Of a DNA stretch of 64,000 nucleotides, positions 1-64,000 are shown piece by piece. Both the position numbers and the translations under genes were made by a program. Each line of letters starts with the position of its first letter. The first letter of the stretch is position 1. This DNA comes from Taiwanofungus camphoratus (lineage: Eukaryota; Basidiomycota; Agaricomycetes; Polyporales; Taiwanofungaceae): NCBI GenBank assembly GCA_003999685.1, contig CP021222.1, positions 1,860,001 through 1,924,000 on the forward strand, read 5' to 3'. The notes beneath the pieces are model-generated. The model was not told the DNA's origin, did not search any database, and saw nothing but the letters and a program-made list of their open reading frames with translations.

Positions 1-908
1 GATACAAGCGTTGGCACAATCTCCTGCTCCTCGGCCTCAAGATACACGAACACGGAACAACCAGGTACGTACGGTCCGATCAAGGAATGATTGAACATTT
101 GTTTACATTGACAATATTGATTCCATGATGGTTGTGCCACTGCTCAGACTGGGCTGCTTCGCTCGAAATTTGTAGAAATTTTGCAAAATTACCAGCAAGT
201 AGAGCGTGATTATCGCGCGAGGTATAAGCAGCGTGTTGAACGGCAGTTCAAGATTGGTATGTTCGCTCGAGTACCACAAATTGGATCGTTGTGCTCAGAG
301 AATGTCCAGTTAAGCCGGATGCGACATCTGAGGAGGTCGACGCTGTGGTGAACGATACTCAGGGTGGCGGCGATCAGATATTTGCGCAGGCAGTAGGCAC
401 CGCGAATACACTTCTTTACTCGTGTCATTTACCGCATGTTTCAGCTTTCCGTGTCAACCCGGTATGGCGAGTCGAGAGCTGCTTATCGAGAAGTTCAGGA
501 CCGTCATGAAGACATCAAAAGGATCGAGCGGACACTAGAAGAACTTGCGCAAATGTTTAATGATGTTAGCGTTGCTTTTCTTTTACCATTTCTATGTCTA
601 TTTTACTGTTCATCTCTAGATGAGCGTACTCGTTAACCAACAAGATGAGTCGATTGACGTCATTGAGCACACAGCGGCAACTGTTCAAGGGCACACAGAA
701 GCTGGGTGCGCTCCTTCGATTTCCACGTCTCTTATGCATCTCACATATCTTCACCAACAGCTTGGCAGCGACGGAGAAAGCGGTTGTACATGCGCGCGCC
801 GCTCGCCGCAAGCGCTGGATCTGCTTCTTCCTCTTCCTCATCATTTTGGCTATCATTGGTATCGTCGTTGGTGTCTCAGTTGGAGTGACCTCGGGCAATC
901 ATCACTAA
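1..908 (+). CDS. Plasma-membrane syntaxin (Sso1-type Qa-SNARE), 3' part; 5' end outside window
   Basis: C-terminal half of an exocytic t-SNARE. The window opens inside an exon whose end (IQALAQSPAPRPQDTRTRNN) aligns with the Habc region of the complete syntaxin at 55464-56988. Later exons give YKQRVERQFKI, VKPDATSEEVDAVVND, then the SNARE helix (RHEDIKRIERTLEELAQMFND, MSVLVNQQDESIDVIEHTAA), the basic juxtamembrane stretch ARAARRKRW and one C-terminal membrane anchor ending in a short GNHH tail and TAA. Introns (for example 61-148) fall at the same places as in the second copy, so the two are true paralogs. Seen: the reading frame is open throughout. Known: Sso1/2 pair with Sec9 and Snc at the plasma membrane. 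Inferred: functional gene, truncated only by the window edge. Confidence 0.88.
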
Positions 909-1766
909 TTGACTATCCTTGATTCATGAGCGGAAATGACCTGGAGGGAACGGTATGGGCGTGTGAGCACGAGAAGACATGGAACGCCGGGCCTGGGACC
1001 ATTTACAACCATATCTACTTCTTTGCATAATTTGCATACCACCTTCTATGCGTACGGTACTTCACACTTGTTTATTATGCCTTTTGTTTCGCTGTTTGCG
1101 CGATTTCACTGATCGTAATTTATTTTGGCTGCCGGCCACGGATGAAGTTCCAGCATCACGCTACGCTGAAGGAATTCACACCATCCAGCCGGATTTTGCT
1201 GATGACAACAACGACATGCAAGCCAGCTACAGAACTTTGCGTTTCCTATGTACGACCGCGGAACTATGTACACTGTAACAGCATTTACACATCTCAGGTA
1301 AGTGCTATAGGTATCACATGCAGCTAAAGTTTACACACACGGGGCTACTACAGCCCGCTACAAACTGGGAAGAGGTTACATGGATATACGCACTACTTAT
1401 GGACGCTCTGTACGGCTGCAACTACAAGGCTATTTTTCTTGTTAACGTTTGGCTACCAATCAACTGGAATTCCGACTCCAACGTGGCATCGCAAAACAAC
1501 TAGTAGACTTGCTACCTTGATTCGAAGCGACCGAGTTGGTGATGTTTTATCCACCTATTTCACGGCGAGTCAAAACACACAGGCTATGCCTTCTGCACAA
1601 TATACTGTATTGTCGTCCCACATGCCTAAATCACGAATTCACGTATTTTTGGTGATCTCGTGGGTCATGAAACCTCGTATGACATCCAAGCTAATCAAAG
1701 ATGTATTCTCTGACCTAGTGGGTTTTACAAAGCAATGACCAAGAAGATGCAGGACTCATGAGATGA

Positions 1767-1949
1767 TACAGTCGACTCCCTCTTAACCCGTACCCCTCAG
1801 AACCCATACTCCCTTTAAACCCATAGGTTTTTCGATCCACCAAGTTGGTTCGCGAGGTGTGGTAGTCCTCCCCACAACTCATACTCCCTGATAACCCATG
1901 GCTCGCGGCGTCCAACGAGGGGGTATGGGTTAAGAGGGAGTTGACTGTA
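1767..1949. mobile_element. MITE, Tc1/mariner-like, with TA target-site duplication
   Basis: The ends are inverted repeats of about 28 bp. The left end reads CAGTCGACTCCCTCTTAACC and the right end, reversed, CAGTCAACTCCCTCTTAACC, both continuing into CC(A/G)TACCC. Each end is flanked by TA (1767-1768 and 1948-1949), the target-site duplication of the Tc1/mariner superfamily. The 179-bp body has no open frame for a transposase and carries internal AACCCAT-like subrepeats. It is a non-autonomous element and sits in a gene-free gap. Confidence 0.8.
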
Positions 1950-2226
1950 ATAGGAGATTGGTTACCGGTTGGATCCTGCATAAGGCGGTTGAATCTTCGA
2001 GCGCCCGAGGGCTTGCTCCGGTAGGGATTTATTGGTCGTCCGATCCTGATCATTTCGGGTTAGATAACATCAAGTCAGCCGTGACCTGCATGTAAGCTCT
2101 ATCCGTGACGATCGCCTTCTCTCTGAGAGCTCGCTCTTGGTGTAGATCGCCCGTGACCCGGTCAGACGTATTGCTGTTTGTAGGTTCGTCCAAGAACACG
2201 TAATACAGCGGTGTCATTGAGGGAGG

Positions 2227-2400
2227 ATGTGTCCGCCCTTGTCGGCCACCTGCTTCGCCGAGAGCAGTGGGATTTCGCGCGACAGTCAGGAGCTGGAGGG
2301 GACCTCTGAAGTGTCGGAGACGCCACGAGTCGTCAAGGAGCCTCTTAGAGACGGCATTGGGCTATCTTCCGAGTACATGAGTCTAGTTGTCGCAGTGAGA
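2227..2400 (+). pseudogene. Relic of the 3' end of a DUF6533 membrane-protein gene
   Basis: The frame reads ETPRVVKEPLRDGIGLSSEY, closely matching ISRVVNEPLKDGLGLSHEYL in the fuller gene ending at 5274, about 2.9 kb downstream on the same strand. Only this C-terminal tail is recognisable; the membrane-spanning exons are absent upstream. It therefore looks like the remnant of a tandem duplicate rather than a working gene. Confidence 0.6.
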
Positions 2401-3411
2401 TTCTCTTCTACACTTGTATTATGTAGTTAACTGCTGATTATCTGGCCATCCTAGGGTTTAGAACCATGATTGAATGTCGGGTTGCAAACCCATTGATTAG
2501 TGAACGGCATACGGTATTCGATTCTCATTTCTATACTATTTTTTTACGAAGGTACGTACGGCGGACTTCTTGATTGATCCTGCGAAACTTTCTAATGCTG
2601 CTGATTCCTGAGCAAGCACAGTGGAAAAGATAGGTATTTGAATGTGTGATTGATATACATTTTTCAATGTAGGTTCGGCCGGTAATTACCGCTCGCCAAG
2701 TGTAAGGCGCTCGACAGTTGTTGAGGCCTTGATGTTGTGACAGCCATTCTGACAGCACGCATTGACAGGTGAATCTACCACTTTTACTTGCGGCCGTCGA
2801 CGCATCATATGGGGAGCGCCGGACAAGGTCGTCTTGATCTCAATGAAGGGTGAGGATACTGGTTCAAATGCCTCAAGGTAGAGAATATTTTCGGCGATCA
2901 GGGCTTTGCTTGAGGTGCGGTTTGTGGGTCCTCAGATATTGATCATCTCGTGTTGAGATAACACGAAGTCTGAACCCTGAACCAGATCCGGGAGCCTCGT
3001 TCAAGTCCAATGCTGTCCCAATCAACTTCTATCCCAGTATTTGTTCCCCCAAGTCGGTGCAACACGGCTGTGGTTCGGGACGAGCATGTTACTGCTTGTA
3101 GGTCCGCCTGAGAATCTGGAAGGCAGACTCATGCTTGTATAGATGTTTCAGGCTTCTCCAACATCTTCCCGTCAACGGCGCGGTACACTCATCGTTGTGA
3201 TTTAACTATAAGGCAGTTGAGAACCAACCATTTGGGCTCTTTTGGGTCATCATGTCTCAGCGTGCATCCATGGGTCGGATGCCCTGGATTAGATTCAAGT
3301 ACCGCTCGAAATGAGGGATGAGGAGCTGACAAAAGGCGCATAGTATGTTTTGTGGCGTTCAATAAGGAACACCCTGTCCATCTTGTGTGTGCTGTTACAG
3401 ATATATCGCCA

Positions 3412-5274
3412 ATGTTATCGGAAGCCTTTCTCGAGGTTGTCGTCGAGGCACTGGAGAATCTGTGAGTATCTCAAGCCGTGATTTGTCCAGTATCTATTAA
3501 TATTTTCGCGCTCGTCATTCAGGAATGTTTCGAGCACTTGTGTCACTGCTGTAACTGGTACGTCTCAACATGACCTTGTCCCGTCTGTTTTTACTCTGGC
3601 ATCCTTCCTGTTGTCTCAGCATTTTTCTTCTACGAAATTATCACTTTCGGGCAAGAGGTTCAAGTGATATGGTCACGCAAAATAACTGGGGCGAGCTTAC
3701 TATACATCCTCACTCGATATGTCACACTCTCCTATTTCTTACTTCTGGTGCTCCAATTTGCGCTCCAACTCAATCACGCATGCAAAGTCCTCTTTTCCAG
3801 CGTTTCGTCCGTTTGTGCACTGACGCATGCATTCGCCTAGAGGTCTTGCCTGGATCTCTCACTACAATATATGGGAATGGAAATCTGAATTGAAAATTTT
3901 TATACAGCGCTTACATTGTTCTCCAGGTGGCAAATGGACTCAATTGTATCTTATACATGCTATGGGCAGGTATTACATGTGAACACTTTATTGTTCTATT
4001 GTCTGTCTTAATGGGTTCTCAAGCTTTCTCGATGCTACGTGTTTATGCGATAAATGGCCGTGACTGGCGAACTCCTGCTCTGGTTCTGATATTTGGTTTA
4101 GTCCCATTCGGAACAAACGTCGTGAGTAGCGTCACAGGGAAGTTCTTGTTTAGGATTTCTCACGATTTCACTGGCAGTATAACTACACACGAGAGGTGTT
4201 ACTCCTTGTTGTCTCAGACCTGAGCCCTGTATCTTGCTTTATGAGCAGCCTGGACCAGTTTGGAACACAGAATAAGTTAGTTTGATACTTTGGAGATTGG
4301 CATGTCTGTGTTCTAATCTCGAACTGAATACAGATGTAAGAAACTCTTGTACATCGTCTCCGAGGACTTTCACTTTAGCTTACGCTAATACACTGCAGTT
4401 CAAATTGCCACACGAGTATGCATCATTATATCCGATGCTGTTGTTCTACTGGTAACATGGCGTGTAACCTTCGGAGTGAAAGAGTTGCAGACAAGGAACG
4501 CGTGAATGTATCGGTCACTACTTTGCTTCTGAGAGACGGTCCGTCTTCGTCTTCGAATCAACTTGAAGATGTGTGTGCTGACAACCGTCTTTGCAATAGG
4601 CACGACATATTTTGGGTAGGCCTTTCACCAGCCGTTATGATCTGCAGCAGCTATGATTGATGTCATCGATAGAGTACTCTTTGTAATTAATATCATCGAC
4701 ATTGTCCTATGCGTCACGCAGGTCTGTCTACCCATGATCATGAGCGTTTCCTGATTGATGACTTCGAATGGTCAGATATTTCCAAACGTGTCACTTTTCT
4801 CCGAAGTGTCCGTCCCACCATCATACGTGAATATGGAACAAACTTACGTTTCTGTGTTTCTCGTTTAGCTTCACGTCAGTCTTGCTATGTCGCTTCTTCC
4901 TCAATCTTCGCCAAGTGTATACTTCTGGTGGGGATAGTCAGTTTCTGCCTTCACAGATGTCAGACGTCCGATCCGCTTCGAAATTTGTCGGGAACCTTGG
5001 TGCACCGCTTATGCATGGACCATCTGGACATGGACTATCTCCATCGGATTGGGACTCAGACTCGGACTCGGATCTGTTTCTGATGGATAATGACGACCCA
5101 GCAATGGAGGAAATGAATACAGACAATGATGATTTAGCATTTCGGGAAAATCAAGAGCGGGATGAGGTTCTGTTTGGAATGATCGAAATCTCGCGGGTCG
5201 TGAATGAGCCTCTAAAGGATGGTCTCGGGCTGTCACACGAGTATCTGAGTTTGCCATCTATGGTGAGCTTTTAA
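3412..5274 (+). CDS. DUF6533-domain integral membrane protein, possibly decayed
   Basis: Multi-exon gene of the DUF6533 family, which is greatly expanded in Agaricomycetes and of unknown function. Exons begin MLSEAFLEVVVEALENLNVS (3412-3461, 3523-3557), followed by the DUF6533 core FFYEIITFGQEVQVIWSRK from 3620, then the segment SQAFSMLRVYAINGRDWRTP (about 4018-4075) and IISDAVVLLVTWRVTFGV (about 4422). The C-terminal tail is acidic (DSDSDSDLFLMDNDD) and ends in LKDGLGLSHEYLSLPSM. Near 4500-4536 the family-typical TTLLLRDG segment lies in a different frame from the sequence on both sides, with no plausible intron. This looks like two compensating frameshifts. An extra short exon after 5384 is possible. 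Inferred: a recently damaged or rapidly evolving copy. Confidence 0.6.
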
Positions 5275-6651
5275 CACGTATAGATACTTGCCCCATTGCT
5301 CACAGTCTGGTTATTTGAGGATCATGATTATGACTGGTTTTGATTCTCACAATCGGAGATTTATACACTGTTCCCATCTCGCCAGGACGTTACATCTCAT
5401 ATACAGAGTGTACTATGGATATTCTCCCTCCTCGGTCTTGGACAGGCCCTAGCGTGTTATTGCATCTTTCTAAATTGTGTATGTATATCATGTATTCGGA
5501 CATGGACTGCGTTCGGTAGTTTGATATAACCAATCTCACCTCTTTCTTCCTCAAGAATAACCGACGAGTCCTGTCACAAAGACCTACATGTGTACATCAT
5601 GCGTCAAGAACATGGCGTTCAGACGGGGCACCTGGAGACTGCCCGCAGTATCAAGTCGACGACACTCGAGATCTATTTTTGTAAGCCCCGACCATCAATG
5701 ATCATTTTCCCGTATGCCTCAGAACTTAGAGCAGCTCTAGTCATCCAGGCTGGTGATGGAAGGCAATTCATTTATGCTTTTCACGGTCTCGCATTTAGAT
5801 GCGGCTGCTGAACTCGGGCTCGCCTGTAGGCTGCAGTGGAATTTGGTTATATCAGGAAGGCTGGCAGCCCCATGAGTAATTGGAGTAGCATCTCATTCTT
5901 GAATATATATGTGAATGGAGTGCTTCATTCGATATGATAGAGGGAAACACATCGCGAACGAGATGACGCCAGATGCATCTTCCGTTGTCCCGGACATAAT
6001 GTCATTATACACGAACTCACTCTGCGGCGTGCACATTACTGTATCCATGTCACGATGAAAGCACGATCATTGTAGTCTGCCTTAAGGTTTATGGGAAGTC
6101 CAGCAGGCTACTTGGCTTGAACATGTGGAACATGATGCGAGCAATTGCATGGGTCTTGTCTTATAGCGCTTGGCGAGGGCTGACTGAAGGACGGACAATG
6201 ACCATTCAATCAAGTAAACACTGTTCTAGCGAAACTGCGTCCGCGACGGAATCCCTGAATGTAAACGTGTGTGAGGTCCGGATGCTAAGCCCAGGTCTGC
6301 AATAGACAGAACCAACTACCTAAGTATGGGACACCAGAGGATCAGCGTTATGATCAAAAAATACCGAAGAAAACTGACAGCATAGCATTGAAGTTGTCGC
6401 GCATGCACACTTGCTACATCCAACTCGAAAGGAATGCCAGGAGTATGGTCTGCGGGCGTCCATCTTCGAGATAATTATACGGGCCTCATGACTTTCGTCC
6501 GAGGCACCGCAAAGCTGACTGGGCGGTCCGAGTCACGAACATCAAGGTGAACGTTAACGTTGATCTCATTGCGATCGCTGGCAGATACCTCAGTAAGAGG
6601 CCTCTTCACCAAGTTACAGACCATCAGAAATCGTTGGTGTGAGGCTCATAA
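5275..6651. other. Intergenic stretch, nothing recognised
   Basis: Short open frames at 5590-5811 and 6117-6305 show no domain, no family similarity I can name and no convincing splice structure. The right end is presumably the promoter and leader of the kynureninase gene. Confidence 0.5.
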
Positions 6652-8565
6652 ATGGCCGACATCGAACCCGCAAGCGTCTATAAGCTCGCCCCCGAGGATG
6701 ACCCACTGGCGCTGTTCCGCTCCGAGTTCGTCATCCCGACGAACCGCCAGATGAAGGCGACGGCCGTCCCGCCCGAACTTGGTGAGTGCTTTGCTTTCCC
6801 CTTTCTTTGAGATTGACCTTCATGCTCACGGCGGCGGCGACTGTGTACGTATGTATGCATGCTGTGCAGAGGATGCGCCATGCACGTATCTGTGCGGGAA
6901 CTCGCTGGGCGTGCTGCCGAAGCGCTCACAGAAGCTGGTCGAGGAGGAGCTGCAGGTGTGGGCGACCCGGTGAGGCGCACGCTCTTCCCACACACTGCCC
7001 CGTTCGCTTATGGTCTATGACATCTCTACGCAGGGGGGTAGAAGGACACTTTGACCACCCGCATGGTCGCGACTGGATGCACATCGCCGACACCGTGCAT
7101 CCCATCCTTGCCGACATCGTAGGTCAATACCACATCGCTGCACAAGCATCTTGCCTTCTCGTGCCGGTGACTGACATCTCGACATGGTCTACACAGGCGC
7201 AAAAGAGTCGGAGGTCGCGTGCATGGGCACGCTCACCGCCAACCTGCACCTCCTGATGAACACCTTCTACAGGCCTACGAAGGAGCGGTACAAGATTTTC
7301 TGCGAGGCCGGCGCGTTCCCCTCGGACCAGGTGCGCCCGCCCCGCCTATCTACCTACCCGCTACAGCAGTACGTCTGCGACACTCACACGACCCCGCAGT
7401 ACGCGATGCACTCGCAAGCGGTCGCGCACGGGCTCGACCCCGCCGACGCGATCCTCGAGCTCGCGCCGCGCGCGGGCGAGTTCACGCTGCGCCCGTCCGA
7501 CATCCTCGACACGCTCGCGCGCGAGGGCCCCCGCGTCGCGCTCGTGCTCTTCAGCGGCGTGCAGTACTACACAGGGCAGGTGTTCCCGATGGCGGCGGTC
7601 ACGCGGGCGGCGCGCGAGCAGGTGCGCCCTCACTTCCCCGCCTTCCGCTCCTCGTTCCCTCCCCTTCAACTCTCGCTCCCGCTCGGAGGGAGGACACCAC
7701 CAGCGCTCTGATGACTGATTGTGCTGTGGCTGGCAGGGCTGCATCGTCGGCTGGGACCTCGCGCACGCGGTCGGGAACGTGCCCCTCGCGCTGCACGAGT
7801 GGGGGGCGGACTTTGGCGCGTGGTGCACGTACAAGTACCTCAACGCGGGCCCGGGCGCGATCGGCGGCATCTTCGTGCACGAGCGGTGGGCACGCGAGAC
7901 CATCCGGTGAGCGCCCCTCCTTCCCCCTCTCTCCCCCTCCCCTTCTCCGCTACCGCAGGCCGACCTTCGCTGACCCTCCCCCCGCGCGCAGGGACGCCGG
8001 CTGGTGGGGGCACGACCCCGCGACGCGTTTCGCGATGCCCGCGCGCTTCGTGCGCATCCCCGGCGCGCAGGGCTTCCAGCAGTCGAACCCGTCCGTGCTC
8101 TCCACCGTCTCCCTCCTCGGCGCGCTGCGCGTCTTCCGCGCGGCCGGCGGGATGCCGCCGCTGCGCGCGCGCTCGCTGCGGCTCACGGGCTGCCTCCTCG
8201 CGTTGCTGAGGCGCTCGCGGTTCTGGATGCCGGGCGCGCAGGCGGCTGCGTATGGGAGCAGCGGGGAGGACGGGGTGGGCTTCACGATCATCACGCCTGA
8301 CGCGGAGGACGCGCGCGGCGCGCAGCTGTCGCTCGTGTTCCTGCCGGCGGGGCGCGACGTGATGGTGCGGGCGCTGCACGGCCTTGCGGCGCGTGGCGTC
8401 ATCGGGGACTCGCGCCGGCCGGACGTGATCCGCCTTGCGCCGTGCCCGCTGTACAACACGTTCGCGGACGTGGAGCGGGCCGTCGCAGTGCTCGAGGAGG
8501 TCATGCAGGCCGTTGCGGCGGAGGGTGTGCCGCCCGCGGAGGAAGCGGCGGCACAGGGGGAGTAG
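6652..8565 (+). CDS. BNA5: Kynureninase (EC 3.7.1.3)
   Basis: PLP enzyme that cleaves kynurenine and 3-hydroxykynurenine to anthranilate or 3-hydroxyanthranilate plus alanine, in the tryptophan-to-NAD route. Seven exons join in frame: 6652-6781, 6870-6969, 7034-7122, 7197-7330, 7400-7621, 7737-7906, 7992-8565, giving about 472 residues, normal for the family. Signatures: [15 protein letters not shown] near the N-terminus, [19 protein letters not shown], the PLP-binding WDLAHAVGN, and the Schiff-base lysine in [12 protein letters not shown], followed by GWWGHDP. The start [20 protein letters not shown] is typical of fungal kynureninases. The coding exons are strongly GC-rich. Its stop lies 48 bp from the stop of kynurenine formamidase on the other strand, the enzyme that supplies its substrate. 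Confidence 0.95.
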
Positions 8566-8613
8566 CGTATGTATACAATAGAAGGAACTGTTAGATGTAC
8601 CATTTCCGTGTGA

Positions 8614-9671
8614 CTATTCAGCAGTGGCCGTCGAGCTGCCCTGCTCGCGCTTGCGCAGCGCGATATCTGCGAGAACAAAGTCGCCCACGATGCGGGGGTA
8701 CACCTCGCCGGCGAGCATCTCGTTGTGCTCCTCCGTCAGCTCCCAGTTCCGCTCCACCCTCCGCAGGCCCTCACCCTCCTGCCCATCGCCCCCGTACACC
8801 TCCCGCAGCCTGTCCCAAATAGCCTCGCTCTGCGCCATGTCGACGAGCGTGTCGCCGCGCGAGTGCAACACGAGCCAGCGCACGTGCCCTGCGCCCGCGC
8901 GCCGGGTGTATGCGGCGGTGTTCCACGGCGCATACGAGCGGTGGCGGCCGAACGCGGGGGCGACGAACCAGGACTTGTACGCGGGGTACGTGTGCAGGAG
9001 CCGGTCGAGGTCGTAGAGGCCCTCGGAGAGGACGAGCGCGCGCGTCGCGGCGAGGAGGCGCGCGGAGGGCGCGAGGGCGTCGGGTGCGTCCGGCGCGGGG
9101 GAGTCGGGGTCGGAGTCGGAGCCCGAGCCTGGGCGTGGGTCGGGGGCGAGGAAGATGGACGTGAGCATATGCGCTGAGCAGCTGTGGCCGACGAGGTACA
9201 GCTGCGCCGGGTCGTACGGCGGGCCTGCCACGGGCGAGGTTGGCCCGGACCAGTCGAGGAGGAAGTGGAGGAAGGCGAGGGTGTCGGCAGCGTGGGCGGG
9301 GTGGCGTAGGGGCGTGGCGGGGGTGGTGAGGCGGTAGTTGGGGAGGGCGACGGGGCAGCGGGTGTGGGCTGCGAGGCGGCGGGCGAGTGTGGCGTGGTCT
9401 GCCTTGTCCTCGCTGGGGGAGTGTCAGCTGTGATCGAGAAGGCGGTGCAGCAAGAGCAGAGTGCTTACGATCGCCAGGCGCCGCCGTGCACGAAACAGAT
9501 CAGGGGCGGCTTGTGCTGGTCACGTGAGTGGGTGTGTGGCAGTGCAGGGACGTAGAGGTCGAATTCGCGGAGGGGGTCGCGGGGCTGCGAGGGGAGGTAG
9601 GGGATGTCGAGGTGCTCGACGAGTTGGAGGTCCATGGTGGGCACTTGGGGTGTGTACGCACGTCCTGACAT
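8614..9671 (-). CDS. BNA7: Kynurenine formamidase (arylformamidase, EC 3.5.1.9)
   Basis: Alpha/beta-hydrolase that converts N-formylkynurenine to kynurenine. Two exons: 9469-9671 and 8614-9412, with a GT-AG intron between. Exon 1 carries the BNA7 oxyanion motif FVHGGAW and exon 2 continues SEDKADHATLARRLAAHT, as in the family. The nucleophile elbow is LVGHSCSAHM, and the acid and histidine are probably the Asp of HSRGDTLVD and the His of LTEEHNEM. The start MSGRAYTPQVPTMDLQ was chosen because it is the first ATG of the open exon; a second ATG (MDLQLVEHL) lies 12 codons inside. A Pro/Asp/Ala-rich insert (about GSGSDSDPDSPAPDAPDA) interrupts the lid region. It is arranged tail to tail with kynureninase. 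Confidence 0.9.
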
Positions 9672-10068
9672 CAGCACATACGCCAGTTGCACAAGGCGTG
9701 GTTTAGAGGGACGGAATACGGATGGAGATATGGATACCTTTGGAACATGGGCTGCCGTCGCAGATGGCTCGGCGTGACACAGCACGGCTGACAAGACTGC
9801 CCAGTCGTGGCGCTGCTGCAAGCTGCGTTGCTCTGCAGAGGGACATGCACTAGCATGCACTGCACGCTCGCTGCGGGCCGCGGTGTCGCTGGCGCAGACG
9901 ATAGCGGCTGCTACATGGTCACGTGCATTCCCCCTCCGAATGCTGACGTCATGCGCGCCGAGATTTCCCCCTTATAAGTCCAACGGTCATCGCCGTGCCT
10001 CGCCAGACGCAACTGCTCCGACCGCTCACCCGCCACTGTCATACTCTCACCCACTCTCACCTGCCACC

Positions 10069-10467
10069 ATGCCCTTCACCGGCTCTGACATTTGCAAGGC
10101 AAGTCTCCCCACTTCTCCGTGCTAGCCCCTGCTTACATTTCCCCCTAGATCATGTCTGTATTTCTTCCCAGTCTCTGCGGTAGCCGCCTCCGGCGCTGAC
10201 CTCACCCATTTACCCCCAGCTTCGCGATCATCCTGCCCCCAGTCGGCGTCTTTCTTGAACGAGGATTCGGCGCAGACTTCCTCATCAACATCCTCCTGGT
10301 ACGTTCTTCCCAACCGTCTATCCTCACTCGTTCTCACCTTGTCCCACCCAGACAATCCTCGGTTACATGTATGCCGCCACACCCATCACGCACGCTGCGG
10401 CTGACACTGACCGTTCGCTCTTAGCCCTGGCATCATTCACGCCCTGTACATCATCCTCAAGTACTAG
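10069..10467 (+). CDS. PMP3: PMP3/RCI2 plasma-membrane proteolipid (UPF0057), with a 5-nt microexon
   Basis: Tiny hydrophobic protein of 57 residues, the usual family length, with two membrane helices; in yeast Pmp3 modulates membrane potential and salt tolerance. Five exons: 10069-10098, 10149-10153, 10220-10298, 10352-10368, 10425-10467. The product begins MPFTGSDICKIIFAIILPPV and ends PGIIHALYIILKY. Exon 1 ends AAG followed by GCAAGT, a textbook GC-AG donor. Exon 2 is only ATCAT. Without it the frame is lost; with it the conserved DICKIIFAIILPP run is exact. Divergent from kynurenine formamidase (398 bp between start codons), convergent with eIF2B-epsilon. Confidence 0.93.
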
Positions 10468-10714
10468 ACGCACACGCATCCCAACTGCGACATGCACGGA
10501 GATCACGATCCTCACGACCGCGTACTCTATCCATTTCTTGTATTTCATGTTCAGTAGTACAGCAATGTATTCATTGATATTATAGTAATAGATACCCTGT
10601 GTGTCCCAACTTCAACGTCGTTGTAGGCCGGATGTCTCAGATGTTTTGACTGAGCTCGAAAGGAGAAATTTAACACATACAGCAAGGTACAATGAGTGGT
10701 CAATCTACCACCGT

Positions 10715-13700
10715 CTACTTCTGTTTCTTGATCCCCGGCTCACTGTCCTCGCCGTCCCCACTACTACTCTCCTCACTGCCCTCCCCGCTTCCCTCCTCAC
10801 TCTCCTCGCTACCTTCCCCACTGTCCTCCCTGCTGCCCTCCTCACTATCCTCTTCACTCTCCTCTTCGCTCTCCTCACCCTCTTCCTCGCTCTCCTCCTT
10901 TTTGCCCGCTGCCCCAGACGTTCCCGCCGCCTTACCTTTTCCCTTGCTCGCCGCCGCACTTGCCACCTTGGTTTCCGGTTTGCTCGGCGGTGCACTCGCC
11001 ACCGCACTCTCCGTCCTGCTCGCCACTGCACCCGCTCCTTTGCTCCCCGTCTTGGTCTCCTCCTTGGTCTCCTCTTCGCTCTCCGCGCTCTCTCCGCTCT
11101 CCTCTCCGCTCTCCTCGCTCGCCTCCTCGCTGTCCTCGCTCTCTTCCTTCTTGGGCACCACCTTGCTGGTCTCCACCTGGAGTGCTTCGTCCTTTTCCTC
11201 CTCAGTCTCCTCCTCCCCGCTTTCTTCTTCGCTCTCCCCACTGTCCTCACTCTCCTCCTCGTTCTCTTCCTCGCCTACTCCCCCCGCCACCGCCTTGCTT
11301 TCCCCCTTCATCGCCTCCTTTGCCTCCTCCTCCTCCCCACTCCCGCTGTCCTCCTCGCTGCTCTCCTGCTCGTCAAACTGCGCGATCATCCGGGCGCCAA
11401 CCGTCCAGCACTTCTCCACGCCCTCCCGCAGGGCGCCGGGCTTGAGCTCCGCGCCGTGCGCCGCGGGGCGCGCGTGCCACGCGCGAATGTCGTCCTCCTC
11501 GACAATGTCGTGCTGGTACAGCGCCAAGAGCAGCTGCCCGAAGAGCGGCAGGCGCGTCGACTGCGCGCAATGGTACTAAGGAAACACGCGCGACACATCA
11601 GCGCTGCCCACTCCGCGGACAAACAGCAAGAACAATGCGCGGAAGCACTAGGCAGACACGCACCTGCAGCACCTCGACCGTCTCCACCGCGTCCACGCCG
11701 CCGATCCTGTCGATCAGCGGGCCCCACCGCGCCACGACGCGCGCGATCTCCGCACGCTGCGCCCCCGCGCCGCCCTCCGCGACGCGCACGCGCTCCACGA
11801 TAGCCGCGACGACCGCCTCGCGCACGCGGCGCAGCGGCACGTTGCTCGCCATGCGCAGCGTCTTGAGCTCGACGGCCGCGTCGTCGAGCGCGTGCCCCTC
11901 CGCGAACGCGCGCTCGAGCGACGCCGCGACCTCCGCGCGGAACTCGGACGCCGCGGCGGACGCGTGCAGCGTGTGCAGCGACGCGGCGCCCGGCGCGTGC
12001 GACAGCGACGTCGCGGAGGACGTGCGCGAGAGCGCGAGGGAGGTGGAGGCGTCCGACTCGGAGTCCGAGTCCGAGTCCGAGGTCACGGAGCCCGCGTCGG
12101 AGAGGTCGAGGTCGGAGGCAGTGTCGCCTGCGTGTGTGGGCATGCGTGAGGAGAGCACGATAGGATGAGGCCAAAATACGGGGCGCACCTATCCGCATGA
12201 GCCGCTGGTTGTTGTATGACTCTACACCCTCCTCGTCCTCTTCGTCGGACTCTGAGGGGCCTCTTGGCCAGACGATAGCGTTCGAGCCCTCGCCGAGGAT
12301 AGCAGTCACCGAATCCTGGTCTGAACGTACGATAACTCTGCGTGAGCACCCGACATCCAGAAAGCATTCCATCACCCAGATACTCACGCGCCTCGACCTC
12401 CTCCCACTCCTCATCGCTCTCCTCGTCGCCGCCCTCCTCCCCGTCCCTGCTCTCCACGCGCCGCACCGATACGCGCTCGCACCGCCCCAGCCGCGCGCCC
12501 CGCCCGAGCACGACGCCGTCGCCCACCAGGCACCCCGGCCTCACGACGCTCCCAGCGCCGACTTCCACACCCGCACCGACAATGCTCTCCTCGACGACCG
12601 CGTCCGCACCGACGTGCGTGCCGTCGAAGAGGTACGCGTTGCGCAGCACCGCGCGCGGCCCGATCGTACAGCGCGGCCCGATCACGCTGCTGTGGATGGC
12701 TGCGTGCTCGCCGATCTCGGTGTGCGCGCCGATGAGCGTGTTTGGCCCGATTTTGCATGTGCTGTGAGAGGGATTAACAACCTGGGGAAGGGAGCGGGGA
12801 AGGGGACGCACCGCGAGAGCACGATAGAGTTGTCTTTTGCCATGTATTTGTTTCCGCGGAGGTGCTCGTATGAGTGGCCGCCGGGGTGGTTGTCATCAGG
12901 TACTAGTGGGAATGTCCACCGCGACAAGATATCTTTGCTGTCAACGACAACATGAGTTGCTTCTCGGGCATTCGTTTAGTGAGAATACCGTATCGACGTA
13001 CCTAACGGCATCGTAACTCCTGGTGTCTGCAACGCGTGCTGCATAGCCCTCTGTGGCCACATAACAGTAGATATTCTTCATGAGTAGGTCGGACGTAAGC
13101 ACGCCGTAGACGAAGTCTCGCCGGATATCCGCATAGTCGAAATTGTCTTGGAAGAGTGAGGGAACCTACATCAGGTATATGCAAGACGCGATGATGTAGT
13201 TGTGAGATTCGCTAATGTAGGGGCAACGGGGTGTAGCGCACCTCTACGGAGCACACGTCTATCGAGCAGTCGATAAGGTCGTTCCGGATCTCCACCTCGG
13301 GGTGTTCGGCAAGGATCTCGCGGGGGATGTGGGCATGCGTTTTGCGGGGGCACCCAGTGACGGGTTCATAATGCAGACATTCGGACGTCTGCGCGTCGAG
13401 GACAAACACACCCGAGTCGCCTTTCGATCTGGCCCGCCGTCAGCTCACCGCTCACCAAAAGTCGGGGTATACTACGACGGGCCACAAGGGGTCAAGACGC
13501 ACGCACCCCAACGTACCTACTCACCTCGTACGATGTGCCGCGCCGGCCTCCTTCACGACCATGGTCATGATCGCATCCTTGTTCGTGCGGCGGCGCTCCT
13601 TGTGTGCGCGCACGACGTCGTCGATGCGCACGTTGCTCACGAGGTCGCCAGTCACCAGGACAAAGTCCGAGGTGATGATCCCGTGTGTGTAAATGTCGCG

Positions 13701-14187
13701 CATGGCGTCGCCGGGAGAAAACGTTTCCTTCGCAGTCACGATCGGTACGATCTTCAAGCCGGAGCTGGGTTTCGACCATTTCGAGTCACTGGTGAGCAGA
13801 AGCGAAGAGGATGGGCAAAAGAACAATGCAGAGATATCAGCATGACATACAAGCAACAGCGGGTACCGCGTACCGGATAGCAGCCTTCACCAGATCGGCA
13901 TACGACCGACAAATGACGAATATTTCCTGTACGCCAGCAAGCGCAAGGCTCTCGAATGTCCAATCTAATAATGTTGCATTGCATACTGGTAACAGGCACT
14001 GGGCAAATGCGATCCATTTGTTTATGAATTGTTCTGACACTGAACGATAGAGTGAATATACCCTCGGCTTGCCCACGGTTAGTGGCCTGAAGCGTTTGTT
14101 GAAGCTGTCCGCAAGGATGACAGCCTGCAGAACGTCGTCCTCGTCTGTGAGATCCTTCTCCTTGCCAGAAGATGATTTGGGCGGCAT
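10715..14187 (-). CDS. GCD6: Translation initiation factor eIF2B subunit epsilon
   Basis: Catalytic subunit of the eIF2 guanine-nucleotide exchange factor. Start at 14187 (MPPKSSSGKEKDLTDEDDVL); exon 1 is 14062-14187 and exon 2 is 13874-13998. In order: nucleotidyltransferase-like domain (QAVILADSFNKRFRPLTVGK, then CNATLLDWTFESLALAGVQE), a middle part (GVFVLDAQTSECLHYEP), the left-handed beta-helix of hexapeptide repeats (IGPNTLIGAHTEIGEHAAIH and following), a Ser/Asp-rich linker, and the C-terminal W2/HEAT catalytic domain (LLLALYQHDIVEEDDIRAWH). Odd: instead of ending just after the W2 domain, the frame stays open for about 218 more residues, almost all Glu/Ser with Lys/Ala blocks, before the stop at 10715. 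The W2 and helix exons are very GC-rich. About nine exons. Confidence 0.93.
10720..11345. repeat. Low-complexity GAG/AGC-rich coding repeat (eIF2B-epsilon tail)
   Basis: Plus-strand (TCC/CTC/GCT)n-like sequence, read on the minus strand as Glu/Ser blocks such as ESEEESGEEETEEEKDEA. The cause of long spurious open frames on both strands here. Confidence 0.85.
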
Positions 14188-14848
14188 GTTATGATACGAC
14201 AATAGAAAGTAACAGAAAACCCAGATAGATGGCGCCAGACGCGTCGCGCCTGACTCAATCGTGGGTCACATCCATCTTCTCCAGGTTCATGATGCATTCA
14301 CACTTTGTTTATTGTCCTAGTTCTGAACGAGCGCAAGAGCGAGACTACTTGCTTCGTTAAGCCGGATCGATAGCAGCAATCCGGCTTCAGCCTCAACAGC
14401 TTGACGAACACACCCACGTACATTCATCTAGCTCAGGCAATCCCACAGAGTACAGAGACAACTCATGACGTGCTGTGCACCAGTGCATTCCAGATATCAC
14501 TTCGTGTAATAAGATTACAGGAAGCGTAGGCACAGGAGCACGATCCGAGGAGAATGAAAGTGGGTATGAGGATAAACACGTATCCGGAATCACATTAGCA
14601 GAATGACAACGGGCCTAGGGGCTAGGTATGGACTAGGAGACATGTCGTGAAAGCAAAAGCAACAACTAGATCCGCGTCGTAGCGTACGTTACCAAAGAAG
14701 AGAAAAATAATCGACCAAAACAACGTCACGAATTGAAGATGAGCGGTGGACGACCGACGGACAAAATGTGAGGATGCAGGAGGCATTAACAGCGGAGGGC
14801 TCGTGAAAGTCATGATAATGTATAACAGAATGACCTTTTGAGACCAGC

Positions 14849-16026
14849 CTATGCCGCAGCAGCAACAACGGGGGCCGCCGGTGGTGCCTCAACCTTGGGC
14901 TCCTCCGTGGGCGCAGGCGCAGACTCCGCAGCAGACTCAGCAGCTGGGTTCTCGAGGGGAGCGACAGGGGTCGGCTCCTCAATCTTCGGAGGGTTCTCCT
15001 CAACCTTAGCAGGAGTGTTTACCTCCACCCTCGGTTTTGGCTTGAAGAAGTCACCGACGCGGGCAGATAAACGACGTCCAACCTTAGGTGACTTGGGCTT
15101 CTCCTCCTTCTTCTCCTCCTTCTGGGTATTGGAATCAAAATCAGGAGCGACAAAGAGTAGCTAAGCACATACCTTTTCCTCCTTGGGAGCTTCAGCGGCC
15201 GGAGCCTCAGCTGGAGTTGCCTCAGCTGCGGGTGCCTCAGCAGCAGCACCCTCACTACAAAGAATCAAGTCCGCGTTCAACAAGTTGCTGCAAAACAACT
15301 TACGTCTCCTTGACAGGCTCAGCTGCGGTCTCTTCCGCCTTAGCGGGCTCTGCAGTAGACGCCTCTTCAGGCTGAGCCTCTTTGGGAGCTTCTTCAGCAG
15401 GGGCAACGGGAGTCTTCATACGAAGAAAATAAGATCAAGTAAATATACTATAAAAATTCATACATACCTCCTCCTTCTTCTCGGTCTTCTTGGCAATCTT
15501 CTCCTTGACCTTCTTCTCGGCCTTTGTCTTCTCGTGCTTGAAAGGAGCGAGCAGCTTGGACAAGAGGCCAGGACTCTTAGGCCTGTCCTCCTTCTTGGTT
15601 TCCGTAGCAGCAGGCTCAGCCTAGAGAAAATTATTTGATGGTGAGGGCCACACGAGTACTCAATTATATTAGACATACAGGCTTGGACTCCTCAGCTGCA
15701 GTCTCAGTGACCGGGACTTCGGGGGCAGCCTCAGCAGCAGGGGCTTCAGCAGCAGGAGCAGCTTCCTATTGCACGATCTCTCAATAAGACCAACTTTCTA
15801 AGGGAAACATTTACCGATAAACTCACTTCAGGCTTGGGCTCTTCCTTGGGAACCTCCTAAGATATTAATTAGCAATGAGAAAACTTATCACAGGGCTTAT
15901 ATGACAACATACAGCGGTAGGTGCCACCTCAGGTACCGGCTCCGCAACGGGTGTCGGCTCAGCGGCGGGAACCTCAGTGGGCTTAACCTCCTCAACAGGG
16001 GCGGGGACAGCAGCAGCGTCAGACAT
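14849..16026 (-). CDS. Ala/Pro/Glu-rich low-complexity protein, multi-exon
   Basis: Start MSDAAAVPAPVEEVKPTEV at 16026 (exon 1 is 15913-16026), stop after PAAPVVAAAA at 14849. Seven or eight short exons, each in frame across GT-AG introns, encode a disordered Ala/Pro/Glu/Val/Thr-rich chain. Two short basic islands break the monotony: PKSPGLLSKLLAPFKHEKTK (about 15565) and PKSPKVGRRLSARVGDFFKP (about 15060). Both begin PKSP, so they may be phosphorylation or membrane-binding motifs repeated within the protein. No enzyme domain, signal peptide or membrane helix is visible. The gene is convincing because every intron preserves the frame and the composition, but I cannot assign a function. Confidence 0.75.
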
Positions 16027-17181
16027 TACAGATGGCTATTGAGACGTGAGCTGTGGATGGGGTCGTCAGACACGTCTTTTGTGTACACACGAAAATATAA
16101 GGATAGAACAATGACGCGACGCAACGAAAAGCAACGTAAAAGAAAGATTGAAAGAAGAAAGAAACATACAATAATGGTATATGAGGAGACAAAGAGGGCG
16201 AGCAGGCCTGTCGACGCAGGGAAGGAGAGAGAACGATAGAGAGAGAGATAGGGAAGAGAATAAGCTCAGAACACCGCGCCCTTCTTATCCTTAAACAGTT
16301 GGGTACAAACAAGGCTAAACTCTTTATGGTCTATCCACATTAAACATATCCAAATTAGGCGATGCCTCCGCTCCTGCTCAACCACATTTTTCTTGCTCAC
16401 ACTGCCTCTTCCCACAGCCCAAGACGGCCCTGCGGCATAGGACGCACAGCGCAGTGGTGCTAACATGGCAGACAGCATCCGTTTACAGATGCTTTGTGGA
16501 CAAAAGTATCATACTGATTGTGGGAAATGGGTTCACAAGGTGACAGCGATAAATAGATCGAAGTGCAGAGCCGCGAACGAACTTTCCTGGTGGCCAGATG
16601 ATCGTGCCACCGACGTAAATCAGAAACCGCTCAGTCTCCGCTCGCTACCGCCACCTGCCCCTCCTGTTTTGCTTTGCCTACTTTCGACCGTGATCCTCGT
16701 CGTCCTTCGCCTTCTCTCGTGTTGGCTCCCGCTGCAGGATTTGTGGCAGCTGGAATGCGCGGGGAGTCTGGGTTGAGCTTGGCATGTGTCCAGGTCATGA
16801 TCTGTTCTCGCTTGTGACGCTTCTTTTCTGTTCCGGGTAAGCGTCGCCGCGTCGGATGCGCGTCTCGACTCACCAACCTGTGTTTCAGGGTTTTGATCTC
16901 CGACGCCACGGTTCCGCAGACTGGGCACGCGTCTTGTTCTTCGCAACATAAGTACCTCTTTCGATTGTCTGCTGCTTTACCTTCCCGTCTATCCAGCAAC
17001 TCTCGCGTATTGTCATGTCTCGCCGGAGTATGCTATGTCCACTGTGACAGCTGTCATAATTGACTATTCAACTTGTGGCGAATAATAGCCATGAAGTGAA
17101 TCTAGTCTCGCTGCAACCCACTCTCGACTGTGTCTGGATCCACAGTACTACCCACAGCTATCCTCAATATTCTGACGGCTT
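16027..17181. other. Intergenic stretch with one weak minus-strand open frame
   Basis: Holds the promoter of the Ala/Pro/Glu-rich gene (rich in GAAAG/AGAGAG runs near 16130-16260). A minus-strand open frame at 16631-16999 reads CCEEQDACPVCGTVASEIKT, a single CxxC pair with a basic tail. It has no in-frame ATG upstream and no second cysteine pair, so it may be part of an unrecognised small gene or chance. Confidence 0.35.
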
Positions 17182-18200
17182 GTGAGGGCTGAAAGCCTCG
17201 ACTATGCCTTATTGCGTGAGTTTGAACTCAAGACCCTGCTCCGGAATGCTGGCCGCGATTCCCCCTTTCTTGTTGTCCATCGCCTTCTTTCAGTACCAAT
17301 CATCAAAAGGGTCTGCGTCTTCCATCTCGGCGTCGCCGCTAACTCTTCCCTCCTGCACTCCAGTGCGAGTGGCGGTGCGTGGTTCGGCGTATGGGGCTAC
17401 TGTATTCCGACTCTAGATGTCTCGTGAGCGGACAAATTGTTATCTTGTGCCCCTATCAGAGTTCGACGATCGTCGCCGTCGTCTTGTGACAGCATTGTCG
17501 GCTTCAACGGCGGCACAAGTGCGCAGTGTTCCAAGGCGAAGCTAGGCTACGATCTGGATGGTACTGTCTCCAAAGTGCTTCACGTGAGTGGTCCTGAGAA
17601 CACCATTTCCCGCGCACTCAGTGCTGTACTCGTTTTGCGTCCAGCTGGGATGCTACGATTCCGTCTTCAACTGCTCTAGTGTTTCCAGCCCTGCTTACGC
17701 CATATTTGGATCTGGTGGCGCTTGTAGCTTGTGGTTCCACTTTTCTCGCCCTGGCAGCTTCGCTGTTCATTATTCGCTGGCGTTTGCCGGATAGTCCACT
17801 CAGGAATACTTCTTTGCTTAGTGCCGGCACCAGCTTTCTCGCTGCGGTCCTTGCCGCTGTGGTGTTCTTGGTAGACATTATCCTCGTAACAGTGGTGTGG
17901 CACCGAATGACCGGCATGTTCCACGATGATCTAAGCCTGAGCAGGGGGGAATGCCATGAGTGTTACTCCCTCTGACATGCGGATCTATTTTCCGACAATT
18001 GACTGATGCGATCTGCGGTGGATGTTCTTCGCTTATACGTACATTTGGATGGCCCTGCGTCTATTGCTCTGTGGATGTCGCTGGTCGGCACTTCTACCAG
18101 CATAATTACATATGGCGGAGGTATGTGTGAGACCATCTGTCGCTCCACATATTCTGCGTCGCTGCTTTCTTGTGTCTGCCAATTCGGCAGGTCCTAGGTG
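17182..18200 (+). CDS. SUR7/PalI (Rim9)-family tetraspan membrane protein; model approximate
   Basis: The family signature is visible: VPIIKRVCVFHLGVA, then GGAWFGVWGYC (about 17368-17405) and, across an intron, CSKAKLGYDLDGTVSKVL (about 17527-17580), then ISRALSAVLVLRP. Further hydrophobic exons read LVALVACGSTFLALAASLFI and FLAAVLAAVVFLVDIILVTV (about 17700-17900), and a last one IALWMSLVGTSTSIITYGG (about 18061-18117). SUR7 proteins organise eisosome/MCC patches; PalI/Rim9 helps sense alkaline pH at the plasma membrane. The first exon and some joins are unresolved: the expected first helix seems to be in a different frame (MLAAIPPFLLSIAF). The gene may have an unseen intron there or be mildly damaged. 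Span limits are estimates. Confidence 0.55.
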
Positions 18201-18680
18201 AGCGGATTCAGGTCGGAGAGTAACGTCTTCCACATGGGGAGTACAGGACTGATGCAGGCCGGACGGTGCACCGACAGGTAAGGGCTCGATCGTAAGTTAT
18301 GCGCAATTTCGTGCGCTTCTTGAGCTTTATGACGCGATACCTGCATCTGTGTACCCCTCGTGGCGGTTCAGTCCATCGATTGTGTGTTAGCGATACCAGT
18401 TTGTTGTATACCCTAATAGAGTCTAGGACTTCATATTCAGTGATAAGCGTGGGCGTATCATCTTCGGCGCGGGAAATGTTATACAGCTCTGCACCATCTG
18501 TTCCGCGTGTGTTGAGTCATGTCTTCAATGTTTCAAGCCAGTTTGTGGACATCTAGTGCTATGTGCTTACGTGCCTGCTGAAACTTGCCCACTCGCTGCC
18601 CACGATGAATACTAGGATACCCAAAAATCAGATCTGCTATGTTCCAATGTACAAAGGATGTCATGACATGCTAATCATAT

Positions 18681-21198
18681 TCATGCTGCAGCTTCAACCA
18701 GTTTCGTTGCATGCTCGACGGGCCTCATTCGAGGAGGGACACGCAGGCCCTTCGCCTTCATTCTCTTCCGTTTGGCCTCTGTCATTCGGATATGGAGGAC
18801 AAGAACATAAGTGTGAGTGAAAACAAGTTGGAAACACACAGCACTGACCTTCGAGGTACGGCCTGTCCTCATCGCTATCAAACTCCACCTCCTGCTCTTC
18901 AACTTCGTCTCCATCAGCCTCGAACTTGCCACCCGTCTCCTTTGCCTTCGTCTTTATCATCTTCTCTACCTTGAACTTTGCGACAAAGAACCCGTCCATA
19001 TTGTGCACGTGCGGGTAGAACCGCCTTGTCAGGCTGACCTTCTCGTTGAATGTCTTCCCGCGGTAGCGAGTGTAACCGGGGCGCCCAAACTCAAGCCCAG
19101 TTTCGACGAGCTTTACGTTCGGGCGCTTGCGCAGCGCGTAGTCTACGACGGCCTCGTTCTCGTCCACTGTCACTGAACAGGTGGAGTACACGAGGTACCC
19201 GCCTGTCTTGGAGTCGGGCGTGACGCTGTCGATCGCGCAGAGAATGAGTTGCTTTTGAAGGTGGGATAAGAGTGTAAAGTCACGTTCAGACTGCATAAGG
19301 TGACGCAATCAGAGCTTTGGATATATCAAAGTTCAGAACGGGAAAATGTACCTTGTTTGTCTTTACGCTGGCATCTTTGCTGATGACACCCGTTCCACTA
19401 CATGGTGCATCCAACAACACACGGTCGAACCCGCCCATGACCTTCGGGAATTCCCTGCCATCATACGAACACACGACCACATTCTTGCACCCGAGGCGGT
19501 GGACGTTTGCGGTAAGGCTCTTCGTCCGCGCCTTGTTCGCGTCATTCGCAAATACGACCCCCGTATTCTCCATCAGCGCCGCCATGTGCGTCGTCTTGCC
19601 GCCGGGAGCCGATGCCATGTCGAGCACGCGCTCGTTTGGCTGGGGCGCGAGTGCGATCACAGGGAGGAATGACGACGCGGCCTGCAGCATGTAGTGGCCC
19701 GCGAGATACTCAGGTGTTGCCCCGATGGGGACACTACTCTCAAATACCTGCAAGCCGATGTTCGTCCATTTGCCTATAGATTCGAGATTGACGCCGCGGT
19801 TAATCAGGGCCTGGGCGAGATCACGCCGTCTAGTTCGGAGGGAATTTGTTCTGATCGTCACTGGCCGGGGTACTTCGTTGGCCTCGAAGAACTCGATAGC
19901 CTGTGTCATGGTTAGATCGAAACGAGCCGCGCTATGAAAGACGTTGTACAAACCTCGGCGACAGGGAACAGCTGGAACAGCTTCTCAGCAAGGAACTCGT
20001 TATAGCCATAGTAACTAGCAATGTCTGAGATGAGTTGCTGCACATACTCTGAACGTGACCTTTTGTGCAAAATGATTAGTATGCCAGACTGCAAGCTTAT
20101 GGCGCACTGCTCACCGTCCTTTGGCAGCAAGCCTTTTGAACCTCCCTAATACACGTACACACTCTCGCATTCGGCGCTGCACGACATGCACATCCGGCCC
20201 ACCGCTCTTCTTCTCTTCGTCCCTCTCATCAGCAGTAGGCAGATGGAACGCTTCTTCATCCTCACCCCCGTCTCCTTCCATGTCCTCGTCCTCGTCCGCA
20301 GCTGCAGATTCATCATCCTCTTCACCGGCCAGCGCAGCATTTCGCAGCTCCTCAGCATCGAGCTCTGCTTCCCTGGCCGCCTTGGCATCCAGTGCTCGAG
20401 AGCGGGCTTCCATGTTGGCCATTGTGATTGGCCCGTCTTCGTCTTCGTCTTCGTCTTCATCTTCATCTTCGTCAGAGGAAGATCCATCTGAACCCGTAGG
20501 TATAATTTTGAGAGGCCGTTCTGCCTGTTTCGACTTCCTTCCCTTTAACTTCGACGGAGCAAGCTCGATCTCTTCATCGTCAGAACCAAGATCGAGTTCC
20601 TGCACTGGTCCTTGTAGGAGATCATCACTGAGTTTTAGATTGTTCATTAGATGTATGTTTCAAAGGTTGAGATGGCTGAGAAAACGCATGCGCACTCATC
20701 AACATCTGCGCCATCCATATCGAAATCCTCTAATTCACCAACAAATCCTTCACCTTCTTCATTGTTATTGTTACGGAAAAATGACCTTCACGGAGATTCG
20801 GAATCAGTAAAGATTGAGGCCAGTTTACGTGCAACTCACTTTGCTTGTGCTCGCAGATCACCCTCGTCTTGGACGTCTTCCCATCCTTCACTGCTGCCCT
20901 CGTCCTCATCATCCTCCTTTCTGCGCTTGCCTTTTGTCTTGCTCTTACTCAGAGCCGCCTTCGCCTTCACGCCACCTTTATCCACCCTTCCGTTGTCCTG
21001 AGAATTTTTTGCTGTTGCATTACCGTTACCAGTACTCTCCCGAGCTTTCTTCACTGGCCTCTTGCTCAGGCCTTCCTTGACATCAGTCTCCTCCGCCTTC
21101 CGCTTGCCCAGCTTCTTCGAAGAAGGGCGTGGTTCATTTTCCAGGACTTGTGCAAGAGGCTCTGGATTACCCTGTTTGTTTTTTGCGCGACGACCCAT
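18681..21198 (-). CDS. NOP2: NOP2, 25S rRNA m5C methyltransferase (ribosome biogenesis)
   Basis: Nucleolar RsmB/Nop2-family enzyme that methylates a large-subunit rRNA cytosine and is needed for 60S assembly. The start at 21198 ([20 protein letters not shown]) was chosen over ATGs further upstream because it matches the fungal Nop2 N-terminus. The N-terminal third is basic, then strongly acidic (an Asp/Glu run near 20430-20480). Next come the Nop2 leader ([20 protein letters not shown]), [20 protein letters not shown], the SAM-binding [19 protein letters not shown], motif [17 protein letters not shown] and motif [14 protein letters not shown] with the catalytic cysteine. The last exon ([20 protein letters not shown]) ends at 18681. 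Seven or so exons, all joining in frame. Divergent from the FUN14 gene with only 236 bp between start codons. Confidence 0.95.
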
Positions 21199-21434
21199 AT
21201 AGCAATGACCTTCGATCCAAGCCAGAGACAGCAAAATATCGAGAGTGGACTTTCCCAAAAAGGCGATGCAAAATTAGCTGATGTGACACCCATATGTGAC
21301 AGTACTGTGACGGTACTGTTGGTATCATGTGATGATGTCATCCTTCTCAGTGCGTACAGACTCGGAGTACGCGTCTCACCTCTCGACCAGGCTGTGCTGT
21401 GAGGAGTCTGCTGCTGCCAGTGAACATATTAAAT

Positions 21435-22263
21435 ATGTCCTACGCACAATTCTGCGCGTCAATCCTGTCTCGTAGTCTGGGCTCAACTTGTCGTCGCAAC
21501 GCCTTCCAGACATTCACTTCACGCAACTGGTTCAGTCAGTCTTCAGTTAGCCCCCTCCTCGGTCCTGTTGGCTCGAAGTTTTCGCTCTCGAGATCCGTCT
21601 CTACAGCAGCTAGTAATCTCATCCACGCAAGTCCTGGAAAGAACTCACTACCGTTGCTGTATAAAGCTGCAGGTGTTGCAGGCGTTGGCTTGGGCCTCTC
21701 AATATTTGCCGCTCCCAAGGTTTTCTGCGAACGTACGTCTATTAAACGAGAAATTTCTGTCTCTTGTTACCTGAACATTTGACGTTCCGATAGCCATAGC
21801 CTCTACAATCTATCCGCTCGATACACCACCCTCTCCTCCGGGCCCTTTTGAACCCTCAGAAGCCCCGCCTCCGGCCTCCAGTGTCAACTACTACGAACTC
21901 GGCTTTGGTACCGTATGCGGTATTTGCGCAGGTGTCTTTGTCAAAAAAGGTGCCAAAGCACTTGCCTTCATTATGGGCGGCGTGTTCGTTCTACTCCAGG
22001 TCAGTCCAACTACTGCATGCTGAGTGATCTCAGCTCTTCAGCTCTCGCTGCAGTACCTGGGCTCGTTGTCCCTCGTACGCGTCGACTGGGCGCGTGCTTC
22101 CGCACGCTTTGAGAATCTTTTCTACACGACGGACCGGATGGGCACAAAGAGACCCCCCACTATCAGTTCGCTCTTCAAGTGGATCGTCAACTTCTTGACT
22201 GCGAACTTTCAAGAGAGAGCGTCATTCATTGCGGGACTCGCGCTTGGGCTGAGGCTCGGTTGA
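21435..22263 (+). CDS. FUN14-family mitochondrial membrane protein
   Basis: Exons 21435-21732, 21800-21999 and 22054-22263 join in frame. The N-terminus (MSYAQFCASILSRSLGSTCR, then RNWFSQSSVS) is rich in Arg/Ser and poor in acidic residues, consistent with mitochondrial targeting. The FUN14 core follows: YELGFGTVCGICAGVFVKKG, LAFIMGGVFVLLQ, then the helix at SFIAGLALGLRLG, which is the C-terminus. FUN14 proteins sit in the outer mitochondrial membrane; FUNDC1 in animals is a mitophagy receptor, while the fungal role is less clear. It shares a short divergent promoter with NOP2. Confidence 0.88.
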
Positions 22264-22631
22264 GCGACATCTAGAATACAAGTGTGGACTTTCATAAGTA
22301 GCCTATGGATTTCGGAATATATAATTACCAGGTATACGTTATTCTACCTATACTCATGTCAATACTTCCTTGCCTCCTATGGGAACCAAAGAACAAAGCT
22401 TGTTGGACCAAGATGGATCATTCATCGTAGGAATGCTGTGCGTAACCAGCAAAACGTTCAGGCTTAGCAATGCGCCAACCTGAATACTATCATCTTAACA
22501 GACGGACGAATACAGTATGACGACACCGATTTAGACAAAACCTCCTTAGATACGGGCCGCCGGTCTACTTCTGAAATATCAAGTAAGGAGAAACGTCTTG
22601 CAAGGTCCTCATGATCCAAAAGCTACAAAGT

Positions 22632-24512
22632 TCACTGCGCACTGCCCATGAAGGCGTCAGGTAGAGGCGGAACAGCCTCGAGACTGCCCCCTTCGCTCAG
22701 CATCGAAGCATATCTCTTGAGCTCTGCCGCACCCGCTGTCTCGTGGGGATTCGGTAACCGTATGGCCACAGTTGGCTGACGAGTGAGTCCTGCGCCCGCT
22801 GAATGCTGCCGAGATGGCGGGCTACCATTCGCTTGCACCGGCGATTGCGGCTTCCACTTGGCTCCCTCGCTCTCCTCAGAATAGTGCAGACTCGGTGCGA
22901 CAGAGTGAACGGAGTGGATGGAGATTGGCGATGCTGTGAGCGAGCGAGGTGGCCTAACAATCGATATCACGTCGGACGCGACAGCGTGCCTGCTACAGTA
23001 CATCGATGCAGAATTGCTATAAGAGTCCGAGAGGAGGCTCCCCGTTCGCATAGCACTGATAGCAGGAGTACCCGGACGTAGTTGGGGAGGAAGCTCCGCC
23101 AACGATGCAGATCCAGACGAGAATGACCTCTTATGCCCGGCATCATTAGCTATAGTCGCTGGTGGAGGAGGGTTGATGCCCGCTGTATGCCCGTTTTGAC
23201 TGTCCGTGTAATAAGAGCTAACACTGGAAATAGGCCGCATGGAGTCAGGTGATCCGTGCCGCGGCTGTGAATCCATGATAAGGGGGTTGAGGAGGAATGG
23301 ACGCGGCGGACCGCGAGTCTGGGGGGATGCAGAATACAGGTACATTGTTCCTTCACTGGGGAAGTCTTCCGTTCGACGATACGAGTATTGAGAGGCATAC
23401 GAAGGCGGGGGGCTCGCCAACCTCGGAACAGCAGTCAGAGAAGACGATCGGTACGGCAAATCCGGGAGATAGCCTGTGGTGGCGAGTAAACTCGGTGTAT
23501 TGAATAGTCCTGTGGCAGCCCGTGAGGACTGTCGCGGAGGAGGAGAGACGACCCTCGCGGTAGGCGAGCCATTGACAACAACAAGCCTAGCCGGCACTGC
23601 TTGTAGTCGTTCGCATTGGGAGACGACGGAAACAGGGCTGCTTGGTTCGGCGTTTTGCTCCACGTCGCTCTTGTCCAGGTCCGTCGCAGAGTATGATAAT
23701 GACGACGCCCTCCGTGTGAATTTCGCTGTGGCCGACGAGTCGGGAAGAGCGACACGTGTTGTTAAACAGAGAAATACCACATAAGTAGCAACTAGTGATA
23801 TAGTTGAGTTATGTATCTCAGTCAGACATGAAGTGTTCTTACAGAGAGTAACAATGGTCCAGGCGCAGATCAAGAAAATAACGTTCACAGCATGGCAAGA
23901 ATCAAATGAATCTGGCGCGGATCGTTAGGGTAAACCCTTCTTAGGATGAATAAATTATAGCGACTACTCACTGAAGGCAGTGCAAGAAAACTTCGATACA
24001 AATAGAGTCAGTGGTACAGCAGTTCCTACCATCAATCGATGAGTATGCCACCTGCAGCCCTCCTTAGATATACATTGCTGTGCACTTGCCTACATGGATT
24101 GCAAACAGAAAGATCGTACGTGCGAGCTCGGGCCAGATACGGAAGACCACTACCAGCCTACATAACAATGTGGCCGATGAATAATCGACTTAGACACGAG
24201 ACAATGTGATACTCGCATGAGGTATAACAGCAGAGAGGTGAATCCGTTTACAGCGATCGTGACGAGAATAATTACACCTGCTCAGTCTTCAGTCACTGGA
24301 TGAGTAAACAGGAGGTTGAGTAGCTCACGCTGTATCGACATGGCATGTTTCCACTCGCGGGCTATATACACAGAGAGGAGAACGGCCCACAACAAGCTCA
24401 CGACTGAAATGACGGCTAGCAGACCGTGAGGATGCACATCGAAAGAAAACCCAATTGATTACTCACCAAAAACAGCTTTCCGGACTGTACGAAAGAAAGA
24501 CCACCACTCCAT
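22632..24512 (-). CDS. Tetraspan membrane protein, family member A (unknown function)
   Basis: Start exon MEWWSFFRTVRKAVFG at 24512, then one hydrophobic helix per exon: AVISVVSLLWAVLLSVYIAR, VIILVTIAVNGFTSLLLYLM, LVVVFRIWPELARTIFLFAI, and VNVIFLICAWTIVTL joined to FATYVVFLCLTTRVAL. A disordered cytosolic tail of about 360 residues rich in Ser/Pro follows (SPPPSYASQYSYRR, LPNPHETAGAAELKRY) and ends GSAQ at 22632. The layout (short first exon ending in VFG, four helices, long disordered tail) recurs in the genes at 26082-27750, 28374-29761 and 43490-44150. It is MARVEL-like in shape, but I do not recognise a named family. Divergent from the proton-channel gene. Confidence 0.7.
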
Positions 24513-25071
24513 AGCGGCAACAAAAGGAGAAAAATTATATCAAAATATACACACGATCGAACAAGAAAGGCCTCCAGGGAACTGAGAAGTCGAACAGAAC
24601 TGAAAAGGCCGACTCAGTCGAAGCCCAAGGGGAAAAAATGAAAAGGGAACGTCCAAAACCCAGCGTGCCAGACTGCCTGAGGGTATTTGAACGACAGCGA
24701 CGCCGTCGCTAATTGCATCAAAAACGTCCCGGCAGTGAGACCGGTGTCACTGTCACTGATATTACCGCATCAGCACATTGACAGGATGTCGTAGTCTCGT
24801 TATAGACCGACTTGAGGGCCCATTGACCATCTCCATGGCGTGGTCAAACATTGTATAAATTGACTGTGACTTGCAAGAGCAGCATGGATGCATATGTGCA
24901 GATGTGATATGTCAGGGAGGAACTGTGAAATAGGGTGAGAGCACGTGTAAGACGCGACGGTCACGTAGAGTTTGTCGCGTGATGTCACATCAATGAGCGC
25001 TCGTAGTGGCGACAGAGGCAGTGCTGCCTGTACGTGCGCCGGCGGCCGTCGCACTTGCTAAGGTCGCCATC
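24513..25071. promoter_or_regulatory. Divergent intergenic region between tetraspan gene A and Hv1
   Basis: 559 bp separating two oppositely oriented start codons, so it should hold both promoters. No specific factor site is claimed. Confidence 0.4.
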
Positions 25072-25877
25072 ATGCCGGAACAACAGCCTCTTCTCCCATC
25101 CCGTAGCATTTCTTATAATCAGGAAGTGAATGCAGATCCTGAGGTCTCTGATAAACCTCTCAGATGGAAGGACAGAACTGCGGAAGTCCTGGAGTCACCA
25201 GCATTACACAAAACTGTTATAACACTGGCTCGTACTTCTTCCCTCCACGTCTTTAGACCATTCTCAAACCTGTCATGGGTGTGCCTCGTAACAGGTTCTC
25301 ATCGATTCGGCTTGTGTACTTGCCGATTTAGGATATACATTTCTATCTGAGACGTGCACACCCAGTGAAGGTCCAAATGCGCCCATATGGCTCACAGCGC
25401 TGGCTCACATATCCCTCGCTATCAACACCCTCTTCTTAATTGAAATCCCTCTTGCTATTTGGGCGTTTGGTGTGAGGTACTATAACCCACTAGGGGGTGT
25501 CCTACATGCCCCGTTGCATCTATTTGACGCAGTAGTCATCCTTACCACGTTTATCCTTGAGGTCGTTCTCAAGGGGCGTGAGAGTCAATTGGCTTCCTTG
25601 CTCGTCGTTTTACGATTGTGGCGACTTGTGAAACTGGTACAGGGTATGATTATTGCTTGAATACTGAATTCTTTGGTGTGACTCATACTTCACAGGTATT
25701 GCAGTCGGTGCCGGAGAACTGGAGGAGGAAAACGCGATGATACTTGCGGAAACTCGCAAAGAGCTCGAGGACCTTATCGTGACTCTTGCGGAAGTCCGTG
25801 AAGAAAATCAGAAACTTCGTGCACGATTGACGTGGTTGGAGAATCGAGGTACACATAATACCGAACGAATCTCTTAA
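25072..25877 (+). CDS. Voltage-gated proton channel (Hv1 family)
   Basis: A voltage-sensor domain that is itself the proton pore. The N-terminus MPEQQPLLPSRSISYNQEVN is cytosolic. S1 contains VLIDSACVLADLGYTFL, in which the Asp of LID sits at the selectivity position (human D112). S2 is LAHISLAINTLFLIEIPLAI, S3 is HLFDAVVILTTFILEVVL, and S4 is LLVVLRLWRLVKLVQGIAVG with Arg, Arg and Lys every third residue. A C-terminal coiled coil follows (ELEEENAMILAETRKELEDL, ending in WLENR), as in dimeric Hv1. Exon 2 is 25295-25643 and exon 3 starts at 25696. The donor of exon 1 is uncertain (about 25248): the best canonical choice adds about six residues before S1. Likely role: proton extrusion linked to NADPH oxidase or pH control. 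Confidence 0.88.
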
Positions 25878-26081
25878 TAATTCACCAATTTCCGATTAAA
25901 GAGTATAATTATTGTATATACAATCATAGTATATACATCGTATACATCAAATGCGCTGGCGATACAATTGTGGTTTCCCAATATGATACAAAGCGTCTAG
26001 GTCAAACAACCTACCAACGACGCATCAGGTACTCATCGTTAGCATACGAGACTTCGCAGTGCTGATAGGCGAACAGGTCGG

Positions 26082-27750
26082 TCAAGCAACGTCATGGTCC
26101 GCCCTCACCCATGCTGAGGGATGCTGCCTCTCGATCGGAATATCAGGGTCCATCACATCTTTAGGAAAGATCCCATACGATATGGGGCGACTTGGTGAGG
26201 GTGTGATGACCGGAAGACCCATGCTGGCTCGAATGTCAATGACATAGCTACCGCTGTCGATCGATCCAGCGCCACCTACTCTGGCTTTGGGAGGGACCCT
26301 TGGGGCAGAATCGGTTGAGGAACTCCAGTATGAACGGAGTCTGTGCACGGCAGCCTTGGACTTCGGGGCGGTAAATGGAGGATCCACGCCACGTCGGGTT
26401 TCAACACCCTTGGCCCAGCTTGGGCGGAAACTCTCGATGCTTTTGCTCATAGGAAGGGAGATCGAGATGGGTGCGTTTTGACCAGAGGTATGCGTGTCCG
26501 TGCTCTCTTTGGTCGAGCTATAAGCAGGCGTGAGAGGATCTTCTGGAAAAGTCTCATCTGCCTTGAAACACGGATTCTCGTAAAGCACCTTTGGCTTTTC
26601 ACCTGGAAGTCGACCATTCCACTCTACATCCGGCTCAGATTGCTTGGGACAAGAGAACCACGGCACAAAACAGATTGGAGTGCCCCAAACTGCCGGATAA
26701 TCCGTCGCATGAGCTATTGATACGCTGACAAGCGCAATGAAGTAGAGAAATACTGAGTAGAGGTGAGTCATAGGCACCAATCACATACGGTTCAGACGTA
26801 CATATAGAACAGGAGATCCATGTAATGGTGGCCAAGAGCGCCGAAGAAGCGCATGCACCACGATAGGCTTGAGTGAATGATGGGCCAAGTCAAATGCGGC
26901 AGTAGAATCGACTGTATTTATATACTTACCGTCAGAGAGACAGAGTGTTGTAGGTCCACTGATTATAACATCTGTAGCACAAGCTAAATTGTCCGATGAG
27001 ATCAGAATGCTTTTTGAATCATAGAATAGATTTTACTGACCAAATTGAAGAACAACAGATGCAGCAGTCCATACGCATTCAAACGTCACTTGCGGCACCC
27101 ACCTCGTTGGAAAAAAAAACTCCGCGAGACTTCTGATGAAGTGATAAGAGATATCCAAGCAGAAAATAAAGCAATACACACAATGATATAAAGAAGAAAA
27201 GGAAACAGGCGTTGAAAATGGCAAAGATCGGAGCACCGTCGACTATTCATATCGTAAGTTACTGCAGAGAGAGACGCAGTCAACTTATTACGGACCCGGT
27301 ATGTGATAACTTCTCAAGGCGGCGATGTTCCACGTCGCAAACCCAAAAGCAAGCACATTTATTATGGATAGAAAAGCTGTGTTTAGCAAGGTTAATACCT
27401 TCACAAGATGACTGATCACAGTGGACTCACAGAAGAGTACGAGTCGTAAAATAATGAATGGGTTCCGCATGTTCGAGGGAATACAGTAGACAGTCGTTTT
27501 CAAAAGATACACGGTGAGCGGAGTCAAAGACTCAGAGAATCAGTGTTCGATGCACAGAGAATTAGGCAGCTTTAAGAACAGTCGTCACAGACGCGAATAA
27601 GATACAGCCAACGCGGCCAAAGCAGCCAAGAATGCAGATAAGCGACGAAGGACAAATTGCTTTGTCTGTCGTAAGTCGGGTTCGGTTTCTAGAGCAGTCA
27701 AAGGACTGCCGGGGCCACAAAGGACCGAAGAGTCGCCACACATCCTTCAT
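26082..27750 (-). CDS. Tetraspan membrane protein, family member B (model approximate)
   Basis: Probable start MKDVWRLFGPLWPRQ at 27750. Hydrophobic exons follow: SSLICILGCFGRVGCILFAS, VLTLLNTAFLSIINVLAFGF, then RWVPQVTFECVWTAASVVLQ (about 27040-27100), whose TFECVW core matches RFECLW of member C. The next helices are ACASSALLATITWISCSI and FLYFIALVSVSIAHAT, followed by a disordered tail (PKSKAAVHRLRSYWSS, VITPSPSRPISYGIFPKD) ending at 26082. Several exon joins remain unsettled. Same strand and same shape as its neighbours A and C, so it probably arose by tandem duplication. Function unknown. Confidence 0.6.
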
Positions 27751-28373
27751 ATATATGAGTCCGTAGCCGAGTTAACAATGGCAGGAGAACAATGGACAAG
27801 CATCCGCAGCAACTCAACGTTGACTCAATAGCTCCTCCGCTTAGATACAGGACTAAGTGGTGTAATGTAGGTTTCAGAATCCTCAGTGTATGGGAGGAAG
27901 AGACTGAGATAAGGAGTAACTGAACGTCAAACTTGGCATGCTGCAGCTCCGCTCGTGAGTATTCATATATTGCTGAATGCTGGAAAAGGCAATTGTCTAC
28001 AGCTGTCCTCACCATCCCAACTTCGATCATCTTCATGCCAGCAGTTATCTCAACGGGATATGACCAGAACTAACAATGCATTGACCCCAGAGGGAGCAAG
28101 GGATTTCAAGTCTAATACATACTTACAACTCGATCAACGAAGAACCACTATGATGTTAACAATAACTAATACAGAACGTCGTGAAACGACTCGAGGACCC
28201 AAAAATGTCCCCGTCGAAACCTATTAAGCACTCGACAAAAAAGAGTAATGACTACCCCGAAACTACTGACCATACCTCGTGTCGCCCTCTCCTATACCTA
28301 ACGTCGATGGTTTGGGACAAATAAGAAATGAAAACGGTTCTTCAATATGTCAGCCCGCCCCATGATGAGCATT

Positions 28374-29761
28374 TCACCGATATACACTGGCCCGGGAGAG
28401 ATCCAGCGGAGGTGGTCTGTGCATTTTAAGACTTCTCTTCGCTTTTCGAGGACTTTGTACATAACAGGCAGGACTGGGCGGGGTTGCAGGTGATACAATT
28501 CTAATGTTCTCTCGAGGTGTACCACCTGTGTCTGCGGAAGCTGTAGTGAGAAAAGGTACGACATTGGGTGATAAATGCTGAGGAGGTTCTGATGCTGCCT
28601 GCAGAGGGAATATGCACTGAGCGTTTAATGACATGGATCGGAAGGAGATGATCGAACCGTTCGTAGCGAAGAATCCTGATGCTGCAACATCGAGGAATCT
28701 ATGAGAATTTGCTGCGCAGGCGGTGGACCTCGACCGGCCACGGTTGGAATCTCCTCTGGCTGAACCTGTTTCTCAAGATCTGATTCATTTCCGGCAATCA
28801 TGCGCTTCGAAAACTCAGTCTGACGACGAGGCTGAGATGCAGACATGAAGAATCGCTTGTGCCACGTTTGTTTAGAAGACGGTGGCGAATTTCCGAGGGA
28901 AGTGCGAATAGTAAACCAGGCATAGTCTAGTGTGCTGGACTTCCAGACGAGGGGATCCTCGTGATAATGGATAATGGCAATGACTGCCAATGCACAGAAA
29001 TAGATAAGCACTATGGTCACGAGAGTCAGCCACAACGCGAAAATAGTTCGGGGGCGAAAATCATCATACAGTTGACAGTAGCAATCCAAGTAAACGCCAA
29101 CAATACCTTCATGGATGTACACGGATTTAGGCTCATTTCGGAGCCTGTGGATACTATCGTCAACATCTTCCTACTTAATTATCGGAAGGCTGACCTTGGG
29201 CGATACAAACAATATCCGGTTTAGAGGCAGTCACGGCAACAGCTCCCGCTGTGGGACATGAGATGACAGGTCACACGGTGATCAACATGAGTACCCACAA
29301 AGTTCTAGTATCCAGAAGATGCCAACCCACAAGCATTCAAACCGAACTTGGCGAATGAGAGTATCTTTACGCAAGATGTCGATGAACATGCTGCAGCCAA
29401 ATACTTCAAATAAAGGTATGGAAAGACAAAGCAATGCTTACATTGGAAAGATAAACAGTAATCCAAGAGCGCTAACGGCGATCAGGAAGGCATCGACTTG
29501 AACAGAGTCTTGAACAGGAGTGTTAGCAAAGACCTAGCAAGTTTCAAGACACTCAATGCCGCAGCTCACAGTTGAGACCGATTGCCTGAGTAAAGGTAAG
29601 ATTCCATGCCGAGACGCTGCATATAATCACACTGCAAACGATGAAAAGGACTATATATTAAAAAGAGCGCGGATCAAGTCAATCGGGTGACATTTATGTG
29701 AGCGCGATCTCCTGTCCTTACCGAAAACAAAATAACGACATGCAATCAAGAGCTTGTTCAT
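28374..29761 (-). CDS. Tetraspan membrane protein, family member C (unknown function)
   Basis: Start exon MNKLLIACRYFVFG at 29761 resembles the first exon of member A. Helix exons: VIICSVSAWNLTFTQAIG, DAFLIAVSALGLLFIFPM, LIRQVRFECLWVGIFWILEL and FALWLTLVTIVLIYFCALAV. Then HYHEDPLVWKSSTLDYAWF and a disordered tail. A last intron follows the codons for SSLRT; the next exon (AASEPPQHLSPNVVPF) ends VYR at 28374. Without that intron a stop would come at 28625. The V-x-FEC-x-W motif before the third helix is shared with member B. Upstream lies one arm of an inverted duplication. Confidence 0.65.
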
Positions 29762-29979
29762 GATGGAACCGCGTGATCGACAAAAAGGAAAGGAGACCGC
29801 TCAACGGTAATGATGAATATGAAAGACACAGATTAGAGAATCCAGCTCTGTGCCCGGAATCCAGTCCAGTGATATGCACGCTCGAAAGACGGCGTCAAGG
29901 GGGAGGGAGGAAGGTTGACCATCATACCGGAGCACTAAGTAAAAGACGGCGAGCGTCAAACGCCTATTTCCCGTATGCA

Positions 29980-30690
29980 TAGCAACCACAACAGCGTTGC
30001 CACCGACGCCGACAACGCGTTTGATGACTTCAGGAGGAGAGGACGGACGATGGTTCGGATTCGATTGCCTATAGGCGCCTAAGGTAACATTTTGATGAAC
30101 CAGCACAGGGCAGCAGCCGCCGATGGCAAACACACCCTTCTGTACGGTGTTAGACCTAGTAAACACGCGGTATATAAAGATTAATATTTGATAGGAAGCT
30201 GGAGAGTGTTCATAAGTTAGATTTGAGATGAAATTTGAAACAAGACGGCTGGTGGTCCCAAAAGTGCGCGTGCGTTGTCGCTGTGCCCGATGTCGCGCTC
30301 AACGTCGTTTATCGGGAACTAACAATGCAGCTCTTGACCTACGCGATGGATGTCTTTTTTAACAAAAAAACTAGTTACTTGGTCTCTAAAGCCATATTTG
30401 AACCATCAGTGAATATTGAGCGCGCGAAGGGCGCGCGCGCACTTTCTTCAAAGGCCGCTTATGAACGCTTTCTATCAAATATTAATCTTTATATATTGCG
30501 AGTCTACTAGGTCTAATACCGTACAGAAGGGTGTGTGGCTGCTGAGCCTGCCCCCGGCTGTGCGGGCACGACCGAGTTCATCAGAAACGTGACCTGGGCG
30601 CCGGTAAGGCGCCAATGAACCATCGACCGTATACTCCTTCAGGAGTTAGGAAGCGATACCTTGTCGCATAAGTAGCTCTAGTGTTGCAAA
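29980..30690. repeat. Diverged inverted duplication (core arms 30132-30195 and 30472-30534)
   Basis: The core arms are about 64 nt and about 85-90 percent alike when one is reversed. Both contain CCGTACAGAAGGGTGTG, a TAGGTCTAA(T/C)AC block, a TATATAAAG or TATATAAA TATA-like stretch, and the AT-rich ATTAATATTTGATA. Outside the core the likeness continues more weakly: GTTCATCA(A/G)AA, ACCATCG and CTCCT(T/C) blocks occur in order to about 29980 on the left and 30690 on the right. The spacer (about 275 bp) holds a GCGCGC-rich patch and an AAAAAAACTAG run. It could be an inverted duplication of a promoter plus gene start, or a decayed foldback element. Confidence 0.6.
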
Positions 30691-30905
30691 GAATACAGAC
30701 GAAGCAGGTCTCTACAGCATCATCGACCACCTTGAAAGAACACCGGTACACCCTAAACGCGAAGCTGCGCGTATTATTGAGGGTCAACATTGCCGCAGAG
30801 CAATACTCATAATTTGAAGACACTGTCAGCCGTGAAGGTGAGTGGTGGCGCGCACTGGCAGCATAGCATGTTACAGTTTGTATATCTCACTCTCAGTCCA
30901 ACAGA

Positions 30906-32693
30906 ATGAAACAAACCACATGTTTCAGCCGGGCCCGTCTGTTCCTTATATGCTGCTCCATCGTTGCCAATGCGTTAGCACACTCGCCAATGTCTTGTCG
31001 TAGTAGATACATGTCCTGACACTCGCTCAGGATATGCGCAGGCGGCATTTATACCTTCCCGCTCATCTCTCCAGCGCTGGTAGCGCGTATGAAGCTTACC
31101 CAACCCCAGCTGGGCACGATCATGCTAGCGTAAGCACACTAACTATCTGAACTTGTACAGCTACATCCCGTACTTCTCCTAGGGCCACGGTGGGTCAATA
31201 CGTTACGGCTGCTCCTGTAGGGAAATTAATCGATCGATATGGACCCTGGAGTTGCTCTCTTCTGGCGTCACTCATGTTCGCCGCAGGCTTCAGTCTGTTT
31301 GCTTCAGAATTTGCAGGGACGCCCACTGACATGCCAGAACCATCTCCGTCTTCATTCAGACTTCTAGTCCTATACTATGGCATGCTTGGCCTGGGGACTG
31401 TGCTCTCGTAAGTCCTAAAGTCATGACTTCCAATCAGTCCTCTTGATCACCTGTGTTTAGCTACTTCTCGATGTTATTTGCGGCGACGAAGACGTTTCCC
31501 CGGTGTATCGGGCTAGCTTCCGGAACAAGTTTGGCGATCTTCGGCATGTCTCCACTCTTCTTTGCCTCGATTGCATCGAAGTTTTTCACCGAGAACGACA
31601 CGGACTTGGACGTCACACGCTTCTTCGTCTTCCTTGCTATATTGACAGGCATTGTGAACCTGTTTGGCGCTCTGGTGTTGCCTGGTCCGGTGGAAGTCAA
31701 ACCTGTTATATCTTCTATAGGCGACGATCCGTCAGGATACCATGACTCCGACCATATAGATGCGAATGAACAAGACTCCTTGCTGGGAACGAGCGATAAC
31801 AACAAGTTGGTTGCTAACACATATGCGATACCGGTACAGGAACCCGACGATCTCAGCGCCATTGGTCTCTTAAAGGATCCGTACTTCTGGATATTGGCTT
31901 GCATAGTCTCGTCGACTGTTGGCGCCGTAAGTAGCCTACTTATTATAGACGTTATACGCTGATGATACGAACCGAGTATAGGCAGAGATGATAAAGTCCA
32001 ACATAGGACTGGTTGTACTTTCTCTTCCATCATCATCTACTTCCCAAAACATCTCTCTTCAAGTCCAGTGGATCGCAATTTCGGATACAGTGACACGCCT
32101 TGTCGTAGGTGCTCTTGCCGACTTTATATCTCCTGTTGCCACCTTTTCCACAACCGGTGTCTGGTCCTTCCCTCGGAAGCCCTACACTACACGAATTCTT
32201 TTTTTGGCCTGTGCTTCGCTTTTATATGCCGCCACATTCATCTGGCTAGTGATTGGAGTCTACACACAGGAGTCATTATGGCCCCTGAGGTTCGTAGTTG
32301 TTGCTTTTCCTGAAGATCAGCAATAACCCTACTTTCATCAGCGTGAGCACTGGGATTGTCAATGGTACTATATTCACTATGCTGTACGATATGTCTTATG
32401 CATCCGCTTGCTCTTTCTGCTCATGACTGGTCAGTCCTAGTATAATATCCGCAATTTGGGGCCCTCCAAATCAAGGCCGGAACTTCGGATTTGTTTCTTA
32501 CACCTGCTTCGTTGGTACCACAGCGTTCTGCTACCTTTACGCCTTCGTTGCCGCTCAGCACACTGCGCCCGGCGAGGGTGTATGCCATGGCACGCAATGT
32601 TGGTATTTGACGTTCTGGCTGAGTGCGGGTACAGGTATGGTCTCTACGTGTCTCTGCACTCTTCTGCGGAGGAAATGGAAGGCAAGAGTGTGA
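30906..32693 (+). CDS. MCH1: Major facilitator transporter, MCH1-like (monocarboxylate-type)
   Basis: Twelve-helix MFS protein of the fungal Mch1/nodulin-like group. The start at 30906 (MKQTTCFSRARLFLICCSIV) leads into ICAGGIYTFPLISPALVARM, then TVGQYVTAAPVGKLIDRYGP, the MFS-type loop between helices 2 and 3. After the long hydrophilic central loop (DSDHIDANEQDSLLGTSDNN) the second half reads IGLLKDPYFWILACIVSSTV, SNIGLVVLSLPSSST, SDTVTRLVVGALADFISPVA, IISAIWGPPNQGRNFGF and YLYAFVAAQHTAPGEG, ending RRKWKARV at 32693. These second-half motifs are diagnostic of Mch1. About seven exons. Yeast Mch1 is a vacuolar membrane protein with no proven substrate. Convergent with ALG3, 154 bp between stops. 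Confidence 0.85.
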
Positions 32694-32846
32694 TACTGAG
32701 ATCACTAGGAGCATTATGGATTGTTTCCTTTCTGTCTTTGCTGCTTTCAACTGCGGGGTCATTAAATTACGTCTACTCTATTCATATCGTCGAGACAATG
32801 AGTCTGGGCTACTGTGATCACGGAAATAGTATAGCGGGGTGCAACA

Positions 32847-34404
32847 TCACTCGGATTTTGTTACTATATAGCCTGCTCTCTTCCCTTCCGGGTAGCCGAA
32901 CCAAATTCCTACGAGCAAGACCATGTTTGCAGCACAAAGCACGCCTGATGACAGTGTAGTGGATGGAAATACGTTCCATGCATACTCGATGCACAGGACA
33001 AGGGCGATTCTAAAGTGAAGCCATGAATGCGAGGGGAAAACCAGGGATTTACTGTGACTCACTTGAAGGCTATAGGATATCTCGTTCTCCAAGCTAAGAA
33101 AGGCAATTGTTGAGCATACCACGAATAGAATTGGTAATGCAAAGACCGGGCAAATAAGATACCAATCAGATTGGATGTGAACAGAATCGTTGTAACGGCT
33201 GAATCAAAGATCAGTCATCCATGCGAGGGCTGATGGAGTGACAACTTACAATCGGCCGATATCGGGGTCTTTCGAGGCGGGTGAAGTGGACGTCGCAAGC
33301 CTTTGCTCAATACCGCCCACACTCCTCCATCACTTTTACACCATTTGCACATCCCAAAGGCGATCAACGTTGACACGTGCGCCAATAGGAGGCCCTTTGC
33401 CCACCAAGGACTGAGGAACGTCTCTTCTGAAATAAATCGCCAGTTGACGGTCCACTTGTATAGGAACGTCCGAGTAAATTCGTATGCATTTTTGATGTAC
33501 GATTGTCGATGGGAATACAGAAACGGCAGGCCAAGGCAAAGTTGGGTCAATGCAAACAAGAACAAGTGCGCGACAGTTAGGAGCGCCCCTTGCCGTTTGA
33601 AGAGGATGACGAGAACACCTGGCAAGTACAAGAGGGCAGACATCTTGACCGAAACGGAACAGCTGCACGGAACAAAGCTCCAGCATCGAACGGGTCACAG
33701 GTAAGAAACGCGTACCCGAGCAATATGGTTCCCCAAACGTCCAGTTCCTGACCATACGCCAGGATTGCAGCCTGGGCAGCAACTACAGTCCAACAATCAT
33801 TGAAGAGTCGCAGCACGAAGATTGAGTGCAACCTCTTGCTGAAAGGCAACAGCAAGAGAATCCAGTTCGGCACGTTGCCTGCTTGACCGTAGATCTTACA
33901 TGTCAGGGAGAGAGAGGTTACGTAGAGCAGGGCATAGATTTGTTGCGCAACTGCCAAGTTGGTACCAGAATTTGTGATCGCATAGAGAAACCGATGGACA
34001 TAGAGATGTCCGGCTGGATATCTGGTAAGTAGAACATATGGCAAGACATGAACGCGCACGTCTGGGCTGCAGTTGATGCACTTACACTACAGGACCCGTG
34101 GGACCGGTAATCAGGGCATAATCGCGTTCGCCTTTCAAGTACAACTCGAGTTGAACTATGTACGTCTCCCAGTCAATCTCTGTGTCTACGAAGGATCAGA
34201 ATCAGTTTCGACCTAACAAGAACAAGGACCGGGTAGCTGACATGCCACAAAACGAATGATCAGTTCAGTGAGAATAGCATCGGCAACGATGACCAACACT
34301 GCAAGAACATGGAAATAGCGGGAATCGGTTAGGAGTGATATAAGAAGAGGCTCAAAGTGTTTCAGTGGACGTGGCAGACGTAGAACAAGGGACATCGTCA
34401 TCAC
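32847..34404 (-). CDS. ALG3: ALG3, Dol-P-Man:Man5GlcNAc2-PP-Dol alpha-1,3-mannosyltransferase
   Basis: ER multi-span GT58 glycosyltransferase that adds the first lumenal mannose of the N-glycan precursor. The start exon encodes [20 protein letters not shown], then [20 protein letters not shown] and [13 protein letters not shown], the characteristic N-terminal loop, followed by [19 protein letters not shown]. Next comes [20 protein letters not shown], another family signature, then [35 protein letters not shown], and a C-terminal exon with the [15 protein letters not shown] tail ending at 32847. Length and topology match the family. The next gene upstream on the same strand (GH5) stops 120 bp before this start codon. 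Confidence 0.95.
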
Positions 34405-34523
34405 ATTTGGTGGCAGGAATGACGGGCGCCTTTAGCGTGTGCTTCATGGAAACTGAAGTGTGTACCGCAATTACATGCACTACTGGATTGTTTGTTATTA
34501 ACAACGGTATGAGATACAAAAAG

Positions 34524-36604
34524 TCAAGATGTCTGCTGGCTAATATGAGAACTAACAATCGCCTCTCCATCTTGTAGTCCCTGCATAAACCATTTCTCGT
34601 AATCTCCCTCCGTACCAGACTGTATCACGTCTGGTCCTAACCTAGCAATACTGTCGTTGATATACTGTCCCGTGAAGCCCAGCTTCGACATTTGGTACAA
34701 CGCAAAAATCTTGGCAGTGAGGAAGCCATCAGAGTAGCCTTTAGCAATCGCCTGTTGTGAGGGAGACATGCCAGTAGCTTCATCAGTCTGGTCACGATGA
34801 ACCATAGATGCAGACGGAAACCAACGTCGATGCCAGTTGGACGGAACGAAACGTCCTTGTTTGCGAGATCGACCTCTGCGACTTATGGGAATCAACGTAG
34901 CACTTGATGGGGGGCTATTCAGTGACTGAGATGCGCCGATTGCAGTAGACACTTCTTGAGCGCTCGCCAGGATCTGACTTGTGGATGGCATGATCATATC
35001 TGCCATTATGCCGGCGAGTGATGGAAGTTGAGAGGGATCCATTGTCGGATCTTGACCATATGAGAAAAAGCTGGAAGGAAGGCTATCTCCGACCGCAGCT
35101 TTGAAACACCAACCAGGGTCATCAAAACAGTCCTCCTTGGTGTAGGCTGGTCATATTATCACCTTGCACTTTGCGAGATTAATCGAACGTCTTACCCCAG
35201 AAGCCCCAGCCAGCAGTTGCATTAGCATATACATCCATCTGCCCAGTACAGAAGGCACTGCGCGCCTGGTCTGGGTTGGCTTCGTTTGCAAGACTTGCTG
35301 GGTTGAGAGCGCACGACCATTCGTCCACTACAAGATTTCGTCGTTGCTCTTTTGATGCTGCAACTAAGGCATCTGCTATAGAACCCTGAACATCTGAAGT
35401 GTGCTGGGAGGCAGCCTCGACCTCATCAGATGGCGTGAATACGAAATAAGAGTGATGGTCTTGCACAATAAAGTCTGTTCTGTTGGCAACGTAGTCGCTG
35501 TACTGGTCTAGATTGAAGCCATCGTGCAGATAAATAGGAAAATTAGCTGCGGCAGGAGATATTTGCCTCATGGCAGAGATAGCACGTGTATCTTGGCACT
35601 TTGAGCCTATGCCTATCAAAGACATGAGGGAACTCACAAAAATCTGGAAGTTCTGGGACATCAGCAGGTTCGTTCAGCATCTGGATTCCGACGACGTTGG
35701 TAACGTTCACAAGCTGCTCCATCAGGAAGGTAAGGATAGCAATCGTCTTGTCTACGTTTGAAGGGTCGCTGAAGAGATTGACAGTCCCGTCCGATATACC
35801 TGAGTGTGGTTGTCCATTCTGACTTCCAGGCGCCCCGTGTAAGTCGACGAGGACCCCAATTCCAGCTTCACCAGCCATGTTGATGGCACGGGCGACTCTA
35901 GCCCAAGAATTCTGATAGACTTCTGCCACAGGAGCAAATGGCGTGCCTTGGCAGAAGTCGGGCCCGAGACTCCAGTAGCCGATTGGCAAGCGTACAGTAT
36001 TGATACCGATGCTCGCCAGATACTCGAAATCCGTCTGGTTGATGAAGGTATCCCAGTGTTGTTCCAAAACAGCACGAGCCGACACTGTGGCGCCCCAGCC
36101 AGATGCTATATCCAGCTCAGAGATTTGCTTCCCGGACGCGCAAGTAAACACTGATGGGGTCATCCATTGTTCGTGAACGAACCTAAGGTGGTATAATCAG
36201 TAGAGAGCGCACACCCGCACACTTGTGTCTCACCAAGAGCCCAAGTTCACAGATTGCTGTTGTCGATAGCGGTAGACATTGGCCTCTGCTTGATCAAATG
36301 GAGGGAAAGTCTGATCACCGAGTGACGGAGCTTCGTAAGACTGGATGCCGCAGGGAACACCCTGCGCATTTATGTACCCAGTCTGGAGAGAAGCTACTGG
36401 TTGAGCCTGGTAATTATCTGCGTTCCCATTATTTGACGACTGAGCAGGAACAGTCCCGTCAGTTGGGTAAATTTCTGTGGCACTACTGACGTCTCGCAGA
36501 GTATTGGAGGTCAGAGCAGCCACTCCAGGTATTGGCTTATACAATCCCTGTGCCAAGCTCAAAGCATGAAGCAGCGCAGAAAGGCCTTTGGTCGTCAGTG
36601 CCAT
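34524..36604 (-). CDS. GH5 exo-beta-1,3-glucanase, secreted
   Basis: Glycoside hydrolase family 5 cell-wall glucanase. Start MALTTKGLSALLHALSLAQG (36604) looks like a signal peptide. The catalytic domain holds FVHEQWMTPSVFTCASGKQI, INTVRLPIGYWSLGP, GVLVDLHGAPGSQNGQPHSG, the acid/base Glu in QMLNEPADVP and the nucleophile Glu in VVDEWSCAL, then the disulphide-type tail AYTKEDCFDDPGWCFKAA. A C-terminal extension follows (SRRGRSRKQGRFVPSN, then GYSDGFLTAKIFALYQMSKL), ending SHISQQTS at 34524. Exon 1 ends at 36234 with a phase-2 GT-AG intron. No GPI signal or membrane helix is seen. Divergent from PIG-H. Confidence 0.92.
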
Positions 36605-37048
36605 GCTGCGACACGAAGAAGAGATGCCAGAAAGTCCTTGCACACCAGAAGGATCGCGTTGGCACAAGAAGGGTCCAGCCACAGAAGGATGTCGTATATG
36701 CGCTGGAACGCGAACCCGTCTCTTGCAGACATATGTAATGGAGGCTGACAACCACATATGATGTTGCTCAATTTTAATGGAGACCGACTATGCAAAGTCA
36801 TGATGAGATTCAGTACACAATCAGAGCGCTCTGTTTGATTTATAGCAAGTGAGAGAAGAGGATTCAATAGGATATGTACTTCAAATACGCGAAGAAAGCG
36901 CCGGTCTTTACTTGCAAGTTCAATGGAACGTCACCGTACACTGAGCGCTTATACATGGAATTGGATGTCATCTAAAAAAGGCAATGGCGATTAGCTTCCC
37001 AATAAATTCGCCCAGTACTCGTCGCAACTTGAGGTCACTTCTTATGGC

Positions 37049-37771
37049 ATGCGTCTCATCCAGCCGTTGCTGGAGCACCCTGAATTGATTGTACTCGAGT
37101 GTCCGGGCTGGCGCGAGTATAGAGTGAAAAGTCCACGGCTCCTTTGTAATAAGACTAGCAAACTGAAGCAGTTTATGGAGGAGTACTGGATAGATGCGAC
37201 CATTCCGTTTTTAGCTGCTTTGGCCTGGCCCATTGTACGTGTAATTCGTCTGTCAACTGGCCGTCTCACTGATCAGATGTTATCCCGGTAGCTTTCAGGT
37301 CATCGTGTCCGTATGTTTTGCTTTGTCTTAGCCGCGGTGTTGTATCTGTACGTTCGATGTACAAGAGTTCTCTGGGGTAGGAATCAACGACAGCTTGATG
37401 CGACTGGAAATTGACGGACGAGCGCAGAATCAGTCATCGTGCTTCCTTCCCTCGGGATTCAGTTTGAGACCCATCGAGGGACGCCATCAGCGCCCTTATT
37501 TGCATCGCGTCGCTTTATACCCTTGTCTTCTCTACAAGACTTCGTGATCAACGAGGGCCTTCGCAGATGGGATATACGTTACTATTTGGTTGCCATTCAG
37601 CGTCCTCATTCCAATATGGTCAGTTTGGTAGTTGCATATGAGGTCAGAGTTGCTATCAAATCAGATTTCTGGTGTGCTCAAGATATTTGCCAGAACACTC
37701 TTCCCCGGTTTCCTGTGCTTCGAGAGGTTTATCATGGCGTGCATGAGACATTATTGAAAAACCTGACATGA
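37049..37771 (+). CDS. GPI15: PIG-H/GPI15, GPI N-acetylglucosaminyltransferase subunit H
   Basis: ER membrane subunit of the complex that makes GlcNAc-PI, the first GPI precursor. Start MRLIQPLLEHPELIVLECPG (37049), then a hydrophobic hairpin: IPFLAALAWPIV joined by an intron to MFCFVLAAVLYLYVRCTRVL. The PIG-H domain follows: WESVIVLPSLGIQFETHRG, FIPLSSLQDFVINEGLRRWD, IRYYLVAIQRP, LVVAYE, then after a last intron NTLPRFPVLREVYHGVHETL to the TGA at 37771. Four exons; the second donor (GTAC before GTGTAA) was chosen to keep frame. About 180 residues, normal for the family. Convergent with the IST1-TBC gene, 94 bp between stops. Confidence 0.88.
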
Positions 37772-37865
37772 TTATGCAGCAAACTACGAACATCGACTGG
37801 CATACGTCATAGCATTTGACCTGAAAAAATCACACCAGGGAATATATATCATCATACTGGGGACA

Positions 37866-40800
37866 TCAAATAGCATTATCTTCGCTCTCATAGGCACTGA
37901 GCAGGTCATTATATCCTTCATCGTCACCCTCGACCGCAGCGCTATCTCGTTTGTGCTTCGCCTCTTGTCGATCCCCAGAGAATTTTCGGGATCTGACAGA
38001 GTGGCCGTCACTTGAAACTTTCCGCAATCTAGCTTCACGTCCTTCATTCGAAACTTTGCGTGTGCGTGCTTCACCGTTTCCTTCGCCAGATGTCTTCCGT
38101 GTACGTCTTGAAGACCGTGGAGAAACAGGCGACGTAGAAGGAAACGTGCTGGCTTCAAAGTTCATGGCTCTGGGTGTCGTGATATTGTCAACGTCGTCAG
38201 ACCGCTCAGGAGCCAATGAATGCTGATCTGAGGTTGAATTCTCAATGGATATCACCTTTGTGTTGTCCCGGGTGCGCACATTAGCCAGTCTTGGCGGGAT
38301 GCGCTTCGATTTGAGACGAGGGCTGCGCGAGGGCGCTTGAGTTGCGGATGAATCTGAGGTATCTCCCACCGACAAACGAGGGAGTGTGTGAGTCTTTCGC
38401 GATAGCTTCACCTCCGGTACAGATTTGTCTGACATCAAATCATTCGAGTCGCTGATGACCATGGAGCCTCGATGCGATTCCGTTGCCTTGACCCGTACGC
38501 CAGTATTCATCACGGACGAAGCCTCAGGAGTCTGTGGCGGTGGAGACGGTCCTGTTGTAGGAGAATCTGGCATATCGACTCGACCCCAACCTTTTCCACT
38601 TTGGCCATCATCACTCCCTTGCTGGGTCGATGTGTCGGTAGACATACGACGATGCACTTTTGGCGGACTGGAAGTAGTTGAAGACGTAGGAGTTGCCCTT
38701 CGTGAAGTTCTTGCCATGGGAGACGGTGAATTTCGCAGAGGAACAATTCTGCTGCTCGTAGTGTCAGAGTCCAGCTCCGAACGAGTTCCTCCCCTGTGCG
38801 ATCTCCTCCATGGATCAGAAGGTGAGATGGAAGACATTGACGACAGCGAATCCCTATTCACAGGAGACGGTCGCTTGCCTCGTACTGAATCTGCCCATGC
38901 TTTATCGTAAGACCCAGATGACGGAGGGTTCGTTGGGGAACGTGAGTGTCCGGATGTTATAAGGGAAGCAGAATTTAGAAGTAGTGGTCGTGGTCCGGAT
39001 TTGCCTCTCGACATGGCTTGCTCCGACTTTGAGAAAGATGCCAAAGACGTCCTTGCGCCTGCGCTTCCAGTAGATCCAGAATCAGGCACCGGTGACGATT
39101 CTGCACTGGTGGGAGAGACGACTGATGTCATGTTAGAGAATAAAACACTATCCCTGGGCGGCCGAAAAAAGGCAGGGCGTTCTGGAGGCGAGTATGTATC
39201 ATGGCGATCTGTACTTGGCAGGGATCCTCTTCTTTCGTTGTTGGCCGTCAATGAAGAATTGCTAGGGAGCGAAATGCGCCGCTTCGTGTCTACCTCGACT
39301 GAGGAGGTACGAGAAGATATAGGAGCTGGATGCGACGAACTAGAGCTGCTTGCTCGTTTATTCCACACATCCCACGCTTTGACTCTCCAATTTGTGCTAA
39401 CTTTTGCCAAAGTGGCCGCTGCGTCTGACTCCCTCAGCTTCTCAGCGTAGCCGAAAAGGACCGAACGCCCCCGATGTTGCGCAGCTTCCTTGGATGTTTC
39501 TTCTGACGGAGCTTCAGGTAGAGCCACGGGGGTGGACTCGGGTGTGGGTGATAAAGGTGACCTGGGAGATGGGGGCGGCTCCATCGCGCTTTGATTAGAA
39601 ATGCCGCGCCACACCGTGTCAGCCAAGCGCGCCGTCAGTGTCGACGATTTAGTGTCCGAACGAACGTTTTCCGACTCGCCATCTTCAGAATCAGAGTTAT
39701 CACTTTCCTCGCCTTCCAGGTGAGATTCAAGGATAGGTGCCTGATTCACGAGACCCTTCCAAACAGTATCTCGTAGTCGGGCTCCAAGACCGGCGCTGGT
39801 AAGCTTTGTGTAATTTGCTTCTGCTTCCCGTCGAAGCGCCAAATCATAAGCCGTCTGAAGTATTGCGTCAACACCACCCACCGCCTCCAATGGGTATTGC
39901 TGCAGGAGGAACATGCCTTCCGCGAAGGCGTCATCAAGTTCGCGCGCACCCAAGGGTGAGGAAGGTATCACGGCGGTTTCATCAGACCAAAGGTTAGGTA
40001 TATTGCGACCGGGTCTACCCAGACTGAACGAGTGATCGGTATGCATTAGACAAGTTACAAATAAACGGCACGAACCGAAGCAGTACCCCCTTGGCACGGA
40101 GTAGCATGCTTGTACAAATATCAACAAGATATTCAAGCTTCGCATTTCTACCGCGCTCTCTCATAGGACGGGAAAATAATGCATCCCAAACCGTCAGCAC
40201 GGAGGGTAAGGGGAACGTGTGCGTCAGGAGAGCGATGAGCCAGCGGCTGGGTTCTAAGCATCAATATGGCCCAAAGGAATATCTAATGCATACTTACTAA
40301 GAGTAGTGAGGAAGAATAGGATCTAGACCTTTGACTTGCTACATATCTAGGTTTAGTATCATGCTTTGATATAAGGGGATAATGCCGCCTACCAGATCGT
40401 CAGCAAGCTCGGGATCGGCCCAGCTTAACCTCTCGCTGAACTTACGCGTCCAGACGTTGCTACCTTCCTCGTCATTCAATTCCGTAAACTCTCCTAGCAT
40501 TGCTTCGAATAGCCAAAAGGCGTCTGCTTCAACGTGTGCCGCGTCTTCAGGTTCGACTTCCTCTAGGAGAGCTGAATATATAGGAACCAGCAGTGAGCCA
40601 ATATGGGGAGATTGATTGGCAGGGTTGGAGCAGGAGTGGACATAGAGGAGCCGTAACAAGGCAGTTGTATGCTTGTGATGCGCACCCATGGCACGGGATG
40701 GAAGTAGGGTAGTTGAGATACCGGAATGGCTCAATGATGGGGACTCTGGTGCCGAAAGTGAAATTGCAGGAGTACCGAGTGGGCTCACATCAAGCTGGTT

Positions 40801-42335
40801 CGATGAATCCTCTTTAGGAGTAGCTTCAAGTGAATTCTCCAATCGAATCTCCGGAGTGCTTTCCAGGCGAATCCCTGGCATAGACTCAGAGATAACAGCT
40901 GCTTGTGATCCAGACTCTCTTATGAGGCGGAGGCGGTTGTCCAAATTTCTTGCGCAGTCAATTTTGACAGGTTCGGGCGCCGTTTCATCCAGGGGACAAA
41001 GGGATGATGTCTCAGGCTCTTCTTGCAACCTGATTAGAAGCCTCGGTGGAACTTGGGAGAGCTCCATAGATGCATTCATCAGGGATGCATCTGACGACGT
41101 TAATGGGCTTGTCGGAGGTGGAAGAGAGGAAAGAGGGTCAAGTAATCGACGAACAAGATCCTGGAACGCGGTAAGATACACTTCATATCCCATGCAGAAT
41201 ACGTACATAGTAATTATCTCTATTCTTACGAGCTTGACTGGTCCAAGACGATTTCTCGACCGGAAGTGTACCCAACAAAAGTCTCGATCCTCTCGTGAGC
41301 CAACAAATCAATTCAGGAAGCTTCGAGACTCACCTCCAAACTCTGGGTCTAAGCCATGACGGATAATCGGGGAGCCCTATGTTGTTACCATTCCATTCTA
41401 CCATTAAAGCCAATTGTCCACGATCGTAAGAGACTTACCGTGTGCACACAGCATATGAAGACGTGATATGTCAACTACAGGAGCCGTTGATAGATCCAAC
41501 ATTTCAGAGACAGCGTTCACTCTAATAAAATTGTCGAAGCATAAGTTCCAGAACGTATAGTCCAGTCCTTCAAATCACCGACTTTTCGTGTGGTTGAAGG
41601 TCGGGCATCCACCGTACCCCATGGGATTTTGCGATGTCAAACAGGTATTGATCAAGTCTAGTTGCAGAAGGCGGAGGTGCCAAAAGAGCGCGACGAACCT
41701 AGATCCCGCTGAGAGAGATGGTTTCGCTCATCAAGAGTGAACTTACTCTAACCGAGACGTAGTCGTTGATAGACTCTACATAGTCAGGACCAAGCCGTTG
41801 TACGAGAAATTCTCGAACCAAGCGAAGATCTAGGCGTGAACCAGATGTTGAGAACAAGTTTTCACGTATGTCTCACTATTAACCTTTCGACTCAACCTGA
41901 GGCGCGGCAACAATGATGCTTGCAGCTGCTTCGATCATCACAGGGTTGGGAGGCTCGCTTGAAATTAACATGTAAGAAACCAAAGTCAGTACATTCCGGA
42001 CGTTGTGCTCGCCTTTTCTCAAACTCAGCCAAGTGACCTATGATGACTCCTACGTGCATCTCCAACGTTTGTAGAAGGTTGCTCAGGATGTCTTCGTTGC
42101 ACAGTTTCTGAACTTTGGCTCGCGCTAGTGCAACATTGCCCTGTCGAAGGAGCGTGGCAACATCTCTCCTTGTGATTTGAGCTTGCGACTCCATTTTGTC
42201 CTGTAGTTGACCCAACCGTTGCGCGGTTAGCCGGAGCTGCGACTAAGAATCTCTTTTCAATCTCTCTCCACAGGCAGAAGTCCAGTCACTCTATCGAACC
42301 TTCATTCTAATAGAATCCCAGACAGCCATCGTCAT
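37866..42335 (-). CDS. IST1 (ESCRT-III-like) domain fused to a TBC Rab-GAP domain, with long disordered tail
   Basis: Start MTMAVWDSIRMK (42335; a second ATG six bases inside), then SQLRLTAQRLGQLQDKMESQ, TRRDVATLLRQGNVALARAK, EPPNPVMIEAAASIIVAAPQ and ATRLDQYLFDIAKSHGVRWM: a complete IST1 core. Across a phase-matched intron the frame continues VNAVSEMLDLSTAPVVDISR, then the TBC start LPDYPSWLRPRVWRLLLGTL, the arginine-finger motif VKIDCARN, RLLYVHSCSNPANQSPHIGS, HVEADAFWLFEAMLGEF and YSYRWLIALLTHTFPLPSVL. The canonical YxQ glutamine finger is absent. A tail of about 600 Ser/Pro-rich residues ends at 37866. One intron (41958-42012) is GC-AG. Alternative: two genes about 60 bp apart, with IST1 stopping at PHEKSVI and TBC starting at MLDLSTAP. 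Known: IST1 regulates Vps4 on endosomes; TBC domains switch off Rabs. Confidence 0.72.
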
Positions 42336-43489
42336 GTATTCAATTGTCCAACTCTTTGCTATTGTATGGCTGATATCCTCAGACTAGAATCGGACAAGAT
42401 AACAGTCTTAATCATGAAGCCTTTGATGACATGCACCCTAGAGGAGAGTATGAGTCGCGAGAATGAAACACCGAACCAAGTGCAAGTTGTGCGGTCACTG
42501 CGGTACATGTAGACACACTTAAGTGGATAGCACGTGGCGGCGCTAAATTTGCCGCTGCAAGGTTCCCATGAGTCTTGACGTCGCCGAAATTCAGATGATC
42601 GACTAGACACGAAATTTGTCAGTGAACGTTGATGTGATATCCTTATGGAGGATCACAAGTAGTCATTTGTAAAGTGTACTGTGATAACTAGCAGATGACG
42701 TGAATTTTTACAATTGAGTTCCAGGATCCCAATAATCCCTATAAAGGATTGATCCGTGTCCGGACATGGGGGTCGGACCACACAAGGGGTCTTGACCTGT
42801 CTAGACCATTAGGGGAGGCATCGGAGAGTCTGCATGGAGTCACTGGGATGCACCCAGACTGATACAGTATATTTTCATACCAAAACTTGATGGACCTTTA
42901 GAATGCTATTGTATCTATGTTTTAACCAGGTTTTATGGGGATTCATGATGTTTGTGGTGCTCAGGACAGGATTTTACACTCACTGACCATTGCACATGAA
43001 GTTATAGTACATGGAGATTATGGTGAAGGCAGAGCCCTCTCTGTAAAAAAGGATAGTCAACCTAGTCACAAATCTAGTCCCCAAATTGTGCCAATGGACT
43101 AGCTAGTCATTTTTCTCGACCGCATCTGTCCAAATTTGGAGGAAATAGTCACACATTAGTCAAGGAGTGGTCGATTCAAGCAACCAATGAGTGACTATGC
43201 TCCCTGATTTAGTCACAATAATAGTCACCTGGCGCAATTTGGGGACAACGGTTGACTATCCTTTTTTACGGAGGAGCCCTGGTGTGGCTGTCGAGGGAAA
43301 AGTCGACTGGACTCCAGTCGGAACGCCAGTCGCACGACTAGTCGTGTACTAGACTTATCTGCTGTTGTATTGATGGCCAGCCGGCCGGTTCCCCAAATAA
43401 TACCAGCAGGAAACTTGTTGCGTGTAATGCATGACGGCCAGATATGTCGCATATAATATGACTTGATGTGCCAGATTCGGTCAGTTGAA
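42336..43489. other. Intergenic stretch containing a MITE
   Basis: About 1.15 kb upstream of the IST1-TBC gene. Apart from the 235-bp MITE at 43039-43273, nothing recognisable is seen. Confidence 0.5.
43032..43280. mobile_element. hAT-like MITE with 24-bp TIRs and 7-bp target-site duplication
   Basis: The body 43039-43273 (235 bp) starts CTCTGTAAAAAAGGATAGTC and its end, reversed, reads CTCCGTAAAAAAGGATAGTC, both followed by AACC: 24 bp with one mismatch. Beyond that, TCCCCAAATTG(C/T)G(C)C is also shared in inverted order. GAGCCCT flanks both sides (43032-43038 and 43274-43280). A 7-8 bp duplication fits the hAT superfamily. The body has many TAGTCA repeats and no transposase frame. Confidence 0.8.
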
Positions 43490-44150
43490 ATCAAATGTAC
43501 AACAGGTCAACATACGTAAGGGAAGGATTCACCCAACTGCCGGCCAGGATGCAGATGTTCGTCGATCCGCACATCTCATCTGAAACAAGATATAAATGAA
43601 TTGACACCTGAGTAAGAAAAAATGTAAGGGGTAGATGCTTACTCTAAATGGGGCACATGAACTTGTGATCCCACACCGTAAACAAGACAGCGATCCCTTC
43701 AGTATCTGTGAGACATCCATGAAGAAAAACATAAACAATGTAATAGACCAATGTGTGATATAAGCAGAAACAAAAGTCGCACTGCGTCCAGCCACACTCT
43801 GAATTCGACGATGAGTCTGGCAATAAGATTTGATAACGCGTCTCTGGAGAAGAAACTTTTTTCCTACAGAGCAGGTAACACGATGGATGTCACTGAGTTG
43901 ATGAGGATAAATCCAAGAACGAAGTTTCCTGCATACGCATATTAGCATATTTTTATCATTAGATGGTTAAGAAGCAAGATTGACCCACTTTGCGAACTAT
44001 CTGATATGTCCTAGTTAAGAAAAACTTCGACACATAGCAAAGTTGACCAGACGAGACGTATGAAAGTCACGACTAAAGCGACAAGTTAGTGACAGAATGA
44101 GAGGAGAGCAAGTGACAAACCGAACGCCACGGTCCTAGCCCAGGAACAGG
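43490..44150 (-). CDS. Tetraspan membrane protein, family member D (partial model)
   Basis: Hydrophobic exons in the same order as members A to C: WNLYSCSWARTVAFG (first exon, start codon unclear), VVTFIRLVWSTLLCVEVFL, NFVLGFILINSVTSIVLPAL, RDALSNLIARLIVEFRVWLD with AVRLLFLLISHIG, then DTEGIAVLFTVWDHKFMCPI and EMCGSTNICILAGSWVNPSL. The VEFRVW stretch corresponds to VRFECLW of member C. No in-frame ATG was found for the first exon (the available ATGs near 44163-44170 read out of frame), and no disordered tail is evident. The copy may be a shortened or decaying paralog. Confidence 0.45.
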
Positions 44151-44180
44151 AATATAGGTTCCATGGCCATTTCTTCCTAC

Positions 44181-45059
44181 AGAACCTCACTTGGGACAAA
44201 TCTCAAGGGAACACCGCCGACTAAGTTGTGATCAGCATGAGTGACCAGCCAGTTTCTCCCTGAGGGCACTGAATAACAGAAATTGAAGGAGTAGACAAAA
44301 GATCGGCGCCTCAAAGGGTCAACACACGTCTTGCAGCGTTGAAAGAGATGCATTGGTAGACGCCGTGCGTTTACGTTAACAAGAGACGCGTATGCATATG
44401 GACACGCGAGAGGCAACTTTGCTCTATCACATGACCGTGCAGCTTGTCAGCTCCTCATCCACCTTCAGAATCCGGAGCAGCCGGGAGCAGTCTGACCATT
44501 ACCATACGTGTGATTTGCTGCTGCGACTTTTCTGTGGCACTAGTACTTACATACGCTGAACTACTGAATCTGTTTTACAATACAAGTATACGAAAAGCTG
44601 GATATAACACGAATGGGAAATTAGAATTGGGAATACTAATGTGGGAAGAGGTCTAGATAATATCTGCTACAGAGCATGCAAAAGCAGAGCCACAAAATGT
44701 CGGTACACGATAATTTACTACGGGAAATAGACCTAAGTTTCGTAAATGACGGGAGCAGTCTTGAATGAGGGGTAGTGGAGGTTACAGGAGGGCCCACGTG
44801 AGACAATGCAAACGACGTTTGACCGTTTTCGCGGATCCATAAGAAAATGGCCATCTGTTTGACAACCGACGACTAGGTCCACCCTGAAGGAGCCATACGC
44901 TGGCCTGAAGCTTTGGCAGGCTCAGAAATATCGTGAAACATTCGCTGACCCTGTGATCCTTCAGGCGATGCATTCTGAAACGCCCCACATATCCGGGAGG
45001 ACCGCTGCAAGGTACTTGCACGTGCCCGACATCTATCGTGACGGTTACTCCATCGACTG
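44181..45059. other. Intergenic stretch, nothing recognised
   Basis: Lies between the tetraspan member D start region and the stop of the PP4R1-like gene. Short open frames on both strands show no domain. Confidence 0.45.
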
Positions 45060-48000
45060 TCAACTTGGGGCAGGTGGCGGAGGACGAGAGAATGTCGAGG
45101 AACTTCTCGTCGCACTAGCAAGTGTCGATGATGCAATTCGGACACCAGGCGCTCGTATGAAGTGAGCAAACGCCCGAACTTCGTGGGAAGTGTCTTGCTC
45201 TAGACGTTGCGCATGCATATGTAACCGTGCAATGATCGAACGGTCTGAGTGGGCGTAATTGTCTGAACCGAGCCCCTGTCAGCATGACACCATGCGTGCA
45301 AATACAACGAGAAATGTACCGGATATAACAGTAAGGAGACGGGCAACCCGAATGCGCACATCCACAATCCGGTCCTGGACCAAAGCGGAGACTGCACTCC
45401 AAAAGCCTTCGTCTGCGAGAACGATATCTCTGCAGTCGGGGAGCAATGCTTGTTCACATACTACAAAAATCGACCGTTTGCGATATGAATCCGAACGCGC
45501 CAGTGCCCTGATATCACCAAGAAGCCCATCCAGCAAGTCGGGACGAGACCTCCAAGCTTTCACAAACGCAGGTACCTGATACGATCATTCAGTGAGGACC
45601 TTAATTGGCAATGCAAACGCACTCACCGCAGACACAGCAGCCTCTCTTATAGCAGCGACATTATCCCCCATCCCCATCATCAGTAGCCTCCTCAACGCGG
45701 GCTTCTCGAGACCACTGATTTCCAAAATTCCTCCTAAAGTTTTGATGACCTCTTCCCGCTCCCTCCATCCTCTCAGCTTCCCTGCAGCAAATTCTTGCTC
45801 AAGGCCTCTCAAAACTTCCACCCGCTCTGCCTCTCCGATCGCACGCACAAACACCTCAGCGCACTCGATCGCTTTCAAACGGACCTCGCCCTCTTCAGAA
45901 CGGAGACTTCTCCACCAAACGCCCATCAAGTCTTCCTTCGCGTACTCCGGGCCAACAATCTTCGCAAGCTCCCCGAGAGACGCAGCAAGTGTGCGACGCA
46001 CTTTGAACGAAGCGTTCAATGCAAGAGAGAGGTATAGACCCCGCAGCTCCGACCAGCGCGCACGTCCCAGTGTTAATGCAACCGCCGGATAATTAAACGC
46101 ACATACAAGAGGCCGCGACGGGTCGTCATAAATATCGGCATCCGTATTTGACTCCGTCCCACTGTAATCGCTCCAGCCCGATTCGGAGGAAGGTCCCGAT
46201 CCAGGCGGGCGCGCAGATGACGGTGGACTACGGGTGTCCATTGACTGTCTTCTGTTAGTGTCCCAATCACGAACCCCGAGGAAAAGGTTGAGCAGCTCGC
46301 TTGGGGGCCCGTCGTCAGTGTCAGCAAAGGTATGCATCACCTCGCCGAGGGCTTCTAGTACTGCTGAGCGAACAGTGGGTTCCTCATCTGTCGAAAGCGG
46401 GAGTATGACGTCGAGTGCGAGCGCCCGCCGGCGTCTTAGCGGCAATCTCGATAGGATGGCGGGAAGCGCAAACAGCACAGAGTGCCGAACGTGCCATGTC
46501 GGATCCTGACAGAGCAACTCGAACAGTGGGAGCTGATAATTTCGTACATGATGATGAAACCAAACCAACATAACAAACGGATAATTGACTTACGAGAGAA
46601 GACATGACAACTTCGCCAGGCACAACCTTCGCCAGTGCACCTACAGCAAAAGTGGCCTCCCTTCGCACCCAGTATACCGGATCCCTGCCCACCCTCTCTA
46701 CCTCCGCCACGAATGCGGCTTTTGTATCGTCTCCAATAGAACCTACAAATACACGGACAAGCAATGAGTCGATTCAATAGCAAAACACAGATAGAACCGG
46801 ATTTACGACGAGTAGTAGAAGCCACTGCGCCAAACCCGGTTAACAAAATAAGCATGCAAGACAAAGTACTTACCACTGGCGGTCACAGCCGCCATCAAGC
46901 TCATGCTCGACAGCCGTCCCACAGCAGCCTCCTCACTGAGGTTGCCCTCTGTGCCTCTCTCGCCTTCGTCTACATCGAGGTGGTCCTCTCCTACACCTTC
47001 TTCCGGCGCAGTAGACTCTCGCATATTTACATCAATGTCCCTCTGAGTCGACGTCAACCATGCAGGTACAGGCATGAGCTGCTCGATAGCAGCAGACACT
47101 GGGCTAGCGGCTTCACCAGTGCCCGTACTTGGGGCCATACTGGCAGCTTGCGAAAGAGCATGCGCCGGCCTCGGGCTCTGCGGGACCCACTTCTCCTCCC
47201 GCTCATCTGCCATCTCCACGTCCACCTCGTCCACCCGGCCTGGCAGACTCGTGTCGAGCTGCTCAATGGCGAACGCCGGCAAGTCCGGCGTGGGCGACGA
47301 GGACGTGGACGTGGACGAGGACGTGGAGGACGTGAGCGAAGGCGTGCCGAGGGACGACGATGACGATGACGACGACTCGGACGTCGGATCGGACAACGAC
47401 TGAGGTAGCGGGGATGGCGGGGACAGTGGGAACGCTGGCGAGGGTCCTGGCGAGGGCAGCAGCGAGAGCGACGGCAATAGCACAGGCGACGGCTGGGGCG
47501 ACTGAGCATGTGCGAACGCAGCCGCGGGCGGTGTCGCGAGCGTAGAAGCGGGGGCGGGGGACAGCTGGGCGGGTAGCGGGCCGGCGTCGAGCGCTGAGGA
47601 GGGGAGGTTGAGCGGCGAGATCAGCATCGGGAAGTACGAGTCTGTCTGCTGCCCTGCGGCGCTTTGCACGCCTGCAGTCGGGGTGGGGACCGCTGTTGAG
47701 GTGCCCCCTGGGCTTGCAGCCGACTGGGAACCCGGCGACGGGTACGGCTCGCCCTCACCCTGTGAGCTGTCGTCGGGCATATCGAGGCGGCCCATGCCAA
47801 TCACGACTTGATGCACGATTTCATGCTCGAATAAGTAGCGCTCATGGTGCCCGAGCAAGCCTACCTGAACAAATTCTTCTTCCTCGGGCGACGGACCCCG
47901 CCTGCGAGTCTGCGGCTCTTGAGTGGTCTGCGTGCTTGGGGAGGTAGCACTTTGGCCACTAATGGCGCCTTCCTCACGCTTGTCTGCGCGTCGAACGCGC

Positions 48001-49424
48001 CTCAGCAGCTCGACGACCGCATATCGCGCCGGCCCGCCGACCAGTGCGTTCTGGCTGAGTAAGAGGGTCCCCAGGATCGGCGTAAACGCCTGGACGGATA
48101 TCACTGTCTCGTGAACGTCTGCAGTGGATTCGGACAGGAACGAGAAGGCAGGCCCTTCGCCGGGGCCAGCGGAGGGCGACGACGTGAGCGCAAACGCATG
48201 TGGCGAGACATGGTCATCCTCGACCAGCCGGCAGTGCGTGATAAACCACCAGACGATGGGCACGAGCTCTGCAGCGAGAGCCTCCTTGACGGACTCGTCT
48301 GCGTGGTGGCGAGCGGTGCGTGTCAGGTTAGGTACGTGAGTGAAAAGAAGCGCGCCAGGAACGGTGCCAGCGAAGAGTGTGTATTGATTGAGGTATCAGA
48401 GAAGCATCAGTAGGTTAGCCAATTCGATAGCCGACGGCAAACGGAGCGAGGCGAGGCGGACGATCGAGACGTAAAGTGACGTGAGCATCTTCTACGTATA
48501 ATAAAAACATATCTGCTTACCGTCATCCATGGCAAGGCCGTTTAGGAGTGGGAGTACGTACTGGACCGCCTCACCTGGGCTGATCTGCTCTGATTGCTCC
48601 CTACTCGGGTACCGGGCGTCAGACTCGCCTTCGGACCCGAGGTAGCGCGGGAGGGCATGCGCGATAAAGACGCGGTGAAAACCTGCTCTACTACGCGAAA
48701 ATAAGTATATTTTTTCGAGCGCGCTGAGCCCTTCCGAATCGAACTCGGTGAAGTCGACGTCGAGGTCAGTAGGTGGGAGCGCAAGGTCCGCTCCCGGAAA
48801 GGCGACATTCGGACCCACGTTGGAAGGCGAGGCGATGTCAAAGGACGGTAGATGTGAGCTGGCCAAGGCCTCGGAAGTCGGAAAGAGGGGTGGTGAGGGA
48901 GTCGAGGTGGACGAGGTGGGGTTGGGCAGTGGAATAGCGATTCGTAAACCGGCCGCACTTGTGGCCGCGCTGTCGATAGGATGTCAGCTGGCGGGATTCA
49001 AGGTGGGGGACGCTGGATATTACCTGAGAGAAGCGTGTGGCGGGACTTCGGGGTCCTCGGAAAGGGTAATGGCATGCGAACCAGGACTATCACTGTTGCA
49101 TAAGACAGGCAATTCGTAAGAGCTGGAACGCTGCGGAGATATGTTATGCTGTAGAGGAGGCAGAGATACACGAGTGAGGGATGAAAAAGGCGGAAGGATA
49201 GGTTGTGGGGAGAGAATGCCAATGCCGACCGCATGAGGGCTGTACGGGTGCGAATCCAGGGGCGGGGATCCGAGGGGTGAGGGACTGGGGCCAGGAGAAG
49301 GCGCAGGGTCTGTGCTAGGGGACGGCGGGGTGTGTGAGACGGTGGAGAGGGCGATGTCTGGCCTGGGAGACGATGAACGCGAGGATGAGCTGCTGGCGCT
49401 CGAGCGAGAACGATCTGCGAACAT
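45060..49424 (-). CDS. HEAT-repeat protein, PP4 regulatory subunit 1-like
   Basis: Start MFADRSRSSASSSSSRSSSP at 49424. After a Ser/Pro-rich leader the HEAT solenoid begins: LSALEKIYLFSRSRAGFHRV, FIAHALPRYLG, AVQYVLPLLNGLAMDD, AAELVPIVWWFITHCRLVED, FTPILGTLLLSQNALVGGPA. A disordered insert of about 350 residues of Ser/Pro/Thr follows (47000-47880). Repeats resume: RDPVYWVRREATFAVGALAK, LPLFELLCQDPTWHVRHSVL, NASFKVRRTLAASLGELAKI, FWSAVSALVQDRIVDVRIRV and EQDTSHEVRAFAHFI. A Ser/Pro tail ends at 45060. Helix-pair repeats with DxxxxVR turns and the overall order fit PP4R1, a scaffold for protein phosphatase 4. The subfamily name is inferred from repeat style, not from a unique motif. About nine exons. 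Confidence 0.7.
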
Positions 49425-50270
49425 GTACTGTCGGGGAAATAAAAACGACAGGAAGATTCCCATGTACGATGGCTGCTCTGAGGAATATTCAGAGAGCTTA
49501 AAGACGGAGACGGGAAGGGACGTACGGGCGAGAGGGGAGAATGGGCGATAGGGTGGTGACTAAGTAGTACGAGAAGGGCAAGTGTGAATTAGCTAGGGTA
49601 ACACGCGGACGTGGGCGGTCCTGCGGAGAAGGGCTGGTTATGACGCAAGAACACAGGCGAGTGCAAGTGTGCAGCCGAGGGAGAGACAGGAGGAGGCGGG
49701 GTAAATATATGATGGTGCAGCATATGTTGGCGGGGGGAAGCAACGAATGGGCCGCAGATGGAGTGGCTTATGGAAGACTGGCCGAGGGCGGCAGGGGTTG
49801 TGTGGGGGCGGTGGCTGCACAAAGCTGGTGCGATGTCGGCGGCTCTGGCTGCTACGAGTCGGACGCGAGGGCGGGCGGTGGCGGGGTAGCGGACAGAAAT
49901 GGGCAGGCCGGTGCAGGACGTGCCTAAACAGCCGAGGACTGGAAGGGGGACAGGGCAGGAGGCCGGTACAGCCAGCCCACTCGGTCGTCTCGCCAGTGGT
50001 GCGGGGAGCGTCCAACACAAGCACCGAGCGGCCAAACCAATGACATCATTTGGGTCCGGAACTCGCCCGGCCGCCAGGCACTCTCACACACGACGTCATT
50101 TCCCACGGCTGCTCACATCTCAACACCTGCCACATCAGGCCATCGCCATGCCTCGATACAGCAACTCTTCTATTTTACACCCGTCCCGGCCGTCCACTTG
50201 CCTTGTCCAGCATTTCCCCCTCACGCCCACAGTCCCCATTCAGCGCCACTCGTTGATCCCCCTCCACTAC
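49425..50270. other. Promoter region of the PP4R1-like gene; no gene seen
   Basis: GC-rich spacer of about 0.85 kb. Long open frames on both strands (for example 49589-50035) have no domain, no splice structure and low-complexity Pro/Ser/Arg content, as expected by chance in GC-rich DNA. Confidence 0.5.
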
Positions 50271-52506
<2,236 letters not shown>

Positions 52507-53685
52507 CTTCGAATCGCTGCTGCGTAATAGGTGGTCTGTTACTTGCTGGATTCTGCTGGTCATGGCGGCACGTTGCAGATGGGTGAGATACGCGTGCAAT
52601 GGTGCGGACGAGGTCCACGCCCTTCTGGGCTGTGTATACACTTACTGTTCGGGTGTTCTCTCGACGAGATGCGGGGAATGCAAAAAGGCGGGGCACGCAA
52701 CACGTGATTCTGGACTGGGGTAGATCACGGTCGAGTCAAAAAGCTTATACACCACACACTCGCACGAGGTTGGGGATGGTGTGGTGCTGGCGAGAAGGAT
52801 CTAAAGGTCTATATGAGCAGACTTTCGAGTAGCAATAATCATGATTGCTTCAGATTGTGCGATGACTCAATAGTCCTAAGTATACGCTAGCCAGGTATCA
52901 TGAGACATGGGAAATGGTCGGTTGGCCAGTCTGGGGCGGGTCCACACGGAAGGTACGGCCAGTCACCCGCACACTAATACCCGCGCCGCGACCTCCGCAT
53001 ATATATGCGCTACGCCGTCGGCCTTGGTCACGATCCTGCTTAAGGATGTAGTTGCAGTCTTGAAAGTATCCTTCTAGAGCCTTTCCGGCGAGTCACAAAT
53101 ACGTACTGATAGCGGATATTATTAACGTGTCTGCTGGGATTGAGGTTCAATGAGTAGAATGAAGCTCAGCCTTCATCACGAACGGCACTGCAGATCATGG
53201 AACGTTCATCTGTGACACGTGTTCCCCAACTTGTTCTATCTCACGCATGACTTATGAAGTGACATGGACCATTAGCTTTGCTCAACTGATGTCGGAAAAC
53301 GGGTTCAGACTTATCGTGAGGTCACACAAAACCAGGCAGAATTCTACAATGATATACCATTTACCAAGTATAAGAACATAGGAACACAGATGTACGAGGG
53401 GGTGGTGGACATTAAATACGATGACAAGATGTGGACGGGTCATGAAGGGGCGGGTGGGGGTGCCATCGGAAGGGGTCGATGATAGAAGTAGGTGTGGTAT
53501 AACATATCCTGATGCGTCCGTAAAGTCGTAAGTGAAGCGCGGATGTGAATGGAGATGACCGAGATGGCAATGGCAATGACCTGGTTGTACCGAGGAAAGG
53601 GTTGTCGTGTGTGGAAGAATGGAGGATACCAGGCCGGAAAGGGAAGGAGAAGGAGTAGAGATAAGGGACAGTCGTAGACAGCAGG
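52507..53685. other. Intergenic stretch, nothing recognised
   Basis: About 1.2 kb holding the aspartate aminotransferase promoter and, at its right end, the 3' flank of the zinc-finger gene. A short palindrome GCATATATATGC occurs near 52998. The open frames here look like chance. Confidence 0.45.
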
Positions 53686-53982
53686 TCATGCCATTGCCAT
53701 CTTGGACGCCACTGTCCGTTCGCTCTCCAACTTCGCCTTGTTCTTCTCAAAGGCCTGCTGTCGACAGCTCTCCAAGTTCTGGCAATTATGGTGTTCAGGC
53801 ATACGATGCTATGGTCACGCAGTTGCCAACACTCCATTAGTCCCAGCTGGGCAGAACGAAGGATGAGGACGCACCGCGCCACAGAATTCCGCTCGACAGT
53901 GTGGACATTGACCGACTAGACGCAGGACTGCAGAGTTGCAGCGGGACTCGGCTTGAAGTTGGCAGCGCTTCTTGGCGGGCAT
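53686..53982 (-). CDS. TMC1: AN1-type zinc-finger protein, TMC1-like
   Basis: Small protein of 76 residues from two exons: 53875-53982 and 53686-53808. Sequence: MPAKKRCQLQAESRCNSAVL, then RLVGQCPHCRAEFCGAHRMP and EHHNCQNLESCRQQAFEKNK, ending VASKMAMA. The Cys/His pattern C-x10-C-x2-C-x4-C-x2-H-x5-H-x-C plus upstream cysteines is an AN1 finger, and the tail with NKAKLESERT is that of fungal Tmc1. The yeast protein is induced by proteotoxic and metalloid stress and associates with the proteasome system. The upstream 200 bp has a TTTATAT element near 54173. Confidence 0.85.
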
Positions 53983-55463
53983 GATGGCTGAAGGCCGTGA
54001 GTCGTGTGCGGTGGAGGGTACTGAAACCGGGTCAGCCCCAAGGTGCGTGAGGCACGACAGAATCAGACACGGGCACTCACGAAGTGATGGCTTGGAGGGG
54101 GACGCAGCGTCGGGGGCAGAGGCAGGGGTAGGTGATAGATGAGAGGGAGAAGACAGGCGTGAGGGCGGTGCTCTTTATATCAGGTTGGGCGAGGGGACGC
54201 GTCAGCTACTCAAGGACATGGATCTGAGATCTCACGTGGAAAGGATGCGTAAGAAATTACCAAGATCGCCAACCGATCTTTCCGGCTTCCAGCCTGCCGC
54301 CTGAGCCTCCCCTTGGGCTGCCGACTTTGGCCTCGACCTCGACTGCTCACTTCCTGACTCCACAACTCTCGTTCCGTCTTCATTCAATCAACACCACCCG
54401 CTCAGTTTTCACGGCAGACATCTTCTCATTCGCCCTCGTTGACTCCAATTCACCTCCCGCAATTTTCTAGCCAAGGGGAGCTTGATAACCCTCCCGGATC
54501 CGCACGGGCGATAGGCCGAGCAATTTTGAAACAGCCTGCGTCGCGCTTATCCGACCCGGAGGCACATTCCGCTTGCAGTCTGTTTTTCGATGCCAACGTG
54601 GAGCAGCGCCGCAGCGGCCGAAGTGCCCAGCTTCGTCCCGTTCGGTGTTGCCGACTTGGCACATGCACCGTGCAGAGGCCTCGCCCGGAATGCTGTTCGG
54701 CAGGGGATGTCTCTTGTCTACCACGGCTGTCTTGTGTCTTCTCCTGTGACTTTACAACAGCGCCCGAGTGTCCAACAACGTCTTCAGACAGCGCCAGGTC
54801 TGGCTTGTCACGATGGTCAGCTGCGCTATCACTAACTACTGCCACATCTGCGCGCGATGCGACAACGTCCAAAGTGCCCCGGCTTGCTTTCGGATTCTCA
54901 CGATTGTCTCCTCGACTTCCACTTCTGCTCCGTTGCGCCTGAGAAGATGCCGCTGTGCGATCTCGCAGAGTGACGTCTGCAGTGCATGCTGCTTATGGGT
55001 TGTAGGGTCCCATGTCGCAGGCGTGACTTTCGCATGACCGGTCTTCTTGCAGCCGCACGGCCGCCATGCAGGTAGCATGCCCATCTTGGGATCCTTCTCA
55101 GCCCACGACCACGGCACGAGTATCGTGTATTGCTTCCAGACGCAGAAGAGCAGGGTAAGGGTATCACTACGGCCATGCTGACGACGCCAAACAGGTCGAT
55201 AATGTATTGTACAAGAACGCCGCTCAAACCACAGAATAATAACGATAAGGAGCGAGGAGGATAGGCTGCCTGAGCGGCGATTATGCATAGTGACAAGCAG
55301 ACTCATCAGACGGACGACCCTGGCTGAGCATATCTGTGCTCTGCTCACGCTCGTATACCATAGGCCCTAATCAAATGAAATGCGCAGTATACGAAAGAAA
55401 AAGTCCTGTCCGAAATGCGACCAAATGTGTTACATTTTCCGTCGCCATCCGCTAAGCAGTCGT
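53983..55463. other. Intergenic stretch, only weak open frames
   Basis: About 1.5 kb upstream of the zinc-finger gene and downstream of the syntaxin gene. Minus-strand frames at 54836-55348 and 54450-54872 lack any family motif and clear introns, and I do not claim a gene. The left end should be the zinc-finger promoter. Confidence 0.4.
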
Positions 55464-56988
55464 CTAGTTCTTGCTGTTGTTGTTGTTGTTGTTGTTGCTG
55501 TTGTTGTTGTGGTTATTGTTCGTCACAACCACAGCGACAACGATGACAATGACAGCGATGATGATAAGGCAGATGATGAAGCAGATCCATCGTTTCTTGC
55601 GTGCTGCACGCGCTGAAACCACGGCTTTCTCGGTATATCCCAAGCTATCGAGTTGGGAATATCAGCACTGAAATTTAAACTATGATGTCCAAAACTAACC
55701 CTGCTTCGGTGTCCTTTTCAACAGCGGCTGCTGCAGTTTCGATGACATTGATCTGTTCGTCTTGTTGTTCAACCAAGACGCTCATCTGAAATAACTCGTC
55801 AACGCCTTCCCAGATTCAACCTCGTGTAAGTCACTTACATCATTAAACAGTTGAGCCAGCTCTGTTAGGGTCTTTTCGATCCGCTTAATGTCCTCATGTC
55901 GCTCCTGAACTTCACGGTACGCTGATCGAGCTTCGCCATAGCGGTTGGAGTTCATCAACTATTAGTATATGACTGTCAATGGCGTTCACGACGTGTATAA
56001 AGCATGGAACGCTTACAGCCTGACTGAAAATCTGACCACCCTGGTCATCATTCACAACCGCTTTGACTTCCTCCGGCGAGGCATCAGGTTTCACTGGCAA
56101 CACGCAACGTTAATACGGAGACAAACGACTAGTAAAAATGAAGACACGACGCACCAATCTTGAATTGACGTTCCAAGCGTTGCTTGTATTTTGTCCGATA
56201 TTGCTGCTCCACGCTCTGGTAGTTTTGAATCGCCTCCACGAACTTCTGCTTCACCAAGCCAGTCTGGACACCAGGTACACATCAGTACGGGTACAGACAT
56301 CATGGGAACGAGGGTCCCAACACAATGAAAGTCTGTAAAGGAAACACACCTGCTGCTTGCGAATCTGTCCATCCCGACCGGATCCGGGTTGCTTCTCAAG
56401 CGCCTTTATTCTCCGTTTCAACACGTTGCTGAGCGCACTTGTATCAGCGACGAGGTCATCGAGTTGTTGTGCCACGCGCTGGGCCGCAGCATCGTCCGTA
56501 TTGTCTAGCGAGCGCGAGTGCAAGTCCGAAATACGAGAGACGTTATCGTTGAATGTCCGTAGGTCGTCTTGTATTGACGAGATCTAGGGAGCGCAAAAAG
56601 AAGCAGACTCATCAGTGGGAAGTGCTGCGCAAGTAGAGGATAGTACGGACCTCGCTGTAGAAGGCCGACATGCTGTCCATGGGTACATTCAGCGCCGTTG
56701 TGCTATCCTTTGCTATGGAATCGTAGCTGTCACTTTCATCTTGCTGTGCATAAGGATTTTGCCGTTGAGACTGATATCCTCCACCGGCGGCTTGCATGGG
56801 ATAAGAGTTACTATGGGATGCCGGCGCTCAGCGACAAGACATTGTACCAACTGCAATAGACTTACGTGCTAGTGTTGTAACCTCCCCCTCCCTGTTGTGC
56901 CTGTGGGCCACATTCAGAACTCCAGAAAATCACTTCTGAAAAAGAAATCGAGACTCACTCTCAATGCTGCGAGTCTATCCCTAGCCAT
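55464..56988 (-). CDS. SSO1: Plasma-membrane syntaxin (Sso1-type Qa-SNARE), complete
   Basis: Exocytic t-SNARE. Start MARDRLAALR at 56988, then a Gly/Gln-rich leader, SDSYDSIAKDSTTALNVPMD, the Habc region (NVSRISDLHSRSLDNTDDAA, VADTSALSNVLKRRIKALEK, KFVEAIQNYQSVEQQYRTKY), VKPDASPEEVKAVVND, the SNARE helix (ERHEDIKRIEKTLTELAQLF, MSVLVEQQDEQINVIETAAA), KAVVSARAARKKRW and a C-terminal anchor. After the anchor comes an Asn-rich tail of about 18 residues encoded by an AAC/CAA triplet run (about 55471-55520), ending at 55464. The partial gene at 1-908 is its paralog in opposite orientation, with the same intron positions. Confidence 0.92.
55473..55513. repeat. GTT/CAA triplet microsatellite in coding sequence
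   Basis: A run of GTT triplets on the plus strand, broken by a few GCT/GGT units, encodes the Asn-rich tail of the syntaxin beyond its membrane anchor. Length variation here would change only the exoplasmic tail. Confidence 0.85.
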
Positions 56989-57393
56989 GCTTAGTTACGA
57001 AACTACGAAGTCGTGAAAGGTGTTGTTGTAGTTGGAAACTTGGGGAACAAGATATGAAGCAACAATCAATGCTACTTCTACTAAGTAAATGGATGAGCTG
57101 AGGAGGAGACCTGTGGAAAGGAGCGGTGATGGGTAGTGCTATTGAGGGACAGGCTGTGTTGGCTTGGGTTTGTGATAGCCCTATAAGCAGTAAGACGGTT
57201 ACAGCTTCAAGCGCCCGTTCCAGACTGCGACTCAAACCTCATCTCTACTTTCGGCCAATGCGGCAAACTACTCTGTGTATGCTTAATTATATACGTCAGG
57301 TTATGAGGGTCAGGAAGCAAGGAATCAATGTATGATACAGTGCTGCATCTTTTATTTTTATCTTTACAATAATGATTTGTTTACACGATACTC

Positions 57394-59186
<1,793 letters not shown>

Positions 59187-59559
59187 GATGGGACACACAG
59201 GTGGATGGATGATTCGCCTAAGGTATGTGAGCCTGGTCTCCTTGAATGAAGTCGAACGCGTCTCTAAATAAAATAAAACCCATGACTCGCGGTTTCTCAC
59301 CGTCATCTGACCGAGTCACGAGACCATGAATTCTACAAATCTTTGGCCCAATCTTCCATCCACCTGCTGAGAATTCTAATACTACGGAGTTCGCCTCAAG
59401 GGCTGCTGTATCACATACAATTCCACACGCACTATTAAAGGTCCATAAAATTATCACAATGGCTGTCTTTGGCGACAGTCACACAAAAGTACAATCCTGT
59501 CTGCGGGTAAAGGATGTAAATGAAGATATAGACCAGTTTTCGCTAGTTCCTTCCGAGCT

Positions 59560-60474
59560 CTACGAGTGCAGAGCATTCATGACCCAGAAAGTCACCAAAG
59601 CGAAGGTGCTCAGACCTGCGTAAATGGCTAACCGCACATTGTAAGGGCTCTCCGTTAGGAACGGATAAGGGACTGCCAATTATGTCAAAGTAAGCCTTTG
59701 CTCACTAGAAACACCAGTAATGGGATCACATACAAGCGCCATTGAATTTTGCGCAATACTCCACCCAAGATGCATATGAAGCGCCCGCTATAGCGCATAT
59801 CACAACACCGCCATAGACTGCCTCGGCTTTGGTGTACTTCCGTTCAAAGAAGGTAAAATCGATCAAGAGAGAGATCGCTGGAGCAGCATGTAAAGCAAGA
59901 TCCAGCTTTAAAGGAATGCGTTGCAATTCCGAGCCTTCAGATACAGATGAGGGTACCGTCTGGTCCGGCTCGGGCATCAAAGCATCTGGAAGAGGCCGGA
60001 GTATCATGTTGGGCATGAAGAGGAACAGACTCCAGTAAACAGTTGTGACGACTACTGCTACCTGTAGATGCATATAAGAGACCGTCCAGGAAAAAATGAT
60101 GACAGCGCACTGGTAACGCTACCATGAGTATAGTCCGCTTGATCTTCCTTGAGACTGCGTAGAATTCATTCATTCGGTGAGCACGACATGCTGCTTCAAA
60201 TAATACACTCACTAGTGAATGACGGAAACATATCTGCTCCGAGGCCAAATATCATAGTCAGCCAGGCAACGCATAGGCTATATATGCTTGTCAGACGTGC
60301 CACAATGAAGTAGATGCAGAAGTACCCAATAATCGTCAAATATTGAAAGTGCCCTCCCTTTTGTGCTCGAATCCACTTATCAAGAGGCGTGGTCTTCAGA
60401 TTTATAAAGCCGTACGCCATCACGGATGCTGCAACAGTGTGCAAAAGTACTGCTCCCATTTTGAACGGAGGCAT
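59560..60474 (-). CDS. FAR-17a/AIG1-like integral membrane protein
   Basis: Start MPPFKMGAVLLHTVAASVMA (60474). Hydrophobic exons FQYLTIIGYFCIYFIVARLT, then FYAVSRKIKRTILMVALP, VAVVVTTVYWSLFLF, LDLALHAAPAISLLIDFTFF and VVICAIAGASYASWV, ending in a last helix with VMNALHS at 59560. The order of helices, with the LH-x-x-PAISLL-x-D stretch near the middle, fits the FAR-17a/AIG1 family, whose animal members AIG1 and ADTRP hydrolyse fatty-acid esters of hydroxy fatty acids using a membrane Thr/His pair. The His here would be that of LALHAAPAI. Function in fungi is unproven. Divergent from TRAPPC10, 494 bp between starts. Confidence 0.72.
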
Positions 60475-60967
60475 TGTCGCAAGGCTGCTTTCCGAGGGTG
60501 AGCAGGCTCCACGTTCTTATAGAAGATGTAAGGCGCTGGTGATGTGTAGAAGAATGGGAAATCTGGACTGGTGTGGATGCCAGCCCGGGTCGTGTTCGTC
60601 ACTACATCGTCTTGTGCCATTCTTCCGCCGCGACACCCGTGGTCGCGTACACATGCTGACGGTACTTACGCGTCTGCGAGGGCTTGCCAGAGTGACTTAG
60701 CGCTGTTCGCGCACGCGAGTTGCCCTCTGAGTCGAGAATTCGACTAAGTATCATCACGAATAGGAGACTGGCTGGCAGACCCTGGAGTCACAGCTTATGC
60801 CCGTTCGATTCCAAAATACTTTGATCGCGAAAGGGATCATCTATCACGTCTGCTTTCTGACAGCTCTCATCAAGCCCTTCAGGCAATCGTACTTATCGCT
60901 CAGCGTGCTCTCAGCGCTGCCCAGGGAAGTGACCGATAATCACTGGTAGAGCAAGTCGACGTTCAGC

Positions 60968-63900
60968 ATGACTCCCCAGCGAGCTGTGGTGACCTACGCA
61001 GCCTCTCCGGTCTTTCTCTCGACCGACCAATGGAAGCAGGTCCATGCCGCACTCCTGGCGCAGCTGCCTCTTCGGACTCTCCATTGGAAGTCCACTTCTC
61101 GACCTACCATACGAACTGTTCAAGAATTAGACGTGAATCTTGTGACACTTGAAACCTTACGGGATGAGCACACGTCACAGATTCCGCAGACACTACTAGA
61201 GAAACCATTACTCAATATTTACTTTGTTGCATGCGAGGTGGGTCTTGTGATTCTGTGGTTACACTAACTGACCGGCATGAAGGACACCGAGACGTACAAA
61301 AACACCATTAGGAGGCAGATCAAGGACTGGCACACGTCAGTCAGTCAGAGGAAGAATCAAGAATGGCTCATCGTTCATATTGTCAGACCCGATGGAAGGG
61401 CTGCACAAGGCAGGATCTTTCAGATGAAAGCTTCTGTCCTGGACAAGATCAAAGCAGACTTCAACATTGACAAGAAAGATAGGTGAGTACTTCATGTACT
61501 CCCAATGGTCTTACCTCACCTGTGTTAGATGCGTGCAACTGCTATGGTCCACAGACTATGAGAATCCCACAGCGTGGGCTGATTTCATGAACAAGCTAAA
61601 AGAAGGTATCCTGTCAGCATTCGATTCGGCGCTGACTCAACGGGAAGAAGAGGTGAGGCGGTCCGAGGGGCAGAGACAGATGCCCGGGTGGAATTTCTGT
61701 ACATTCTTTGTTCTAAAGGTAATCATGATGTTTCAAATCACATATTGCAGTTTCCTAGAATTTGACTTTAGGAAAGCCTTGCCATCTCCTTCGAGGGCAT
61801 GAATATGTACGAGGAGGCTCTTCAGCAGTACGATGAGCTGGAGGCATCTTTCTTCCAGGTGCTCCGAGAGAAGAACTTGTCGTGGTTTGGAGTCCTCATC
61901 TCGCCCAGTCCTCAGGACGACTCTACGCCGCTTCTGTCCGTTACTAAGAAGCCCTATCGAGACCTCATACTGGCTAACTCAATATCAGTATTTGACTTTC
62001 GTGTGTATTTATTGGCAAGGCAATGTGTTCTTTTGAGCAAATTGGGAGGTATCGTAGAGATCGGCAGGAAGGCCGTCGCATTTCTCAACGGTTTTGGCAG
62101 GCGCCTTCGAGAAGTAGAGGTTAGTTGTCCATGTTGATCTCTTCTACCAAGCCATTATCAACGTTCCTCAGGATACTCTCCCTCCCTTCTTCGTGGAGTC
62201 GTGGACTTACTCATCAGCTTTAAGTGTCGTGGATCAGTGCGACTCTTGGGCCAGTCCTTTAGGACCAGGGAAGGCAACCTTGGCCAGCTTTAATGCTACG
62301 AAAGGAGAACTTCTGGAATTGGCGCGTCATCAGGTAAACTTACATTTATCCAGTGTGGAGATTGGTACTAACGAAGACAGCTTGACATAATTGGGATCAG
62401 AGTTGGCCATCTACCATCACGGCCCCCCTTTTCGATTGCATTGCCAGCACCATTGCCTAGTCCCTCGATGAAGATGCCGCGGAAGCGAGCTTCACATAAG
62501 ATATCCCGTACAGAGCTACTGTCAGCGCTTAACGACAAGGAAACATTCTATGATCTCTATGTCCAGGTTACAAATCGTGCCATAGAATTGTACGCGATTG
62601 CCGGTAGACGCAAGTTCGCACTGAAATTGCACGGTAATCTTGCGGCTCTCGACGTGTACGTCAACTAAGCTCCTTCATCGAGCTATCCACTGAGTTGTCT
62701 CTTCAGTTTCCGTGGCCGTTTACCCAATGCGCTGGAGACGTTCAAAAGTCTCCCAGCCCATTATGCACCGCATGGGTGGACGTCGCTTGAGTCGTTCATG
62801 CGTACCCAAGCCTTGGCTGTGCACGCATCTACGGAGAAAGCTAAAGATGGTGAATGGATCCACATACTCCTCGAATTCCTGAGAGTGTATGTCGCAGACA
62901 TGGGACGGGAACTACTGGCCGACGTAGATGACCACAACTCGTTCATCTCAGCGCTAATCTGTTCTCTCAAAGATGCGACGCGTGGATTACAGTCAGGTAT
63001 GTCCATCTAAAATGTGAAGGGCTCTTGCGAAGATGGACTCATCCCTCATTTTAATGGAACCATAGATCTGCTTTATTCTGATCATCCGGCGATATCGGTT
63101 GTTGTCTCTAACAGCGAGGCGCGATTGGCCGGGTCGCAAGATGGCGCGCTACTGGATGTCTACGTAAACAATCGTTTGCCTTGTGTGAGTATGACTTATC
63201 TGTAATACGTCCTAAGCACTGATGGATAATATAGGAAGTTCCCATTGATGATATCATTGTGCGATTGGTTGGCCGAGAAGGGATCCAGCTCTCATTTACA
63301 GCAAATGTTGCATCCTTAAGACCCGGATCCAACATGTTAACACTATTCTGTCCGGTCAGTGCCTCCGAAGGTCTCAGCTGGACGATGGGCTTACTCCGCT
63401 TTATTGACTGTAGTCGTCAACACTAGGAACATACGCTTGTCAATTGAGTCAGATCAAGATGTCTCGCCTCATTTTCGAATGGAAAGCTCCTAATGTACCT
63501 CCCACGACAAAGAATCTACGGGTCAAGGAGTTGCCGCGGCTCGTGAAAATACCGAAAGACCTTCAAGCACTTGATGTGTGCCTTCGTCAACCTCAACGTA
63601 GTGCGTGTGTTCAGTGGCATTTGTCTCCGCGACAATCTCATCAATAATCAGTTGAAATCGGTACTGCTCCAAGGGTCATGGTCATACTTCGAACTGGCAG
63701 AAATGATGTTTCTAGAGCCAGTCTGAGGCTATCAGCACCCTCTGGGATACAATTCAAATTCACGGAGACTACATTCCACGGCGAAGGTAAGTGTGGAACA
63801 TCTAGAGTCAAATTTTGCTTCACTCAGCATCTAGGGTATGGTACTCTCCAGGCAACCGACGAATCTATTACTCTTTTCGACATAGGGAAAGAGAAGACCG

Positions 63901-64000
63901 TTGTCATCTCACTTCCTCACTCTGATGCCTCAGTATATCACTTCATGGTGAGTCTCATCATCACGAACACGGAAAAGTGTGAGGTAATACTTTGTCAGAG
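60968..64000 (+). CDS. TRS130: TRAPP II subunit TRAPPC10/Trs130, 5' part; continues beyond window
   Basis: Large tethering-complex subunit acting with Ypt31/32 (Rab11) at the trans-Golgi. Start MTPQRAVVTYAASPVFLSTD (60968). The N-terminal region shows DTETYKNTIRRQIKDWHTSV, EWLIVHIVRPDGRAAQGRIF and MKASVLDKIKADFNIDKKDR, then WADFMNKLKEGILSAFDSAL, MPGWNFCTFFVLKESLAISF, YEEALQQYDELEASFFQVLR, RDLILANSISVFDFRVYLLA and RQCVLLSKLGGIVEIGRKAV, all typical of Trs130/TRAPPC10. Beta-rich sequence follows (HPAISVVVSNSEARLAGSQD, VRLVGREGIQLSFTANVASL). Many short introns; the reading frame runs off the right edge. Confidence 0.92.

Follow-up and report, generated by a model that had tools for sequence, protein, structure and literature searches.

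The stretch of DNA analysed here, a window of 64,000 nucleotides from contig CP021222.1 of Taiwanofungus camphoratus, contains on its minus strand an IST1 core that runs directly into a TBC domain. This raises the question of whether the two parts belong to one gene and, if they do, whether the resulting protein would couple endosomal ESCRT control to Rab inactivation, as the original prediction put forward.

One gene or two at the junction

The coding sequence begins and ends precisely where the original prediction had placed it, and its spliced model comprises the following elements:

37866-42335, minus strand: IST1-TBC fusion gene, coding sequence of 12 exons and 1292 codons (1292 amino acids)
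42300-42335, minus strand: exon 1, start codon and N-terminal 12 residues
42013-42242, minus strand: exon 2, IST1 domain; the intron after it is GC-AG
41884-41957, minus strand: exon 3, IST1 domain
41747-41829, minus strand: exon 4, IST1 domain
41583-41698, minus strand: exon 5, end of the IST1 domain and first residues (177-180) of the first TBC helix (Pfam, predicted structure)
41522-41582, minus strand: joining intron 5, 61 nt, GTCGGT...TATTAG, phase 2, splitting the K180 codon; its retention gives an in-frame TGA
41439-41521, minus strand: exon 6, rest of the first TBC helix, with an alternative Met, M187 (41500-41502)
41334-41376, minus strand: exon 7, TBC
41207-41282, minus strand: exon 8, TBC
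40393-41160, minus strand: exon 9, TBC, including the two former finger sites and a long insert modelled with low confidence
40298-40338, minus strand: exon 10, TBC
40076-40246, minus strand: exon 11, TBC (RWL..., WD motif)
37866-40023, minus strand: exon 12, end of the TBC part, long Ser-rich tail (mostly disordered by prediction) and stop codon

This model is identical to the NCBI protein AcV5_006127 (P0001; Taiwanofungus camphoratus) at 1291 of 1292 residues, the sole difference being N67D. The introns measure 46-62 nt, 591 nt in sum, and all splice sites are GT-AG except those of intron 2 (GC-AG). Pfam analysis of residues 1-719 places Ist1, with its ESCRT-III-like helical fold, at residues 12-169 with 133.5 bits (cut-off 33.6), confirming the IST1 core that had been read from the sequence, and RabGAP-TBC at residues 453-542 with 49.1 bits (cut-off 25.2). 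The N-terminal half of the TBC lies outside the Pfam match and was recovered by profile and structure comparison. With E values of up to 0.1 allowed, no domain besides these two was detected in residues 1-719, and the precomputed Pfam annotation of full-length P0001 shows no other either; P0001 has no NCBIfam match, and Rfam at gathering score returned nothing within 37000-43500. The joining intron had been expected at about 41510-41560: the frame proposed for it, with PHEK followed by VNAVSEMLD, holds, and its position is slightly corrected to the coordinates given above.

If two same-strand genes some 60 bp apart had been wrongly joined by annotation, one would expect the IST1 part to end and the TBC part to begin near this intron. 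An in-frame stop does follow PHEK if the intron is kept (PHEKSVI and stop), an ATG is present at 41502, and one homologous fragment, P0140, starts at the junction. Against this model, the first TBC helix is predicted to cross the junction segment. AlphaFold2 modelling of ortholog P0034 ends the last pre-junction helix at residue 162 and opens the TBC fold with helix 173-184, equivalent to residues 177-188 of the T. camphoratus protein (PHEKVNAVSEML); in a second predicted structure, that of P0084 from Mycena maculata, this helix lies at 181-192. Via structure comparison, residues 171-637 of the P0034 model align with Gyp1, and the alignment to the Gyp1 HMM begins at profile position 6, which falls on K180, the very codon split by the joining intron. 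Because the first TBC helix spans the intron-split segment in both ortholog models, a TBC start at MLDLSTAP would truncate the fold, M187 as initiator removing 10 of the 12 helix residues.

Homologs lend further support to a single gene. The word-based homolog search scored the 7987 candidates with most shared words and yielded 195 matches, 120 of which are listed and form the set referred to below. Both Pfam domains are found in 118 of the 120 listed homologs, P0041 and P0065 carrying the Ist1 call alone, and the orthologs show the same IST1-then-TBC order, which the original prediction had named as support for the fusion. The IST1-to-TBC spacing, taken from W171 to W221, is 51-52 residues in 109 of the 120 listed proteins and falls outside 45-58 in four, whose sequences deviate in or close to the GIP segment that follows the junction. 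We also pooled 165 homologs from this search and two others. One used a 7-sequence profile covering residues 1-589, with candidates capped at about 1030 aa and the 7997 sharing most words scored, and gave 27 rows; the other used the TBC core of P0127, residues 215-400, and gave 31 rows with E no higher than 1 out of 1129 candidates. Of the 165 homologs, 144 align to both parts, having a match whose start precedes residue 150, within IST1, and one that extends beyond residue 440, within the TBC. The remaining 21 have no match to the IST1 part: 20 of them, truncated models or fragments, start at other places, and only P0140 starts at the junction. P0140 (392 aa, Met start at the junction, longest contig 18.6 kb) has the appearance of an ORF called on genomic DNA without regard to introns, because its match stops at residue 503, where exon 9 ends.

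Three full-length 'lgn'-only proteins, P0002, P0093 and P0154, cross the junction on contigs that exceed the coding length by 257, 148 and 186 nt, respectively, compared with 591 nt of introns in the gene described here; these contigs are too short for gene plus introns, and we infer that the three proteins probably derive from spliced transcripts. Eight other 'lgn'-only proteins also cross the junction, with 498-1775 nt to spare (P0096, 498; the other seven, 608-1775), a range in which length does not decide. Taking together the spacing, the both-part alignments, the predicted helix, the intron frame and the analysis of P0140, we reject the two-gene model, which is barely credible, and conclude from sequence and structure models that IST1 and TBC are almost certainly joined in one real gene encoding one protein.

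Distribution of the fusion and the canonical IST1 paralog

Named species with the fused protein span nine Agaricomycetes orders (Polyporales, Hymenochaetales, Corticiales, Jaapiales, Amylocorticiales, Gloeophyllales, Russulales, Boletales and Agaricales; one species confirmed per order), and the fusion gene is common to many mushroom-forming fungi. Among the matches listed in three homolog searches, which needed shared 5-residue words and may let distant relatives escape, every named row that was recognised belongs to Agaricomycetes, and no shorter or unfused relative outside that class was seen. A search of the T. camphoratus genome for a second TBC of the same kind returned none: the 7 matches with E of 1 or less all fall inside the fusion gene.

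The same genome contains two IST1 loci, the fusion gene and a standalone canonical IST1 at G000:C1:3474679-3475874. Canonical members of the IST1 family carry a C-terminal MIM1 for the MIT domain of Vps4. The standalone protein has 271 residues and a C-terminal end, EDEFEALAKRFDALKKR, that is MIM1-like and matches a relaxed MIM1 pattern only. Against human IST1 the canonical copy scores 139 bits and the fused protein 51 bits; this weaker score and the 40% identity between the two copies (over 180 columns) point to the fused IST1 being a diverged second copy. The strict MIM1 pattern occurs in none of the 120 listed fused proteins, and the relaxed pattern occurs after residue 600, in the tail, in three. 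The strict pattern alone is a weak test, since even the canonical IST1 encoded in this genome matches no more than the relaxed one. With no strict MIM1 among the listed proteins and a canonical IST1 encoded elsewhere in the genome, it is doubtful that the fused copy is an ordinary regulator of Vps4, as had been suggested for it. The automatic name 'regulator of Vps4 activity' borne by many fused proteins is probably misleading, because it is attached to a diverged IST1 paralog that lacks the strict Vps4-binding motif and is fused to an apparent pseudo-GAP.

Catalytic residues of the TBC part and the C-terminal tail

The TBC fold is present in the fused protein, and the two catalytic signatures of the family, the IxxDxxR arginine finger and the YxQ glutamine finger, are absent from their places:

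41080-41091, minus strand: former arginine-finger site, D271 to L274 in place of IxxDxxR (aligned to Gyp1)
40606-40608, minus strand: former glutamine-finger site, Pro432 in place of the Gln of YxQ (aligned to TBC1D22A/B)

At the first site, D271 is kept in 119 of the 120 listed homologs and the residue at +3 is Leu, Ile or Val, never Arg, in all 120; the position of the Arg is read by extension, three residues past the edge of the Gyp1 HMM alignment. At the second site Pro occupies the Gln position in all 120, and the pattern [YFW]xQG was found between residues 380 and 470 in none of the listed proteins. A TBC fold with both fingers replaced is the combination that characterizes inactive TBC scaffolds, and this part of the protein is, to judge from these alignments, very probably catalytically dead and devoid of GAP activity. 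The Rab inactivation attributed to it by the original prediction is at odds with the replacement of both finger positions throughout the listed homologs.

The tail that follows is mostly disordered by prediction in two ortholog structure models. It contains three recognizable elements:

39741-39788, minus strand: tail motif copy 1, LGARLRDTVWKGLVNQ, residues 653-668 (pattern counts)
39591-39638, minus strand: tail motif copy 2, LTARLADTVWRGISNQ, residues 703-718 (pattern counts)
37881-37931, minus strand: conserved C-terminal acidic motif, EGDDEGYNDLLSAYESE, with an AIM/LIR-like YxxL

The two copies in T. camphoratus follow the consensus L-x-A-R-L-x-D-T-V-W-x-G-x-x-N-Q, and a related pattern is present in two copies in 71 of the 120 listed proteins, in one copy in 35 and in three copies in 10, and is lacking from 4. 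At the C-terminus, an acidic DDE followed by Tyr or Phe, directly or after Gly, Arg or Glu, is seen in 117 of 120; the three misses, P0034, P0038 and P0039, have other C-termini. A [YFW]xx[LIV] match stands at the place of the acidic motif in 113 of the 120, the rate in the rest of the tail being 0.0055 per residue. This acidic YxxL resembles an Atg8-interacting motif. Among TBC proteins, TBC1D9B interacts with ATG8 homologues (PMC6131546). No docking of the C-terminal motif on the folded part is seen in the predicted structure of P0084, because nearly all of residues 1078-1182, motif included, have pLDDT under 50.

Proposed function and comparison with known systems

The explanation that best accommodates these data, with close to an even chance of being right as a whole, is a one-gene adaptor composed of a diverged IST1 paralog, a dead TBC and a tail with an acidic motif. 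A second IST1, a directly abutting TBC pseudo-GAP and a long disordered tail ending in an acidic YxxL would together make up an adaptor conserved in mushrooms. By analogy with its family, the IST1 core may bind ESCRT-III (CHMP1/Did2-type) surfaces on endosomal membranes; the pseudo-GAP may serve to bind a protein, be it a Rab or some other partner, much as the inactive TBC1D23 does; and the adaptor would thereby connect ESCRT-III sites with one particular organelle or vesicle without inactivating any Rab. We favour an adaptor over a Rab inactivator because the TBC seems to have lost its catalytic residues, and we advance this endosomal mechanism tentatively. Rab binding by a dead TBC is not to be assumed, since USP6 and TBC1D3, in which the arginine finger is missing, neither bind nor regulate Rabs (PMC7015432).

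That same precedent favours a pure structural scaffold, in which the TBC binds no Rab and docks another protein while IST1 provides attachment to filaments or membranes. The abutment of IST1 and TBC at a short, near-fixed spacing would suit such an arrangement, which differs from the adaptor in the partner only; it is a possibility to be taken seriously, if a somewhat doubtful one.

Much the same cannot be said of an active RabGAP that couples ESCRT-III to Rab inactivation through non-canonical catalysis. One observation that weighs against our preferred explanation is an invariant arginine that could substitute for the missing finger:

40933-40935, minus strand: Arg323, invariant Arg located between the two finger sites on a helix that is predicted and conserved, putative substitute finger

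Arg323 is kept in 120 of 120 listed homologs, as are EAD at 458-460 and WD at 537-538, and the TBC fold appears complete in the models. The T. camphoratus protein also has a loose IxxDxxR match at 312-318 (VKIDCAR), but such a match is present between residues 225 and 420 in only 9 of the 120 listed proteins, T. camphoratus included, and its Asp315 and Arg318 are poorly kept (8 and 9 of 120). Moreover, TBC1D23, with both fingers replaced, displayed no obvious GAP activity on a Rab panel (PMC7274447). In view of the alignments and conservation counts at the finger positions, we demote this reading to an unlikely one. A fusion decaying under relaxed constraint, with no functional adaptor, could explain the loss of finger residues and the variability of the insert and of much of the tail, but is highly improbable given that conservation across the 120 listed proteins, which include species of nine orders, extends to many TBC positions without a catalytic role and to part of the tail, and that the core of the C-terminal motif is retained in nearly all of them.

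Should the adaptor explanation be correct, mushroom-forming fungi would have acquired a covalent connection dedicated to joining ESCRT-III-type machinery to a fold that binds a Rab or a tether, and this single gene, for which no second TBC copy was found, would offer a genetic handle on the targeting of ESCRT-III to particular membranes. A more elaborate version, which we regard as a long shot, is that the second IST1 forms copolymers with ESCRT-III, that the dead TBC recognises a Rab in its GTP-bound state and leaves it switched on, and that the near-universal C-terminal acidic YxxL binds Atg8, so that ESCRT-III scission would be targeted to membranes marked by Rab and Atg8, for instance in autophagosome closure or vacuole repair.

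Each half of the protein is known, as are inactive TBCs, and published work gives background on Gyp7 and endosomes (PMC10978497) and on Ist1 (PMC5415202). The pairing, which was unfamiliar to the original prediction, already exists in databases as automatic annotation; in the open-licence PMC literature, judged by titles and the beginnings of abstracts, no description of an IST1-TBC/RabGAP fusion was found. Compared with canonical IST1 (yeast Ist1, human IST1/KIAA0174), the fused protein has a TBC and a long tail instead of a strict-pattern MIM1. It differs from the Gyp1/TBC1D22 RabGAPs, the nearest among TBC subfamilies with solved structures only, in its replaced IxxDxxR and YxQ, its large insert and its fusion to IST1. 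TBC1D24/Skywalker likewise combines a TBC lacking the Arg with another domain, and TBC1D24, despite having no arginine finger, may act in an alternative way (PMC7015432); its partner domain, however, is TLDc, whereas the protein described here has IST1 and has lost the Gln too. The best precedent for the adaptor reading, by analogy, is TBC1D23, which bridges golgins to endosomal WASH/FAM21 (PMC7274447), and which has a rhodanese domain where the fused protein, devoid of rhodanese by Pfam, has IST1 as its partner domain.

Conserved residues and motifs of the fused protein

Three features of the IST1-TBC fusion protein were located in the window:

40933-40935, Arg323, invariant residue of the TBC domain
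39591-39788, tail motif, two copies of the 16-residue LxARLxDTVWxGxxNQ
37881-37931, C-terminal acidic YxxL motif, EGDDEGYxxLLSAYESE

In the TBC domain, the two former finger sites, at which the catalytic residues are replaced (D271..L274 and Pro432), flank a conserved predicted helix that holds Arg323, a residue retained in all of the fused homologs listed (120/120). The two copies of the tail motif start 50 residues apart, and the acidic YxxL motif, near-universal at the C-terminus of the fused homologs listed, is a possible Atg8-interacting motif.

A MITE-like element upstream

Just upstream of the fusion gene lies a MITE-like element (43039-43273). Its inverted repeats are nested, one pair being 24 nt long (96% complementary) and the other 25 nt (84%). 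A genome search that used 43030-43340 as query scored 40 of 76 candidates and gave 89 matching rows; the 40 top-ranking rows comprise the element's own copy and 39 other genomic places, the latter with 82-96% identity over approximately 170-245 nt.

The standalone IST1 gene

The gene models of the fusion gene and of a canonical standalone IST1 elsewhere in the genome each contain a GC-AG intron:

window 41958-42012 (-), intron 2 of the fusion gene
L020 2710-2758, intron 1 of the canonical gene
G000:C1:3474679-3475874 (L020 2680-3875), standalone canonical IST1, modelled with 8 exons

The C-terminus encoded by the canonical gene is MIM1-like.
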